Notes under the pieces: model-generated
Databases searched by the model: none
What the model was told of the DNA's origin: nothing
The model's input: the letters and a program-made list of their open reading frames with translations, nothing else
NCBI RefSeq assembly: GCF_002752675.1
Contig: NZ_CP024608.1
Location: 930,001-994,000, forward strand
Length of the DNA: 64,000 bases
DNA from: Massilia violaceinigra
Lineage (GTDB): Bacteria; Pseudomonadota; Gammaproteobacteria; Burkholderiales; Burkholderiaceae_D
Direction: 5' to 3'
Part shown: positions 1-64,000 of the stretch, one piece after another
How positions within the stretch are numbered: the stretch's first letter is position 1
Layout of the letters: the number at the start of each line of letters is the position of its first letter
Position numbers and translations under genes: made by a program

Positions 1-456
1 CCGGAAACGGTGCCGCTGCGCGCACTGGCCGAGCAGGTGCGCGCGGACGTGTCGGCGCGGCTGCTGGCGCGCGGGCTGACCCTGGAAACTTTTATCGACA
101 ACCTGATCGTCAAGGGCGACCCGCTGCTGCTGCGCCAGGCGGTCGGCAACCTGCTCGACAACGCGATCGATTTTTCCCCGCCGGGCGGCGTCATCACCTT
201 GCGGGCCGAGCAAATGGGCGATGAAACGGTCATCAGCGTGAGCGACTGCGGGGATGGCATTCCGGAGTTCGCGCGCGAGCGGCTGTTCGAGCGCTTCTAC
301 TCGCTGCCGCGTCCGGACGGCGCCAAAAGCACTGGCCTGGGCCTGCCTTTCGTGCGCGAAGTGATGGCGCTGCATGGCGGCCGGGTGACGGTCGACAACG
401 TCCAGCCGCACGGCGTCTGCGCCAGGCTATGCCTGCCCATCGTCATAGTTTCCTAA
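1..456 (+). CDS. creC: Sensor histidine kinase CreC, C-terminal part (5' end outside window)
   Basis: The reading frame is open from base 1, so the gene starts outside the window. The visible ~151 residues are the ATP-binding half of a histidine kinase: an N box (NLLDNAIDFS), a G1 box (DCGDGIPE), an F box (FERFYSLP) and a G2 box (GLGLPFVRE). Such kinases phosphorylate a partner response regulator, here expected to be CreB just upstream. The CreC assignment rests mainly on creD lying next on the same strand, the creBCD arrangement of enteric bacteria and Burkholderiales. The stop codon lies within the outer arm of an inverted repeat, so the last residues (IVIVS) may derive from inserted DNA. 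A different EnvZ-like kinase is less likely. Confidence 0.8.
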   Translation, partial: PETVPLRALAEQVRADVSARLLARGLTLETFIDNLIVKGDPLLLRQAVGNLLDNAIDFSPPGGVITLRAEQMGDETVISVSDCGDGIPEFARERLFERFYSLPRPDGAKSTGLGLPFVREVMALHGGRVTVDNVQPHGVCARLCLPIVIVS

Positions 457-493
457 CGTGGTCAGACCTCAATAAGGAAATCTTTCTAATCGG

Positions 494-1849
494 AGGTCTG
501 ACCCTGACCCTTCCCCTCAAATGTCATATGTCTTGATCATATGTCGTAGCTGGGTGAGGGCCTGAGCAAGTTCAGGGAGAGTCATTCGCTTTTGATGCTC
601 GTCGATCCAACGACGAGCAAGCGTAAGTATGGATACGGTTTGTGAAGCCTTCGCTAGACTGCCATATTGAATGCGAAATCCTCGGGCAAGGGCAGCCAGG
701 CCGATTAGCCAGAACGCGAAGCTGAGTAATGCGGCGATGAGCAACAACGCCTTGAGACGTCGTGGTTTGCGTGTCTGGCTGTCGCGCAGTCCCATTCCCC
801 ATTGGGGGTTTTTCAAGTCTCGGAAGGTTTGTTCAATTTGCATCCGGCACTCGTACCACTTGACGATCTCATCGGCATTAAGGGCGGCTAACTTGGTGGA
901 CACGGCGAGCAGCCACGGCTCGCGTTGCCCCTTGGCCTGCTTTTTACTATGCGCGCTTTGTTTTTTCTCGCCGAATGCAGTTTTGTTCTGCCGACCTTTT
1001 CCATCTTTTTTTGTCAAGACCATACGACATTTGACGGGGGCACTTTTGACATGGTCAACGATGCCGAGATCCTGCGCGTGCTTGCGTGCACGGGGATACA
1101 ACTGCTGACAGTCAACCCACTCCTCGCTTCCCCGCAGAAGCATCTGCTCACGATTACGCACACGGCCGATCCAGGCAAACTTCAGTTTATTGAGCATCCT
1201 AAACCAAGTGCCGCGAAAGCCAGCGTCAGTGATAATGATGGGCTCGCATCGCTCCGGAAGAATGGTTCGCAGCGTCTCCATGAATTTGCCATGAACCGCT
1301 GCCACGTTATAGGAATCGGAATCATGGATCTCTTCATAAATCACGAAGGATCGCCCTTCAAGGACGACCGTTGCACGCAGAACGTGCTGGCTGACGTCCT
1401 TCAACAGATCCGACCAGTCGACAATAATTGCCACACGGCGGTGCTCATGCAACACGCGCCTGGCCAGCGCGCGATAAATCTCCGGGCGCTCCGATTCTAG
1501 ATGGCCATTGCTCAACAACCGGTCGCACTGTTTGATTCGATGGCGCAGAGCTGTTGCGCTGTCGACTTGCCTGCTCAACCGAAGCAAGGTGAGTCCGCCT
1601 CGCTGTGCAGCATCAGTTACAAGCGCTAAACAGGCTCTACGCTTAACGTGAATCGACGGGCAATCTTCATCTAAAAATTTCTGTATGATTCGCTGTGCAT
1701 GCATGGTCTGTGCCTTTTCTTCGCAGTTTGGTCGCTACGAAGTAAAGGGCTAACACAGCCATGCATGCACCGTTTTTGGGATTGAAAGTTAACAGCATCC
1801 CAACTTGTTTACAAGCGAAATTTGAGGGGATGGGTCAGGGTCTGACCCT
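494..1849 (-). mobile_element. IS4-family insertion sequence, IS10-like
   Basis: The element holds one full-length transposase gene on the minus strand. Its ends are inverted repeats: 497-522 and 1820-1845 match at 24 of 26 positions, and the similarity extends a few bases outward. No clear 9-bp target duplication is visible at the edges, perhaps because the site is itself made of the ggtctgacc repeat. The element lies between creC and creD without breaking either frame. The family call comes from the transposase; the exact ends are uncertain by a few bases. Confidence 0.75.
517..1704 (-). CDS. IS4-family (IS10-like) transposase
   Basis: This 395-residue protein resembles the IS10 transposase across its length. 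It is a DDE enzyme that cuts and pastes its element. Visible catalytic landmarks are the first aspartate in IIVDWSDLL (about residue 96), the second in IITDAGFRGTW (about 161) and the family signature Y-x2-R-x3-E-x6-K, seen as YECRMQIEQTFRDLK (about 285-299). The family usually has about 400 residues, so the gene looks complete and possibly active. The stop codon lies inside the left inverted repeat, as is common for compact IS elements. The start ATG lies about 115 bases inside the right end. Confidence 0.92.
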   Translation of the reverse strand: MHAQRIIQKFLDEDCPSIHVKRRACLALVTDAAQRGGLTLLRLSRQVDSATALRHRIKQCDRLLSNGHLESERPEIYRALARRVLHEHRRVAIIVDWSDLLKDVSQHVLRATVVLEGRSFVIYEEIHDSDSYNVAAVHGKFMETLRTILPERCEPIIITDAGFRGTWFRMLNKLKFAWIGRVRNREQMLLRGSEEWVDCQQLYPRARKHAQDLGIVDHVKSAPVKCRMVLTKKDGKGRQNKTAFGEKKQSAHSKKQAKGQREPWLLAVSTKLAALNADEIVKWYECRMQIEQTFRDLKNPQWGMGLRDSQTRKPRRLKALLLIAALLSFAFWLIGLAALARGFRIQYGSLAKASQTVSILTLARRWIDEHQKRMTLPELAQALTQLRHMIKTYDI

Positions 1850-2015
1850 AATGCCGCTAACTTAAGCTCCGTCATTCCCGCGCCAAGGCGGCACTCGGCG
1901 GGAATCCAATTCCGTAACGCAGTCACAGGCGGCTCGACGAACTCGGATTCCCGCCTGCGCGGGAACGACGGTTTTGAAGTTTGCGGTCGGAAACCGGCTT
2001 AACTTAGCGGCATTA
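1849..2015. repeat. Palindromic element with REP-like core
   Basis: Arms at 1849-1867 and 1997-2015 are inverted copies matching at 18 of 19 bases. Between them lies a REP-like core (1867-1976). Its left part (gtcattcccgcgccaagg and following bases) and its right part (ttcccgcctgcgcgggaacg) recur almost unchanged at 50358-50459. The unit has no coding potential and resembles a small non-autonomous palindromic repeat. It adds to the DNA separating creD from creC. Confidence 0.6.
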
Positions 2016-2122
2016 AGGTCTGACCCCGGTTAGGAAACTTTCATGCGGGCGACTTCACACGCAGCGCATACCCAGCGCATACACGCTCCCTACACTGGCT
2101 CCACCACCAATCGGGAGCCTTC

Positions 2123-3556
2123 ATGCAAAAAACACTGCTGTACAAAATACTCGCCATCCTGGCGCTGACCCTTGTGATCTGCCTGCTGCTGGCAATGATC
2201 CAGGGCACCATCCACGACCGCTCCGAATTCCGCGCCGAGGCCGTGGCCAGCATCGCCGCCGATTCCGTGCGCGAACAGTCGATCATCGGTCCCGTCATGG
2301 TCATCCCGTACACCGATGAATTCGATGTGACCGTGCCCGCCACCACCGATGCCGCCAGCAAGACCGAAACGGTGCGGCGCTCGGTCAGCCGGGTGCATCT
2401 GGTGTTTCCGAACCAGTTGACGGTCGATGGCCGCTTCGATACCGATTACCGCTACCGCGGCATCCACCGGGTCCTGTATTACAGCGGCCAGCACGCGCTG
2501 TCGGGCGACTTCGACTTGCCGCTCAAGTCTTCCCTGCCGCGCACCAATTCGCTCTCGCGCATTACCGTGGGCCAGGCCAGCATCGCGGTCGGGATCGAGG
2601 ATGTGCGCGGCATCCGCAATATTCCGACCATTACCTGGGGCAAGCAGCCGATCGAATTCCAGCAGGGCACCGGCAGCATCGCCCTCGGCAGCGGTTTGCA
2701 TGCCGATCTGCCGCCCATGGACATGGAGCAGAGCGGACGCGTCAACTTCGCGTTCAACCTGGCCCTGGACGGCATCGAACGCCAGCATTTTTCGCCCGTC
2801 GCGCGCAATAACCAGATCACGCTGGCTTCGAAGTGGCCGCATCCGCAATTCGGCGGCCGTTTCCTGCCGTCGACCAAGGACCGCAGCATCAGCGACAATG
2901 GTTTCAAGGCCAGCTGGTCGATCTCTTCGCTGTCGACCGCCACCCAGCAGCAGTTGCGCGCCCTGCAGGAAGGCAGCGCGCCGGCCGCGAACGCCACCCC
3001 GGCCGAGCGCATCGCCGCGGCCGTCGCCGTGGGCGGCGGCACCGACCCGCGCGCCGACCGCTTCAGCGTGGCCTTCATCGAACCGGTGAATGTGTATTCG
3101 CTGGCCGGGCGCGCCACCAAGTACGGTTTGCTGTTCGTGGCGCTGACCTTTGCCGCGTTCTTCGTTTTTGAAATTCTCAAGCGCTTGCCGATTCACCCGA
3201 TCCAGTACCTGCTGGTCGGGCTGGCGCTGGTGCTGTTCTTCCTGCTGCTGGTGGGCTTGTCGGAACATATCCCGTTCATCATGGCGTACCTGATCGCCAG
3301 CGCGGCCTGCATCCTGCTGCTGGGGTTTTACCTCAGTTTCGTGCTGCGCAACCGGCTGCGCGGACTGGGCTTCGGCGTGGCGCTGACCGTGCTCTACGGC
3401 GCGCTGTATGGCTTGCTCAGCTCGGAGAATAATGCGCTGGTGCTGGGCAGTATCCTGCTGTTCGCAGTGCTGGGCGCGATCATGGTCGCTACCCGCAAGG
3501 TGGACTGGTATCAGATTGGCAAGACCGGGACGGCCCCGGACGAGCTCGGGAGCTGA
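2123..3556 (+). CDS. creD: Inner membrane protein CreD
   Basis: CreD is an inner membrane protein of the CreBC regulon, linked in enteric and other bacteria to envelope integrity and beta-lactam response; its molecular role is poorly defined. The 477-residue product has an N-terminal membrane segment (about residues 7-27), a long periplasmic region, and about six membrane segments from residue ~333 to 460, the usual CreD layout and length. A GGGAG ribosome binding site precedes the ATG. About 1.66 kb of inserted DNA separates it from creC, so co-transcription is doubtful and creD may depend on its own or an IS-derived promoter. A TTCAC half-site lies at 2054-2058, but a full Cre box is not convincing. 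Confidence 0.92.
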   Translation: MQKTLLYKILAILALTLVICLLLAMIQGTIHDRSEFRAEAVASIAADSVREQSIIGPVMVIPYTDEFDVTVPATTDAASKTETVRRSVSRVHLVFPNQLTVDGRFDTDYRYRGIHRVLYYSGQHALSGDFDLPLKSSLPRTNSLSRITVGQASIAVGIEDVRGIRNIPTITWGKQPIEFQQGTGSIALGSGLHADLPPMDMEQSGRVNFAFNLALDGIERQHFSPVARNNQITLASKWPHPQFGGRFLPSTKDRSISDNGFKASWSISSLSTATQQQLRALQEGSAPAANATPAERIAAAVAVGGGTDPRADRFSVAFIEPVNVYSLAGRATKYGLLFVALTFAAFFVFEILKRLPIHPIQYLLVGLALVLFFLLLVGLSEHIPFIMAYLIASAACILLLGFYLSFVLRNRLRGLGFGVALTVLYGALYGLLSSENNALVLGSILLFAVLGAIMVATRKVDWYQIGKTGTAPDELGS

Positions 3557-3617
3557 GGCGCGAACGCGGGGATCGGCCCAGGGGCGAACCGTCCCCGGGC
3601 TGAACTCGGCACGCCGT

Positions 3618-6506
3618 TCAACCCTGGCGCAGCATCCAGCGTTCGAAGGATTTGCCGATCAAGTCCGGGAACGCATCGGCCCGCACCGCTTTACTGTAAT
3701 AAAAGCCCTGGGCCGCCGGGCAGCCATGGGCCATCAAAAACTCTGCCTGCTGCAGGGTTTCCACTCCTTCGGCGATCACCCCCAGGTGCAGGCTGGCAGC
3801 CATGGCGATGATGGCCGTGACCAGCGCCGTGTCATTCTGGTCCTTGCCGATGTCGCGCACGAAGGATTGGTCGATCTTGAGCGAATGCACAGGAAAGCGC
3901 TGCAGGTAGGCCAGGCTGGAATACCCTGTGCCGAAGTCGTCGATCGACAGCTGGATTCCCATGTCGCTCAACCGGGTCAGCATGGCAAGATTGTATTCGC
4001 TGCGCCGCATCAGCATGCTTTCGGTAATCTCCAGTTCGAGGGAGGTGGCGGCAATCCCCGTTTCGGTCAGGATTTGCCCGAGCAGCGAGCAAAAATTGAC
4101 TTGTTCGAGTTGTCGGGGCGATAGATTGACGGCCATTTTCAACTCCGGGTGGCCCGCAGCGTGCCAGAGTTTCAATTGTCGGCACGCCTGGCGCAATACC
4201 CACTCGCCGATCGGCACGATCAGGCCGGACTCTTCGGCGTTGGCGATGAAGTCGCCGCAGGAAATCGGCTGGCTTCCCGGCGGCTGCCAGCGCAGCAGCG
4301 CTTCGGCCGAAAAAATGATGCCGCTTTTCATGTTCACCTGCGGCTGGTAATGCAGGATGAATTCGTCTTGCGCCAGCGCATGGCGCAGGCGCTGGCCGAC
4401 GTCGAGGCGCTGCTGCACTGCATGGTTGAGCGCGGCAGTAAAGAATTGGAAATTGCCGCGTCCCATTTCCTTGGCATGGTACATCGCGGTATCGGCGGCG
4501 CGCATCAGGGAGTCGACGTCGAGGCCGTCATCGGGATAGACGCTGATGCCGATGCTGCCGCCCAGATGCAACTGGTTCACTTCGATGCTGAAAGGCTGCG
4601 ACAGGCTGTCGAGCGCCTTGCCCGCCACCCGCGCGGCATCGCTGCTGTCATCGAGCAAGGGCACGATGAGGACGAATTCGTCGCCGCCCAGGCGGGCGAC
4701 GCTGTCGCCTTCGCGCAGGCATTGCTGCAAGCGGATGGCCGCCATTTTCAACACTTGGTCGCCGATATAGTGGCCGAGCGAGTCGTTGATATTCTTAAAA
4801 TAGTCGAGATCGATGAACAAGACCGCCACCCGGCGCCGGTGGCGATGGGCGAAGGCGATTGCCTGGTGCATGCGGTCCTGCAGCAGGGTGCGATTGGGCA
4901 ATCCGGTCAAGGCGTCGTGCTCGGCCATGTGGTGGATGCGCTCATCGGCCTGCCTGCGTTCGGTCAGGTCGAGCACGAAGCTTACCCCCTCTTCCTGCGG
5001 CCCTTCGAACAGGGCGCTGGCCAGGAGGACCGGAATCAGCTTGCCGTCCTTGCGGATGTACTCCTTCTCATAGGGAGTGCAACGTCCGGTCGTCTTGAGT
5101 TCTTCGAGGGCATGCTCATCGGCCGCATCGTATTGTGGCGGCGTCATGTCGGTCCAGCGGATTATTCCCGCCAGCACGTCTTCCTTTGAATAACCGGAAA
5201 TTTTCAGGAAGGCGTCGTTCGCTTCACTGATGTGCCCGCTCAAATCGCCGATGAAGATGCCGATGATGTTCGCATCCACCAGGCGCCGGATGCGCGCCTC
5301 CCGGTCGCGCAAGGCGTCTTCGGCTCGCTTGCGCTCGCTGATGTCGCGCGCGATCGCCGACACGCCCGCGATCATGCCCTCGGCGTTCCGGATCGGCGAG
5401 GTCGTGAGCGACACATTGATGCGGCCGCCATCCTTGCGCACCCGCACAGTTTCGAGGTGTTCGACCCGCTCGCCTCGCTGCAGGCGTTCCAGGACGGCTG
5501 GGATTTCCTCCGCCAGCTCGGCCGGGATCAGGATCGAAATCGAGCGGCCCACTACCTCGTCGGCACTGTAACCGTACATGCGTTCGGCACCGGCGTTCCA
5601 GCTGACGATGGTGCCGTCGAGCGTCTTGCCGATGATGGCGTCGTCGGACGAGGTGACGATGTCCGCCAGTAGCAGTGCGGCCTGCTCGGCCTGGCGCGTG
5701 CGCTCCAGGTCCTGCGTGCGTTGGGCGGCCAATTGCTCGAACAACATGGAATGACCGCTGATCACCAGCAGGAAGGCACCGAGCAAACCGGTGAACGCCA
5801 GTCCGCCGGCCAGCACGGCCCAGGCAATCCTCAGGTGCGGAGGAGAAAAATACGGTTCCCTGGCCCCGAGGAACACGCCCACGATCAGCGTAAATGCCAG
5901 GCAGATCGGGACCGCCACCGTCTTGCGCCGGCGCCGCCAGATGGCGTGCGGCTGCCCGCACCAGGTCAGCACCAGCGGCGTGGCGACTTGCACGCCGATG
6001 GCGTCGCCGAACCACCAGGCCCACCAGGTGAAGGCGTAACTATCCGCCGGCAACTTACCGGCGAGCACCAGCACCGTCGCGCCCACGCTGGCGCTGACGA
6101 TGCAACTGAGCGGCCCGCCCAAGCCGAGAAACCGGATCACATCGCGGGAGCGGTCGAGCGCCGTCGGATAGCCGACGAAACGGCGGACCAGGTGGGCGCC
6201 GGCGATGGCCTGCAGCATGGCGCCAACGCCGATGCCGGCCGGTAGGAGCAGCGATGTCGCGATCACGGCGCTGCTGCCGGCATCGAATGCGACGCCGGCA
6301 TTGGCCAGAAACGAGCCCAGCCAGATACCCGGCGCCACGCGATTGCCGCGCACCAGGATCGCGGCCAGCGCAATACCGGCTGCGGGCCAGATGGGGGCGG
6401 CATAGCCGGGCGTGAACGCCAGCAGCAAGCCGAAGCGGGCGGCAATGTAATAGACAAGGGCGAGAATGACGATCTCGCCGCTTCGGCGGACCACTTCAGT
6501 GTGCAT
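3618..6506 (-). CDS. MASE1-PAS-PAS-GGDEF-EAL c-di-GMP turnover protein
   Basis: This membrane protein probably makes and/or degrades cyclic di-GMP. It has an N-terminal MASE1 sensor of about eight membrane segments (first ~280 residues), two PAS domains, a GGDEF domain with an intact motif ([12 protein letters not shown]) and an EAL domain with [24 protein letters not shown] and AEGVET. Both catalytic signatures look intact, so the direction of activity cannot be read from sequence. The frame is open to an ATG at 6587, but that codon lies in a hairpin (6579-6599) and the extra 27 residues do not look like MASE1. I therefore prefer the ATG at 6506, though its ribosome site is weak. It converges on creD. 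Confidence 0.9.
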
Positions 6507-6578
6507 GTTCGTGCCTGGAACCGTGAGCCTGTAAGTAAGACCCGCTGTTCGGACGAAAAGTTCTGGAGCCGGGGACGG

Positions 6579-6599
6579 CCGCGCCATCGGATGGCGCGG
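6579..6599. terminator. Hairpin downstream of the ter operon
   Basis: A perfect 9-bp inverted repeat (ccgcgccat / atggcgcgg, 3-base loop) lies 44 bases beyond the terA stop codon and upstream of the GGDEF-EAL gene. On the minus strand only a short T-run follows some 25 bases on, so it is at best a weak intrinsic terminator. Confidence 0.4.
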
Positions 6600-6642
6600 C
6601 GCTACCGGGCTGGCGGGAGCGGGCCGCCGGCGGCGCGCGGGC

Positions 6643-7857
6643 TCAGTTCTTCGAGCCCGTGGTCCAGCGCAGGCCGAAGCCGAAGCGCCGGTCCATCAGC
6701 TCGTGCCCGCTTTCGCGGCCTATCTGCGAGAAGTATTCGGCCAGCTTGGTCACCTGCATGCTGCCGCCGCGGTTTTCGATCATGGCAATGGCGCACATCA
6801 TCTGGTTGCCGCCCTGGTCGAGCCGCACTTCGATCGGTGCCTGGTCGGGCATGTTGATGGTCGCCACGCCATCGGTGGCGGCCCAGTTGGGTGCGCCTTC
6901 GTAGATGAAGGCGAAGATCAGCGCCCGCTTCATGTCGTGGAAGTGGTCGCCGTTGATGGCCAGGTTTTCGCCTTCGGCCGAACGCCCGGTGCGGTCGTCG
7001 GCCGCCAGGCGCATGTAGGGCGGACGGTCGAAGTCGCCCCAGGCGTTGCCCAGCGCCTGTACCAGGCCCGGGCGGCCATCGGCCAGTTCGTACATGCAGC
7101 CCAGGTCGAGGTCGATGCCCTTGCCGGCGCCGCCGCTGGCGCCGCGGTTCCAGTTCAGGTTGACGTGGATGCGCCCGAAGCCCTTGCTGCCGCCGCGCTT
7201 GTCGAGCGAGACCTTGTCGCCACGCTTGTCGAGCGTGACTTTCGACAGCGACACTGGCTGTTGCTGTTGCTGCGCGGGCAGGACCGGCACGCTCGCCGGT
7301 GCCGGTGGCGTGGGCGCGGCCGCCGGCGCCGCCTCGGTGCCGCCGAAATGCTTGAGCAGGGCCGACAGGCCGCCGTTGAAGCCCTGGCCGACCGCGCCGA
7401 AGCGCCAGATGCCGTCTTTCCGGTAAATTTCGCCGACGATGACAGCTTTTTCATCCTGGAAATCGGCGCCCGACCATGGGAATTGCACGCTGTCGCCCAG
7501 CTTCAGGCTGCTGGGGCCCACCTTGCGCATGGTGCCGCCGCCGTCGATGGCGGCCACGAACACCAGCTTGGCGACCGAGGCCGGCAGCGCGTCGAGGTTC
7601 ACGACGAAGCTGGCGCCACGCCCGCCCAGGGTCATGCTGATTTCATTGGCGGGGCTGGCCAGCTGGTTGTAGAACACCATGTAGCGCTCGTCCGCGAGCT
7701 TGTCGGCGCTGTCCAGGCCGAAGCAGGAGATGTCGACCACCATGCCGGCGCTGTCGATATCGAGCACCACATTGAAGGGTGCTGTCAGGCCGAGGTCGGC
7801 CAGCTTGCCTTTTTGTCCGCGCGAAAAATTTGTCACGATAGCGTCCTTTTCACTCAA
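6643..7857 (-). CDS. terA: Tellurium resistance protein TerA (TerD domain plus TerA C-terminal domain)
   Basis: This 404-residue protein has an N-terminal TerD-like domain (about 1-170, with [20 protein letters not shown] and [19 protein letters not shown]). A Pro/Ala/Gln linker (about 172-200) and a short repeat ([15 protein letters not shown]) lead to a C-terminal TerA domain (about 220-400). TerD-family domains bind calcium and act in tellurite, phage or stress responses, but their biochemical role is unsettled. It is the last gene of the minus-strand ter cluster, 7 bases after the CitE-like gene. The length is close to known TerA proteins (~385). Confidence 0.88.
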
Positions 7858-7864
7858 ATCAGGT

Positions 7865-8779
7865 TCAAAGTTCCCGTGGAATTGCCGAGCTCATCGGAGG
7901 GTGGTCGTGATGAGCGCCAAACACGTTCGACTGTTCGATGGTGCGTTCGGCCCAGGCGCGGTGGGTGGCCACTTCGCACATCGAATTATGCATCTTGAAC
8001 ACGGCCGGCGCGTCGACGTCGAGAATGGCCCTGGCCGCCGCCAGGTCGTTCGGCTTGACCCGGTAATGCTGCTCGATCGGCGCGATCTGGCTCGGGTGGA
8101 TGGCGGTCTTGCCGACCATGCCGTGAGCCAGGTCCTCGGCCACTTCCTGGTCGAGCAGTTCTGGCAGGTCGAGGTGCTCGAACACGGGCGCGGTCAGCAC
8201 GAAGCCGTACGGACGGAAGGTGGTGACCAGGCGCGCGATCACCGGCCCCAGGGGAGTGCGGTACAGGGTCATGGTGCGCGGACGGCGCAGGCCCAGCAGG
8301 GCCAGCAGGTCGTTGCCGCCGATGCGCAGCGCCAGGATGCGCTGGCGCACGCCGGGCCCTTCGAGCATCTTGCGAAATTGCCGCATTTCCCAGTCGTTGA
8401 ACACTTCCGCCGTTTCCAGCGTGGGCATGAGCATGTGATCGGTATTGCGGATCTGCTTGAAGTAGGCGTCGAAGTTGTAGCGCGTGGCTTTCGGGACCAC
8501 GAAGCCGGCCAGCTTGTCGGCGCCCGGCATGGCCAGCACGCGCGCCATCACTTCCGGATTGCGCACGCGCACGAAGCGCTCGGCCACGCCCTCGGTCCTC
8601 ATATTGGCCAGCACCACGGACAGGTTGAACAGCGCCCAGCTCAGGTCGGCGTCGGCGACCGCGTCCTCGGTGCAGAAAATCAGCGAACGCACGTGCCCCA
8701 TGCGCTCGCCATTGGCCACTTCCATCAAGTATTTGTGATTCGCCGGCACGTACAGCGACGCTCCCATCGACTTAACCAT
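7865..8779 (-). CDS. HpcH/HpaI aldolase / CitE-like lyase of the ter biosynthetic module
   Basis: The protein belongs to the CitE/HpcH TIM-barrel superfamily: it opens with a GASLYVPANHKYL motif, has RSLIFCTEDAV near residue 35 and a C-terminal GKTAIHPSQIAPI. These enzymes cleave or form C-C bonds in acyl-CoA or keto-acid substrates using a divalent metal. The true substrate here is unknown; the gene recurs in ter-linked nucleoside-metabolite clusters. The frame runs to a GTG at 8788, but ATG 8779 has AGGAG 8 bases upstream and overlaps the end of the preceding gene by 8 bases, suggesting translational coupling. ATG 8767 is a further possibility. Confidence 0.85.
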   Translation of the reverse strand: MVKSMGASLYVPANHKYLMEVANGERMGHVRSLIFCTEDAVADADLSWALFNLSVVLANMRTEGVAERFVRVRNPEVMARVLAMPGADKLAGFVVPKATRYNFDAYFKQIRNTDHMLMPTLETAEVFNDWEMRQFRKMLEGPGVRQRILALRIGGNDLLALLGLRRPRTMTLYRTPLGPVIARLVTTFRPYGFVLTAPVFEHLDLPELLDQEVAEDLAHGMVGKTAIHPSQIAPIEQHYRVKPNDLAAARAILDVDAPAVFKMHNSMCEVATHRAWAERTIEQSNVFGAHHDHPPMSSAIPREL

Positions 8780-9863
8780 CCAGTGCACTCCTGATCAATG
8801 AAACGGCGTGATACGGCAACGCGCGGTCGACGATCACGGGGATATTCTTTTCCTGCGCCAGCAGGGCCAGGTGGGCCACGTCGGGCGCGCCGGCGTCGCG
8901 CAGGATCAAGAGACGCGGGCTGCGGCGCAGCAACACGCGGGTCGCTTCGCCGATGCCGGGCTTGATCATGTTGACGTCGGTAATGCCATGCTGGTCCAGC
9001 GCGGCCAGCATGTAGGCGCGCGAAACGGCGCCGGCCTGTTCGCGGTCGACCGCCTGGGCCTGCTGCGCGCCGCCAGCCGCTGCGATTTCCAGCGCGGCGG
9101 CCACCAGGCCGTCGGCGAAGCTTTGCGACTGGTCGTGCGCTTCGAACTGCTGATAGTACACGCAGCCGTGGAAGTCCCCCGGGCCGATTGAATCGTTCAG
9201 GATCGAGCGGCTGATCAGGCCGGACACGGTGGCGTTCAGTATGCTCGACGGAATCAGGTAGTCGTCGCAGGACGCGGCGCAGGCGGCGCTGCCGGCCAGG
9301 TCGGACAGCACGTACAGGCCGCCGTCAATCGCCGTGCCGCGGCGGGCGTTGAATTCATCGATGGCGGCGGACAACTCGCGCGAAATCACGCCCTTGCCGG
9401 TCCAGCCATCGATGAAGACGATCGATTCGGGCGCGTGGCCCTGCGCCAGGATGTGTTCGAGCGCGACCAGGTCGATGCCGCGGTCGCGGATGATCGAGAC
9501 CGAGTAATGGGTGCTGGCGCGGCCATGGACCTTGGGCAGCAGGCTGTTGAGCACCACGCCGACCGGGGTGCCGGCGCGCGCCAGCGAGACCAGGGTCACC
9601 GGGCCGCTGCCGCGCTGGACGATCAGGCCGGCCAGGGTCAGGCAGTCGCGCGCCATGCGCGCCGTGTTGGCGGCGCATGCTTCGCGAAACACCGCCAGGT
9701 AGCGCTCGGACGGCAGCGATTCGGGCGAGAGCATTTCGCTGTAGTGGCGCTGGCCCGACTGGATCAGGAATTCCTTTTCCGGGACATCGACGAAGTCCTG
9801 CATCGCCAGCGGCTTGAGCAGGAAGCTGACGTCTTCCGAACGGTAACTGCCGGAAAAATTCAT
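8772..9863 (-). CDS. PRTase-PELOTA protein of the ter module (family also labelled StiP)
   Basis: The 363-residue product matches the family with an N-terminal phosphoribosyltransferase-like domain and a C-terminal PELOTA-like RNA-binding domain; databases often carry the name cysteine protease StiP. A PRPP-loop-like segment, SIVFIDGWTGKGVI, lies at about 147-160. The last ~95 residues (from NMIKPGIGEATR) fit the PELOTA part. The predicted role is transfer of a base-like group to phosphoribose in making a nucleoside-like metabolite, with possible RNA recognition. A GGAG site sits just upstream of the ATG, which overlaps the HAD gene stop by 4 bases. Peptidase function is not supported by anything I see. 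Confidence 0.85.
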   Translation of the reverse strand: MNFSGSYRSEDVSFLLKPLAMQDFVDVPEKEFLIQSGQRHYSEMLSPESLPSERYLAVFREACAANTARMARDCLTLAGLIVQRGSGPVTLVSLARAGTPVGVVLNSLLPKVHGRASTHYSVSIIRDRGIDLVALEHILAQGHAPESIVFIDGWTGKGVISRELSAAIDEFNARRGTAIDGGLYVLSDLAGSAACAASCDDYLIPSSILNATVSGLISRSILNDSIGPGDFHGCVYYQQFEAHDQSQSFADGLVAAALEIAAAGGAQQAQAVDREQAGAVSRAYMLAALDQHGITDVNMIKPGIGEATRVLLRRSPRLLILRDAGAPDVAHLALLAQEKNIPVIVDRALPYHAVSLIRSALDG

Positions 9864-10627
9864 AGGGTCTCCAGGGTGAGGCCGGCGAGCTGGGTGCGGC
9901 TCGGCACGATGGCGTAGTCGCAGGCGGCCATGAAGCGCGCGTCCGATTTGCTGTCGCCCATGCCGAAGGTCAGGATATCGCCATGTTCGGCGCGCAGGCG
10001 CGCGCTCACGTGCGCCACCGCGTGCGATTTGTTCAGCGCTTTCGGCAAGATCGCCAGGTTGTTGCCGTTGCGGTGGATGAAGTAGTCGCGCGCACCATCG
10101 TCAATCCATGGTTGGACCACTTCGCGCTCGATCGGCTCCAGGTTGGCCGCGATTTTTTGCGGGTCCTTGACCACCAGATAGAACGGCGTATCAAAATCCT
10201 CGATCAGGCGCGCGCGGTTGCCGAAACCGGTGCGCTCGGCCCAGGCGTCGATCAGCCCGGCCAGGGCCAAGAGGCCGGGCAGGGCGGCTTGCATGGCGCC
10301 GCGCATGTGCTCGAGCCACTCCTGGTCGACGCTGCCGTCGGGCAGCAGGATGATCCCGCCGTAGTCGAGCACGGCATAGCTGTGGAAGTCGATTCCCACG
10401 CGCTGGAACGCGTTCAGGTTGCGCGCCGTGGTGGGGATCATCGTCATGCCATCCTGGGCAAAGGCGAGAAAGGCGCGCTGGCCGGGCGTGGTGTACGAGA
10501 TCGGGCTGCCATCCTTGAGGAAGGCGGCCGCTTCGATCGGCAGGCCGCGGCCCTCGCACTTTTCCAGCGACTGGAACAGGGTGTCGTCCAGGTCGGCGAA
10601 CAGGAATTTATGAAACTTCTTCAACAT
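9860..10627 (-). CDS. HAD-superfamily hydrolase of the ter module
   Basis: The 255-residue protein has HAD motif I as FADLDDTLF (nucleophile Asp12, acid Asp14) and a late motif GMGDSKSDARFM carrying the metal-binding aspartates, with a large cap between. Such enzymes are usually phosphatases; here it probably dephosphorylates an intermediate made by the neighbouring PRTases. The frame is open to 10777, but the conserved HAD fold starts at the ATG at 10627, which overlaps the end of the PRTase-TRSP gene by 20 bases, as typical of this tightly packed operon. The substrate cannot be told from sequence. Confidence 0.85.
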   Translation of the reverse strand: MLKKFHKFLFADLDDTLFQSLEKCEGRGLPIEAAAFLKDGSPISYTTPGQRAFLAFAQDGMTMIPTTARNLNAFQRVGIDFHSYAVLDYGGIILLPDGSVDQEWLEHMRGAMQAALPGLLALAGLIDAWAERTGFGNRARLIEDFDTPFYLVVKDPQKIAANLEPIEREVVQPWIDDGARDYFIHRNGNNLAILPKALNKSHAVAHVSARLRAEHGDILTFGMGDSKSDARFMAACDYAIVPSRTQLAGLTLETL

Positions 10628-11771
10628 GGGTCTCGGTCTTAAAATGGAAAAGACGCGCTTTGAGCGTGTCTGCAAGGTCCAGCAGCGCCTGTTTTGGCGC
10701 AGTTTCGTGGCAAATGAATACGTGCTCGTATTGGCCGGGGGTGACGTTATACAGGAAATTGGCGACACCCTCCCCATAATTGTCCGGGAACGTGAGCGCG
10801 GCTGTCACGGCGCCCCAGGTCAGGATCGGCGAGCGTGTGGTCGATTGCACAACGACGTTCACGCCCAGCCGTTCCAGCGCCGCGCCGAGCAGGTAGGACG
10901 GGTGCATGAATTCGCCCGTGCCGAGCACCAGCACGCGCTCGCCCGGCTTGACATCGCCCGCCAGGCGCTCGGCCAAGCCATCCGGCAAGGTGAGGGCGCG
11001 GTGCAGGCCGTAGCGGCCGAACTCGCCGCTGGCGCCACGGTCGGCCGAGGCATCGAACAGCTGGGCCGGGGCGCTGGCGCTGGCCAGCTGGCCGGGCGTG
11101 AAGCGGTATTCGCCGCTGACCGGCGCACCCATCGTCACCGGCAGGCCGAAGCGCTCGGATAGGGCGGCGGTGGCCATGGCGCCCATGAAGTTGGTGATCG
11201 TCGCCAGGTGCACGTGGGCGATGCCGGGATTGAGCTTGCGGCAGGCGTCGGTCAGGTTGAGGAAGGTGTTGCCGGTGCTCGCTTCATCGTCGACCAGCAC
11301 CAGGGCCTTGGCACTGAGGAGCAGCTCGCGCGTGTGCGCGTTCGGCGGCATGTGCAGAAACTGGCGCGGGGCGTGGCTGTGCGCTTCCTCGAATTCGATG
11401 ATGGGGGCGGCGCCGACCCGGTAGCGCGAGGTGTGCAGGAACAAGCCTTCGCGCCCGGGATGGGCGGCCAGCCAGGCTTCGAATACCCCCTGGCCCAGGC
11501 CGATGGCGGTTTCGGCCATGGCGATGAAGACCACCGGGCCGGGCAGTTCGGGCACGGTGTCGGCCAGACTGGCGTGGACTTTGCGCATCATGCCAGGTGT
11601 GACCGGCCAGTGCTTGCCCAGCACCTTGCTCAGGAACAGGAAGCCGCGCTTGGCGTTGGCGCGCGCGGCAAAGCCCATCACGTCGTCCAGCGCAAACTGA
11701 CTGTCGTGGATGTCGAGTTCGAGTTCGCCTGTGGGCAGGCTCAGGCGATGGCGCTCGGGTGCTTGCGGCAT
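10608..11771 (-). CDS. Phosphoribosyltransferase with C-terminal TRSP domain
   Basis: The 387-residue protein carries a PRPP-binding loop, LVLVDDEASTGNTF, at about 157-170, the hallmark of type I phosphoribosyltransferases. The C-terminal half (about 255-380) fits the TRSP domain found only next to this PRTase in ter-linked clusters. The two PRTases and the ATP-grasp enzyme form the core of the predicted nucleoside-like biosynthesis. The ATG at 11771 is 2 bases after the ATP-grasp stop. The upstream extension of the open frame to 12347 is in the wrong frame for the ATP-grasp gene and is Arg-rich antisense-like sequence, so I excluded it. Confidence 0.85.
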   Translation of the reverse strand: MPQAPERHRLSLPTGELELDIHDSQFALDDVMGFAARANAKRGFLFLSKVLGKHWPVTPGMMRKVHASLADTVPELPGPVVFIAMAETAIGLGQGVFEAWLAAHPGREGLFLHTSRYRVGAAPIIEFEEAHSHAPRQFLHMPPNAHTRELLLSAKALVLVDDEASTGNTFLNLTDACRKLNPGIAHVHLATITNFMGAMATAALSERFGLPVTMGAPVSGEYRFTPGQLASASAPAQLFDASADRGASGEFGRYGLHRALTLPDGLAERLAGDVKPGERVLVLGTGEFMHPSYLLGAALERLGVNVVVQSTTRSPILTWGAVTAALTFPDNYGEGVANFLYNVTPGQYEHVFICHETAPKQALLDLADTLKARLFHFKTETHVEEVS

Positions 11772-11773
11772 GC

Positions 11774-12808
11774 TCACACCAGGTCCACCGAAGTGAGTTC
11801 GGCCGGGGCAGTCAGTTCGGCCACGCGAATGCCGTCGCGCACCGGCGGCACGGCGACCTTGTCGAAACCGTCGGCAAAGCCGCACAGGGCGATATAGGGC
11901 AGGTTGGGGCCGGCCACGCAGGCCATGCCGATGCCGCCCGACATGCGCGGGTTGATTTCGAGCAGGTGCAGCTTGCCGTCGCCTTCGCGGAACTGGACGT
12001 TGAACACGCCGTTCAGGCCATGGATGCGGGCCAGTTCGGCGGTCGCTTCCATGATGTCGTCGCGCATGTCGATCAGTTGGCCGCGGCCGGGCTTCATCGG
12101 CTTCTTGCGCGCCACCGCGCACACCAGGCGGCCATGGTCGCCCACGCAGTCGACGCTGTATTCGACGCCATCGAGGTAGGCCATCAGCAGCATGGTGCGA
12201 AATTCGCCCAGCTCGGCCAGGCCGCGGCGCATGTCGTCGCGGCCGATGTGGTATTCGGCGCCGGCCAGCAGCAGGGCGGCGCTGCTGCGTTCCTCGTCGA
12301 GGATGGCAAAGCCCAGGCCGTACACCGAGCGCGAGGGCTTGACGCACAGCTTGGGGTAGCGCGCGCGCAGCTCGGCGTAGGCGGCGTCGAACTGGGCGAC
12401 GTTGTCGAACACGCGGAACTCGGCCACCGGCGCGCCGGGCAGGTTGGTGGTGGCGTAGAAACGCGCCTTGTCGTGGATCAGTTCGAGCTGTTCCTGCGAG
12501 GCGGCGCTGAGCACGCGCGTGCCCTGGGCTTCAAAGCGCGCGTGTGCGCTGGCCAGCTCGCTCGACAGGCGGCCGGGGATGAATATGTCGATGCGGTGCT
12601 CGCGGCAAAACGCCAGGCACCAGTCGATGTAGGCGTCGTTGTCCAGGCCGGTCGGCTCGACGAAGAATTCGTGGGCGACGCGTCCGGCGACGGCGTGCGG
12701 ATTGGCATTGCTGTAAATGAGATGGAAACGGCCTTCCAGATCGGCTTCGCGGATGAGGCCGATTGCCGCGTACACGGACGAGAACGTCCTGTTGAACCAG
12801 ACACGCAT
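11774..12808 (-). CDS. ATP-grasp enzyme of the ter module
   Basis: The 344-residue product is an ATP-grasp ligase: KLCVKPSRSVYGLGFAIL (about 158-175) supplies the ATP lysine, and FREGDGKLHLLEINPRMSGG (about 277-296) holds the metal-binding Glu and Asn. ATP-grasp enzymes join a carboxylate, via acyl phosphate, to an amine or thiol. In ter-linked clusters it is expected to modify the sugar-linked precursor, but the substrates are unknown. The gene sits between the TerD-vWA gene (40 bases upstream) and the PRTase (2 bases downstream), so it is very likely co-transcribed. Confidence 0.88.
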   Translation of the reverse strand: MRVWFNRTFSSVYAAIGLIREADLEGRFHLIYSNANPHAVAGRVAHEFFVEPTGLDNDAYIDWCLAFCREHRIDIFIPGRLSSELASAHARFEAQGTRVLSAASQEQLELIHDKARFYATTNLPGAPVAEFRVFDNVAQFDAAYAELRARYPKLCVKPSRSVYGLGFAILDEERSSAALLLAGAEYHIGRDDMRRGLAELGEFRTMLLMAYLDGVEYSVDCVGDHGRLVCAVARKKPMKPGRGQLIDMRDDIMEATAELARIHGLNGVFNVQFREGDGKLHLLEINPRMSGGIGMACVAGPNLPYIALCGFADGFDKVAVPPVRDGIRVAELTAPAELTSVDLV

Positions 12809-12848
12809 GAGTTGCTTTCTTATTGAATCGTAATTGTTGCTAGTCGTA

Positions 12849-14189
12849 CTAGGCGAGCAGGCGGTGTTGTTTGGCCAGTTTTATCCAGCCCGGGTATTCT
12901 GCCATGAGCAGGTCGTACAGCTCGGAATCGGAATGTTCGTCGGGCGAGCTGACCGAAAAGAAGTCGGCATTGTCGATCAGGCGCCCCGGGAGTTCATCGA
13001 GCTGTTCGAGGAAGGGGAAGTCGGTCTCGGACGACTGGAAAAATCCCTTCTTCGCCTTCTTCGATTTCCTGCCCTTGCCGATGCCCATGAATTGCCAGAA
13101 GATCGGTTCATGGCTGGCCCAGCGCAACTGCTTTTCAGTCAGCGGCTTGTCCGAGGTGGTGCCGTCGGTCACGAACATGACGAATACCGGCAAGGGCGCC
13201 GACACCGCGCTCTTGCGCTCGCCGCCCTGCGCATCGGGAAAATAAAAGCGCCGTACCGCTTCCATGGCGCGGCCGTAGCGGGTGTCGCCTTCGAGCGGAT
13301 GGGCCTGGACCACGTCGCGCACATAGCTGCGCGCGTTGCCAAGGTTCATGGGGGCGGGCTGGTGCACGCCCGAGCCGAACAGGAACACGTCGATTTCGCC
13401 ATCGTCGTCGAACTTGCATCCAAGGGCCAGGATGCGGTCGGCAAACTGCTGTACCAGCCCCTTGCGGTAGAGCGTGCCCATGGAGCCGGAAATGTCGAGC
13501 ACCAGCGCGACCTTGGCGCGGTGGTCGGCCAGGCCCACTTTTTCGAGCGAGACAGTGGCTTGCTTGACCAGGCTGACCAGGTGGGGCGCGCTGCTTTCGA
13601 TGCGTTTTTCGAGCGAGATGCGGCCCGGTTCCGCAGCCGGGCGCGGCGCCGGTGCGGGCACCGGAGCGGGGGCGGCCACGGCGCCGCCGAAGTGGGTTAC
13701 CAGCGCGTCGAGGCCGCCGTTGAAGCCCTGGCCGACCGCCATGAAGCGCCACTGGCCATCCTTGCGGTACAGATTGCCCAGCATGATGGCGCGTTCCTGG
13801 GCGAAATCGGCGCCGGAAAAGGCGAAGCGCGCTTTTTCCTCGGCGTCGGCGAGCAGGCGCAGGTAGCCGCTGGTCAGTTGCGACATGGTGCCGTCGCCGT
13901 CGACGCTGGCGGTGATCGCCAGCTGGTCGACGTTGGCCGGCAGCAGGCTGGTATCGATGCGAAAGCCGAGCAGGTCGCCGGGGATGTCGATCAGTTCGGC
14001 GCCGCCGCAGGGCGTGCGCGGCTGGTTGAAGAACGTCATGTACGACTCATCGAGCAGCTTGCCGTCGGCGCCCAGGCCGAAGCAGGCGAAGTCGAGCCGC
14101 AGGCCGGCGGCGTTCAGGCCGATGTCGATGCGGCCGTTGGGGGCGATGTTGGCCAGCGGCAGACGCTGCCCGCGTGATAAGTTTTCCAT
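12849..14189 (-). CDS. terF: TerF-like protein: TerD domain plus von Willebrand A domain
   Basis: The 446-residue protein has a TerD-like domain (about 1-168, with ACFGLGADGKLLDESYMTFFN and LGNLYRKDGQWRFMAVGQGF). A Pro/Ala linker (about 172-188) is followed by a vWA domain (about 225-430). The vWA metal site is intact: LVLDISGSMG at 230-238 (DxSxS) and FVTDGTTSDK later. vWA domains bind partner proteins through a metal ion, so this may link the TerD complex to other factors. A GKGRKSKKAKKGFF basic patch follows. The gene is 226 bases downstream of terD and 40 upstream of the ATP-grasp gene. Confidence 0.87.
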   Translation of the reverse strand: MENLSRGQRLPLANIAPNGRIDIGLNAAGLRLDFACFGLGADGKLLDESYMTFFNQPRTPCGGAELIDIPGDLLGFRIDTSLLPANVDQLAITASVDGDGTMSQLTSGYLRLLADAEEKARFAFSGADFAQERAIMLGNLYRKDGQWRFMAVGQGFNGGLDALVTHFGGAVAAPAPVPAPAPRPAAEPGRISLEKRIESSAPHLVSLVKQATVSLEKVGLADHRAKVALVLDISGSMGTLYRKGLVQQFADRILALGCKFDDDGEIDVFLFGSGVHQPAPMNLGNARSYVRDVVQAHPLEGDTRYGRAMEAVRRFYFPDAQGGERKSAVSAPLPVFVMFVTDGTTSDKPLTEKQLRWASHEPIFWQFMGIGKGRKSKKAKKGFFQSSETDFPFLEQLDELPGRLIDNADFFSVSSPDEHSDSELYDLLMAEYPGWIKLAKQHRLLA

Positions 14190-14257
14190 GGTGTCCGCTA
14201 TCAGGTAAAAGGAAGAGTTGGGTAACCGGTCACGCTATTGTGGCCGTCACCCTCAAA

Positions 14258-14287
14258 CCGTCGTTTCTGCCAATGGCAGGAACGACG
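14258..14287. repeat. REP-like hairpin
   Basis: The arms ccgtcgtttctgcc and ggcaggaacgacgg form an almost perfect palindrome that shares the ccgtcgtt...aacgacgg ends with the other REP-like copies in this window. It lies in the gap between terD and the TerF-like gene. Confidence 0.5.
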
Positions 14288-14354
14288 GGGGAGGGGCGGC
14301 GGCCCGGCCGCTCACGGGCCGCACTCATGCATACGCACCCCCCACACGTCACAA

Positions 14355-14396
14355 CGCCCGCAAGGCGCCGCCCTGAAGCAGCCATCCTTGCGGGCG
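14355..14396 (-). terminator. Stem-loop after terD
   Basis: An 11-bp perfect inverted repeat (cgcccgcaagg / ccttgcgggcg) with a 20-base loop lies 20 bases beyond the terD stop. No T-run follows on the minus strand. It could stabilise terD mRNA or partly terminate transcription before the TerF-like gene, but I cannot show either. Confidence 0.4.
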
Positions 14397-14415
14397 AGGA
14401 CCGGCGGGTCGTGCT

Positions 14416-14991
14416 TTACGCGTTGACGCCGAACGACTTGGCCAGTGGCCCCAGGCCGCCCTTGAAGCCCTGGCCGATGGCCTTGAACTTCCATTCCGCG
14501 CCGGCGCGATACAGCTCGCCGAAGATCATCGCCGTTTCGGTCGAGCCGTCTTCCGACAGGTCGTAACGGGCCAGTTCCTTGTCGCCGTCGGCGTTCAGGC
14601 AGCGGATGTAGGCCTTGCCGACCATGCCGAAGTTCTGCTTGCGCGTTTCGGCTTCGTGAATGGTCACGCAGAACGACACCTTGTCGATCTCGGCCGGCAC
14701 CGCGCTCAGGTCGATGCGCACCTGTTCGTCGTCGCCTTCGCCGGCGCCCGAGGTGTTGTCACCGGCGTGCACCACCGAACCGTCGCTCGACTTGAGGTTA
14801 TTGTAGAAAATGAAGTCGGCGTCGGCGCGAACCTTGCCGTCGGCCTTGAGCATGAAGGCACTGCCGTCGAGGTCGAACGCGCTGCCGTCGGTCGCACGCG
14901 GATCCCAGCCGAGGCCGATGACGACCTTGGTCAGTCCCGGAGCTTCCTTGCTCAGGTTGACGTTGCCGCCTTTTTGCAAACTGATTGCCAT
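14416..14991 (-). CDS. terD: TerD family protein
   Basis: This 191-residue single TerD domain protein begins [15 protein letters not shown] and matches TerD/TerE length. It has the calcium-site region ([20 protein letters not shown], then [12 protein letters not shown]) and the closing [20 protein letters not shown]. It is cytoplasmic and linked to tellurite and stress resistance, with uncertain chemistry. The frame is open to 15207, but the ATG at 14991 has AAGGAG upstream and starts the conserved domain. It heads the minus-strand ter cluster. TerD and TerE cannot be separated with confidence by sequence alone. Confidence 0.92.
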
Positions 14992-15246
14992 GTATAACTC
15001 CTTGTAACGGGTTGAGGGACACTTCACGCCAACGCTGTGGCGCTCGATAACAAAATTACAGTGTTGCAATTTCCGGTCGTAATATACAACGTGCTTGCCA
15101 GCCTGTATATGGGCGCACTTGATTCGTAGGCAAGCCTTATATTTTTGTTTTGAGGTTTTCCGGTCACGCCGGCTGGGCGTTGCTGGACAGAAATCACCGC
15201 TGGCCATAAACTGGCGAGGTTACCTAGAAGCTTCGCCACCCTGTCC
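14992..15246. promoter_or_regulatory. AT-rich divergent intergenic region upstream of terD
   Basis: This stretch is clearly richer in A and T than its surroundings and separates terD (minus) from the unknown gene at 15247 (plus). On the minus strand a TATATT at about 15080 is a possible -10 element, but no good -35 is paired with it. It is the only place for the main ter promoter. No operator was recognised. Confidence 0.4.
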
Positions 15247-15750
15247 ATGACCCCAGATCTTGCTATCCGCCGCTCCATCCGCAAGGTCACGCATGCCGAC
15301 TTTGCCTCCTATCCCATCTGGGAATGGGCGATCGATGAAGAGGTCAACCTGGGCAATGGCGAGTCCTTCGTGCGCCCGACCAGCCTGGACGCGGTGCCGC
15401 TCGACCCGCTCGGGCATTATATTGTGGCGGCCAACACCACCCTGAGCGATGGCGTGATCCTGCCGTCCTGCGTGGAGGTGAGCATGCGCGGCAAGAAGCA
15501 GCATATCGAGCCGATGTTCGTGTTCCTGCTGGACCGGCATCTCGATTTTGCCGGGGTGGAAACCACCGCGCTGCTGAGCCGGTATACCAAGCGCGTGAAT
15601 ATTTATCCGGTGCGCTGGGAAATGGCCGTGCCGATGGCGGGCGAGACGCGCCTGCGCACGGGCAATGTGCGGCGCGGGCTGTGGGAGCGGATGGTGCAGT
15701 TCTGGCTGCGCTTGCGGATCGGGGCGGGCGGACAGCCGCTGGCGCGGTAG
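15247..15750 (+). CDS. Conserved hypothetical protein
   Basis: The 167-residue product is unrecognised. It has no signal peptide or membrane segment, is rich in Val, Leu and Arg, and ends with a basic stretch (RTGNVRRGLWERMVQFWLRL). Codon use is like that of its GC-rich neighbours, and the ATG follows the long AT-rich region shared with terD. It is transcribed away from the ter operon, so shared regulation is possible, but nothing in the sequence ties it to Ter function. A REP-like palindrome follows. Confidence 0.7.
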   Translation: MTPDLAIRRSIRKVTHADFASYPIWEWAIDEEVNLGNGESFVRPTSLDAVPLDPLGHYIVAANTTLSDGVILPSCVEVSMRGKKQHIEPMFVFLLDRHLDFAGVETTALLSRYTKRVNIYPVRWEMAVPMAGETRLRTGNVRRGLWERMVQFWLRLRIGAGGQPLAR

Positions 15751-15775
15751 AGGTAAAAGACCGCTAGCCTGAGGG

Positions 15776-15805
15776 CCGTCGTTCCCGCCTGCGCGGGAAT
15801 GACGG
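15776..15805. repeat. REP-like palindrome
   Basis: The sequence ccgtcgttcccgcctgcg and its following bases form a 30-base palindrome with one mismatch. It is the core unit repeated at 1947-1976 and 50430-50459. It sits just after the hypothetical gene and could double as a transcript end. Confidence 0.65.
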
Positions 15806-15936
15806 GGGGTAGCGAAACCAGCTGGCTTTACCCGCTTTCTAACGCTGTTGACCCCGTAAAACACCCCGCTTGCGTCCCTCGCGACAACCCCGCATCCGCC
15901 GCTGTACAACACATCGACATACCTCCAACTAAGTTG

Positions 15937-15965
15937 TTGCGTCAAGCCTTTTTGCATGCTATCCT
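15937..15965 (+). promoter_or_regulatory. Probable sigma-70 promoter of the rplC operon
   Basis: TTGCGT at 15937-15942 and TATCCT at 15960-15965 are spaced by exactly 17 bases and lie about 98 bases before rplC. The untranslated leader would be about 90 bases. rpsJ is not present upstream, so an own promoter is needed here. This is a prediction from consensus fit only. Confidence 0.5.
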
Positions 15966-16063
15966 AGCCGGCTTCGGTATGGATTCGTGTGTTTTTGAAT
16001 CTGTCCTTTACTTGGTAGTTAAACAGTCAGCCCCGCCCAATCGCAGGTGGGAATGGAGAAAAA

Positions 16064-16720
16064 ATGAGCCTAGGCCTTCTCGGTCGCAAGGTTGGAATGA
16101 TGCGCATCTTTACGGATGAAGGGGACTCGATCCCTGTCACCGTTCTGGACGTGTCGAACAACCGTGTCGCACAAATCAAAACCCCTGAAACAGATGGTTA
16201 CTCCGCTGTTCAGGTCGCATTCGGTCAACGTCGCGCTTCCCGCGTGAACAAAGCTGTTGCGGGTCACCACGCCAAAGCTGGCGTCGAAGCAGGTACCATG
16301 TTGCGCGAATTCCGCGTCGACGCTGGTAAAGCTGCCGAACTGAAAGCTGGCGACGTTGTTGCCGCTTCCCTGTTCGAAGTCGGTCAGAAGATCGACGTCC
16401 AAGGCGTCACGATCGGTAAGGGTTACGCCGGCGTCATCAAGCGTTACCACTTCGCTTCCGGTCGCGCAACGCACGGTAACTCGCGTTCGCACAATGTTCC
16501 AGGTTCCATCGGTATGGCGCAGGATCCAGGTCGTGTTTTCCCTGGTAAGCGCATGACCGGTCACCTCGGTGACGTGAATCGTACCGTACAGAATCTCGAA
16601 ATCGCCCGTATCGATGCCGACCGTCAGCTGTTGCTGGTCAAAGGTGCCGTACCAGGTGCGAAAAATGGTCAGGTGATCGTTTCGCCAGCCATTAAATCCA
16701 AAGTTCAGAAGGGAGCTTAA
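16064..16720 (+). CDS. rplC: Large ribosomal subunit protein uL3
   Basis: L3 is an early 50S assembly protein near the peptidyl transferase centre. The 218-residue product begins [20 protein letters not shown] and has the conserved [15 protein letters not shown] and [10 protein letters not shown] regions (the latter includes the glutamine-loop neighbourhood). The length is a little above E. coli L3 (209), as usual in Burkholderiales. A GGAG site precedes the ATG. It is the first gene of the ribosomal run in this window; rpsJ, normally directly upstream, is missing from this position. Confidence 0.98.
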
Positions 16721-16722
16721 TT

Positions 16723-17343
16723 ATGGAACTCAAGCTTCTGAATGAGCAAGGTCAAGCAGGTTCGAACGTCGCCGCAGCCGATACCGTTTTCGGTCGTGAC
16801 TACAACGAAGCCCTGATCCACCAGATCGTCGTCGCTTACGCTGCCAACGCACGTAGCGGTAACCGCAAGCAGAAAGATCGTGAAGAAGTTCACCACACGA
16901 CCAAGAAGCCATGGCGCCAAAAAGGTACCGGCCGCGCGCGTGCTGGTATGTCGTCCTCGCCACTGTGGCGCGGCGGCGGTCGGATTTTCCCGAACTCGCC
17001 TGATGAAAACTTCACCCACAAAGTGAACAAGAAGATGTACCGCGCAGGTATCTGCTCGATCTTGTCGCAACTGGCACGCGAAGAGCGTCTGGTCGTGGTT
17101 GAAGGCATGAACCTGGATGCTCCTAAGACCAAGCTGCTGTCGCAAAAGCTGCAGGGCATGGGTCTGGAATCGGTCATGATCATCACCGACAAGCTCGAAG
17201 AAAACCTGCTGCTGGCATCGCGCAACCTGCCTAACGTGCTGGTCGTCGAGCCGAAGCACGCTGATCCGATGTCGCTGGTGTTCTACAAAAAAATCGTGGT
17301 CACCAAAGCAGCACTGGCCATGATCGAGGAGATGTTCGCATGA
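16723..17343 (+). CDS. rplD: Large ribosomal subunit protein uL4
   Basis: L4 is a primary 23S rRNA binder lining the exit tunnel. In E. coli it also represses its own S10 operon. The 206-residue product holds the tunnel-loop segment [20 protein letters not shown] (about 63-82) and matches the family length. It starts 2 bases after rplC and its end overlaps rplW by 4 bases. An S10-type leader hairpin for autoregulation was not resolved upstream of rplC. Confidence 0.98.
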
Positions 17344-17657
17344 GCGGCGTAATCAAATTTTCCGAAGAGCGCCTGATGAAGGTGCTCCAGGCGCCAGTCA
17401 TTTCCGAGAAGGCCACCATGGTCGCGGAAAAGAACGAGCAGATCGTGTTCCGCGTATTGCCGGATGCGACCAAGCCTGAAATCAAGGCAGCCGTTGAACT
17501 GTTGTTCAAGGTTGAAGTGCTGTCGGTGCAGACAGCCAATCGCGAAGGTAAGCAAAAGCGTTCGGGCCGTTTCAATGGCCGTCGCAACCATACCAAGCGT
17601 GCTTTCGTGTGCCTGAAGCCTGGCCAGGAAATCAACTTCTCCGAGGAGGCTAAATAA
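17340..17657 (+). CDS. rplW: Large ribosomal subunit protein uL23
   Basis: L23 sits at the tunnel exit and docks trigger factor and SRP. The 105-residue frame begins with ATGA overlapping the rplD stop. The conserved core starts at [14 protein letters not shown], so an inner ATG at 17376 is a possible alternative start; the overlap favours the longer form. It shares one base with rplB through TAATG. Confidence 0.97.
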
Positions 17658-18484
17658 TGGCACTCGTAAAGATGAAACCAACCTCGCCAGGCCGTCGCGG
17701 CATGGTGAAGGTTGTGAACCCGGACCTGTACAAAGGTCGTCCGTTCGCAGCCCTGGTTGAAAAGAAATCGAAAACTGCCGGCCGTAACAACAACGGTCAC
17801 ATCACCACCCGCCACATCGGCGGTGGTCATAAGCAGCACTATCGCCTGATCGACTTCAAGCGTCAGAAGGATGGTATTCCGGCAAAGGTCGAGCGTATCG
17901 AATACGATCCAAACCGTACCGCGAACATCGCCCTGCTGTGCTATGCAGACGGTGAGCGCCAGTACATCATCGCAACCAAGGGCATGTCCGTTGGCGATTC
18001 GGTGATGAATGGTTCGGAAGCGCCTATCAAGTCGGGCAACTGCCTGCCTATCCGTAACATCCCAGTCGGCACCGTGATGCATTGCGTCGAGATGCTGCCA
18101 GGTAAAGGTGCCCAGATGGCACGTACCGCCGGCGCTGGTGTTGTTCTGATGGCGCGCGAAGGTACCTACGCTCAAGTACGTCTGCGCTCGGGTGAAGTGC
18201 GCCGCGTGCACATCGAATGCCGTGCAACGGTTGGCGAAGTCGGTAATGCCGAGCACAGCCTGCGCAAGATCGGTAAAGCTGGCGCGATGCGCTGGCGCGG
18301 TGTTCGTCCTACCGTTCGCGGTGTGGTCATGAACCCGGTCGATCACCCGCACGGTGGTGGTGAAGGTAAAACCGCAGCTGGTCGTCATCCAGTGTCGCCT
18401 TGGGGCCAACAGACGAAGGGTAAGAAGACGCGCCGTAACAAGCGTACGACTTCGATGATCGTCTCGCGCCGCGGCAAGAAATAA
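17657..18484 (+). CDS. rplB: Large ribosomal subunit protein uL2
   Basis: L2 supports the peptidyl transferase centre and subunit joining. The 275-residue product includes [20 protein letters not shown] (about 224-243), which contains the conserved histidine implicated in peptidyl transfer, and ends in a basic tail. The length matches the family (273). It is translationally coupled to rplW and followed after 9 bases by rpsS. Confidence 0.98.
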
Positions 18485-18493
18485 GGATAAGAC

Positions 18494-18769
18494 ATGACAC
18501 GTTCATTGAAAAAAGGGCCGTTTATCGACGCCCACCTGGTGAAAAAAGTCGAAACCGCGCAAGCGAACAAAGACAAAAAGCCAGTGAAAACCTGGTCGCG
18601 CCGTTCGACGATCTCGCCAGACTTCATCGGCCTGACGATCGCAGTGCATAACGGCAAGCTGCACGTGCCGGTATACATCTCCGAGAACATGGTTGGTCAC
18701 AAGCTCGGCGAATTCGCACTGACCCGTACGTTCAAGGGCCATGCCGCTGACAAGAAGGCGAAGAAATAA
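18494..18769 (+). CDS. rpsS: Small ribosomal subunit protein uS19
   Basis: S19 lies in the 30S head beside S13 and contacts the A-site region. The 91-residue product begins [20 protein letters not shown] and has the conserved [20 protein letters not shown] segment, typical in length. Its stop overlaps the rplV start by one base (TAATG), pointing to coupled translation. Confidence 0.98.
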
Positions 18770-19098
18770 TGGAAACCAAAGCTATCCTCAAAGGTGTGCG
18801 CCTGTCCGACCAAAAAGGTCGTCTGGTTGCCGATCTGATCCGTGGCAAGAAGGTTGATGCAGCACTCAACATCTTGCAGTTCAGCCCGAAAAAAGGTGCA
18901 ACGATCATCAAGAAGGTTCTGGAGTCCGCCATCGCGAACGCCGAGCACAATGATGGCGCTGACATCGACGAGCTGAAGGTCGTTCAGATCTACGTTGAAA
19001 AGGGCCCGATCCTGAAGCGCTTCACTGCACGCGCTAAAGGCCGGGGTGATCGCATCTCAAAACAATCCTGTCACATCTACGTGACTGTCGGCAACTAA
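18769..19098 (+). CDS. rplV: Large ribosomal subunit protein uL22
   Basis: L22 reaches into the exit tunnel with a beta hairpin, here including [18 protein letters not shown] (about 82-99), the region where macrolide resistance changes arise. The 109-residue product is of normal length (110). It is coupled to rpsS and followed by rpsC after 9 bases. Confidence 0.98.
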
Positions 19099-19107
19099 GG
19101 GGTCACG

Positions 19108-19956
19108 ATGGGACAGAAGATTCATCCAACAGGCTTTCGCCTGTCAGTAACCCGTAACTGGGCATCGCGTTGGTACGCGGGCAATGGTAACTTTGCCCAA
19201 ATGCTGAACGAAGATCTCAAGGCACGTGCGTTCCTGAAAAAGAAACTGAAGAACGCTTCGGTTGGCCGCATCGTCATCGAGCGTCCTGCCAAGAACGCGC
19301 GCTTCACGATCTACAGCTCGCGTCCAGGCGTGGTTATTGGTAAAAAAGGCGAAGACATCGAAGTACTGAAGTCGGCGCTGACCAAGATCATGGGCGTTCC
19401 TGTGCACGTGAACATCGAAGAAATCCGCAAGCCGGAAATCGACTCGCAGCTGATCGCCGATTCGATCTCGCAGCAGCTGGAAAAGCGGATCATGTTCCGC
19501 CGCGCCATGAAGCGCGCGATGCAAAACGCCATGCGTCTGGGTGCCCTGGGCATCAAGATCATGTCGTCGGGCCGCTTGAACGGTATCGAAATCGCACGTA
19601 AAGAGTGGTATCGCGAAGGCCGCGTGCCTCTGCACACCCTGCGCGCCGATATCGACTACGGTACCAGCGAAGCAGCAACGACCTACGGCATCATCGGCGT
19701 CAAGGTCTGGGTATACAAGGGTGACCGCGCGCCAAATGGCGATGCACCAGTCATCGATACCCCGGCCGACGAGAAGAAGAGCCGCGGTCCGCGCCGTGAC
19801 GATGGCAAGCCAGCAGGCCGTCCGCGTCCAGCCGGTGCTCCAGGCCGTCCAGGTTCAACCCCAACTGGCGCTCCAGTCGTCCGTGCTCGTCCTGCAGTCG
19901 CAGTGAAGAAGCCGGAAGCGGCTGCTGCTGCACCAGCTGAGAAAGCAGGAGAATAA
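19108..19956 (+). CDS. rpsC: Small ribosomal subunit protein uS3 with extended C-terminus
   Basis: S3 lines the mRNA entry channel and holds a KH domain; the GxxG loop is seen as VVIGKKGED (about 72-80). The core ends near residue 215. After it comes a ~65-residue tail rich in Pro, Ala, Arg and Gly (for example [19 protein letters not shown]), making 282 residues against 233 in E. coli. Long basic S3 tails occur in Burkholderiales, so this is a lineage trait rather than an error. The tail is likely disordered. Confidence 0.97.
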
Positions 19957-19958
19957 TC

Positions 19959-20378
19959 ATGCTGCAACCAGCACGCAGGAAGTATCGTAAAGAGCAGAAA
20001 GGCCGTAACACCGGCATTTCGCACACCCGCGGCACCGCTGTCTCGTTCGGTGAATTCGGTCTGAAGGCAGTTGCCCGCGGCCGTATCACAGCACGTCAGA
20101 TCGAAGCAGCTCGTCGTGCCATGACCCGTCACATCAAGCGCGGTGGTCGTATTTGGATCCGTATTTTCCCGGACAAGCCAATTTCGAACAAACCAGCTGA
20201 AGTCCGTATGGGTAACGGTAAAGGTAACCCGGAGTACTACGTCGCTGAAATTCAGCCAGGCAAGGTACTGTACGAAATGGACGGCGTTGATGAGACGCTG
20301 GCCCGGGAAGCGTTCCGTCTGGCCGCCGCCAAACTGCCACTGGCGACGACGTTTGTCATCCGCCAAGTCGGCCAATAA
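19959..20378 (+). CDS. rplP: Large ribosomal subunit protein uL16
   Basis: L16 helps position tRNA in the A and P sites. The 139-residue product begins [20 protein letters not shown] and has the conserved [20 protein letters not shown] region (about 88-107). An AGGAG lies before the ATG, 2 bases after rpsC. Confidence 0.98.
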
Positions 20379-20390
20379 AAGGAGTCGTAT

Positions 20391-20582
20391 ATGAAAGCAA
20401 CAGAACTCCGCGGCAAAGACCAGGCAGCTCTCCAGAAAGAGCTGAATGATTTGTTGAAGGCACAGTTCGGCATGCGCATGCAAATCGCTACGCAACAGCT
20501 GAGCAACACTTCGCAACTCAAGAAGGTACGCCGCGACATCGCGCGTGTGAAGACTGTTATGAACTCGAAGGAAGCCAAATGA
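20391..20582 (+). CDS. rpmC: Large ribosomal subunit protein uL29
   Basis: L29 binds beside L23 at the tunnel exit. The 63-residue product ([18 protein letters not shown] start, [20 protein letters not shown]) has the usual two-helix pattern and length. AAGGAG precedes it. It overlaps rpsQ by 4 bases (ATGA). Confidence 0.97.
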
Positions 20583-20851
20583 CCGAAACTACTAAAGTCG
20601 CCCTGAAGCGCACCTTGGTCGGTAAAGTGGTTTCCGACAAGATGGACAAGACTGTTACCGTCCTGATCGAGCGTCACGTCAAGCACCCTTTGTACGGCAA
20701 GATCATCATGCGCTCGAACAAGTATCACGCGCATGACGAGACCAACTCGGTCAAGACCGGTGATACGGTCGAGATTCAAGAAGGTCGTCCGATCTCGAAA
20801 ACGAAGGCTTGGACTGTTACTCGTGTCGTGCAAGCGGCGCAGGTTATCTAA
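20579..20851 (+). CDS. rpsQ: Small ribosomal subunit protein uS17
   Basis: S17 is an OB-fold protein for early 30S assembly. The 90-residue product has [20 protein letters not shown] (about 11-30) and ends the S10-type part of the run. A 332-base gap with a promoter follows before rplN. Confidence 0.97.
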
Positions 20852-20972
20852 GACTTGAAGACGGCAGGGTGGCTCAAGCGCAAGCGGGGGGCATCCTTCC
20901 AGTAATGCCAGTGGTGCCGGATGGGGGTGTTGCACATTTGTTGTGCAGCAGCCAGCTTCCGGATAAAAGTTC

Positions 20973-21001
20973 TTGCGGGCCCGCCAGTATTATGTGATAC
21001 T
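20973..21001 (+). promoter_or_regulatory. Probable promoter of the spc operon overlapping a palindrome
   Basis: TTGCGG (20973-20978) and GATACT (20996-21001) are 17 bases apart, and TG one base before the -10 makes it an extended -10 promoter. It lies 183 bases before rplN in a 332-base gene-free gap. A 12-bp inverted repeat with one mismatch (gcccgccagtat / atactagcgggc, about 20978-21007) covers the -10, so it could act as an operator or hairpin. The rest of the gap holds no gene that I can see. Confidence 0.6.
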
Positions 21002-21183
21002 AGCGGGCTTCGTTCATGTAACGCCGCATTTTTAGTCACCCCGGTGGCCGCGGCCTGCAACGAAAGTTTTTGGAAAGTCCATCACCCAATCAATCGACCC
21101 AGCAGGGGAGGTTGGCGGGACCAAGACTGACCGCAGGCCCACATTGTGGGGATTCTTCGGCTTAAGTTGGGAAAGAGAATACT

Positions 21184-21552
21184 ATGATTCAAACTGAAAG
21201 CCGGCTCGAAGTAGCCGACAATACAGGTGCCAAAGAAGTCATGTGCATCAAGGTATTGGGCGGTTCCAAGCGCCGTTATGCTGGCATTGGCGACGTGATC
21301 AAGGTAACCGTCAAGGTTGCTGCGCCACGCGGCCGTGTCAAAAAAGGTGAAATTTATAACGCTGTGGTTGTGCGTACCGCTAAAGGTGTGCGCCGCCAAG
21401 ACGGCTCCCTGGTGAAGTTCGACGGCAATGCTGCTGTTTTGCTCAACGCCAAGCTCGAGCCGATCGGTACCCGTATTTTTGGACCAGTCACGCGCGAACT
21501 GCGCACTGAAAAGTTCATGAAGATCGTGTCCCTGGCACCTGAAGTCCTGTAA
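21184..21552 (+). CDS. rplN: Large ribosomal subunit protein uL14
   Basis: L14 forms an intersubunit bridge and is the landing site of RsfS. The 122-residue product begins [20 protein letters not shown] and includes [19 protein letters not shown]. It is the first gene after the spc promoter gap and has the normal length. Confidence 0.98.
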
Positions 21553-21561
21553 GGAGTCGTA

Positions 21562-21876
21562 ATGGATAAGATTCGTAAAAACGACGAAGTCATCGTTCTG
21601 ACCGGGAAAGACAAGGGCAAACGCGGTGTTGTTCAGCAACGTATCGATGCTGAGCATGTCGTGGTTGAAGGCGTCAACGTCGCTAAAAAAGCGACCAAGC
21701 CGAACCCAATGACCGGTGTAACTGGTGGTATCGTCGACAAGACAATGCCGATTCACGTGTCCAACGTTGCATTGTTTAATGCAGCGACTGGCAAGGCAGA
21801 CCGCGTGGGCTTCAAAGACGTAGACGGCAAGAAAGTCCGCGTTTTCAAGTCCTCCGGCGAAGTAGTGAAGGTTTAA
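21562..21876 (+). CDS. rplX: Large ribosomal subunit protein uL24
   Basis: L24 starts 50S assembly through a KOW motif, seen as [19 protein letters not shown] (about 8-26). The 104-residue length is normal. AAGGAG precedes the ATG, which lies 9 bases after rplN. Confidence 0.98.
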
Positions 21877-21882
21877 GACATC

Positions 21883-22422
21883 ATGGCCCGTCTCCAAGCA
21901 TTTTATAAAGATAAGGTCGTTGCCGACCTGGTCGCCAAATTTGGCTACAAATCGGCAATGGAAGTGCCGCGCCTGACCAAGATCACCCTGAACATGGGTG
22001 TGGGTGAAGCAATCGCCGACAAGAAGGTTCTCGAGCACGCTGTCGCCGATCTGACCAAGATCGCCGGCCAGAAGCCAGTGACCACCAAGTCGCGCAAGGC
22101 AATCGCGGGTTTCAAAATCCGTGAAGGCTATCCAATCGGTACCATGGTCACCCTGCGTGGTGCCCGTATGTACGAATTCCTGGATCGCTTCATCACCGTG
22201 GCTCTGCCGCGCGTGCGTGACTTCCGTGGCGTCAATGGCCGTTCGTTCGATGGCCGTGGCAACTACAACATCGGTGTCAAGGAACAGATCATTTTCCCTG
22301 AAATCGAGTACGACAAGATTGACGCGTTGCGCGGTATGAATATCAGCATCACGACAACCGCTAAGACCGACGACGAAGCGAAAGCTCTGCTCGCCGCCTT
22401 TAAATTTCCGTTCAGAAACTGA
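21883..22422 (+). CDS. rplE: Large ribosomal subunit protein uL5
   Basis: L5 binds 5S rRNA in the central protuberance. The 179-residue product has [19 protein letters not shown] and the late [19 protein letters not shown] region, typical of the family. It is 6 bases from rplX and 4 from rpsN. Confidence 0.98.
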
Positions 22423-22426
22423 GATC

Positions 22427-22732
22427 ATGGCAAAACTAGCACTGATTAACCGCGAACAGAAGCGTGCAGACCTGGTGGAGAAATTCGCCCCGAAGCGTGC
22501 CGCTCTGAAAGCCATCATCGACGACCAGTCTAAGTCGGAAGAAGAGCGCTATGAAGCCCGTCTGAAGTTGCAGGCATTGCCGCGCAACTCGGCCCCGACC
22601 CGCCAGCGTAACCGCTGCGCCGTGACCGGCCGTCCACGTGGCACATTCCGTAAATTCGGTCTGGCCCGTATCAAGCTCCGTGAATTTGCCATGCGTGGTG
22701 AGATTCCGGGTATGACTAAAGCAAGCTGGTAA
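22427..22732 (+). CDS. rpsN: Small ribosomal subunit protein uS14, zinc-free form
   Basis: S14 acts late in 30S head assembly. The 101-residue product is the long form without CxxC zinc pairs (only one Cys, in [12 protein letters not shown]), the usual chromosomal type in proteobacteria. This means it does not need zinc, unlike the L36 encoded further downstream. Confidence 0.98.
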
Positions 22733-22746
22733 TAGGAGAATATGCA

Positions 22747-23142
22747 ATGAGTATGAGCGATCCTATCGCCGATATGCTGACCCGCATTCGCAACGCACAA
22801 GGTGTCCAAAAAACGACCGTGGCCATGCCATCGTCGAAAGTTAAAGTAGCGATTGCTGTCGTCCTCAAGGACGAGGGTTACATTGAAGATTTCGCCGTCA
22901 CCGCAGCTGGTGGCAAGGCGGAACTGAAGATCGGTTTGAAGTATTACGTTGGCCGTCCCGTCATCGAGCGTTTAGAGCGTGTGTCCCGTCCGGGCCTGCG
23001 CGTCTACAAAGGCAAAGATGACATCCCTACCGTGATGAATGGCCTGGGTGTGGCGATCGTGTCGACCCCGCAAGGCGTCATGACGGACCGCAAAGCACGC
23101 GCCACCGGTGTCGGCGGCGAAGTTATTTGCTACGTGGCTTAA
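22747..23142 (+). CDS. rpsH: Small ribosomal subunit protein uS8
   Basis: S8 organises the 16S central domain. In E. coli it represses the spc operon by binding near rplE. The 131-residue product begins [20 protein letters not shown] and ends [13 protein letters not shown], both highly conserved. A second in-frame ATG two codons on is possible. I did not resolve an S8 target hairpin. Confidence 0.97.
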
Positions 23143-23154
23143 GGAGTATCGACA

Positions 23155-23688
23155 ATGTCCCGAGTAGCTAAAATGCCGATCGCTGTCCCAGCTGGCGCCG
23201 ATGTGGCGATCACTGCAGCAGCGATCACCGTCAAGGGCCCGTTGGGCACCATGACCCAGGCCCTGAACGGCCTGGTAAAAGTAGAAAACAACAATGGCAC
23301 GCTGAGCTTCGACGTCGTCGACGACAGCCGTGAGTCGAACGCGATGTCCGGCACCTTGCGTGCCCTGGTCAACAATATGGTGACCGGCGTGACCAAAGGC
23401 TTCGAGAAGAAGCTGTCCCTGGTCGGCGTGGGCTACAAAGCCCAAGCCGCCGGCGACAAGCTGAACCTCTCGCTGGGTTTCTCGCACCCTGTTGTGCACT
23501 CGATGCCAGCAGGCGTGACTTGCGCCACCCCAACCCCGACCGAAATCATCATCAAGGGTATCGATCGTCAACAGGTTGGTCAGGTCGCTGCAGAAGTGCG
23601 CGCTTACCGCTCCCCTGAGCCTTACAAAGGCAAGGGCGTCCGCTATGTGGACGAAGTGGTTAAGCTTAAAGAAACCAAGAAGAAATAA
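23155..23688 (+). CDS. rplF: Large ribosomal subunit protein uL6
   Basis: L6 lies near the factor-binding site of the 50S subunit. The 177-residue product shows the duplicated L6 fold and the conserved C-terminal [26 protein letters not shown] precedes the ATG. It is followed after 11 bases by rplR. Confidence 0.98.
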
Positions 23689-23699
23689 TAGGGCTGACC

Positions 23700-24062
23700 A
23701 TGGACAAGAAAGAATCACGTCTGCGTCGTGGACGCCAGACCCGCATCAAGATCGCGGAACTGAAAGTAAATCGTCTGTCGGTACATCGTACCAACCAGCA
23801 CATTTACGCCAACCTGATCAGCCCGGACGCGAAAATCCTGGTTTCGGCGTCCACCGCCGAAGCCGAAGTTCGCGCCGAACTGGCAGGCAAGTCCGGCAAG
23901 GGTGGCAATGCCGCCGCTGCCGCACTGATTGGCAAGCGCGTCGCCGAGAAAGCACTGAAAGCAGGGATTACCGAAGTTGCGTTCGACCGCTCCGGTTTCC
24001 GTTACCACGGCCGTGTGAAGGCGTTGGCAGAAGCCGCGCGTGAAGCCGGTCTGAAGTTCTAA
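23700..24062 (+). CDS. rplR: Large ribosomal subunit protein uL18
   Basis: L18 binds 5S rRNA together with L5. The 120-residue product has the basic N-terminus [20 protein letters not shown] and the C-terminal [20 protein letters not shown] of the family. Confidence 0.98.
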
Positions 24063-24074
24063 GGAAGAATCGTC

Positions 24075-24593
24075 ATGGCAAAAATGCAAGCGAAAATGCA
24101 AAGCGACAAGCCGGATGATGGCATGCGCGAAAAGATGATCGCGATCAACCGCGTGACCAAAGTGGTCAAGGGTGGTCGTATCATGGGTTTTGCAGCACTG
24201 ACCGTTGTGGGCGACGGCGATGGCCGTATCGGCATGGGCAAGGGCAAATCGAAAGAAGTGCCAGTGGGCGTGCAGAAGGCAATGGAAGAAGCCCGTCGTA
24301 ACCTGATCAAGGTTCCTCTGAAGAACGGTACTTTGCACCACACAGTCACCGGCCGTCACGGCGCATCGAAAGTAATGATGATGCCTGCCAAGCCTGGTAC
24401 CGGCGTAATCGCGGGTGGCGCCATGCGCGCTATCTTCGAAGTAATGGGCGTAACCGATGTCGTGGCGAAATCCACGGGCTCGTCGAACCCTTACAACCTG
24501 GTCCGCGCTACCCTGGACGGTCTGTCGAAAATGAGTACTGCAAGCGACATCGCCGCCAAGCGCGGCAAGTCGGTTGAAGACATTCTGGCTTAA
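24075..24593 (+). CDS. rpsE: Small ribosomal subunit protein uS5
   Basis: S5 affects decoding accuracy and mRNA unwinding at the entry channel. The 172-residue product has the spectinomycin-loop region [20 protein letters not shown] (about 27-46) and the late [19 protein letters not shown]. Its length is normal (~167). Confidence 0.98.
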
Positions 24594-24603
24594 GGCGGAC
24601 AAA

Positions 24604-24792
24604 ATGACACAAGCTACCAAAACAGTCAAAGTTCAGTTGGTCATGGGCCTGATCGGCACGCGCGAATCGCATCGCGCTACCGTTCGCGGTCTGGGTCTGC
24701 GTCGCGTCAACTCGGTTTCCGAGCTGGAAGACACCCCTTCGGTGCGCGGCATGATCAACAAAGTTTCGTACCTCGTTAAAGTTGTTTCGTAA
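24604..24792 (+). CDS. rpmD: Large ribosomal subunit protein uL30
   Basis: L30 is a small 50S protein present in proteobacteria. The frame opens earlier (24574), but the conserved protein begins [20 protein letters not shown] at 24604, 10 bases after the rpsE stop with GGCGGAC upstream. This gives 62 residues, as expected. Confidence 0.96.
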
Positions 24793-24820
24793 GCCTTCGG
24801 GCTTATGAACGGAGAAAACA

Positions 24821-25252
24821 ATGGAATTGAATACAATTCAACCAGCTGAAGGCGCCAAGCATTACAAGCGCCGCGTAGGCCGTGGTATTGGTTCGGGCAT
24901 CGGTAAAACCGCTGGCCGTGGCCACAAAGGTCAGAAGTCGCGTTCGGGCGGTTTCCACAAGGTCGGCTTCGAAGGCGGTCAGATGCCTCTGCAGCGCCGT
25001 TTGCCTAAGCGTGGTTTCAAGTCGCTCAATGCAACGTTCAAGGCTGAAGTGCGTCTGTCCGACTTGAACAACCTGGCGGTCGGCGATGTCGACATCCTGG
25101 TGCTCAAGCAAGCAGGCGTTCTGCAAGTGCTGGCGCGCGATGTGCGCGTGATCCTGTCCGGCGAGATCACCAAAGCGGTGAACCTCAAAGGCTTGAAAGT
25201 AACGGCAGGCGCGAAAGCGGCCATCGAAGCAGCTGGCGGCACGGTAGCGTAA
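24821..25252 (+). CDS. rplO: Large ribosomal subunit protein uL15
   Basis: L15 is a late 50S assembly protein. The 143-residue product has the glycine/lysine-rich N-terminal arm ([20 protein letters not shown], about 20-39) and the [18 protein letters not shown] segment. An AACGGAG site precedes it. Confidence 0.98.
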
Positions 25253-25284
25253 GTTGCAGGCTAACAGCTTGATCGGAGCATAAA

Positions 25285-26619
25285 TTGGCGACTAATTCAC
25301 AACTTGGTAAAAGTGCAGCGGCCGGTTTCCCTTGGGGTCGGCTCTGGTTTTTGCTCGGCGCATTGGTCGTGTACCGTCTGGGTGCCCATGTCCCTGTTCC
25401 AGGGATCAACCCAGAGGAACTGGCAGCGACGTTTAGCAGGAATCAAGGCGGCATCCTGGGCATGTTCAACATGTTCTCGGGTGGCGCGCTGGAGCGCGCG
25501 GCAGTATTCGCACTCGGTATTACGCCGTACATTTCGGCTTCGATCATCATGCAGCTGGCCGGCCTTGCAGTTCCGGCCATCGAGGCATTGAAGAAAGAAG
25601 GCGAATCCGGGCGCCGCAAGATCACGCAGTACACGCGCTACTTCACGGTGGTGCTGGCACTGTTCCAGGCGACGGCGATTGCCGTGGCATTGGAATCGCA
25701 GCCGAATCTGGTGATCGAGCCTGGCATGGCTTTCCGGTTCGTGGCGGTGGTATCGCTGTTGACCGGTACGATGTTCCTGATGTGGCTCGGCGAGCAAATT
25801 ACCGAGCGTGGTCTGGGCAACGGTATTTCGATCATCATCTTTGCCGGCATTGCCGCTGGCCTGCCGTCGGCGCTGAGTAGTCTGTTTTCGCTCGTGTCCA
25901 GTGGCGCTATCGGCAACCTGTCAGCGATCTTTATCGTGGTCCTGGTCGGATTCGTTACTTTTGGTGTTGTTTTTGTTGAACGTGGCCAGCGCAAGATCCT
26001 GGTCAACTATGCGAAGCGCCAGGTTGGCAACAAAGTCGTTGGCGGTCAAACCAGCCATCTGCCTTTGAAGCTGAACATGGCCGGCGTGATCCCGCCGATC
26101 TTCGCATCGTCGATCATCTTGTTCCCTGCCACCATCGTGGACTGGTTCACGAAAGGCAAAGACTCCAGCAGCCCAGTGATCGGCTTCCTGAAAGACTTGG
26201 CGGCATCGATGGGGCCAGGCGAGCCTATCCATGCTCTGTTGTATGCAGTGGCAATCGTATTTTTCTGTTTCTTCTATACGGCGCTGGTCTTTAACAGCAA
26301 GGAAACAGCGGATAACCTGAAGAAGAGCGGTGCTTTCGTGCCGGGGATTCGTCCCGGCGACCAGACGGCGCGCTATATCGACAAGATCCTGATGCGCTTG
26401 ACACTGGCCGGTGCGGTGTACATCACTTTAGTGTGCTTGTTGCCGGAATTTATGCAAGCCCGTTGGAAAGTGCCATTCTACTTTGGCGGTACTTCCCTGT
26501 TGATTATTGTGGTTGTCACCATGGACTTCATGGCTCAAGTACAAAACTACGTCATGTCGCAGCAATATGAATCGCTGCTGCGCAAGGCAAATTTCAAGGG
26601 CGGAATTCCGACGCGCTAA
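25285..26619 (+). CDS. secY: Preprotein translocase subunit SecY
   Basis: SecY forms the Sec channel for protein export and membrane insertion with SecE and SecG. The 444-residue product has ten predicted membrane helices, starting with [20 protein letters not shown], and the plug/first-loop segment [20 protein letters not shown]. The start is TTG at 25285 ([10 protein letters not shown]), with GGAG 8 bases upstream; no ATG fits better. It follows rplO after 32 bases, as in other bacteria. Confidence 0.97.
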
Positions 26620-26655
26620 CCGGCGGTTACCGCGAACAAGGAGTGTACAGACCGA

Positions 26656-26874
26656 ATGGCAAAAGACGACGTCATACAAATGCAGGGCGAGATTCTTGAG
26701 AATCTCCCTAATGCAACGTTTCGAGTAAAGCTGGAAAACGGGCACGTGGTGCTCGGACACATTTCGGGTAAAATGCGGATGAACTACATCCGCATCCTGC
26801 CCGGCGACAAAGTCACGGTGGAGTTGACGCCGTACGACTTGAGCCGGGCCCGCATCGTGTTCCGGACCAAGTAA
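26656..26874 (+). CDS. infA: Translation initiation factor IF-1
   Basis: IF-1 occupies the 30S A site during initiation. The 72-residue OB-fold protein begins [20 protein letters not shown] and has the conserved [20 protein letters not shown]. Its place between secY and rpmJ is typical of betaproteobacteria, unlike E. coli where infA is elsewhere. Confidence 0.97.
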
Positions 26875-26911
26875 ATTTAAGTAATCAATCCGAACATAAG
26901 AGAGTGCAAAT

Positions 26912-27025
26912 ATGAAAGTTCTCGCATCAGTCAAGCGGATCTGCCGCAACTGCAAGATCATCAAGCGCAAAGGCGTCGTCCGCGTAATCTGCGTGGAACC
27001 GCGTCACAAGCAGCGTCAAGGTTAA
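26912..27025 (+). CDS. rpmJ: Large ribosomal subunit protein bL36, zinc-binding form
   Basis: This 37-residue protein ([20 protein letters not shown] and on, ending EPRHKQRQG) carries the zinc ligands Cys11, Cys14, Cys27 and His32. It is the C+ form that needs zinc. Translation was read directly; the gene is short but bounded by an AGAG ribosome site and a TAA stop. It opens the alpha operon block with rpsM 28 bases on. Confidence 0.95.
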
Positions 27026-27053
27026 TTTAACGTTATTTATTGAGGAATAACGA

Positions 27054-27419
27054 ATGGCACGTATTGCAGGGGTTAATATCCCCAATCATCAGCACACCGT
27101 AATCGGCCTCACGGCTATCTACGGTGTTGGCCGCCCACGCGCACAGAAGATCTGCGCACAAACGGGTGTTGCGACCAACAAAAAGGTCAAGGACCTGGAC
27201 GACAGCGAACTGGAAAAACTGCGTGATGCCGTCGGCACTTTCGTAGTCGAAGGCGATCTGCGTCGTGAACTGTCCATGAACATCAAGCGTTTGATGGATC
27301 TGGGCTGCTACCGCGGTATGCGTCATCGTAAAGGTCTGCCTTGCCGCGGCCAGCGTACACGCACCAATGCCCGTACTCGCAAGGGTCCGCGCAAGGCCGC
27401 ACAATCGCTTAAGAAATAA
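27054..27419 (+). CDS. rpsM: Small ribosomal subunit protein uS13
   Basis: S13 bridges the 30S head to the 50S subunit and contacts P-site tRNA with its tail. The 121-residue product begins [20 protein letters not shown] and has the late [20 protein letters not shown] motif. GAGGAA precedes it. Normal length. Confidence 0.98.
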
Positions 27420-27431
27420 TAGGACAACACC

Positions 27432-27836
27432 ATGGCTAAGCAACAAAGCAGCGCCGCAGCAGCGCGCGTTCGCAAAAAAGTTAAAAAGAACGTCGCTGAA
27501 GGCATCGCACATGTCCACGCATCGTTCAACAACACCATCATCACGATCACCGATCGTCAGGGCAATGCCCTGTCGTGGGCGACGTCCGGCGGTGCTGGCT
27601 TCAAGGGTTCGCGTAAATCGACCCCGTTCGCAGCGCAGGTTGCGGCTGAAGCAGCAGGCAAGGTCGCTGTCGAATGCGGCGTGAAGAACCTCGAAGTACG
27701 TATCAAGGGCCCAGGTCCTGGTCGTGAATCGGCTGTTCGCGCTTTGAACAACCTGGGTATCAAGATCACCGAAATCCAGGACGTGACGCCAGTGCCGCAC
27801 AACGGCTGCCGTCCACCAAAGCGTCGTCGTATCTGA
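27432..27836 (+). CDS. rpsK: Small ribosomal subunit protein uS11
   Basis: S11 forms the 30S platform near the mRNA exit. The 134-residue product has the conserved [20 protein letters not shown] (about 27-46) and ends [17 protein letters not shown]. It is followed by an unusually long 229-base gap before rpsD. Confidence 0.98.
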
Positions 27837-28065
27837 TACGGCCCGCTGGCGACCGGAACGTTGTTTCCGGCCGTTCGTTGTAAATTAGTCGTTGATGATC
27901 GCCGGCGCAGTCCCCGAATAGGGTATACTGCCCGGCTGTTGTCGCCTGCCGCGTTGTCGCGTGCGGGTTTATTGTCAGCCACCGTCCGACGCAGTTGTGT
28001 ACGGACTAGCGCCTGGCCAGCATCACAGGATGCCGCCGGGGCGTCATTATTCTAAAGGAAACATT
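27837..28065 (+). promoter_or_regulatory. rpsK-rpsD spacer with possible -10 element
   Basis: This 229-base spacer holds no gene. A TATACT hexamer at 27924-27929 preceded by GGG could be a -10 element, but no matching -35 lies at 16-18 bases. As S4 represses the alpha operon in E. coli, a regulatory leader for rpsD could lie here; I cannot show a pseudoknot by eye. Confidence 0.3.
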
Positions 28066-28689
28066 GTGGCACGTTATATCGGACCTAAAGCAAAACTGTC
28101 CCGCCGTGAAGGTACGGACCTGTTCCTCAAGAGCGCACGTCGTTCGCTCGATTCGAAATGCAAACTGGACGTCAAGCCAGGCCAGCACGGTGTCAAATCC
28201 GGTGCCCGCACTTCGGACTACGGTAACCAGCTGCGCGAAAAGCAAAAAGTCAAGCGTATGTACGGCGTTCTCGAGCGTCAGTTCCGCCGCTACTTCGCTG
28301 AAGCAAACCGTCGCAAGGGCAACACCGGCGAAGCGCTGCTGCGTTTGCTGGAAGCGCGTCTCGACAACGTTTGCTACCGCATGGGCTTCGGCTCGACCCG
28401 CGCCGAAGCGCGCCAGCTGGTCAGCCACAAAGCGTTCACCGTCAACGGTAACGTTGTGAACATCGCTTCGTACGCTGTCAAGACCGGCGACGTCATCGCC
28501 GTTCGCGAAAAGTCGAAAAAGCAAGTGCGTATCGTTGAAGCCCTGTCGCTGGCTGAACAAGTCGGTATGCCTAGCTGGGTTTCGGTTGACTCGAAGAAAA
28601 TGGAAGGCACCTTCCGTTCGTTCCCAGAGCGTAACGAAATCGCTAACGACGTCAACGAATCGCTGATCGTCGAACTGTATTCGCGTTAA
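28066..28689 (+). CDS. rpsD: Small ribosomal subunit protein uS4
   Basis: S4 starts 30S assembly and in E. coli represses the alpha operon. The frame opens at 27961, but the conserved protein starts at GTG 28066 ([20 protein letters not shown]), with AAAGGAA upstream, giving 207 residues. The S4 RNA-binding domain follows [20 protein letters not shown] (about 96-115). No zinc cysteines are seen at the N-terminus. Confidence 0.96.
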
Positions 28690-28716
28690 TCGACCACGTT
28701 GCGGGCAGCGTAGCTG

Positions 28717-28839
28717 TCCGCCCAGTGGTCGTTCCCGGCCTGGGCGGCCCCCTGGCCAGGGAACCAATTGTCGGCTTCCCGCCACGCGGGGAGCCGTCCC
28801 CGCGAAGGCGGGGAGCCAAGTTTCTCGCGCAAGCGAGAA
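28717..28839. repeat. Cluster of REP-like hairpins between rpsD and rpoA
   Basis: The 215-base gap holds several inverted repeats. One is ccgcccag...ctgggcgg; another is tccccgc-gaag-gcgggga (28797-28814), related to the REP core. A third is ttctcgc-gcaa-gcgagaa (28822-28839) followed by TTTT, resembling a weak terminator. Such a run of hairpins inside an essential operon could tune rpoA expression. Confidence 0.55.
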
Positions 28840-28904
28840 TTTTCATTTCTAATGCCATCAGCCTTATCGGTGTAATGAGCCGAGGGTATTGAAAAGGACA
28901 TTTC

Positions 28905-29882
28905 ATGCAAAACAGTCTGTTGAAGCCACGTATTATCGATGTAGAAGCCCTCGGTGCCGGTCACGCCAAAGTCGTGATGGAGCCGTTCGAGCGTGGCTAT
29001 GGCCATACATTGGGTAATGCGTTGCGCCGCGTACTGCTGTCGTCGATGGTTGGCTACGCGCCAACCGAAGTGACGATCGCCGGCGTTGTCCATGAGTATT
29101 CGTCGCTGGACGGCGTGCAAGAAGACGTGGTCGACCTGTTGCTGAACCTGAAGGGCGTTGTGTTCAAAGTGCACAACCGCGATTCCGTCACGCTGACCCT
29201 GAAAAAGGAAGGCGAAGGCGCGATCCTGGCTTCCGACATCGACCTGCCGCATGACGTCGAGCTGATCAATCCAGACCACGTGATTGCCCACCTGACCGCT
29301 GGCGGCAAGCTGGACATGCAGATCAAGGTCGAAAAAGGCCGTGGCTATGTGCCGGGTAACGTGCGCCGCCTGTCGGAAGACACCAACAAGACGATCGGCC
29401 GCATCATTCTGGACGCCTCGTTCTCGCCGGTGCGCCGCGTGTCGTACTTCGTTGAATCGGCTCGCGTCGAACAGCGTACCGACCTCGACAAGCTGGTGAT
29501 CAACATCGAAACCAACGGCGTCATCACGCCGGAAGAAGCGATCCGTCAATCGGCGCGCGTCCTGGTCGATCAACTGAACGTGTTCGCGGCGCTGGAAGGC
29601 ACCGAAGCAGCCGCTGAAGCTCCTTCGCGCGCACCGCTGGTCGATCCGATCCTGCTGCGTCCGGTCGACGACCTGGAACTGACCGTGCGTTCGGCCAACT
29701 GCCTGAAAGCAGAAAACATTTACTACATCGGCGACCTGATCCAGCGTTCGGAAAACGAACTGCTCAAGACGCCGAACCTGGGCCGCAAGTCCCTGAACGA
29801 AATCAAGGAAGTGCTGGCTTCGCGCGGCTTGACCTTGGGCATGAAGCTCGAAAACTGGCCACCAGCCGGCCTCGAGAAGTAA
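28905..29882 (+). CDS. rpoA: RNA polymerase alpha subunit
   Basis: The alpha subunit dimerises to start RNA polymerase assembly and binds UP elements and activators with its C-terminal domain. The 325-residue product has the N-terminal domain ([20 protein letters not shown], about 30-49) and the C-terminal domain ([20 protein letters not shown], about 266-285; [18 protein letters not shown]). Length and order are standard. It is flanked on both sides by REP-like hairpins. Confidence 0.98.
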
Positions 29883-29883
29883 T

Positions 29884-29929
29884 CGACGCGATAGCGTCGT
29901 CCCCGCGCAGGCGGGGATCAAATTTTTTT
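29884..29929 (+). terminator. REP-derived, terminator-like hairpins between rpoA and rplQ
   Basis: Two adjacent hairpins, cgacgc-gata-gcgtcg (29884-29899) and tccccgc-gcag-gcgggga (29900-29917), are followed five bases later by seven Ts (29923-29929). The second is an inverted copy of the REP core. It looks like an intrinsic terminator placed before the last gene of the operon; it may be leaky. Confidence 0.55.
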
Positions 29930-30002
29930 AACCAAGCTACAAACCGGCCCGCGCTGAAAGGCGATCGAAGAGCTGGATTTAAACAACTCGAAAGGAATTA
30001 CC

Positions 30003-30398
30003 ATGCGTCACCGTCACGGCCTTCGCAAGCTGAATCGTACTTCGTCCCACCGTCTGGCAATGCTGCGCAACATGACCGTTTCCCTGCTGCGTCATGAAGC
30101 CATCAAAACCACCGTGCCAAAAGCCAAGGAACTGCGCCGCGTAGTCGAGCCGATCCTGACGATGGGCAAGACCGACACGCTGGCAAACAAGCGTCTGGCA
30201 TTCGCCCGCCTGCGCGACCGCGAAATGGTGTTGAAGCTGTTCGCCGAACTCGGCCCACGTTATGCAAACCGCAATGGCGGCTACCTGCGTATCCTGAAAA
30301 TGGGTTTCCGCGTTGGCGACAATGCACCAATGGCTTACGTTGAACTGATGGACCGTCCAGAAGTCACCGAAGTTGAAGACGCACCAACCGCTGAGTAA
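30003..30398 (+). CDS. rplQ: Large ribosomal subunit protein bL17
   Basis: L17 lies near the exit tunnel of bacterial ribosomes. The 131-residue product begins [20 protein letters not shown] and has [20 protein letters not shown] (about 69-88). AAAGGAA precedes the ATG. It ends the ribosomal run, and a strong terminator follows 12 bases later. Confidence 0.98.
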
Positions 30399-30410
30399 TC
30401 GGCGCGGTAC

Positions 30411-30445
30411 GTAAAAAAAGCCAGGCTCAGCCTGGCTTTTTTTAC
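30411..30445. terminator. Perfect bidirectional intrinsic terminator after rplQ
   Basis: Two perfect 17-base arms (30411-30427 and 30429-30445) surround one central base. The arms combine seven As/Ts with an agccaggct stem, so the hairpin has a T-run in both directions. It ends the ribosomal operon and can also stop minus-strand transcripts from the 30582-31684 region. Confidence 0.93.
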
Positions 30446-30581
30446 GTTTGGGGCAGCCTCATCGTCCCGCTATGAAATCTCGCGCCAGCATGGCGGGAGT
30501 ATCCATTATGGATCAAGGCAGCCGGCTGCGTTCTGGCCGATGAAACGCAGCAGCTCGCGTGCGGGATCCGCGCGAAAGCGG

Positions 30582-30983
30582 CTATCTGCATTTTCCAGGC
30601 TTTACCAAAGACAAGTGTTCCTCGAAAATCCGTGGGTCGAGCTTAAACATCGCCTTTCCATTTCGTACCAGGCCGAGACGGTTGACGAAGTATTTTCGGC
30701 CGTCGGCAAGGGTAATTACAGCCCGCACGTCCCGTTTGTCGTACTGGCTGGTTGAGGATAAGTCCCGTAATAGAAGGTTCAAAAATTCCTTTTCAGAAAT
30801 CGTGTACGCACAGCCGTACTCACGGATTTGATGTTCCGGTACGCCGGTGATGATTTCAATTTCAAAGCCTGCATAGGAAACTTCCGCGACGTCACCAGCA
30901 GGTTCCTTGCCTATCGGTTTTGCAAAGGCGTGCGTCAACCAGATAAGCAACATGGCGATCAGCGTCCTAAAGATATTATTCAT
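30582..30983 (-). CDS. Hypothetical secreted protein
   Basis: The 133-residue product has a signal peptide (MNNIFRTLIAMLLIWLTHAF, cleavage likely after HAFA) and a mature part with two Cys (GCAYTISEKEF and the last PGKCR), which could pair in the periplasm. I do not recognise the family. Codon use is less GC-rich than the ribosomal genes next to it. It lies with the similar small secreted gene at 31160 and an immunity-like gene in an accessory stretch. Confidence 0.65.
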   Translation of the reverse strand: MNNIFRTLIAMLLIWLTHAFAKPIGKEPAGDVAEVSYAGFEIEIITGVPEHQIREYGCAYTISEKEFLNLLLRDLSSTSQYDKRDVRAVITLADGRKYFVNRLGLVRNGKAMFKLDPRIFEEHLSLVKPGKCR

Positions 30984-31159
30984 CGAGACTCCAAGTCAGG
31001 AAATGATGGCGAATAAAAATTATTCAAGTCAATTGTTAGCTTCATGGATTTTTTGATGAACTTTCATAACCGTGCTGACTTTGTCATAGTTGAAAAATCG
31101 GGCGTTTCAAAACATATATATTTAAAGTGTTTTCTTGAGAAGATCATTGCCGACGTTAA

Positions 31160-31684
31160 TTATCCCTTCTGCAAGCCAGTTGGCCAGATCAATATTCTTA
31201 TGGGGTTGTGGGATAAGTCGAGAGTGTTGAAAACGCCAGATATCGGTACAATGTTGTTGGTTTGGATTTCCCGCCACCATGCACGTATCTCATTCTTATC
31301 CTCTTCAGAGAGAACTCGGGAGTTGACATTAGCGGGAAATTTCCCGGCCCTGTATCCGCTAATAAGAAAGGCCGCCTCGTTGCCGACGGTTGATCCCATC
31401 TGAATCTTTGAACTGGCTCGCAGAGCGACAGACATGCATTGCTCTTGCGAATCCAATAAATCGATGAGAGCGGGAATATGCTCATCGTTAACCCAATTCA
31501 CGACGGGTTCGCGAATAAAATATATCTTCTGATTTTTATTTTTCTGTAAGAAAATTAAAAAACCTGTCGGGCTTTCACGCGAAAAATCGAAGCCGGTCTC
31601 GTCAGCGCTCCAACTGTTGATTGAGCCTGCCGCAAAGAGAAATAAAAAACCTAACATCAGCGCGTATTTGGTAAGGGTTTTCAT
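31160..31684 (-). CDS. Hypothetical secreted protein
   Basis: The 174-residue product begins with a signal peptide (MKTLTKYALMLGFLFLFAAG, cleavage near NSWSA) and has no membrane segment after it. The mature region has EHIPALIDLLDSQEQCMSVA (about 68-87), like a HEAT-type helical pair, and ends in a loop region. I do not recognise the family. The gene is markedly AT-richer than the genome average here, pointing to acquired DNA. Confidence 0.65.
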   Translation of the reverse strand: MKTLTKYALMLGFLFLFAAGSINSWSADETGFDFSRESPTGFLIFLQKNKNQKIYFIREPVVNWVNDEHIPALIDLLDSQEQCMSVALRASSKIQMGSTVGNEAAFLISGYRAGKFPANVNSRVLSEEDKNEIRAWWREIQTNNIVPISGVFNTLDLSHNPIRILIWPTGLQKG

Positions 31685-31800
31685 TGAGATCCATTATCTT
31701 TCTGTTCCGGTTTAGTGCAAAGGCTACCCAGTCTTGATTGGTCGATACCGGCCCTCTGTCCGTTCACGGGGACAGGCTGTCCACTGATTAGGCGCTGTGT

Positions 31801-32253
31801 TTAATTGCCATCAAATTCTTTGGCCGCTTGGGCAAGTGCAGGCAGCAAACACGCAGCATCTATTTCATCCAGCGTAGGAATGGAGCGCCTTGCTCTGACA
31901 AGTAAGATTTCCACTCGTCTTTTAAATTGCGGGTATTCTCCATAAAATTTTCGGTCTATCCTCAGCACATTGCATAAAAGGTCGCCTTTATAGTGCGTGC
32001 CCTCGCTATAGGGGTCTTTTGCTAGATGTGCCAATGCCAACGGTAGCAGGAACTTCGTACCTATTTCTTGACCCAAGCATAGCCCCAGATCTTCAATGTC
32101 GAATTGGCCGATCGGTTTGTGCTGAAGCCCTGCCAAGCGTCGAATCATTGGCGATGCATCGTCCGGGACAGTGCCCCAATCCCGCGGCTCAAGCTGACTC
32201 AATGATTTTCTTAAATCCACCATATAACCAGTCGCAAATGTGATAGGAGGCAT
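31801..32253 (-). CDS. Contact-dependent growth inhibition immunity protein, CdiI_3-like
   Basis: The 150-residue cytoplasmic protein matches the CdiI_3 pattern: DLRKSLSQLEPRDWG near the start, GLQHKPIGQFDIEDLGLCLG (about 47-66), then LPLALAHLAKDPYSEGTHYK and GDLLCNVLRI. Such proteins bind and neutralise the toxic C-terminus of a CdiA-type or other polymorphic toxin. No toxin gene is seen nearby, so it is an orphan immunity gene in this window. The ATG at 32253 has only a modest ribosome site. Family recognition is from memory of the motif. Confidence 0.7.
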   Translation of the reverse strand: MPPITFATGYMVDLRKSLSQLEPRDWGTVPDDASPMIRRLAGLQHKPIGQFDIEDLGLCLGQEIGTKFLLPLALAHLAKDPYSEGTHYKGDLLCNVLRIDRKFYGEYPQFKRRVEILLVRARRSIPTLDEIDAACLLPALAQAAKEFDGN

Positions 32254-32700
32254 AAGTTTAGTTATTATGCCATGTGATTATCCCGTGGCGTGCGGAGGTC
32301 CGCGCGCGCTTTTCCACTTGCGGTACCATGTCCGGCACGCCATCGAATTCATATCGATTGTAAGCGCTCGCCGGCGGTTAGCGGGCGATGAATTGAAGCG
32401 ATGTCCCGACTCCTCCGCTCACATCCATTATTCCGCTACCCCGCGCGTAATCGAGAGTTTCCTCCGCGTACGCTGAAGCGTAGTTTTACTGTGCCAAGCT
32501 AGGAGTTATTTTCGTGCTGCAATCGATGGCCCGGCCAGCGTGCGAAACCAGATTTGGGGAAGGGCGTCCGGACCCCGGCTTGGCGCTCACATGAGCCGAT
32601 GGCTGTTGGTCGACATGGAGGTGCCCACCCCAGCTCGCTGACTCCGACGCCGCGCGTCGTAATATAAGTGTTAAACACGCCCGCTTCCAATACGTCAAAC
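32254..32700. other. Gene-free stretch between immunity gene and IS3 element
   Basis: About 450 bases hold no open frame that looks like a gene. The left part is AT-rich and the right part is mixed. It may contain decayed remnants, but I recognise none. The promoter of the immunity gene should lie at its left end. Confidence 0.5.
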
Positions 32701-32761
32701 TGCTGTGGTCTAATTTGCCCGGACACCTCAATAGGTGGAAAATCCACCATCTGAGGAGTAA

Positions 32762-33945
<1,184 letters not shown>

Positions 33946-34070
33946 CCACAGCAAACGCGCCTATACGCCGGCCGGCCCTCCGGTCATCCGTTGGCCGTCA
34001 TATGACCCTGCCGCAGACGAGACCTCTTCCCCCGGTGTACTATTCTGCTTCGCGTCCCGCTAAGGAAGTC

Positions 34071-35942
34071 ATGTTTGCCTTTTTGTTGAAAGCGCCGGCT
34101 CACGCCCTCGCGCTGATCCTGCTTGCTCTCTCGTTCCTGTTCGCCAGCCCGGCGCGTGCGGAGGAGGATTACCTGGCCCCCGAGGTGGCCTTCAAGTTCT
34201 CGGCCCGCATGGTCGACCCGCAGACGATCGCCGTCACCTACCAGATCGCCGACGGCTACTACATGTACCGCGAGCGCTTCAAGTTCACCGCCGCCAACGC
34301 TACCCTCGGCACCCCGGTCATCCCGCCCGGCAAGGTCAAGTTCGACGAAACCTTCCAGAAGGAAGTCGAAACCCACCGCAAGACCATCACCATCACGATT
34401 CCCGTCCAGTCGTCCGGCATGTTCACGCTGACGGCCACCTCGCAGGGCTGCGCCGACGCCGGCCTGTGCTACGCGCCGCAGGATGCCGAGGCGCGCCTGG
34501 TGGGCGCCGCCGGCTCGTCCCCAGCGCCCGGCATGTCCAAGCCACCGATGTCCATTCCGGCCGCATCCATTCCCGTCGCCCAACCGAAGCAGGATGCCGG
34601 CAACGCCGACTTCACGCCGAAGGCGTCCACGTCGGCAGCGCAAGCCCCGGCCGCGGTCCAGCCCCCGGCCGCAACGCCCGCCACCAGCACCGGCGACGGC
34701 GCGGCGCTCCTCGGCGGCGGCAAGCTGTGGCTGATCATCCCCACCTTCATCGTCCTCGGCCTCGGCCTGTCCTTCACCCCCTGCGTACTGCCCATGGTGC
34801 CTATCCTGGCATCGATCATCGTTGGCGAGGGCGCAGGCACCACGCGCGCGCGCGGATTCATCCTGGCACTGGCCTACTCGCTCGGCATGGCCCTGGTCTA
34901 CACTGCCCTCGGCGTAGCCGCCGGCCTGATGGGCGAAGGCCTGGCCGCCGAGCTGCAAAAGCCGTGGATCCTGATCGGCGTCGGCATCATGATCGTGGCC
35001 CTGTCGCTGTCCATGTTCGGCGTGTATGAGCTGCAAGTGCCATCCTTCCTGCAAAACCGCCTGGTCGACGCTTCCGGGCGCCAGTCGGCCGGTAAACTCA
35101 TCGGCGTGTTCGTGATGGGCGCCATTTCCGCCCTGATCGTCGGTCCCTGCGTGGCCGCGCCGCTGGCCGGCGCGCTGACCTTCATCTTCCAGTCGCGCGA
35201 TGGCGTCATCGGCGGCGTCGCGCTGTTTTCGCTGGCCATGGGCATGAGCATTCCATTGCTGCTGGTCGGCCTGTCGGCCGGCTCGCTGTTGCCACGTACC
35301 GGCGCCTGGATGAACCACGTCAAGCGCTTTTTCGGCGTCACCATGCTGGGCATGGCCCTGTGGCTGACCTCGCCCGTGCTGCCGCCGCTGCTGCAAATGC
35401 TGCTCTGGAGCGCACTGCTGCTCGGCTACGGCGTCTACATGCTGCGCCACGTGCGCCATTGGGCCGGGCTTGCGCTGGGCGTCGTATGCGCCATCCTGGG
35501 AGCGATCCAGCTGGTCGGCGTGGCCACCGGCGGGCGCGATCCGCTCGCGCCGCTGGCCCACCTGGGCGTCGGCGGCCAGCAGCATGGGCTGGCCTTCACC
35601 CGTATCAAAACCGTGGCCCAGCTCGACGCCGCGCTGGCGCAAAATGCCGGCAAGACCGCCATGCTCGATTTTTATGCCGATTGGTGCGTATCCTGCAAGG
35701 AAATGGAAAAGCTGACGTTTGTGGATGTCCGTGTCAAGCAGCAACTGGCCGGCACGCTATTGCTGCAGGTCGACGTGACGGCCAACGATGCCGACGACAA
35801 GGCGATGCTCAAGCGCTTCGGCCTGTTCGGGCCGCCGGGGATCATCTTGTTCGACAAGGGCGGCCAGGAAATTGCAGGCAGCCGCGTCATCGGCTATCAG
35901 AATGCGGACAAGTTTACGGTCTCGCTGAACAAGCTGAACTAA
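34071..35942 (+). CDS. dsbD: Thiol:disulfide interchange protein DsbD
   Basis: DsbD carries electrons from cytoplasmic thioredoxin across the inner membrane to periplasmic DsbC, DsbG and cytochrome c pathways. The 623-residue product has a signal peptide (1-30) and an N-terminal domain with Cys127 and Cys133 (GCADAGLCYAP). The eight-helix membrane domain follows, with Cys pairs in FTPCVLPMVP and VGPCVAAPLAG, then a C-terminal thioredoxin domain with CVSC at 539-542. The frame opens at 33717, but ATG 34071 has AAGGAA and starts the signal peptide. The IS3 element lies just upstream and may affect its promoter. Confidence 0.95.
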   Translation: MFAFLLKAPAHALALILLALSFLFASPARAEEDYLAPEVAFKFSARMVDPQTIAVTYQIADGYYMYRERFKFTAANATLGTPVIPPGKVKFDETFQKEVETHRKTITITIPVQSSGMFTLTATSQGCADAGLCYAPQDAEARLVGAAGSSPAPGMSKPPMSIPAASIPVAQPKQDAGNADFTPKASTSAAQAPAAVQPPAATPATSTGDGAALLGGGKLWLIIPTFIVLGLGLSFTPCVLPMVPILASIIVGEGAGTTRARGFILALAYSLGMALVYTALGVAAGLMGEGLAAELQKPWILIGVGIMIVALSLSMFGVYELQVPSFLQNRLVDASGRQSAGKLIGVFVMGAISALIVGPCVAAPLAGALTFIFQSRDGVIGGVALFSLAMGMSIPLLLVGLSAGSLLPRTGAWMNHVKRFFGVTMLGMALWLTSPVLPPLLQMLLWSALLLGYGVYMLRHVRHWAGLALGVVCAILGAIQLVGVATGGRDPLAPLAHLGVGGQQHGLAFTRIKTVAQLDAALAQNAGKTAMLDFYADWCVSCKEMEKLTFVDVRVKQQLAGTLLLQVDVTANDADDKAMLKRFGLFGPPGIILFDKGGQEIAGSRVIGYQNADKFTVSLNKLN

Positions 35943-36971
35943 TGTAGTGAGTCAGGTAATTCCCACACAAAACCGGGCGCTGCGCGCGCGTCCGGCATTG
36001 GCCCAATTTTTCCATGCAAACGGCTTCGGTTCGGCATTATTTAGTGCGAAATATGTGCCAATAGCATCCTCCAACTGACGAGTAGAACGATGCTTGCCGC
36101 GCCGAAGGTGCCTCTCGTCAATGCATCAAGCCAGCGTTCGACCTGGCCGCGACGCTCAGCTTGTTGTGAAGTGGACACGTACGCCGGATACACTTGAAAA
36201 GGGGCGGGGCGGGGAGCCTATGCGCATAGATAGGCGTCGCTGCTGGCGCCCGTCGAGCCGGGGCTGCCTCGCATGCCTGCCAAATACCCTCGCTGCCCCA
36301 TGGACCATGGGTCCTCCTCGCGCCCTTGTGCGCTCTTGCCAGGCATCGCCATGCCCAACGCCCTATCTACTTGGATAGGCTCCAGGCCGCCGCTTGTGGC
36401 CCACGCGCATGTCAAAATGAACCGCAATGCACTGTCACGCCAGGCCGGAATACGCAGCCGTGTTCACGACGTCAGCGACTTCCCGAAGAACGGCGACGCA
36501 TGCCTTGAGGTGGCGATCCTCCGCCTTCAAGCCATCGTCAAGCGCACTCGCCAGTCTTAATCCCGGCGCTGCCCGGATGACAGCCATAACGCGGTTCCAT
36601 ATGCCTGCCGAGATTTGCGCCACCCGTCACGGGTTAAATACGCATCCATAAAAATTATATATATCCGTTATCACGGTTTTTTATGCCGGCATTATTAACC
36701 ATGCGCTCCCGGACAATATATTCATATCGCATAAAAATAGGCTTTGTGAAACGGTTCTTTCAATATAGCTATAGTTTATTGTGCATCCCTCGACCGCAAT
36801 GATCGTGTTATATTTCGCCGATTGAAAAATTCTCGACAAACCGATAGGAAACATCATGTTCGAGCAAATGTTCTATTTGTAGGCATATATTAATTTTTCT
36901 TGTGGCATGGCAACTGGAGCCGGCAAGCCGGCGCGCGTCTGCTTGATAACCATTCGTAATCACGCTATCAC
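35943..36971. other. Long stretch without a recognised gene upstream of the SulP fusion gene
   Basis: About 1 kb contains only short overlapping open frames with no family signal or good ribosome sites. The left 650 bases are GC-rich and look like decayed DNA. The right 330 bases (from 36640) are strikingly AT-rich and hold the promoter region and a tiny leader-like frame for the SulP fusion gene. A gccggcaagccggc palindrome lies at about 36921-36934. Confidence 0.5.
36856..36882 (+). CDS. Possible leader peptide upstream of the SulP-carbonic anhydrase gene
   Basis: ATG at 36856 follows AGGAA (36846-36850) at good spacing and encodes an 8-residue peptide, MFEQMFYL, then TAG. It lies 89 bases before the transporter start in the AT-rich leader. 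It could be a translated leader that tunes the downstream gene, or chance. No conservation could be checked. Confidence 0.25.
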   Translation: MFEQMFYL

Positions 36972-39194
36972 ATGAATATTCAAAATCTCAAACACGATCT
37001 GCCCGCGAGTATTGTCGTCTTTCTGGTTGCCTTGCCTTTATGCCTGGGTGTCGCCCTGGCTTCCGGCGCGCCGCTGATTTCCGGGATTATCGCCGGCATC
37101 ATCGGCGGCATCGTCGTCGGAATAATCAGCAAATCGCAGACCAGCGTCAGCGGCCCGGCTGCCGGCCTCGCTGCGGTGATATTGGCGTCGATTACCAAGC
37201 TGGGATCGTTCGAGCTCCTGCTCACCTCGGTTCTTATCGCGGGATGTCTGCAATTGGCGATGGGTGTTTTTCGTGCCGGCTTTATCGCGAACTATATACC
37301 CTCTAATGTAATCAAAGGCCTGCTCGCGGCTATCGGTATTCTCCTGATACTCAAGCAGATTCCGCATGCGATCGGCTATGATAAACAGAGCGACGACGGT
37401 TTCTCGTTTATCCAGCCGAATGGGGAAAATACGTTCTCCGATATTATCCGCGCTTTCGATGTGCTCACTCCCGGGGCAGTCGTCATTGCCGTGCTGTCGG
37501 TGCTGGTTTTGTATTGCTGGGATAAAACGCCGCTGAAGAATCTCAAGTTGCTGCCCGCCTCGCTGTTTGTGGTCGTGCTGGGCGTATTACTCAATCTGGT
37601 ATTCACCAACTCCATGCCGTGGCTGGCGATCGGCAAGGACCATCTGGTGCACCTGCCACCTATCGACACCAGCAACCTGGGCGCTTATCTGCACCTGCCC
37701 ACCCTCGGCCATTTCACCAACGGCGATGTGTGGGTGGTCGGCATCACCATTGCGATCGTCGCTTCCCTGGAAACGCTGCTCAATATCGAAGCGGTCGACA
37801 AACTCGATCCCCATAAACGCGAAACCCCGCCGAATCGGGAACTGCTCGCGCAAGGCGTGGGCAATATTTGCGCAGGGCTGTTCGGCGCCCTTCCGGTGAC
37901 GTCGGTCATCGTGCGCAGCTCGGTCAATATCCAGACCGGCAACAAGACCAAGGCGTCCGCCATCCTGCATGGCGTTTTCATGCTCGCCAGCGTCCTGGTA
38001 TTAAGCCCGGTACTCAATCTGATTCCCTTGTCGGCACTGGCGGCGATCCTCATCATGACCGGATACAAGCTGGCAAAAGTGTCGCTGTTTCGTGACATGT
38101 ACCAGAAAGGCTGGTCGCAATTCCTGCCGTTTGCTGTCACCGTGGTCGCTATCGTGTTCACCGACCTGCTGATGGGCGTGCTGATCGGCCTTGCGACCAG
38201 TATGTTTTATCTGGCGCGCAGCAATTTCCGCAATCCCTACTCGCTAGAGCAGTACCGTCTGCACATCGGCGAAGTCATCAAAATGGTCTTGCCGAACCAG
38301 GTGTCGTTCCTGAACAAGGCCACCATCAAAACCGCGCTATGGGAGACGCCGAACGGCTCCAAGGTGCTGATCGACGCAAGCAATGCGGACTTCATCGACC
38401 ACGATGTACTGGAAACCATCCAGGACTTCCGCGATGTGGTGGCGGCCGAACGTAACATTCAGCTGAACGTGATCGGCCTGCGCGAAAAATACAGCCTGAG
38501 CGATCCGATCCAGTTCGTCACCGTGCTGGATAAGGAAACCCAGAAAAGGCTGCGTCCTGAAGAAGTGCTGCAACTGCTGCGCGATGGGAATCAGCGGTTT
38601 TTCGAGGGACGCTGTACCGAAAAGTACTACCACCATCAGGTCGGCGCCACCGCCGCCAGCCAGCACCCCATGGCCGTGGTGGTCAACTGCATCGACTCGC
38701 GAACATCCCCTGAACTGATTTTCGACGCCGGCCTGGGCGATCTGCTGACGATTCGCATTGCCGGCAACATCATCAGCCGCGAGATTATCGGCAGCCTGGA
38801 AATCGCGTCCAAGCTCGGCGCCAAACTGATTGTCGTGAAAGGGCACTCCAACTGCGGCGCGATCGGCCTGGCGATGAAGGGCGAACAGGCATACAGCATC
38901 GGCGCGATCACCGGCAAAATCGAGCTGGCCATCCGGCAGTGCCAATGTTCGGCGCACGATATCGCCGCTGGCGAGAAGACAGTGCTCGAAAAGGTCGCGC
39001 TTCAGAACGTCGAAAATTCGCTCGCTGAAATCGTCAACAGCAGCGAATACCTGCGTGGATGCCTGCAGCGGGGCGAGATCGGCCTGGTCGGCGCCTACCA
39101 CGACATCTCCGTGGGAAAAGTGCAGTTCGGCGAACTCGTCACGGACGAGAAGATCGCGCGTTTCCGGCAATTGCACACGCCCGCCGCGGCCTGA
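36972..39194 (+). CDS. SulP-family anion transporter fused to beta-carbonic anhydrase
   Basis: The 740-residue protein joins a SulP transporter (about 1-410, 10-12 membrane segments; SKSQTSVSGPAAGLAAVILA near 51-70) and a STAS-like part (about 430-515) to a C-terminal beta-carbonic anhydrase (about 535-730). The zinc ligands are visible as Cys573 (VNCIDSR), His625 and Cys628 (GHSNCGAIG), with Asp575 for the catalytic dyad. It probably imports bicarbonate or sulfate, and the anhydrase interconverts CO2 and bicarbonate at the membrane. Such fusions are known. The ribosome site is weak. The promoter region is AT-rich. Confidence 0.93.
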   Translation: MNIQNLKHDLPASIVVFLVALPLCLGVALASGAPLISGIIAGIIGGIVVGIISKSQTSVSGPAAGLAAVILASITKLGSFELLLTSVLIAGCLQLAMGVFRAGFIANYIPSNVIKGLLAAIGILLILKQIPHAIGYDKQSDDGFSFIQPNGENTFSDIIRAFDVLTPGAVVIAVLSVLVLYCWDKTPLKNLKLLPASLFVVVLGVLLNLVFTNSMPWLAIGKDHLVHLPPIDTSNLGAYLHLPTLGHFTNGDVWVVGITIAIVASLETLLNIEAVDKLDPHKRETPPNRELLAQGVGNICAGLFGALPVTSVIVRSSVNIQTGNKTKASAILHGVFMLASVLVLSPVLNLIPLSALAAILIMTGYKLAKVSLFRDMYQKGWSQFLPFAVTVVAIVFTDLLMGVLIGLATSMFYLARSNFRNPYSLEQYRLHIGEVIKMVLPNQVSFLNKATIKTALWETPNGSKVLIDASNADFIDHDVLETIQDFRDVVAAERNIQLNVIGLREKYSLSDPIQFVTVLDKETQKRLRPEEVLQLLRDGNQRFFEGRCTEKYYHHQVGATAASQHPMAVVVNCIDSRTSPELIFDAGLGDLLTIRIAGNIISREIIGSLEIASKLGAKLIVVKGHSNCGAIGLAMKGEQAYSIGAITGKIELAIRQCQCSAHDIAAGEKTVLEKVALQNVENSLAEIVNSSEYLRGCLQRGEIGLVGAYHDISVGKVQFGELVTDEKIARFRQLHTPAAA

Positions 39195-39244
39195 GCCGTC
39201 GAGCGCGTACTCAAGTCACCGCGACGCCCGGGCCGGAGTAAACG

Positions 39245-39268
39245 CCTGCGGCCGCTCCGGGCCGCAGG
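39245..39268 (-). terminator. GC-rich hairpin between convergent genes
   Basis: Arms cctgcggcc and ggccgcagg (9 bp, 6-base loop) lie between the SulP gene and the convergent gene ending at 39272. On the minus strand cgttt follows, so it may act as a weak terminator there. Confidence 0.5.
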
Positions 39269-39271
39269 AAC

Positions 39272-39931
39272 TTAATTGTCCGGGAGGGTGAAGTCGTCGT
39301 GCACCGGCTTGCCGCCCAGCAGCTCGTCGAGGCGGCCGCGCAGGCTGCGCGCCATTTCGCTGCCCTTGGCCTTGAGCACCGCTTCCAGGTACTGCAGGCG
39401 CAGTGCGCGGAAGTCGTCGACGTTGTTGCACTTTTCCACCTTGAGCTGCAGCATGATGCCGCGCAGCCCGATCGTGCTCTTGATGGTCTGGTTATAGAAG
39501 TCGTACAGATGGCGAAAGCGCGTGGCGTCATCGAGCTGGCTCTCGGCCAGCGCTTGCGCGGACGGGGCGTCGGCGCTGGCAACCGCGGGCAGCGGCGCTG
39601 CGCCGTCGTCGTGCAGGTAGTCATGGTGGGCGCCCTCGGCCCCGGCCACGCGCCGCGCCACTTGGCGCGCACGCGCCGATGCCGGCAACTTGGGCGCTGC
39701 CGCCGCCGCCGGCTCTTCACCGCTGGCCAGGAAAATGTAGCCTTCTTGCAGTAATTCCTTGACGCTGTCCGCAGTCACGCCCACGCCGGCGAAATTGCGC
39801 AGCAAGTCCTCGAGCGAATGACGCCCGTCGATCATCACCAGGATCGTGCGCAAGCGCGACGACAGTTGATTCTTGCGTGTGGAAATTTCCTCTCGACCCT
39901 TGTCGGTCTTGTCGTACACCATTGTGCTCAT
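39272..39931 (-). CDS. Hypothetical protein with winged-helix-like N-terminus
   Basis: The 219-residue protein has a charged N-terminal ~70-residue region (DKTDKGREEISTRKNQLSSR, then TILVMIDGRHSLEDLLRNFA). This resembles a small regulatory or docking domain common in Oxalobacteraceae proteins of unknown function. An Ala/Pro linker and a helical C-terminus (about 125-219) follow. No enzyme motif is seen. The frame opens at 40135, but the ATG at 39931 has GGGGGC upstream and starts the conserved part. It may be part of a lineage-specific signalling family. Confidence 0.7.
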   Translation of the reverse strand: MSTMVYDKTDKGREEISTRKNQLSSRLRTILVMIDGRHSLEDLLRNFAGVGVTADSVKELLQEGYIFLASGEEPAAAAAPKLPASARARQVARRVAGAEGAHHDYLHDDGAAPLPAVASADAPSAQALAESQLDDATRFRHLYDFYNQTIKSTIGLRGIMLQLKVEKCNNVDDFRALRLQYLEAVLKAKGSEMARSLRGRLDELLGGKPVHDDFTLPDN

Positions 39932-40177
39932 GCTGCCCCCGGAATATGGTTTGATACCGCAGCCGGAAAATGGTTTGGAATTGCCGCGCGGATAGATTTT
40001 CTTGAGGATACACCACGTTACACTTTGCAGGAATGCCCGCACCGCTTTATTTGGTGCAGCGCGCAACAAGTGAGGTGTAAGTACAACGTTGCAACGGATA
40101 AAACCCCTCCGCGCCGGGCCGGCGGGGAGGGGCACCGGCCCCGTTCCGCGCAGGGAATGGACGGACTAAAACGCCGC

Positions 40178-40663
40178 TCAGGCCTGGCGTTTGTGCTTGC
40201 CGTGATGTCCGCGCCGCATGCTTTGCTCGTCAAAAACTTTCTTTTGCTCCGGCGTTAGTGTCGAATAGAAGGTGTTCAAGGCAGCCAGCCGGGTTTCCAT
40301 GGCCGCGACATGCTGCTTGGCCATTTCCAGCTGCTTTTCCATGCGCTCCGGCGCCGTCAGGCTGGCCCACTGGCCGCGTTCGCCACGAGCGGGGCGCTGG
40401 CCCGGTTTGCTGGCGGCGATGAACGCCGCCCAGGCCGGTTCCTGTGCCGCAGTAAGCTTGAGCTGGTCGTGCAGGCGCGCCTGGCGCGCGGCCATGTGCG
40501 CGGCCCGGTTGCCATGGTCGCCGTGGTGACCGCGGTGGGCTTCCACGCTGGTCGCTTTCGGGTTGACGCTCTCCTGTGCGTGTACGGCAACGGCGGCGCC
40601 GCCCATGCCCAGCACGGCAAGACTGATCACGAGGCTTTTGCGGACGGTATTGAGTACGTTCAT
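40178..40663 (-). CDS. Spy/CpxP-family periplasmic chaperone
   Basis: The 161-residue protein has a signal peptide (about 1-30, ending VAVHAQ), His-rich segments (HRGHHGDHG; RGHHGKHKRQA at the end) and the two LTxxQ repeats of the family, LTAAQEPAWAAF (about 70) and LTPEQKKVFDEQ (about 138). Spy and CpxP are small helical chaperones that protect periplasmic proteins, and CpxP damps its sensor kinase. The His-rich ends could bind metal. It is divergent from the OmpR-type regulator gene 175 bases away, like cpxP beside cpxRA. The frame opens at 40726; ATG 40663 has AGGAAA. Confidence 0.87.
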   Translation of the reverse strand: MNVLNTVRKSLVISLAVLGMGGAAVAVHAQESVNPKATSVEAHRGHHGDHGNRAAHMAARQARLHDQLKLTAAQEPAWAAFIAASKPGQRPARGERGQWASLTAPERMEKQLEMAKQHVAAMETRLAALNTFYSTLTPEQKKVFDEQSMRRGHHGKHKRQA

Positions 40664-40837
40664 GGCGTTTCCTTTTGGATGAATGGTGCGGGGTGCATCT
40701 GCATCATGTTCCCGGCATGTTTCCAAGCCGTGTCCGCTGCCAAAGAGTTTGTATCAATATGTATCGGCGCCATGGCAATATACATGACGATACAAAACCG
40801 CTATCCGGGCCCTCGCTAAGTGGTGATAATTGCGGAC

Positions 40838-41566
40838 ATGGATACTCCTTCTACCATTCTCATCGTTGACGACGACCGCGACATCCGTTCGCTGCTGGCC
40901 GATTACCTCGAATCGAACGGCTACCGCGCCCTGGCCGCGGCCGACGGCACGGCCATGTGGAAGACGCTCGACGAAGCGCGTCCCGACCTGATCGTGCTCG
41001 ACCTGAACCTGCCCGGCGACGACGGCCTGACCCTGTGCCGCAAGCTGCGCGCCACGTCGACCCTGCCGGTCATCATGCTCACCGCCCGCAACGAGCCGCT
41101 CGACCGCATCCTGGGCCTGGAAATGGGCGCCGACGATTACCTGCCCAAGCCGTTCGAGCCGCGCGAGCTGCTGGCGCGCATCCGCAGCGTGCTGCGCCGC
41201 AGCCACGCCATGCCGTCCAACGCGCCGTCCGACAATGCCCAGCAGATGCGCTTTGCCGGCTGGACCCTGGACCTGACCGCGCGCCACCTGCTCAATCCCG
41301 AGGGCATCGTCATCATGCTCTCCGGCGCCGAATTCCGCCTGCTGCGCGTGTTCCTCGAGCATCCCAACCGCGTGCTCAACCGCGACCAGCTGCTCAACCT
41401 GACCCAGGGCCGCGACGCCGATCCTTTCGACCGCTCGATCGACATCCAGATCAGCCGCCTGCGCCAGAAGCTCGGCGAGGATGCGCGCCTGCCGCAGATC
41501 ATCAAGACGGTGCGCAACGGCGGCTACGTGCTGGCCGGCCAGGTGACGGTGGAGCCCGGCACGTGA
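40838..41566 (+). CDS. OmpR-family response regulator
   Basis: The 242-residue regulator has a receiver domain with the acidic pocket DDD (11-13), phosphoacceptor Asp55 (IVLDLNLPG), Thr in MLTARNEP and Lys in YLPKPFEPRE, then a winged-helix DNA-binding domain (RSIDIQISRLRQKLGEDARL). GTG at 40820 is an alternative start; the ATG at 40838 begins at the conserved edge. Its end overlaps the kinase gene by 4 bases. It likely controls the divergent Spy-like gene and the downstream RND pump, but no binding repeats were confirmed. Confidence 0.92.
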   Translation: MDTPSTILIVDDDRDIRSLLADYLESNGYRALAAADGTAMWKTLDEARPDLIVLDLNLPGDDGLTLCRKLRATSTLPVIMLTARNEPLDRILGLEMGADDYLPKPFEPRELLARIRSVLRRSHAMPSNAPSDNAQQMRFAGWTLDLTARHLLNPEGIVIMLSGAEFRLLRVFLEHPNRVLNRDQLLNLTQGRDADPFDRSIDIQISRLRQKLGEDARLPQIIKTVRNGGYVLAGQVTVEPGT

Positions 41567-42927
41567 AGGCCTTCTTCGGTTCGATGACCGGGCGCGTGTT
41601 CCTCACGCTGCTGCTCGGCGTCGTCATCACGGCCGTGCTGACCCAGCTGCTGGCCGAAAACGAACGCCAGCGCGTGATCGAAGCCTTCCGCGACCAGCAC
41701 GCCATGGACCGCGCCGAACAACTGATCACCGCCACCGAAACCGTGCCCGCCTCGGCCCGCCTGGCCTATCTGTCGGCGGCCAACCGCCCCGGCATCCAAT
41801 TGGTCGTCATCAGCGACGAGCTGCCGGTCAAGCCGGCCCCATCGCCCTTCACGGCGGCGCTGGCGGTGCGCATGGGGCCGCAGTACAAGCTGGCCACCAT
41901 CGCGGCCCGGCCCGCCGCCTGCGACGTGCCGCGCATCCAGAACAGCATGTTCGGGCCGACCGAGTCGCAATGGAAGGGCGTGTGCGAGAGCATCAACGTG
42001 CGCCTGCGCGATGGCGAACTGCTGCGCTTGCTGGTGCTGCCGCCGCCGCCCTCGGTCATCGCGCACGAGACCGATTACCGCATGATCATCGGCATGTTCC
42101 TGGTCAGCATCGCCTTCCTCGCCTACCTGGTCGCGCGCATGACCACGCGTCCGCTCAAGCAGCTGGCGCAGGCCGCCAAGGACCTGGGCAACGACATCAA
42201 CCATCCGCCGCTGCAACTTTCGGGCGCGAGCGAGATCCGCCAGGCCAGCGCGGCGTTCAACGCCATGCAGGCGCGCATACGCCAGTACATTTTCCAGCGC
42301 ACCCAGATGCTGGCGGCCATCACCCACGACCTGCAAACGCCCTTGACACGGATGCGCCTGCGCCTCGAAAAAGTCGGCGACGGCGAACTGCGCGACCGCC
42401 TCGTGGGCGATTTGTCGGCCATGCAGGAAATGGTGCGCGAAGGCCTCGATCTGGCGCGCAGCACCGACACCACTGAAGCGATGCAGGCGCTCGACCTCGA
42501 TTCGCTGCTCGACAGCGTGACTTGCGACGCCACCGACGCCGGCCAGCAGGTAGCCGTCCACGGCCACGCCGGCATGGCCCTGCTGGGACGCCCGATGGCG
42601 CTGCGGCGCTGCCTGGTCAACCTGATCGACAACGCCGTCAAGTACGGCCAGCGCGCCTTTGTCACGGTGGAGGCGGGCGCCGGCGCGGCGCGCATCCGCG
42701 TGCGCGACAATGGCCCCGGCATCGCCCCGGGCGAACTGGCGCGCGTGTTCGAGCCGTTCTACCGCGTCGAAACATCGCGTTCGCGCGAATCCGGCGGTAC
42801 CGGGCTGGGCCTGACGATCGCCCGCAATATCGCCGAGCAGCACGGCGGCAGCATCGCGCTGGTCAACCATCCGGAGGGCGGCCTGGAGGTCACCCTGGTC
42901 CTGCCGGAGTATTACGCCGGCAAATAG
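41563..42927 (+). CDS. EnvZ-type sensor histidine kinase
   Basis: The 454-residue kinase has two membrane segments (about 11-31 and 167-187) around a periplasmic sensor, a HAMP domain, a dimerisation domain with His255 (AAITHDLQTPLTRMRLRLEK) and an ATPase domain with LVNLIDNAVKYG, RVRDNGPGIAPGE and GGTGLGLTIARNIAE. The start is GTG overlapping the regulator stop (GTGA); ATG 41584 is an alternative. The periplasmic part contains Cys-Asp and a later Cys (PAACDVPRI; KGVCESINV), perhaps a disulfide. Confidence 0.92.
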   Translation: MKAFFGSMTGRVFLTLLLGVVITAVLTQLLAENERQRVIEAFRDQHAMDRAEQLITATETVPASARLAYLSAANRPGIQLVVISDELPVKPAPSPFTAALAVRMGPQYKLATIAARPAACDVPRIQNSMFGPTESQWKGVCESINVRLRDGELLRLLVLPPPPSVIAHETDYRMIIGMFLVSIAFLAYLVARMTTRPLKQLAQAAKDLGNDINHPPLQLSGASEIRQASAAFNAMQARIRQYIFQRTQMLAAITHDLQTPLTRMRLRLEKVGDGELRDRLVGDLSAMQEMVREGLDLARSTDTTEAMQALDLDSLLDSVTCDATDAGQQVAVHGHAGMALLGRPMALRRCLVNLIDNAVKYGQRAFVTVEAGAGAARIRVRDNGPGIAPGELARVFEPFYRVETSRSRESGGTGLGLTIARNIAEQHGGSIALVNHPEGGLEVTLVLPEYYAGK

Positions 42928-43010
42928 CTGCGCCCGCCGGCACCGTCATCGCTTACCATTGAACTGAACCGATCATAAAAAGCCGCCCGCAGTGGCGACC
43001 AGGGACACGC

Positions 43011-44204
43011 ATGAAAAAGAAGAGCATCGTCATCATCGTCGGCCTCGCCGTCCTCATCGGCGCCGGCGCATGGTATCTGGGCCGGGGCGGGGAGAGCGCC
43101 GCTCCGGGCGAGCAGCAGGCCGGGACCCCTGCCGCGGGCGAGAAGAACGGCAAGGGCGGCGCCCAGCCGCCGGCCATCGTCAACGTGGTGGCGCCGCAGC
43201 GCCAGGACGTGCCGGTGGTGCTGCAGGCCAATGCCAGCGTGACGCCGGTCAGCACGGTCGACCTGCATCCGCAAACGACCAGCACGATCCGCAAGGTGCA
43301 TATCAAGGAAGGCCAGTTCGTCAAGGCCGGGGAATTGATGTTCTCGCTCGACGACCGCAGCGAGCGCGCCAATATCGACAAGGCGCGCGCCCAGATGGCG
43401 CGCGACGCCGCCACCTTCGCCGACCTGGAGCGCCAGTACAAGCGCAGCGAGGAATTGTTCGCGCAAAAATTCATCGCCCAGAGCGCCGTCGACACCCTCA
43501 AGAGCCAGCGGGACTCGGCGCGCGCGCTGGTCGGCGCCGGCCAGGCCGCGCTCCAGGCCGAGCAGGTCAACGCCAGCTACAGCGCCATCCGCGCGCCGAT
43601 GGCGGGCCGGGTCGGGGCCATCAATGTGTTCCCGGGCAGCCTGGTGCAGTTGTCGACCTCGCTGACCACCATCACCCAGCTCGACCCCATCAACATCGCG
43701 TTCAGCGTGCCGGAAGCGGCGCTGGGCGAGCTGCTGGCCGCGCAAAAGAGCGGCGCGGTCACGGTCGAGGCGCTCGGCACGGCTGGCGCCAAGGCGGCCA
43801 GCGGCAAGCTCAGCTTCATCGACAATACGGTCGATCCGCTGGCCGGCTCGATCAAGGTCAAGGCCCTGTTCGACAACAAGGCCACCAGCCTGTGGCCGGG
43901 CCAGTACGTCACCGCGCGCGTGACGGTGCAGACCATCAGGAACGCGGTGGTGATCCCGCAGGCGGCCATCATCAGCAACAGCCGCGGCACCTTCGTGTAC
44001 GTGGTCGATGCCGATCAAAGCGCGAAACAGGTGCCGGTGACGCGCCTGCACGCCTTCGGCGTGAACGCGGCCGTCTCGGGCTTGAACGGCGATGAAAAGG
44101 TCATCACCGAGGGCAAGCAGAATCTGCGTCCGGGAGGCAAGGTCAAGCTGGCCGAGGCCGCCAATCCGGCACGCGCCGGCAAGAGCGCGGTGGCGGCACA
44201 ATGA
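43011..44204 (+). CDS. RND efflux periplasmic adaptor (membrane fusion protein)
   Basis: The 397-residue protein has an N-terminal membrane anchor (about 5-22), a Gly/Ala-rich linker, a split lipoyl domain (VTPVSTVDLHPQTTSTIRKV; YSAIRAPMAGRVGAI), a helical hairpin (about 125-185) and beta-barrel domains, typical of adaptors that bridge an inner-membrane pump to an outer-membrane channel. No lipobox is seen. AGGGA precedes the ATG 84 bases after the kinase gene, so it is probably in the same transcript, and its end overlaps the pump gene by 4 bases. Confidence 0.92.
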   Translation: MKKKSIVIIVGLAVLIGAGAWYLGRGGESAAPGEQQAGTPAAGEKNGKGGAQPPAIVNVVAPQRQDVPVVLQANASVTPVSTVDLHPQTTSTIRKVHIKEGQFVKAGELMFSLDDRSERANIDKARAQMARDAATFADLERQYKRSEELFAQKFIAQSAVDTLKSQRDSARALVGAGQAALQAEQVNASYSAIRAPMAGRVGAINVFPGSLVQLSTSLTTITQLDPINIAFSVPEAALGELLAAQKSGAVTVEALGTAGAKAASGKLSFIDNTVDPLAGSIKVKALFDNKATSLWPGQYVTARVTVQTIRNAVVIPQAAIISNSRGTFVYVVDADQSAKQVPVTRLHAFGVNAAVSGLNGDEKVITEGKQNLRPGGKVKLAEAANPARAGKSAVAAQ

Positions 44205-47200
44205 ATCTGTCCGAACTGTGTATCCGGCGCCCCGTCATGGTGGTGCTGCTTTCGCTGAGCATGATCCTGGTGGGCGTGCTGTCGTACATGGCCATTCCGG
44301 TCGCCGCGCTGCCCAGCTATAACACCCCGGTCATCAACGTCCAGGCCAACCTGTCCGGCGCCAGCCCGGAAACCATGGCCTCGTCGGTCGCGCTGCCGCT
44401 CGAAAAGCAGTTTTCGACCATCGCCGGCATCAACCTCATCACCTCCACCAGCACCCAGGGCCAGACTTCGCTGACCCTGGAATTCGACCCCAGCATCGAT
44501 GTCAACGTGGCCGCCATCGACGTCCAGGCCGCGCTGCTGGGCGCCCAGCGCCAGTTGCCGCAAGAGATGACGGAACTGCCGTCCTACCGCAAGGTCAACC
44601 CGGCCGACGCGCCGGTGCTGTTCATGGCCATGACCTCGCCCTCGATGAACCTGTCGGAACTGAACGACTACGCCGAAAACCTGGTCGCCCCCAGCCTGTC
44701 GACCCTGCCCGGCGTGGCCCAGGTGACGGTCAACGGCCAGAAGCGCTTCGCGGTGCGGGTGCGCGCCAAGGCCGACCTGATGAACGCGCGCAACCTGTCG
44801 ATGGACGAGCTGGCGCTGGCGCTGCGCGCCGCCAACTCGAATGCGCCGCTCGGCGTGCTTGACGGCCCGAGCCAGACCATGACCATCCAGGGCAATGCCC
44901 AGCTGATGAACGCGGCCGCGTTTTCCGACCTGATCGTGGCCACCCGCAATGGCGAGCCGGTGCGCCTGAAAGACGTGGCTTCGGTCGAAGACAGTTACCA
45001 GTCGGTGAAAGCGGCCGGCAGCTACAACGGCGAGCGCTCGATCGTGCTGCTGGTGCAGCGCCAGCCCAACGCCAACACGGTGCAGGTGGTCGACGCCGTG
45101 CGCCAGCTGCTGCCGCGCTTCCAGGCCCAGTTGCCCGCCTCGATCAAGATCACGCTGGTCAACGACCGTTCGGTGTCGATCCGCGAAGCCATCCACGACG
45201 TCAACCTGACCCTGGCCGGCACCGTGGCGCTGGTGGTGCTGGTGATCTTCCTGTTCCTGCACCGCGCCGCCGCCACTTTCATTCCGGCCGTCACCATGCC
45301 GATTTCCCTGCTGGGCGCCTTGTCGCTGCTGTACGCCTTCGGCTACAGCCTCGACAACGTGTCCCTGCTCGGCATCACCCTGGCCGTCGGCCTGGTGGTC
45401 GACGACGCCATCGTGGTGCTGGAAAACATCGTGCGCCACATCGAAATGGGCAAGAAGCCGGTCGAGGCCGCCTTGGTCGGGTCGCGCGAAATGGGCTTTA
45501 CCATCGTCTCGATTTCGATTTCGCTGGTGGCCGTGTTCATCCCGATCTTCTTCATGCCGGGCGTGATCGGCCTGCTGTTCCACGAATTCGCGGTGGTGGT
45601 CGGGCTGTCGGTGCTGGTGTCGGCGCTGGTGTCGTTGACCTTGGTGCCGATGCTGGCCAGCCGCCTGCTGCCGGCCCATTCGGAGCAAGAGGGCGGCGAG
45701 AAGAGCTTTATCGGACGCCACTTCGAGGCGGGCTTTGCGCGCGTGCGCGATGGTTACGCGCGCTCGCTCGACCTGGCGCTGGCGCACCGCTTCATCGTGC
45801 TGGCGGTCGCCGTCGGCACGTTCGTTTTGACGATCATCCTGTACACCACCATTCCCAAGGGCTTTTTCCCCGAGGAAGACCTGGGCCAGCTGCGCATGAC
45901 CATCGAAGCGGCCGAGGATACCTCGACCGACGCCATGCTGATCCTGCAGGAAAAAGTGGTGGCCGTGATCCGTGCCGACCCGAGCGTGCAGGATGTGACG
46001 TCCTTCACCGGCGGCGGCAACACCGGACGCGGCTTCATCGCCCTGAAACCGCGCGACCAGCGCGTGAAAATGCCGCAGGTGGTCGAGCGTTTGCGCAAGG
46101 CCACGCGCCAGGTGGCGGGCGTGTCGGTGTTCCTCTCGCCGATCCAGAACCTGCAGCTGGGCGGACGGCCCAGCAAGAGCCGCTACCAGTACACGCTGCA
46201 AAGCGTCAGTTCCGACGCGCTGGGCGACTGGGCCAACAAATACCTGGAGCGCATGCGCGCCGACCCAAGCTTCCGTGACGTCACCAGCGATTCCCAGAAC
46301 CGCGGCCTGCAAGCGACCCTGAAGATCGACCGCGACAAGGCCAACGCCATGGGAGTGCAGATCGCCGACGTGCGCACCGCCCTGTACGCGGCCTTCGGCG
46401 AGCGCCAGGTCTCGACCATCTATTCGGCCGCCGCCAGCTACAACGTGATCCTGGAAGCCGAACTGGCCGACCGCCAGTCGGAAGACGCCGTGGGGCGCGT
46501 CTCGGTGCGCAGCAAGGGCGGCCAGCTGGTGCAGTTGTCGAGTTTTGCGACGGTCGAGCGCACCGTGGGGCCGACCTCGGTCAATCACCAGGGCCAGCTG
46601 CAGGCGATCACCCTGTCGTTCAACCTGGGCGCCGACGTGCCGCTGGGCGTGGCCACTGGCAAGATCGACAAGATGGGCGTGGACATGAAACTGCCGGCCT
46701 CGGTCATCACCAAATACGGCGGCGACGCGGCCGTGTTCCAGGATTCGCAGTCGAGCCAGATCATCCTGATCGTGGCCGCGCTCGGCGTCATCTACGTGCT
46801 GCTGGGCGTGCTGTACGAGAGCTTCATCCACCCGCTGACCATCCTGGCCGGCTTGCCCTCGGCCGCCGTCGGCGCGCTGCTGACCTTGCGCATCTTCGGG
46901 CTGGACCTGACCATGATCGCCATTATCGGTATTCTGATGCTGATCGGGATCGTCAAGAAAAACGCCATCATGATGATCGACTTCGCCCTGCACGCCCAGC
47001 GCAACGAGGGCTTGAGTCCGGCCGAGGCGATCCGCGAAGCCTGCATCCTGCGCCTGCGCCCGATCCTCATGACCACCCTGGCCGCGCTGATGGGCGCGCT
47101 GCCGATCGCGCTCGGCCTGGGCGCCGGCGCCGAACTGCGCCAGCCGCTCGGACTGGCCGTGGTCGGCGGCTTGCTGTTTTCGCAAGTCATCACGCTCTAC

Positions 47201-47293
47201 ATCACCCCCGTGATCTACCTGTTCCTCGACAAGTACAGCGGCAGCGGACCGATGACCGATGCCCAGCTGGCCACCCTGGAAAAGGCGCATTGA
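44201..47293 (+). CDS. RND-family efflux pump, inner-membrane subunit
   Basis: This 1030-residue proton-driven pump of the HAE1 type resembles the MdtB/MdtC/MuxB group. It has the 12-helix duplicated layout, a start NLSELCIRRPVMVVLLSLSM, the paired acidic residues of helix 4 (GLVVDDAIVVLENI, about 397-410) and the helix 10 basic residue in IGIVKKNAIMMIDFAL. The long periplasmic loops would bind drugs or metabolites. No outer-membrane channel gene lies nearby, so it should use a TolC-like protein encoded elsewhere. The substrate is unknown. Confidence 0.93.
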   Translation: MNLSELCIRRPVMVVLLSLSMILVGVLSYMAIPVAALPSYNTPVINVQANLSGASPETMASSVALPLEKQFSTIAGINLITSTSTQGQTSLTLEFDPSIDVNVAAIDVQAALLGAQRQLPQEMTELPSYRKVNPADAPVLFMAMTSPSMNLSELNDYAENLVAPSLSTLPGVAQVTVNGQKRFAVRVRAKADLMNARNLSMDELALALRAANSNAPLGVLDGPSQTMTIQGNAQLMNAAAFSDLIVATRNGEPVRLKDVASVEDSYQSVKAAGSYNGERSIVLLVQRQPNANTVQVVDAVRQLLPRFQAQLPASIKITLVNDRSVSIREAIHDVNLTLAGTVALVVLVIFLFLHRAAATFIPAVTMPISLLGALSLLYAFGYSLDNVSLLGITLAVGLVVDDAIVVLENIVRHIEMGKKPVEAALVGSREMGFTIVSISISLVAVFIPIFFMPGVIGLLFHEFAVVVGLSVLVSALVSLTLVPMLASRLLPAHSEQEGGEKSFIGRHFEAGFARVRDGYARSLDLALAHRFIVLAVAVGTFVLTIILYTTIPKGFFPEEDLGQLRMTIEAAEDTSTDAMLILQEKVVAVIRADPSVQDVTSFTGGGNTGRGFIALKPRDQRVKMPQVVERLRKATRQVAGVSVFLSPIQNLQLGGRPSKSRYQYTLQSVSSDALGDWANKYLERMRADPSFRDVTSDSQNRGLQATLKIDRDKANAMGVQIADVRTALYAAFGERQVSTIYSAAASYNVILEAELADRQSEDAVGRVSVRSKGGQLVQLSSFATVERTVGPTSVNHQGQLQAITLSFNLGADVPLGVATGKIDKMGVDMKLPASVITKYGGDAAVFQDSQSSQIILIVAALGVIYVLLGVLYESFIHPLTILAGLPSAAVGALLTLRIFGLDLTMIAIIGILMLIGIVKKNAIMMIDFALHAQRNEGLSPAEAIREACILRLRPILMTTLAALMGALPIALGLGAGAELRQPLGLAVVGGLLFSQVITLYITPVIYLFLDKYSGSGPMTDAQLATLEKAH

Positions 47294-47385
47294 TATTTCC
47301 GGGCGGGATTTAATTGACTGGAAACAACACGATCTTTCGACCGCCTGCCACCATGGAACCTGCATTTCATTGACAGGCGGCCACC

Positions 47386-49281
47386 ATGAAACGTTACAGC
47401 GTCACCCTCATCGGCATGGGCCCGCGCGGCCTGTCCATTCTCGAACGCATCGCCGCGTTTGCGCGCGCGCACAACACGCCGCTGCAAGTCAATCTGATCG
47501 AGCCGGGCGAGTGCGGGCCCGGGGTGCACTCGCCGAACCAGCCGCAGCACCTCCTGATCAATACCGTGGCCAGCCAGGTCACCATTTTCCCCTTCCGCGA
47601 GGCGGTCGAACTGGCCCCGGTCTGCGCCACGCCCTCGCTGACCGAATGGGCGCGCGACGAAGGCTACCGCCGCTTCGGCGAGCAGTTCGTGCAGGTGGTG
47701 CCGGGGGAAGAGGGCGGCACCGCCATCACCGAGTCCGACTACCTGCCGCGCCAGCTGCTGGGGCGCTACCTGATCTGGGCCTACGACACCATCCGCGCGG
47801 CCCTGCCGCCGACGGTGACGCTGACCCACCTGCGGCACCGCGCCATCGACATGTTCCAGATGCCGGACGGCAGCTTCATGGTGGAACTCGACAGCGGCTT
47901 TTCGGTCAGCAGCGATTTTGTCTTCCTGACCACCGGCCACAGCCGCAATAACCTGACCGACGAGGAAGCCTGGTGCCACAAGTTTGCCCAGGACCACGCG
48001 CGCTACAACGGCAAGCTGGCCTTCATCCGCCACGTGTATCCGCTCGACAAGCTGGTCGGCATCGCCAGCGACGCCCGGGTCGCCATCGAAGGGCTGGGCC
48101 TGACGGCGCACGATGTGGTTTCGCAGCTGACGGTGGGCCGGGGCGGGCGCTTCGAGCCGGCCGGCAGCGGCCTGCGCTACGTCCGCTCGGGACGCGAGCC
48201 GGCGCTGATGCTGTTTTCGCGCAAATGCCTGCCGGCGGCGGCGCGCGGCGTCAACCAGAAAGGCTTGAATGGGCGCCACCAGGCGCGCTTTTTCACGCGC
48301 GACGCGGTGCGCACCCTGCGCCAGCAAGCCCAGCGCGAGCGCGGCAGCCCCCAGCTCGACTTCGACCGCGAACTGCTGCCGCTGCTGATGCAGGAAATGG
48401 GCTGCGCCTGGCGCAGCGCGCTGGGGCGTCCCGTGCCCGAGGGCGCGGCGTACGAGCTTGGCGCCGAGGAGCGCGCCGCGCTCGAGGGCATGCTGTTTCC
48501 CCTGCAGGGACGCAGTTTTGCCAACGCCGACGATTTTTCGACCTTTTTCACCTGCGTGATCGCCGACGACCTGTCGGAAGCGCGGCGCGGCAACCAGGGC
48601 AGCCCGGTCAAGGCCGCGGCCGACGTGCTGCGCGACGCCCGCACCGTGCTGCAGGACATGATCGAGCATGGCGGCCTGACCGCTTCATCGCACCGCAAGT
48701 TCCTCAGTGTGTATAACCCGGCCATCAACCGCGTCACCTTCGGCCCGCCCAGCCATCGCAACGAGCAATTGCTGGCGCTGATCGAAGCCGGCGTGCTGAG
48801 CGTGGCGGCCGGCCCCAACGCGGCCATCCGCATCGACGAAGACCTTTCCCAGTTCGCCCTGCACACGCGCTTCGCCTCCGGCGCGGCGATCCAGCACGTC
48901 GATGCGCTGATCGTGGCCCGGCTCGACGTCTTCTCGCCCGAGACCGACGAAAGTGCGCTGATCCGCAACCTGCTCAAGCGCGGCACCATCCGGCCCTTTT
49001 ACAACGGCACCTTCCACCCGGGCGGGGTCGACATCGACCAGGCCAACCATCCGCTCGACAGCGCGGCGCGCCCGGTCGGCAACCTGTGGGCGCTCGGCTA
49101 CCTGGTCGAAGGCCCCCATTACTATACCCACGCCCTGCCACGGCCCCGGATGCACTCGCGCCACGTGCTCGACGCCGAACGCTGCGTGCGCGAACTGTTC
49201 GGCCAGCTGGAAGAGCGCGCCAACGCGCGGCGCCCGCTGCGTCCACGGGTCCTGGCGGCCGCCGAACGCGCCACCACCTGA
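47386..49281 (+). CDS. FAD/NAD(P)-binding protein
   Basis: The 631-residue protein starts with a dinucleotide-binding Rossmann motif, VTLIGMGPRGLSILERIA (about 6-23; GxGxxG), as in the NAD_binding_9 family of flavoproteins. A C-terminal NPAINRVTFGPPSHRN and a late GYLVEGPHYYTHALPRPRMH segment fit the same family. The reaction is unknown. It is cytosolic, with no membrane segment. It follows the RND pump after 92 bases and may be separately transcribed. An inverted cgcctg/caggcg repeat lies just before it. Confidence 0.85.
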   Translation: MKRYSVTLIGMGPRGLSILERIAAFARAHNTPLQVNLIEPGECGPGVHSPNQPQHLLINTVASQVTIFPFREAVELAPVCATPSLTEWARDEGYRRFGEQFVQVVPGEEGGTAITESDYLPRQLLGRYLIWAYDTIRAALPPTVTLTHLRHRAIDMFQMPDGSFMVELDSGFSVSSDFVFLTTGHSRNNLTDEEAWCHKFAQDHARYNGKLAFIRHVYPLDKLVGIASDARVAIEGLGLTAHDVVSQLTVGRGGRFEPAGSGLRYVRSGREPALMLFSRKCLPAAARGVNQKGLNGRHQARFFTRDAVRTLRQQAQRERGSPQLDFDRELLPLLMQEMGCAWRSALGRPVPEGAAYELGAEERAALEGMLFPLQGRSFANADDFSTFFTCVIADDLSEARRGNQGSPVKAAADVLRDARTVLQDMIEHGGLTASSHRKFLSVYNPAINRVTFGPPSHRNEQLLALIEAGVLSVAAGPNAAIRIDEDLSQFALHTRFASGAAIQHVDALIVARLDVFSPETDESALIRNLLKRGTIRPFYNGTFHPGGVDIDQANHPLDSAARPVGNLWALGYLVEGPHYYTHALPRPRMHSRHVLDAERCVRELFGQLEERANARRPLRPRVLAAAERATT

Positions 49282-49456
49282 CGGCCTTCCGCTGCCCGAT
49301 TGTTGCAGCATTGATACATATAGTAACAACCATCAAGACACTCATCTTGTAAGCTGCACAAGGTGTGCTTGCCAGTGCGCAAAAACCACAAAACGTATAG
49401 ACTTCGGCACCTGTGCCGCATTTCGTTGACGCCGTCCCTGGAAAGTTGTTTCTATT

Positions 49457-50356
49457 TTGCGTGACCATTCCCACCATTCGACCGAGAACACCGGCTACTG
49501 CGAGCATTGCGGTCAGCCCTTGCCCGGTTACGCGGTGCCCAGTTACGAGATCAAGCGCTTCAATTCGGTCGGGATCGCCGTCACGGTGCTGTTGCACGTG
49601 CTGCTGGTGCTGCTGTGGGTGTTCAAGCCCCAGGACGAGAAAAAGGCGCCGCCGCCGCCTTCTGGCGCGGACATGGTGTACGTCATGCCGGTGCCGCAGT
49701 CCAAGCCGCAGCCCAGGGAGCAGCCGAAAGTCACGCCCAAGCCGACCACCCAGGCCCGGCCCGACAAGCCGACCGTGGCCAAGGTGCGGCGCTTGCCGAA
49801 CACCATTACCATCCCCAATGAAAAGCCGGCCAAGGAAGTCGATGTTCCCGAGCCGCCCAAGCCGGTGCGCCCGACCGCGGTGGCGCCCGAGACCGACATG
49901 GCGGCCGCCATCGAAGCGCGGCGGCGCGCGCGCGGGCAGACCGAGAGCGAGCCGGCCGAGGAAAGCGCGGCCGAGCGCGGCATGCGCATCGCCAAGGCGA
50001 ATATCGCGGCCGCCAATGGCCGCAGCCAGGGCGACGACCGCAACGACACGGGCGGCGTGTTCGAGGTGAAGAAAAATTCGATGAGCGCCACCGTCAAGTT
50101 CCGCGGCTGGAACCCGAGCTTCAAGCGGCGCTGGCTGCAGGAAGTCACGGTCGAGCTGGGCAACGAGAAGGATATCGAGACGGCCGTGATCAAGAAGATG
50201 ATCGAGATTATCCGTAAGGAAAAGACCGGCGATTTCGAGTGGGATTCGCACCGATTGCAGCGCGTGGTCAAGATGAGCGCGCGGGTGGAAGATACGGCGG
50301 AGCTGAGCGATTTCCTGTACAAGGAAATGTTCCCGGAAACGCGGCGCGGACGCTAA
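49457..50356 (+). CDS. Single-pass membrane protein with zinc-knuckle N-terminus and TonB-like linker
   Basis: The 299-residue protein begins with a His-rich stretch and a CEHCGQPLPG knuckle (Cys15, Cys18). One membrane segment (about 38-57) is followed by a Pro/Lys-rich linker (about 66-130), as in TonB or TolA. The C-terminal globular domain (about 200-290; VKFRGWNPSFKRRWLQEVTV) is unknown. It may reach across the periplasm. The start is TTG 49457 with GGAAAG upstream, as no ATG fits. TonB-type energy transduction is only a guess, as no TonB C-terminal motif is seen. Confidence 0.7.
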   Translation: MRDHSHHSTENTGYCEHCGQPLPGYAVPSYEIKRFNSVGIAVTVLLHVLLVLLWVFKPQDEKKAPPPPSGADMVYVMPVPQSKPQPREQPKVTPKPTTQARPDKPTVAKVRRLPNTITIPNEKPAKEVDVPEPPKPVRPTAVAPETDMAAAIEARRRARGQTESEPAEESAAERGMRIAKANIAAANGRSQGDDRNDTGGVFEVKKNSMSATVKFRGWNPSFKRRWLQEVTVELGNEKDIETAVIKKMIEIIRKEKTGDFEWDSHRLQRVVKMSARVEDTAELSDFLYKEMFPETRRGR

Positions 50357-50357
50357 C

Positions 50358-50459
50358 TCCGTCGTTCCCGCGCCAAGGCGGCACTCGGCGGGAACCCAAG
50401 TTGCTTGTGCAGCTAGGGGGACGGTACGAACTTGGGTTCCCGCCTGCGCGGGAACGACG
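50358..50459. repeat. REP-like palindrome pair
   Basis: The left part (50357-50399) matches 1867-1909 at all but two or three bases, and the right part (ttcccgcctgcgcgggaacg) matches 1952-1971. The two parts face each other around a variable centre. It lies between convergent genes (49457 and hemB) and may serve as a transcript end. Confidence 0.7.
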
Positions 50460-50474
50460 TAGCGCGAGAAAAGC

Positions 50475-51518
<1,044 letters not shown>

Positions 51519-51527
51519 TCAACACAC

Positions 51528-52244
51528 TTAGTCGTCGCTGTCGACCGGATCGACCAGCGGCGTGTCGGGATCGGTCTCGATCGGCGTCAGCCCCAGCAGG
51601 TCGATGATCTTGTCGTTGGCTTCCTCGATGCCGACGCGCTTGAGCGCCGAGAACAGCTGCACCGTGAACGGGAAGCCTTCGCCATCTTCGTCGACATAGC
51701 TTTCGAGCATCATGCGCGCCTGGCGCAGGGCATTCGTCGATTCATTGCGGTTGAGCTTGTCGGCCTTGGTCAGGATGCAGTGGATCGGCTTGCCGGTCGG
51801 GGCGAACCATTCGAGCATCTGCACGTCCAGTTCGGTGAACGGACGGCGCGAATCCATGATCAGTACCAGTGCGGCGAGCTGGTCGCGGCGCTGGACGTAG
51901 TCGCCCAGCAGCTTTTGCCAGTGCAGCTTGGCCGAACCGGACACTTCGGCGTAGCCGTAGCCGGGCAAGTCGACCAGCAGCGCCTCGATTTCCTCGACGA
52001 TGGTGGCATCCTTGCGGTGTTGGCCGACGTGCGCGCCACCGATCGAAAAATAATTAATGTGCTGGGTGCGGCCCGGCGTTTTGGACGCGAACGCGAGGCC
52101 TTTCTGATTTGTCAGAATGTTAATGGCGGTCGACTTCCCTGCGTTGGAACGCCCGGCGAAGGCGATTTCCGGTGCCTGCGTATTGGGCAGATCGCGCAGT
52201 TGGTTGACGGTCGTGAAGAAACGGGCTTGCCAGAGTTTGGACAT
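51528..52244 (-). CDS. engB: Ribosome biogenesis GTPase YihA/YsxC (EngB)
   Basis: This essential GTPase helps build the 50S subunit. The 238-residue protein has the P-loop GRSNAGKST (about 32-40), switch region [22 protein letters not shown] (G3) and LTKADK (G4). A somewhat long, acidic tail ([16 protein letters not shown]) extends past the usual ~210 residues. It is divergent from the cytochrome c4 gene by 199 bases and precedes hemB. Confidence 0.95.
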
Positions 52245-52443
52245 GGGATGGGCAGAAAATGCAACAAGAGGGGCGATAACGCGAGAAAGCTATTGTACAA
52301 TAAGGGGTTACGAATTGTTGTCACGCAAAAGCCATGGCGAGCACACAAGATCGTTTGCACTACATTAGAACCGAATTTCCGGCGCAGGTTTGAGCCGGAA
52401 TTTCTCAACAAAACCAATTTTCGACTTGTCTCAGGGTGTTTGA

Positions 52444-53121
52444 ATGAATCGTGCGTTTTTACCGGCCGCCGGAGCGGCGTTTGTGAAATCCTTGCTGGTG
52501 GCTACCTTTGCCGTATCGGGCCTCGTGTCCGCTGCCGAGCATGCACCCGCCCCAGCCAAGGCCGACGCCGCCAAAGGCGCGACCCTGTACGACAACGGCG
52601 ATGCCGCGCGCGGCTTGCCCGCCTGCGTCTCCTGCCATGGTGCGGCCGGCAATTCGACCATCGCCGACAATCCCAAGCTGGCTGCCCAGTTCGACGCTTA
52701 TACCCACAAGCAATTGATCGATTTCACCACGCCCAAGCGCAAGCAGGCCGTGATGACCATGTACGCCAAGATGCTGTCGGAAGACGAAAAGAAAAACATC
52801 GCAGCTTACCTCGCGGTCCAGAAACCAAAACCGGGCGCTGCCAAGAACAAGGACACTGTCCTGCTGGGCAAGCAAATCTATCGCGGCGGCATTCCTGCCA
52901 CCGGCGTGGCCGCCTGCGCCAGCTGCCACGGCGCCAACGGCAACGGCATCCCGGCGCAATTCCCGCGCCTGGCTGGCCAGCACCAGACCTACACGGTTTC
53001 GCAGTTGCAAGCATTCAAGGAAGGCAAGCGCGAAAACAGCGTCCAGATGACCACCCTGGCGCAGCGCATGTCGACCAAGGAAATGGAAGCCGTCGCCGAT
53101 TACATCGCCGGCTTGAAGTAA
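52444..53121 (+). CDS. Cytochrome c4, diheme
   Basis: The 225-residue periplasmic electron carrier has a signal peptide (about 1-31) and two heme-binding sites, CVSCH at 61-65 and CASCH at 158-162, in two similar halves. Axial methionines are likely in MTMYAKMLSE and VQMTTLAQRM. Cytochrome c4 feeds electrons to terminal oxidases. The adjoining resB and ccsB genes supply its heme attachment, a common order in Burkholderiales. Confidence 0.95.
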   Translation: MNRAFLPAAGAAFVKSLLVATFAVSGLVSAAEHAPAPAKADAAKGATLYDNGDAARGLPACVSCHGAAGNSTIADNPKLAAQFDAYTHKQLIDFTTPKRKQAVMTMYAKMLSEDEKKNIAAYLAVQKPKPGAAKNKDTVLLGKQIYRGGIPATGVAACASCHGANGNGIPAQFPRLAGQHQTYTVSQLQAFKEGKRENSVQMTTLAQRMSTKEMEAVADYIAGLK

Positions 53122-53253
53122 GCGGTACCGGCAGCGCGCCGCCAGGCGCGGACCTGCCAGAGAAATCAGAGGGCGGCGGCGCGCAAGCGGGCTGCCCTTT
53201 TTGTTGGTATCCTCGCGGGTTATGTCGTGCCTGCACATAGGGATCTGTAGAGA

Positions 53254-55356
53254 ATGAGCACCACCGGAATAGTTCTGAACACGCGCCGCCCCATCCTGGA
53301 CGAGGCAGTCGAGCTGGTCTCGTCGATGCGCTTTGCCATCAGCATGCTCACCATCATCGCGATTGCCTCGATGATCGGCACGGTCCTGACGCAAAACCAG
53401 CCCATGCCCAATTACGTCAACCAGTTCGGTCCGTTCTGGTTCGATGTATTCAACAAGCTCGGCCTGTACGCGGTGTATTCGGCCTGGTGGTTCCTGCTGA
53501 TCCTGGTATTCCTGATCATCTCGACCTCGCTGTGCATTGTGCGCAACGCGCCGAAAATGATCAAGGACATGCGCAGCTGGCGCGAAAACGTGCGCGAAAC
53601 CTCGCTGCGCAACTTCCACCACAAGGCCGAGTGGAGCGCGCCGCTCTCGCGTGCCGAGCTTGCCCGCCAGAGCGCCGCGCGCCTGGTCGACGCCGGCTAC
53701 GCGGCCAAGATCGTGGAAAAGGAGAACGGCACCCTGGTCGCGGCCAAGAAGGGCGCGGCCAACAAGTTCGGCTATATCTTCGCGCACAGCTCGATCATCA
53801 TCATCCTGGTCGGCGGCATGCTCGATTCGGACATTCCTATCCAGTTCCAGGAATGGTTCCTGGGCAAGAAACCCTTCGTGGGCGGCGGCCTGATTTCCCA
53901 GATTCCCGCCGAGAACCGCCTGAGCTTGAGCAACCCAACTTACCGCGGCAATACCCTCATCCCCGAAGGCCAGTCGAGCGATATCGCCATCATTGCGCGG
54001 CCGGACGGCTCGCTGCTGCAGCCGCTGCCGTTCACAATCGAGCTCAAGCGCTTCATCATCGATTTTTATTCGACCGGCATGCCCAAGCTGTTCGCCAGCG
54101 AAGTCATGATCCGCGACCACGAAACCGGCAAGACCTTTCCGGCCACGATCAAGGTCAACGAACCGCTGATCTACAAGGGCGTGGCGGTGTACCAGTCGAG
54201 CTTCGAAGATGGCGGCAGCAAGCTCAAGATGCTGGCCTACCCGATGAGCGGCACCGACAAGGCTTCCTTCGCCATGGATGGCGAAGTGAACACGTCCACG
54301 CCGCTGGCGCGCGGCGGCGAGCAATACACGGTCGAGTGGAGCGGTTTCCGCCCGTTCAACGTCGAAAACACGGCCGGCAACCAGGATGTGCGCGCGGTCA
54401 CCAAGGGCCAGAGCCTGAACGAGGAGTTCGCCGCGACGCTGTCGAAGTTTTCGGGTTCGGCCGGCAAGAATGCCAATAACAAGGACTTGAAGAACGTCGG
54501 CCCGAGCGTGCAGTACAAGCTGCGCGACAAGACCGGCCAGGCGCGCGAATACCAGAACTACATGCAGCCGGTGACGGTCGACGGCGCCGAAGTGTTCCTG
54601 GCCGGCGTGCGCGCCTCGCCCAACGATCCGTTCAGCTACCTGCGCATTCCGTCCGACGAAGCGCACACGGTCAAGGAATGGATGCGCCTGCGCGCGGCGC
54701 TGGCCGATCCGGCCCTGCGCGAGCTGGCCGCCGAACGCTACGCGCGCCGCGCCATGCCGGCCACCAGCAACACCCCGGCGGCCACCTTGGCGCGCCAGCT
54801 GCAGGATTCGTCCTCGAAGAGCCTGTCCATCTTCGCCGGCGACGGCAAGCAGGGCGGTTACGTGGCGGTGTCGCGCTTCCTGGAAAAAATTCCTGCCGCC
54901 GAGCAGGAAAAGGCCGCCGATATCTTCATGAAGATTCTCAACGGCACCCTGTGGGAATTGTGGCAGGCCGCGCGCGACAAGGATGGCCTGCCCCAGATGG
55001 CCGGCGACGACACCCATGCGCGCTTCCTGCAACTGGCCACCAATGCCCTGTCCGACAGCTTCTTCTACGGCGCCCCGGTGTATCTGCAGCTCGACGAATT
55101 CGTCGAGGTCAAGGCGTCGGTGCTGCAGGTGACGCGCTCGCCGGGCAAGGCCGTGGTCTATCTCGGCTGCGTGTTCCTGGTGCTGGGCGTGTTCGCCATG
55201 TTCTACATCCGCGAGCGGCGCCTGTGGGTCTGGGTGCGCGACGGCGACGATGGCGGCCCGGCGCACGCGCTGATGGCCATGAGCACGCAACGCAAGACGC
55301 TTGATTTCGAGCATGAATTTAACGATCTGAAAGCCAAGCTGCCGCAGTTGGCGTAA
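53254..55356 (+). CDS. resB: Cytochrome c biogenesis protein ResB (Ccs1)
   Basis: ResB works with CcsB in system II cytochrome c maturation, holding apocytochrome and heme on the periplasmic side. The 700-residue protein has three N-terminal membrane segments (about 24-45, 75-97, 173-191), a long periplasmic domain and a final membrane segment (about 630-652). The length is as expected for proteobacterial ResB. The downstream ccsB start lies 12 bases after the stop, so the two are one unit. Confidence 0.95.
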   Translation: MSTTGIVLNTRRPILDEAVELVSSMRFAISMLTIIAIASMIGTVLTQNQPMPNYVNQFGPFWFDVFNKLGLYAVYSAWWFLLILVFLIISTSLCIVRNAPKMIKDMRSWRENVRETSLRNFHHKAEWSAPLSRAELARQSAARLVDAGYAAKIVEKENGTLVAAKKGAANKFGYIFAHSSIIIILVGGMLDSDIPIQFQEWFLGKKPFVGGGLISQIPAENRLSLSNPTYRGNTLIPEGQSSDIAIIARPDGSLLQPLPFTIELKRFIIDFYSTGMPKLFASEVMIRDHETGKTFPATIKVNEPLIYKGVAVYQSSFEDGGSKLKMLAYPMSGTDKASFAMDGEVNTSTPLARGGEQYTVEWSGFRPFNVENTAGNQDVRAVTKGQSLNEEFAATLSKFSGSAGKNANNKDLKNVGPSVQYKLRDKTGQAREYQNYMQPVTVDGAEVFLAGVRASPNDPFSYLRIPSDEAHTVKEWMRLRAALADPALRELAAERYARRAMPATSNTPAATLARQLQDSSSKSLSIFAGDGKQGGYVAVSRFLEKIPAAEQEKAADIFMKILNGTLWELWQAARDKDGLPQMAGDDTHARFLQLATNALSDSFFYGAPVYLQLDEFVEVKASVLQVTRSPGKAVVYLGCVFLVLGVFAMFYIRERRLWVWVRDGDDGGPAHALMAMSTQRKTLDFEHEFNDLKAKLPQLA

Positions 55357-55368
55357 GCTGTACCGACA

Positions 55369-56571
55369 GTGTCAGCAGTACTGGAGAACAAGATGGAAGC
55401 ATCCCAAGCAGCACAAGCAGCACAAGCATCGCAATCGCAGACCTACCGGCAGGCCCCCGGCTATTTCAAGCGTCTCGACCTGTTCGACTGGGCCTTCGCC
55501 GCCGTGCTGATGGGCGCGGCCCTGTTCGCGCTGAACCGCTACGGCGCCTATATGGATATCTACGAAAAGGTGATCCTGGTGCTGACCGCGCCCACCTTTG
55601 CCGCCCTCGGCTGGCACTGGAAACCGGTACGCTGGCTCATTCCCGTGGTGGCCCTGCTGGCCTTCGCGGCCATTGGCTTGTACGGCGGCAACCTTGAGGC
55701 GGCGAACAAGAATTTCTTCCTGAAATACATGCTGTCGAGCCAGTCCGCGATCTTGTGGATGAGCGCGCTATTCCTGTTTTCCACCGTGTTCTACTGGGTC
55801 GGGCTGCTCAGCCGTTCGAACTACGGTTCCTCGGTCGGCTCCAAGCTGTGCTGGGCTGCCGTGGTGCTCGGCTGGACCGGGATGATGGTGCGCTGGTACG
55901 AGTCGTACCTGATCGGGGCCGACGTCGGCCATATTCCGGTTTCGAACCTGTATGAAGTGTTCATCCTGTTTTCGATGATCACGGCCATGTTCTATCTGTA
56001 CTACGAACAACATTACGCCACGCGCCAGCTGGGCGCCTTCGTGATGCTGATCATCGGTGCCGCGGTCGGCTTCCTGCTGTGGTACGCCGGCTCGCGCGAT
56101 GCCGCCGACATCCAGCCGCTGGTGCCGGCCCTGCAAAGCTGGTGGATGAAAATCCACGTGCCGGCCAACTTCATCGGCTACGGCACCTTTGCGCTGGCGG
56201 CCATGGTCGGTTCGGCTTACCTGATCAAGTCGCACGGCTACCTGGCGGACCGCCTGCCGGCGCTGGAAGTGCTGGACGACATCATGTACAAGGCGATCTC
56301 GGTCGGTTTCGCCTTCTTCACGGTCGCCACCATCCTGGGCGCCCTGTGGGCGGCCGAAGCCTGGGGCGGCTACTGGTCGTGGGATCCGAAGGAAACCTGG
56401 GCCCTGATCGTCTGGCTCAATTACGCGGCCTGGCTGCACATGCGTCTCATGACCGGCCTGCGCGGCCGCGTGGCGGCCTGGTGGGCCCTGATCGGCCTCT
56501 TGGTGACGACCTTCGCCTTCCTGGGGGTGAATATGTTCCTGTCCGGCTTGCATTCTTATGGCAAACTTTAA
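55369..56571 (+). CDS. ccsB: Cytochrome c biogenesis protein CcsB (ResC/CcsA type)
   Basis: This is the heme-handling half of system II. The 400-residue membrane protein has about eight helices and the tryptophan-rich WWD signature WGGYWSWDPKETWALIVW (about 337-354), with conserved histidines for heme. The start is GTG 55369; ATG 55393 is an alternative eight codons in. An Ala/Gln-rich N-terminus precedes the first helix. It pairs with resB. Confidence 0.95.
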   Translation: MSAVLENKMEASQAAQAAQASQSQTYRQAPGYFKRLDLFDWAFAAVLMGAALFALNRYGAYMDIYEKVILVLTAPTFAALGWHWKPVRWLIPVVALLAFAAIGLYGGNLEAANKNFFLKYMLSSQSAILWMSALFLFSTVFYWVGLLSRSNYGSSVGSKLCWAAVVLGWTGMMVRWYESYLIGADVGHIPVSNLYEVFILFSMITAMFYLYYEQHYATRQLGAFVMLIIGAAVGFLLWYAGSRDAADIQPLVPALQSWWMKIHVPANFIGYGTFALAAMVGSAYLIKSHGYLADRLPALEVLDDIMYKAISVGFAFFTVATILGALWAAEAWGGYWSWDPKETWALIVWLNYAAWLHMRLMTGLRGRVAAWWALIGLLVTTFAFLGVNMFLSGLHSYGKL

Positions 56572-56658
56572 TTGCTAAAGTGTGATGGGCTGAATACGGC
56601 AAGATGGTGTAAGGTAGGTCATCCCTAGCTGAACCATCTGATTTGCCGAAAGACGCCC

Positions 56659-57639
56659 ATGCTGATCAAACGTAGCCCCAACGGTATCGACCTGCCGTTT
56701 TCATCCGAAATCACGCCGCAGGCGGTCTACGAATCGCGCCGCCGTTTCATCGCCCAGATGGCGGCCGGCGCCGTCGCCGGCGGTGCCTTGTGGGAAATGG
56801 CCAACCGCGAAGCGTTCGCGGCCGCCGCGCCGGCGCAAAAGCTGGTCGGCAAGCTCAATCCCGCCTACGCCGCGCTCGACAAGCAGACCCCGTTCAAGGA
56901 TGCGTCGACCTACAACAACTTCTACGAATTCGGCCTCGACAAGTCCGATCCGGCCCAGAACGCGCATACGCTCAAGACGCGCCCCTGGACGGTGACGATC
57001 GAAGGCGAAGTCAAAAAGCCGATGACGCTCGACCTCGACGCGCTGCTCAAGCTGGCGCCGCTGGAAGAGCGCGTCTACCGGCTGCGCTGCGTGGAAGGCT
57101 GGTCGATGGTGATGCCGTGGGTCGGCTATTCGCTCTCCGAGCTGATCAAGAAAGTCGAGCCGACCGGCAACGCCAAATACGTCGAATTCGTCACCCTGGC
57201 CGACAAGGCGCAGATGCCGGGCGTGAGCAGCCGCGTGCTCAACTGGCCGTATGTGGAAGGCTTGCGCATTGATGAAGCGAATCATCCGCTGACCTTGCTG
57301 ACCCTCGGCATGTACGGGCAGACCTTGCCGAACCAGAACGGCGCCCCGGTGCGCCTGGTGGTGCCTTGGAAATACGGCTTCAAGTCGGCCAAGTCGATCG
57401 TCAAGATCCGCTTCGTCAAGGACCAGCCGCGCACCGCGTGGAATGTGTCGGCGCCATCCGAGTACGGCTTTTATTCCAACGTCAATCCCGAGGTCGACCA
57501 TCCGCGCTGGTCGCAGGCCAGCGAGCGCCGCATCGGCGAAGATGGTTTCTTCCAGAAAAAGCGCAAGACGCTGATGTTTAACGGCTATGGCGACGTGGCG
57601 TCCCTGTACAGCGGACTCGATCTGAAAAAGAACTTTTAA
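56659..57639 (+). CDS. msrP: Periplasmic methionine sulfoxide reductase catalytic subunit MsrP
   Basis: MsrP (YedY) is a molybdenum enzyme that repairs oxidised methionine in periplasmic proteins. The 326-residue protein has a Tat signal ([20 protein letters not shown], about 25-44), and the molybdenum-ligand Cys144 in [20 protein letters not shown]. Electrons come from MsrQ, encoded 5 bases downstream. The length is typical (~330). Confidence 0.95.
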
Positions 57640-57644
57640 GCACG

Positions 57645-58265
57645 ATGGCCTTCAATCCCGGTTCAAGGCAACTGTTTGCCATCAAGGCCGCGCTGTTCGC
57701 GCTGGCGCTGGTGCCGCTGGCGCGCATGGTGTACCTGACTGTCAGCGGGCAGCTGGTCGAGCCGCTCGAATTCATTACGCGCGGCACCGGCGACTGGGTG
57801 CTGTACATGCTGTGCATCACCCTGGCGCTCACGCCGCTGCGGCGCCTGACGGGCTGGAACTGGCTGGTCAGGCTGCGCCGCATGGCGGGGCTGTTTACTT
57901 TTTTCTACGGCTGCCTGCATTTCCTCACCTTCCTCTGGTTCGACCATTTTTTCGATCTGGCGGAAATGTTCCGGGACGTCATCAAGCGGCCCTTCATCAC
58001 GGTCGGCTTCATCGCCTTCGTGCTGCTCATTCCGCTGGCCGTGACCAGCACCAACGGCATGATCAAGCGCCTCGGCGGCAAGCGCTGGCAGTGGCTGCAC
58101 CGGCTCATCTACCTGATCGCGCCGCTGGCGATCCTGCATTTCTGGTGGATGAAAGCCGGCAAGAACAACTTCACCGAGCCGTTGATTTTCGGCGCCATCG
58201 TCGCGGTGTTGCTGGGGCTGCGGGTGTTGTGGAGCCGCCAGAAGGCCGCCGCCGCGCGCGCCTGA
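57645..58265 (+). CDS. msrQ: Heme-binding membrane subunit MsrQ
   Basis: MsrQ (YedZ) is a six-helix b-type cytochrome that passes electrons from quinol or flavin to MsrP. The 206-residue protein has histidines in FYGCLHFLTFLWFDHFF (about 87-103) and WLHRLIYLIAPLAILHFWWM (about 149-168), fitting heme ligands. It is translated right after msrP. Confidence 0.93.
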   Translation: MAFNPGSRQLFAIKAALFALALVPLARMVYLTVSGQLVEPLEFITRGTGDWVLYMLCITLALTPLRRLTGWNWLVRLRRMAGLFTFFYGCLHFLTFLWFDHFFDLAEMFRDVIKRPFITVGFIAFVLLIPLAVTSTNGMIKRLGGKRWQWLHRLIYLIAPLAILHFWWMKAGKNNFTEPLIFGAIVAVLLGLRVLWSRQKAAAARA

Positions 58266-58307
58266 GGCAGCGCAAAGGCAGGGCAGGGGCGCTCGCTACA
58301 ATGCGCC

Positions 58308-59351
58308 ATGCCCACCCCTCACGCCCCTCACGACCTCGGATACCGTTCGCTGTTCGCCCACCCGGAACTGGTGCGCGAACTGATCACGGATTTTACTTCC
58401 TTCAAACTGCTTGATGACGTTGCGCTGTCGGCCTTCGAGCGCGTCAATCCGGCGTATGTGAGCGAACGCCTGTCGGCCCGCGAGGATGACATCGTCTGGC
58501 GCGTGCGGCTGGGCGACCAGTTTCTTTACGTGTACATCCTGCTGGAATGCCAGTCCGGCGTGGACCGCTGGATGGCCTTGCGCATGCAGACCTACATCGG
58601 TTTGCTGTACCAGGATCTGGTCAAGGGCCACGAATTATCGCCGGGCCTGCTGTTGCCGCCGGTACTGCCGCTGGTGTTCTACAACGGCTTGCCGCGCTGG
58701 AGCGCCAGCATGGAGCTGGCCGGGCTCCTCATGCAAGCGCCCGCCGAGCTGGCGGCGCTCCAGCCGTCCCAGCGCTATGTGCTGATCGACCAGCAGCGCC
58801 TCGACAGAACGGCGCTGGAAGCGAATGCCAGCTTGCTGGCGCTGCTGTTTCGGCTTGAACTTTCAGCCGGTCCCGATGTCTCAAAAAATGTCTTTGCTGC
58901 GCTGACGACATGGTTCAACGGAGCCCCCCAGGCCACCCTGCGGCGCTCGGTGCAGGTGTGGATTAACGCATTGCTGGCACGCGGAGCCAGCAAAGAGGAA
59001 CTGTTCATGGTTGAGAATGTGGAGGAGGGTGCTGACATGGGAGGCAAGCTCGCAACCTGGGCCCGGGAGTTCGAGGAACTCGGCTTTCAAAAGGGGTGTG
59101 CGCAAGGTAAGGCGGAAGGGGTCGCGGAAGGGGTCGCGGAAGGCGTAGCGAAAGGTAAGGCCGAAGGGCAAGTCATCGCACTGCGCGATGCGCTCAAAAG
59201 CCTGTTGCGCATCAGGTTCGGCGACATCCCGCAACCGGCTGCGCAACGGATTGACCACGCCACGCAGGCAGAACTTGAAGGCTGGATCGAGCGCAGTATC
59301 GACTCGCCCAGCTTGCCCGCGCTGTTCGGTCAGGACGCGGCGCCCGCCTGA
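58308..59351 (+). CDS. Rpn-family PD-(D/E)XK nuclease
   Basis: The 347-residue protein matches the Rpn (recombination-promoting nuclease, formerly transposase_31) family: HDLGYRSLFAHPELVRELI at the start, EDDIVWRVRL (about 60) and YVYILLECQSGVDRWMALRM (about 72-91) with the acidic nuclease residues. The C-terminus has GVAEGVAEGVAKGKAEGQ repeats (about 267-284) coded by tandem ~15-base repeats. Some Rpn proteins defend against phage and are toxic. An internal ribosome site and ATG at 59007 suggest a second product. The start ATG at 58308 has only a weak ribosome site. Confidence 0.88.
   Translation: MPTPHAPHDLGYRSLFAHPELVRELITDFTSFKLLDDVALSAFERVNPAYVSERLSAREDDIVWRVRLGDQFLYVYILLECQSGVDRWMALRMQTYIGLLYQDLVKGHELSPGLLLPPVLPLVFYNGLPRWSASMELAGLLMQAPAELAALQPSQRYVLIDQQRLDRTALEANASLLALLFRLELSAGPDVSKNVFAALTTWFNGAPQATLRRSVQVWINALLARGASKEELFMVENVEEGADMGGKLATWAREFEELGFQKGCAQGKAEGVAEGVAEGVAKGKAEGQVIALRDALKSLLRIRFGDIPQPAAQRIDHATQAELEGWIERSIDSPSLPALFGQDAAPA
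59007..59351 (+). CDS. Possible intragenic small Rpn protein (antitoxin) in the same frame
   Basis: Within the Rpn gene, AAAGAGGAA (58992-59000) stands 6-8 bases before an in-frame ATG at 59007. Translation from there would give a 114-residue C-terminal protein (MVENVEEGADMGGKLATWAR and on), holding the repeat region and tail but no nuclease core. In E. coli, small Rpn proteins made from internal starts are reported to inhibit the full nuclease. The site here is stronger than that of the full gene. Inference from sequence only. Confidence 0.45.
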   Translation: MVENVEEGADMGGKLATWAREFEELGFQKGCAQGKAEGVAEGVAEGVAKGKAEGQVIALRDALKSLLRIRFGDIPQPAAQRIDHATQAELEGWIERSIDSPSLPALFGQDAAPA

Positions 59352-59368
59352 GCGCACCGCGTCCAGGC

Positions 59369-60646
59369 TTACTTGAGCATCGATTCCAGGGCGAACAGCT
59401 CGGCTGGGTCTTCGCGCCGGCGCACCAGGTGCACCGTGTCGCCGTCGACCATCACCTCGGCGGCACGGCCGCGCGTGTTGTAGTTCGACGACATCGTAAA
59501 ACCGTAGGCGCCGGCCTGCATGATGGCCAGCAGGGCGCCCTGCGCCACGCTCAGTTCGCGCTCGCGCGCCAGCCAGTCGCCCGACTCGCACACGGGGCCG
59601 ACCACGTCGTAGCTCACGGCCGGCTGCGTGCCCGCCTGCACTTGCTGCACATCCATCCAGGCCTGGTACAGAGCCGGGCGCATCAGGTCGTTCATGGCCG
59701 CGTCGACGATGCAAAAATTCTTTTCGGCGCCCGGTTTCAGGAACTCGACGCGGGTCAGCAGCACGCCGGTATCGCCCACGATGGCGCGGCCCGGCTCGAA
59801 AATCACCTTGATCGGAGCGCCGCCGTAGTTCGCCGCGCGCCAGGCATCGATGCGTGCGAACACGCGTCCCAGGTAGTCGCCCACCGGCACCGGCGGCGCA
59901 TCGCCGGCGGCGCCGTAGTTGATGCCGATGCCGCCACCCATGTCCAGATGGTCGAGCACGATGCCTTCGGCGCCGAGCGCGTCGACCAGTTCGATCAGCT
60001 TGTCGAGCGCTTCGAGCAGGGGCGCGTCGTCCAGCAGCTGCGAGCCGATGTGGCAATCGATCCCGACCGGGGTCAGGTGCGGCAGGCCGGCGGCGGTGCG
60101 GTAGGTGGCCAGCGCATCGTCGAAGGCCACGCCGAATTTGTTCGCTTTCAGGCCGGTGGCGATGTACGGATGGGTCTTGGCATCCACGTTCGGATTCACG
60201 CGCAGCGACACGCGCGCCTGCTTGCCCATGGCGCCGGCCACCTCGTTCAAGCGGTGCAGCTCGGGAATCGATTCGACGTTAAAGCACAGGATATCGTGCG
60301 ACAGCGCCAGGCGCATTTCGTCGACGGTCTTGCCGACGCCCGAAAAGATCACCTTGGCCGGATCGCCGCCGGCGGCGATCACGCGCAGCAGTTCGCCGCC
60401 GGAGACGATGTCGAAGCCGGCCCCGCGGCGCGCCAGCAGGTCGAGGATGGCCAGGTTGGAATTGGCTTTCATCGCATAGCAGACCAGCGCATCGCGCCCG
60501 GCGCAGGCGTCGGCGAAGGCGTCGAAGTTCTCCAGCAGCGCCGCTTTTGAATACACATAGGTCGGCGTGCCGAACTGTTCAGCGATGCGGGACAGGGGGG
60601 TGCGTTCGGCGTGCAGGACGCCGTCCAGGTGAAAGAAATGCGGCAT
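59369..60646 (-). CDS. lysA: Diaminopimelate decarboxylase
   Basis: LysA makes lysine from meso-diaminopimelate, the last step of that pathway. The 425-residue PLP enzyme has the cofactor lysine Lys60 (VCYAMKANSNLAIL), HIGSQL, the phosphate-binding GGGIG region and the late CESGDWLARE with the substrate-site cysteine. It converges on the Rpn gene with a 17-base gap. lptM lies just upstream on the same strand, a conserved order with cyaY. Confidence 0.96.
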   Translation of the reverse strand: MPHFFHLDGVLHAERTPLSRIAEQFGTPTYVYSKAALLENFDAFADACAGRDALVCYAMKANSNLAILDLLARRGAGFDIVSGGELLRVIAAGGDPAKVIFSGVGKTVDEMRLALSHDILCFNVESIPELHRLNEVAGAMGKQARVSLRVNPNVDAKTHPYIATGLKANKFGVAFDDALATYRTAAGLPHLTPVGIDCHIGSQLLDDAPLLEALDKLIELVDALGAEGIVLDHLDMGGGIGINYGAAGDAPPVPVGDYLGRVFARIDAWRAANYGGAPIKVIFEPGRAIVGDTGVLLTRVEFLKPGAEKNFCIVDAAMNDLMRPALYQAWMDVQQVQAGTQPAVSYDVVGPVCESGDWLARERELSVAQGALLAIMQAGAYGFTMSSNYNTRGRAAEVMVDGDTVHLVRRREDPAELFALESMLK

Positions 60647-60649
60647 GGT

Positions 60650-60832
60650 TTATTGGGCAGCGGGAGAAGAGGGTGGGGGCGGCGTGGTCGGCAGAGCGGC
60701 GGCTGCGTTGGCGGGTGCGGCCGGCTTGGCGGGCGGCTTGGGCAGGTACAGCGGACCGGTCTGGCCGCAGCCTGCCAGCAAGCCAAAGACCACGGCGGCG
60801 ATGCCGATATTGAGCGCAGATGAAGACTTCAC
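60650..60832 (-). CDS. lptM: LPS translocon maturation chaperone LptM (small lipoprotein)
   Basis: This ~60-residue lipoprotein has a lipobox ending GLLAGCGQTGPLYLPKPP, the signature of the LptM/YifL family, followed by a Pro/Ala-rich tail. LptM helps LptD mature in the outer membrane. No ATG fits; GTG at 60832 gives a signal of about 20 residues, and GTG 60844 is an alternative start. It lies between lysA and cyaY in the common order. Confidence 0.85.
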   Translation of the reverse strand: MKSSSALNIGIAAVVFGLLAGCGQTGPLYLPKPPAKPAAPANAAAALPTTPPPPSSPAAQ

Positions 60833-60873
60833 GATTAGAATCACGGTTTGATTGGCAGACCTTGGAGTGTAGC

Positions 60874-61200
60874 ATGAGCGAAAAAGAATTTTTGGACCTG
60901 GCCGAAACGACCCTGAACAAGATCGAAGCGGCGATGGACCGGCTGAACGACGAGGATGTCATCGATGTCGAGTGCAAGCGCAGCGGCAACGTGCTGGAGA
61001 TCGAGTTCATCGACAACGGCAGCAAGATCATCGTCAACAGCCAGGCGCCGATGCAGGAACTGTGGGTGGCGGCCAAGTCGGGCGGCTTCCACTACAAGCG
61101 CGTCGACGGCGCCTGGATCAACACGCGCGACGGCAGCGAACTGTTCGCCGCGCTGTCGGACCTGGCCAGCGCCCAGGGCGGGGCCCGCGTCACGCTCTGA
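60874..61200 (+). CDS. cyaY: Iron donor protein CyaY (frataxin)
   Basis: CyaY binds iron and modulates Fe-S cluster assembly with IscS. The 108-residue product begins MSEKEFLDLAETTLNKIEAA with acidic helix residues, and the beta sheet includes VLEIEFIDNGSKIIVNSQAP and QELWVAAKSGGFHYKRVDGA. The frame opens at 60820, but the ATG at 60874 with TTGGAG upstream begins the conserved domain. It is divergent from lptM and converges on mrcA. Confidence 0.95.
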   Translation: MSEKEFLDLAETTLNKIEAAMDRLNDEDVIDVECKRSGNVLEIEFIDNGSKIIVNSQAPMQELWVAAKSGGFHYKRVDGAWINTRDGSELFAALSDLASAQGGARVTL

Positions 61201-61221
61201 CCCCGGTTCCACCATGCCCGA

Positions 61222-63573
61222 TCAGAACAGTTCGTTCTTGACCGCGTCCTTGACCTTTTCCTCGGCCGGCGTGCCGCGCGCGCCGATGTCGAGGCTCTGC
61301 ACTCCCGTGCCGGGCGGATTTTCGACATAGTAATAGTCGTCGCCCGCCATCACCAGCCCCTCGGGCACCGCCCGCTCCTCGTTCGGCACGCCCTTGAGCG
61401 CCTTTTGCATGTAGCCGATCCAGATCGGCAGGGCCAGCCCGCCGCCGGTTTCCTTGTTGCCGAGGTTTTTCGGCTGGTCGTAGCCGATCCACGCGATCCC
61501 CACCAGTTTCGGGGTGTAGCCGGCGAACCAGGCATCGATCGAATCGTTGGTGGTGCCGGTCTTGCCGGAAATGTCGGTGCGCTTGAGCGACAGGGCCTTG
61601 GTGGCCGTGCCGAAGCGCACCACATCCTTGAGCATGCTGTCGACCAGGAAGGCATTGCGCGCATCGATCACCCGGTTCGCTTCGTCGCCCGACTTGTCGG
61701 GCGTCGCTTGCGACAGGATCTTGCCGCTGCTGTCGGTGACCTTCGAGATCAGGTAGGGGCTGACCCGGAAACCGCCGTTGGCGAACACGGCGTAGGCGCC
61801 GGCCAGCTGCAGCGGCGTGGTCGAGCCCGCACCAAGCGCCAGGGTCAGGTAGGGCGGGTTCTTCTCGGACTCGAAGCCGAAGCGGGTCGTGTATTCCTGG
61901 CCGTACTTGGCCCCGATCTTGTTGAGGATGCGGATCGAAATCATGTTCTTCGACTTGGTCAGCCCGCGCCGCATGGTCATCGGCCCTTCGTACTTGTTGT
62001 CGTAATTCTTCGGCTCCCACGCCTGGCCGCCGGTCTGGCCGGCGTCGAACGAGATCGGGGCGTCGTTGATGATGGTCGCCGGCGACAGGCCGCGCTCCAG
62101 CGAGGCCGAATAGATGAACGGCTTGAACGAGGAACCGGGCTGGCGCCACGCTTGCGTGACGTGGTTGAACTTGTTGCGGTTGTAGTCGAAGCCGCCCACC
62201 AGCGCGCGGATCGCGCCATCGGTGGCGTCGGCCGCCACGAAGGCCGACTGCACTTCCGGCATCTGCGTGACCGACCAGGCCGTCCCGCCATCCTGGCTGA
62301 TGCGGATCACCGCGCCGCGCTTGACGCGCCGGTTGGCCGGGGCCTTGCTCGAGAGCCAGTTCTGGGCGAATGCCAGGCCGGTGCCGCTGATCTTGACTTC
62401 CTCGCCCGAGGCCGTCACGGCGGTGATGCCGGTGGGCGACGCCTGCAACACCATGGCGGCGATGATGTCGTCGCTGTCGGGGTGCTCGGCCAGTGCGTTT
62501 TCGATCGCTTCATCGGCTTCTTCCTTCGCCTGCGGGATCTCGATATACGATTCCGGACCGCGGTAAGGGTGGCGCCGCTCGTACTCCATCACGCCGCGGC
62601 GCAGGGCCAGGTAGGCCGCATCCTGGTCGGCCTTGGTGATGGTGGTAAACACGTTCAGGCCGCGCGTATAGGTTTCTTCCTTGAACTGCTCGTACACCAG
62701 CTGGCGCGCCATTTCGGCCACGTATTCGGCGTGCACGCCGAATTCGCTGCTGTCGGTCTTGATGCGCAGCGTTTCGGCCTTGGCGGTCTCGAACTGGGGC
62801 GTGGTGATGTAGCCCAGCATGTGCATGCGCTGCAGGATGTATTGCTGGCGCGTGCGCGCGCGCTTGGGGTTGACCACCGGGTTGTAGGCCGACGGCGCCT
62901 TCGGCAAGCCGGCCAGCATCGCGGCCTCGGCCACGGTGATGTCTTTCAGGTTCTTGCCGAAGTAGATCTGGGCCGCCGAAGCGAAGCCGTAGGCGCGCTG
63001 GCCCAGGTAGATCTGGTTCATGTAGACCTCGAGGATCTGGTCCTTGGTCAGGTTTTGCTCGATCTTCCAGGCCAGCAGCACTTCATACGCCTTGCGCTTG
63101 AGCGTCTGCTCGCTCGACAGGAAGAAATTGCGCGCCACCTGCTGGGTGATGGTCGAGGCGCCCTGCTTGGCGCCGCCGGTGGCGTTGTGCAAGGCCGCGC
63201 GCAGGATGCCGGTGTAGTCGACCCCGCCGTGCTGGTAAAAGCGGTCGTCTTCGATCGCCAGCACCGCCTTCTTCATGACCTCGGGAATATCCTTGATGTG
63301 CACCAGGTTGCGCCGTTCTTCGCCGAACTCGCCGATCAGCACATTATCGGCCGAAAAAATCCGCAAGGGCATCTTCGGGCGGTAGTCGGTCAGGGTGTCG
63401 AGCGGGGGCAGATTCGGGTAGGCCATGGCCAGCGCGAACACCACGACCAGCAAGCCGATCAGGGCCGTGCCGGTCAGGCTGCCGAGGACAATTAACAACA
63501 GTCGCTTGGGCGAGCGCGCGCGGGCAGGGCGCGACGGGGAAGAGGGGTTGGCGTCCGGCTTGGAAGAGCTCAT
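61222..63573 (-). CDS. mrcA: Penicillin-binding protein 1A
   Basis: PBP1A polymerises and crosslinks peptidoglycan. The 783-residue protein has one membrane segment (about 27-50), a glycosyltransferase domain (IEDDRFYQHGGVDY with the catalytic Glu; GASTITQQVARNFFL) and a transpeptidase domain. The latter has SxxK in PGSSFKPFIYSA, SxN as SKN and KTGTT in DISGKTGTTNDS. The frame opens at 63645; ATG 63573 (MSSSKPDANPSS) gives the usual short cytoplasmic tail, though the ribosome site is weak. It is divergent from pilM, as in many proteobacteria. Confidence 0.95.
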   Translation of the reverse strand: MSSSKPDANPSSPSRPARARSPKRLLLIVLGSLTGTALIGLLVVVFALAMAYPNLPPLDTLTDYRPKMPLRIFSADNVLIGEFGEERRNLVHIKDIPEVMKKAVLAIEDDRFYQHGGVDYTGILRAALHNATGGAKQGASTITQQVARNFFLSSEQTLKRKAYEVLLAWKIEQNLTKDQILEVYMNQIYLGQRAYGFASAAQIYFGKNLKDITVAEAAMLAGLPKAPSAYNPVVNPKRARTRQQYILQRMHMLGYITTPQFETAKAETLRIKTDSSEFGVHAEYVAEMARQLVYEQFKEETYTRGLNVFTTITKADQDAAYLALRRGVMEYERRHPYRGPESYIEIPQAKEEADEAIENALAEHPDSDDIIAAMVLQASPTGITAVTASGEEVKISGTGLAFAQNWLSSKAPANRRVKRGAVIRISQDGGTAWSVTQMPEVQSAFVAADATDGAIRALVGGFDYNRNKFNHVTQAWRQPGSSFKPFIYSASLERGLSPATIINDAPISFDAGQTGGQAWEPKNYDNKYEGPMTMRRGLTKSKNMISIRILNKIGAKYGQEYTTRFGFESEKNPPYLTLALGAGSTTPLQLAGAYAVFANGGFRVSPYLISKVTDSSGKILSQATPDKSGDEANRVIDARNAFLVDSMLKDVVRFGTATKALSLKRTDISGKTGTTNDSIDAWFAGYTPKLVGIAWIGYDQPKNLGNKETGGGLALPIWIGYMQKALKGVPNEERAVPEGLVMAGDDYYYVENPPGTGVQSLDIGARGTPAEEKVKDAVKNELF

Positions 63574-63924
63574 GCGGGTCGAATCTTTCGCTTTATGGGT
63601 GCCCCTCATTATAATGCACCGCCACTGCCTGCGGCACATCGCCAACTACTTGCCTTTAGGAACATTTGTGACCCCCGAACAACTGTGATGACCCATAGTT
63701 CACAGAGTGTCGCATTCCAGCCCACAGGCATAAAATTTCAAAACAGAAATACCTTTACATGGGATCACGCTTATTGCTACGATTTAATGTACTGCCTTAT
63801 GTATGGATGCTAAATGGCGGTTTTGTAACAAATTCCCCGCGTCGGGCACTTTCATTTTTGGTTCTGCAAGGCCCGTTTTGCAGCGTAAGCATTGATTATA
63901 GGTAGGTAAGGGAGTACGGTCTTG
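63574..63924. promoter_or_regulatory. Divergent mrcA-pilM intergenic region
   Basis: This 351-base gap should hold promoters for mrcA (minus) and the pil operon (plus). The middle (63700-63830) is AT-rich. An imperfect ctgtga...tcacag inverted repeat lies at about 63684-63706. No confident -35/-10 pair or sigma-54 site was found. Short open frames here show no gene signal. Confidence 0.4.
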
Positions 63925-64000
63925 ATGGTCAATTTAGGTTCCTTGTTCGGTCAATCCAGCCCGCCTCTGCTCGGCCTGGACATCAGCACGTCCGGCGTCC
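63925..64000 (+). CDS. pilM: Type IV pilus assembly protein PilM, N-terminal start
   Basis: The window ends 25 codons into this gene. The visible peptide (MVNLGSLFGQSSPPLLGLDI, then STSGV) matches the start of PilM, an actin-like cytoplasmic protein with the phosphate-binding GLDISTSxV strand. PilM binds the PilN tail in the pilus alignment complex. A GGGAG lies upstream. Its place divergent from mrcA supports the call; the rest is outside. Confidence 0.85.
   Translation, partial: MVNLGSLFGQSSPPLLGLDISTSGV

Follow-up and report, generated by a model that had tools for sequence, protein, structure and literature searches.

A compact run of eight minus-strand genes in the chromosome of Massilia violaceinigra, a soil bacterium, raises the question of what a Ter gene cluster without terB and terC could make, and whether it could function without the membrane partner that such clusters usually have. 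The run lies within the window analysed here, a 64-kb stretch of DNA, and its first gene diverges from the start of a ribosomal operon.

Composition of the compact run

The genes of the run and the ribosomal genes diverging from it are:

14416..14991, minus strand: terD, first in the run, with an ATG at 14991; TerD domain, 191 aa (PF02342, E 2.5e-85; top TerD match of the genome)
12849..14189, minus strand: TerD + vWA-TerF-like protein, 446 aa (PF02342, 1.6e-29; PF10138, 2.7e-52)
11774..12808, minus strand: ATPgrasp_Ter ligase, 344 aa (PF15632, 1.6e-43; solved relative 2pn1, E 1.6e-9)
10608..11777, minus strand: PRTase_2 + TRSP, a base-type phosphoribosyltransferase of 389 aa when counted from the GTG; an ATG follows at 11771 (Pfam, 7.5e-60 and 2e-21)
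9860..10627, minus strand: HAD-IIB-type phosphatase, 255 aa (solved relative 6cj0/6d3v, E 9.1e-34; profile, 1.1e-68)
8772..9863, minus strand: StiP + PELOTA_1, 363 aa (PF11202, 3.6e-98; PF15608, 4.2e-28)
7865..8788, minus strand: C-C_Bond_Lyase of CitE/HpcH type, 307 aa (PF15617, 9.5e-92; citrate lyase beta 1sgj, E 8.7e-5)
6643..7857, minus strand: TerA-like TerD protein, last in the run, 404 aa with one TerD stretch matched (PF02342, 4.7e-30)
16064..17343, plus strand: rplC-rplD, where the remaining S10-type ribosomal operon starts; it diverges from terD (PF00297, PF00573)

A preliminary description of this DNA had listed the eight genes in the order terD, TerD-vWA, ATP-grasp, PRTase-TRSP, HAD, PRTase-PELOTA, CitE-like and TerA, and both the open reading frames and Pfam bear this out. 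Its domain assignments hold as well, that of the HAD through weak Pfam matches and a solved relative. ATPgrasp_Ter, PRTase_2+TRSP, StiP+PELOTA_1 and C-C_Bond_Lyase each score above the curated Pfam cut-off in a single run that also carries three TerD-domain genes by Pfam, with the HAD gene placed between the two PRTase-type genes (PRTase_2+TRSP and StiP+PELOTA_1). The five enzyme genes follow one another closely, with overlaps of 4, 20, 4 and 17 bases between neighbours if the starts are taken as listed. Invariant residues are found in the ATP-grasp (K114, K157, E284, N286 and R288 among 21 aligned homologues) and in the C-C lyase (E125, D160 and the G226, K227, A229, I230, H231, P232 group among 18 homologues). 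Seven genes of the run, TerD-vWA left out, are under purifying selection: dN/dS is 0.11-0.24 in the comparison with Massilia rubra (L107) and 0.16-0.31 in that with L050. TerD-vWA is a separate gene in only part of the compact loci.

The run was identified, as first proposed, as the Ter-linked nucleoside-like metabolite module (PF15632, PF15609, PF12500, PF11202, PF15608 and PF15617) of Anantharaman, Iyer and Aravind (2012), and as that work is described in papers citing it, the run shares all core families and the order ATP-grasp, PRTase_2-TRSP, HAD, StiP-PELOTA, C-C lyase, together with TerD-family proteins. The module is of an already known kind, most of its parts being covered by Pfam models with Ter in their names. 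Different from the module described there, the present run has no TerB or TerC in cis, its membrane half is separate, and it is placed between rpsJ and rplC. The product had been called undefined, and no name for it was found in a literature search, part of which drew mostly unrelated papers. None of the eight proteins matched a PADLOC model at E<=0.01 (the library may not include Ter proteins), and Rfam gave no RNA element in 3000-17000. A promoter scan of 14000-16100 returned two weak sites against 0.5 expected and was not used.

The HAD phosphatase and its solved relatives

The HAD carries D12, D14, D225 and D229, invariant among 22 homologues and of the catalytic Asp type. Pfam returned S6PP and Hydrolase_3 at 2e-4 to 3e-4, barely at the cut-offs, and NCBIfam gave sugar-phosphatase matches below its cut-offs, while no trehalose-phosphatase model of either library matched at E<=0.01. 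The protein is akin to the solved "Trehalose phosphatase" of PDB 6cj0 and 6d3v (E 9.1e-34), and its predicted kinship to a solved sugar-phosphate phosphatase is supported but not proven. The three entries 6cj0, 6d3v and 6d3w appear to be a Pseudomonas aeruginosa enzyme, either the chromosomal or the extrachromosomal one; the structure solved in a 2018 paper was reportedly that of the chromosomal P. aeruginosa TPP.

An alternative is that the substrate of the HAD is trehalose-6-phosphate or a similar disaccharide phosphate, in which case the module would make or remodel a glycoside instead of a nucleoside-like compound. This is unlikely, although a near-identical copy of the solved enzyme lies in a complete ter locus. 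Promiscuity is common among HAD phosphatases, no sugar-nucleotide glycosyltransferase was recognised in the run, and the constant partners of the HAD are PRTases. In the complete ter locus of plasmid pTTS12 (P. putida S12), the HAD matches 6d3v/6d3w and 6cj0 over 251/252 residues at E 2.2e-159, and the plasmid's own annotation calls the gene Trehalose-6-phosphatase; yet this near-identical protein hits no Pfam family and only a sub-cut-off HAD-IIB model, and the HAD of the window is a more distant member of the same family. Cys85 and Cys231, given in PMC6838324 for the P. aeruginosa enzyme, are cysteines in the pTTS12 HAD and in the aligned PDB chain, the latter numbered by our own count with two tag residues subtracted; the same paper assayed an extrachromosomal P. 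aeruginosa TPP for phosphatase activity. The S. maltophilia or Shigella enzyme in the accessible part of PMC5435700 had been considered as the solved HAD and was dropped after the match between pTTS12 and the PDB chains and the cysteines of PMC6838324. Trehalose-6-phosphate, after which the solved relative of the HAD is named, is no ribosyl phosphate, which speaks against a ribosyl reading.

The membrane half of the system

The statement that the window holds no terB or terC stands, since all TerC- and TerB-family matches of the whole genome fall outside it; terZ is a TerD-family protein that Pfam cannot separate from other TerD proteins. The compact run thereby differs from a classical terZABCDEF cluster, where terB and terC lie in cis with terD/terE. 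A second locus of the same chromosome (L011, at C1:1.746 Mb, 0.8 Mb from the run) consists of DUF475 (TerC clan)-terD-AIM24-terE and, with a TerC-clan membrane protein beside TerD proteins, is a Ter system in the wider sense. It has no TerB, the only TerB-family matches of the genome standing apart at 0.846 and 2.078 Mb, and a complete classical cluster, named earlier as a finding that would overturn the proposal, is absent from the genome.

The order of the second locus is that of the front half of one-piece loci in other genomes. Those of Janthinobacterium, Candidatus Nitrotoga and the Polaromonas plasmid pPNAP04 hold the same enzymes and a TerA-like gene together with a DUF475 gene and TerD genes like those kept here at 1.746 Mb, in one continuous run where M. 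violaceinigra has two loci; TerE was not seen in the Janthinobacterium runs, and AIM24 was not among the matches listed for pPNAP04. The complete ter locus of pTTS12 (L227) likewise has ATP-grasp, PRTase, HAD, StiP and lyase in the same order, and its single run also includes a trypsin-like peptidase, a second HAD, TerB, TerC and additional TerDs. Matches found by tblastn with the TerA-like protein adjoin a TerB match in L205 and L209-L213. Sequence comparison thus shows the compact form as one half of what is elsewhere a one-piece locus, with the membrane partner genes not lost but placed elsewhere on the chromosome. It is common to many Massilia-type loci and therefore not special to this genome.

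A self-sufficient Ter system, working without TerC or another membrane partner as the preliminary description had suggested, is therefore improbable. The window itself has no TerC- or TerB-family match, but DUF475 occurs in all 56 StiP-positive genomes of the family (245 genomes), and the DUF475-terD-AIM24-terE locus is intact here and kept as one run in 20/20 compact-type genomes checked. Phage ME3 carries its own DUF475 (PF04332, 6.4e-93). On the other side, all five same-genus genomes without StiP (G011, G052, G075, G203 and G213) have DUF475 too. The membrane half is therefore also found where the module is missing, and the association, which holds in one direction only, may partly reflect kinship.

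Distribution beyond the family

Ter-linked modules are widespread: of 72,556 plasmid records, 2566 have a match to StiP. In a wider survey, 11 of 398 other Pseudomonadota genomes had StiP above the cut-off. Two of these 11, both from one genus, lacked any TerC-family match and one (G496) lacked any TerD match, so neither TerC-family proteins nor TerD are needed everywhere. Self-sufficiency is favoured by G496, which has StiP, and by G324 and G348, which have the PRTase-HAD core and no TerC-family match in the genome. In G324, however, a Na/Ca-exchanger gene lies inside the run (L204; PF01699, 3.4e-35), and a membrane ion protein may thus be replaced rather than dispensed with.

The site between rpsJ and rplC

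The compact half occupies a variable site between rpsJ, which ends at C1:925228, and rplC 20.8 kb further on. A neighbouring prophage or island was considered and rejected, as the lower-GC stretch after 16 kb holds the ribosomal genes rplC, rplD, rplB, rpsC and secY. A PHROGs scan of 10 ORFs gave only two matches, further right and both of unknown function, and no tRNA was found in the neighbourhood scan. In a FastTree tree of 90 rows, all 28 R rows fall inside one 33-row set (28 R, 5 C; support 94), the R labels still drawing on the query 15799-16119, which is not rpsJ; every R locus listed has an L3 or L4 match, and this query was left out of the site counts. The set sits below its own star with the C rows nested, so that the R label needs four changes. 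A single move of the compact run into the rpsJ-rplC site is likely from this tree.

PRTase_2 and the probable phosphoribosyltransferase StiP

The structural model of PRTase_2 is that of an APRT-like phosphoribosyltransferase, with both the PRPP-binding loop and the PRTase fold; by sequence, it matched PRTases weakly (best E 0.03). PRTase folds and active-site motifs are supported but not proven. StiP is read, from the fold of its predicted structure, as a probable second PRTase with an L7Ae/L30e-like domain. Profiles of solved structures matched its C-terminal part only, to L7Ae-type proteins. A Foldseek search with its model, which is moderate (pLDDT 76), gave no match at E<=0.001, with PLP enzymes on top at TM-scores near 0.2; in a second look at the first ~220 residues, the structural neighbours were largely PRTases, with the capsule ribosyltransferase CriT nearest. 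That StiP is a cysteine protease, as Pfam and the source annotation label it, leaving the module with one PRTase only, is very improbable, for no cysteine is invariant among its 44 homologues (C74 is found in 32 and C234, the best, in 42), and it retains the PRPP-loop-like IVFIDGWTGKG and has the PRTase-dominated neighbours of this moderate model.

Proposed pathway

The run is, with fair probability, one half of a split Ter stress system, namely the half that produces the metabolite. This would be a ribosyl signal derived from PRPP and freed of its phosphate, to which TerD-type proteins respond. We infer the following order of reactions. PRTase_2, and probably StiP too, would transfer phosphoribose from PRPP to an acceptor built or trimmed by the ATP-grasp ligase and the C-C lyase, and the HAD would then strip the remaining phosphate from the ribosyl compound. 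The TerD, TerA and TerD-vWA proteins, with metal bound, may sense this compound and cooperate with DUF475-terD-AIM24-terE as the membrane half.

A more specific version of the ribosyl pathway draws on CriT and CrpP of the H. influenzae b capsule enzyme Bcs3 and other gPRT-PRP ribofuranosyltransferases, which add ribofuranose to glycans (accessible text of PMC10299916 and PMC11127046) and similarly pair a PRPP-using PRTase-like enzyme with a HAD phosphatase removing the 5-phosphate. By analogy, StiP might place ribose-5-phosphate on a hydroxyl group, which could belong to a nucleoside formed by PRTase_2 or to an RNA held by PELOTA, and the HAD would then take off the phosphate. Such a two-step ribosylation is a doubtful possibility. 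Only StiP resembles CriT, and only in the fold of a moderate model. If it were true, the Ter signal would be no plain nucleoside but an O-ribosylated one or an RNA mark, and ter loci would contain two misnamed parts of a ribosylation machine, the "trehalose phosphatase" and the "cysteine protease".

Implications

The split form corrects the notion of a compact form lacking its membrane partner, reveals which Ter genes make up the separable halves, and offers a type of strain that allows each half to be deleted separately. Now that the HAD is linked to a solved phosphatase and StiP is read as PRTase-like, the old guess of a nucleoside-like product becomes testable in vitro.

Gene run and its architectures across genomes

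The preliminary description had listed eight minus-strand genes in the order terD to TerA-like, which ORFs and domain assignments bore out; overlaps join the five enzyme genes, and the divergent rplC starts ~1.1 kb from terD.

6643-14991, minus strand: eight-gene run of terD, TerD-vWA, ATP-grasp, PRTase_2-TRSP (PRT2), HAD, StiP-PELOTA, C-C lyase and TerA-like genes

The host belongs to Massilia, the closest named StiP proteins being from Massilia sp. CCM 8695 (96%) and M. antarctica (94%). Strong ATPgrasp_Ter matches (E < 1e-37) occurred in 57/245 family genomes, including the window genome, and 8 to 20 kb were fetched around the match in 40 of the other 56. The module lay beside rplC/rplD in 20 of these loci, accompanied by DUF475 or AIM24 within the fetched sequence in 13, compact elsewhere in four and with neither feature in three; PRT2, HAD, StiP and the lyase were all present in 37/40. 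The corresponding counts for named loci (17, 37, 14 and 12, short contigs included) are not frequencies, because these are the best 80 of at least 588 confirmed matches ranked by likeness to the window sequence; all four genes were present in 77 of these best 80. In Thiocystis and Allochromatium, terD, terA and terB interrupt the module order. In one genome (G091, locus L083) the ATP-grasp gene alone adjoins rplC; of its 15.6-kb contig, the 12.9 kb that were read held no further module gene, and the genome gave no StiP match. It is perhaps a remnant. The module genes of G231 (locus L226) match as several pieces with shifted frames, probably through sequencing error, since the genome is rated 48% complete.

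Variable site in the split S10 ribosomal operon

C1:924944-925228 (L214), left of the window: rpsJ, ending 20.8 kb before rplC (window 16064)

Both rpsJ and rplD were located in 11/12 genomes searched. They lie less than 1 kb apart with rplC between them, in an intact operon, only in G053; in the other 10/11 they are 3-43 kb apart, the operon being split between rpsJ and rplC. The gap contents differ by genome, comprising CreD (window genome and G048), DUF817, a TonB receptor, a GT20-S6PP fusion or MscS, and in G056, of the compact-elsewhere type, the module likewise lies between rpsJ and rplD. Therefore, the compact run sits in a variable site of a split ribosomal operon, and the rpsJ-rplC gap looks like an accessory-gene site. 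The fusion gene (L218:3541-5958), which looks like a trehalose-6-phosphate synthase plus phosphatase, occupies this gap in a StiP-negative relative, G011. At L214:5444-7408, two adjacent ORFs each carry part of a prolyl oligopeptidase (S9) domain, possibly a broken gene.

The putative membrane half

The suggestion that the run may work without its usual membrane partner was not supported, as the same genome carries a second locus, the putative membrane half, with DUF475, a TerC-clan protein.

1.746 Mb: DUF475 (PF04332, 3.8e-109; also TerC, 2.5e-15), terD, AIM24, terE-like

The whole-genome check for terB and terC proposed earlier located both families outside the window, with TerC-family matches at 1.490, 1.746 and 7.139 Mb of the 7.53-Mb genome and TerB-family genes at 0.846 and 2.078 Mb. 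The 171-aa protein encoded at 0.846 Mb is 54% identical to tblastn matches in two TerC-less operons (L203, L204) and gave only a sub-cut-off DjlA match with NCBIfam. Beyond the three in the window, TerD matches across the whole genome lie at 1.747, 1.748 and 5.488 Mb; the last, in the stretch L012:8034-10972, is a lone terD whose end abuts an opposite-strand gene for a 775-aa protein with an adenylosuccinate synthetase domain (PF00709).

StiP was found in 56/245 family genomes and DUF475, over its cut-off, in 114/245; comparison of both lists by hand placed DUF475 in 56/56 StiP-positive genomes. DUF475, terD, AIM24 and TerE form one run in 20/20 compact-type genomes fetched (18 beside rplC/rplD, two elsewhere). 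DUF475 also occurs in 5/5 same-genus genomes without StiP, and the module is therefore the optional half.

Among 398 Pseudomonadota genomes, StiP exceeded its cut-off in 12, the window genome included, and fell below it in four more. Nine of the other 11 positives have a TerC-family match, which is absent from G324 and G348 (one genus); a TerD match is absent from G496. A Na/Ca-exchanger gene lies within the ter run of G324 (L204:10580-11731), as if substituting for TerC.

Smallest gene sets

The runs of G324 and G348 retain TerD proteins, PRT2, HAD and StiP, with zero lyase-family matches in either genome, and G343 matched the lyase family only under its cut-off; absence of ATP-grasp in these genomes was judged by tblastn alone. 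Jumbo phage ME3 (L228:4022-10068) encodes a TerF-like vWA protein, DUF475, TerD, PRTase, HAD and StiP, with neither lyase nor ATP-grasp annotated in the 19 kb read. These reduced sets suggest a core of phosphoribosyl transfer plus dephosphorylation, to which ligase and lyase are extras.

Relation to known Ter systems

Passages of PMC7824862 already propose that PRTases and HAD make a signal, that TerB/TerD sense it and that TerC and TerF act, and also note the Ter genes of ME3. An excerpt of PMC8115787 reports that Klebsiella terZABCDEF adjoins a putative biosynthetic cluster, whose link to the TerC complex is unclear, and parts of PMC9933665 and PMC12054061 both cite the same biosynthetic-module prediction. 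On these passages, the kind of module is therefore already known, and the present analysis adds the split arrangement, the site that it occupies and the links drawn for the enzymes.
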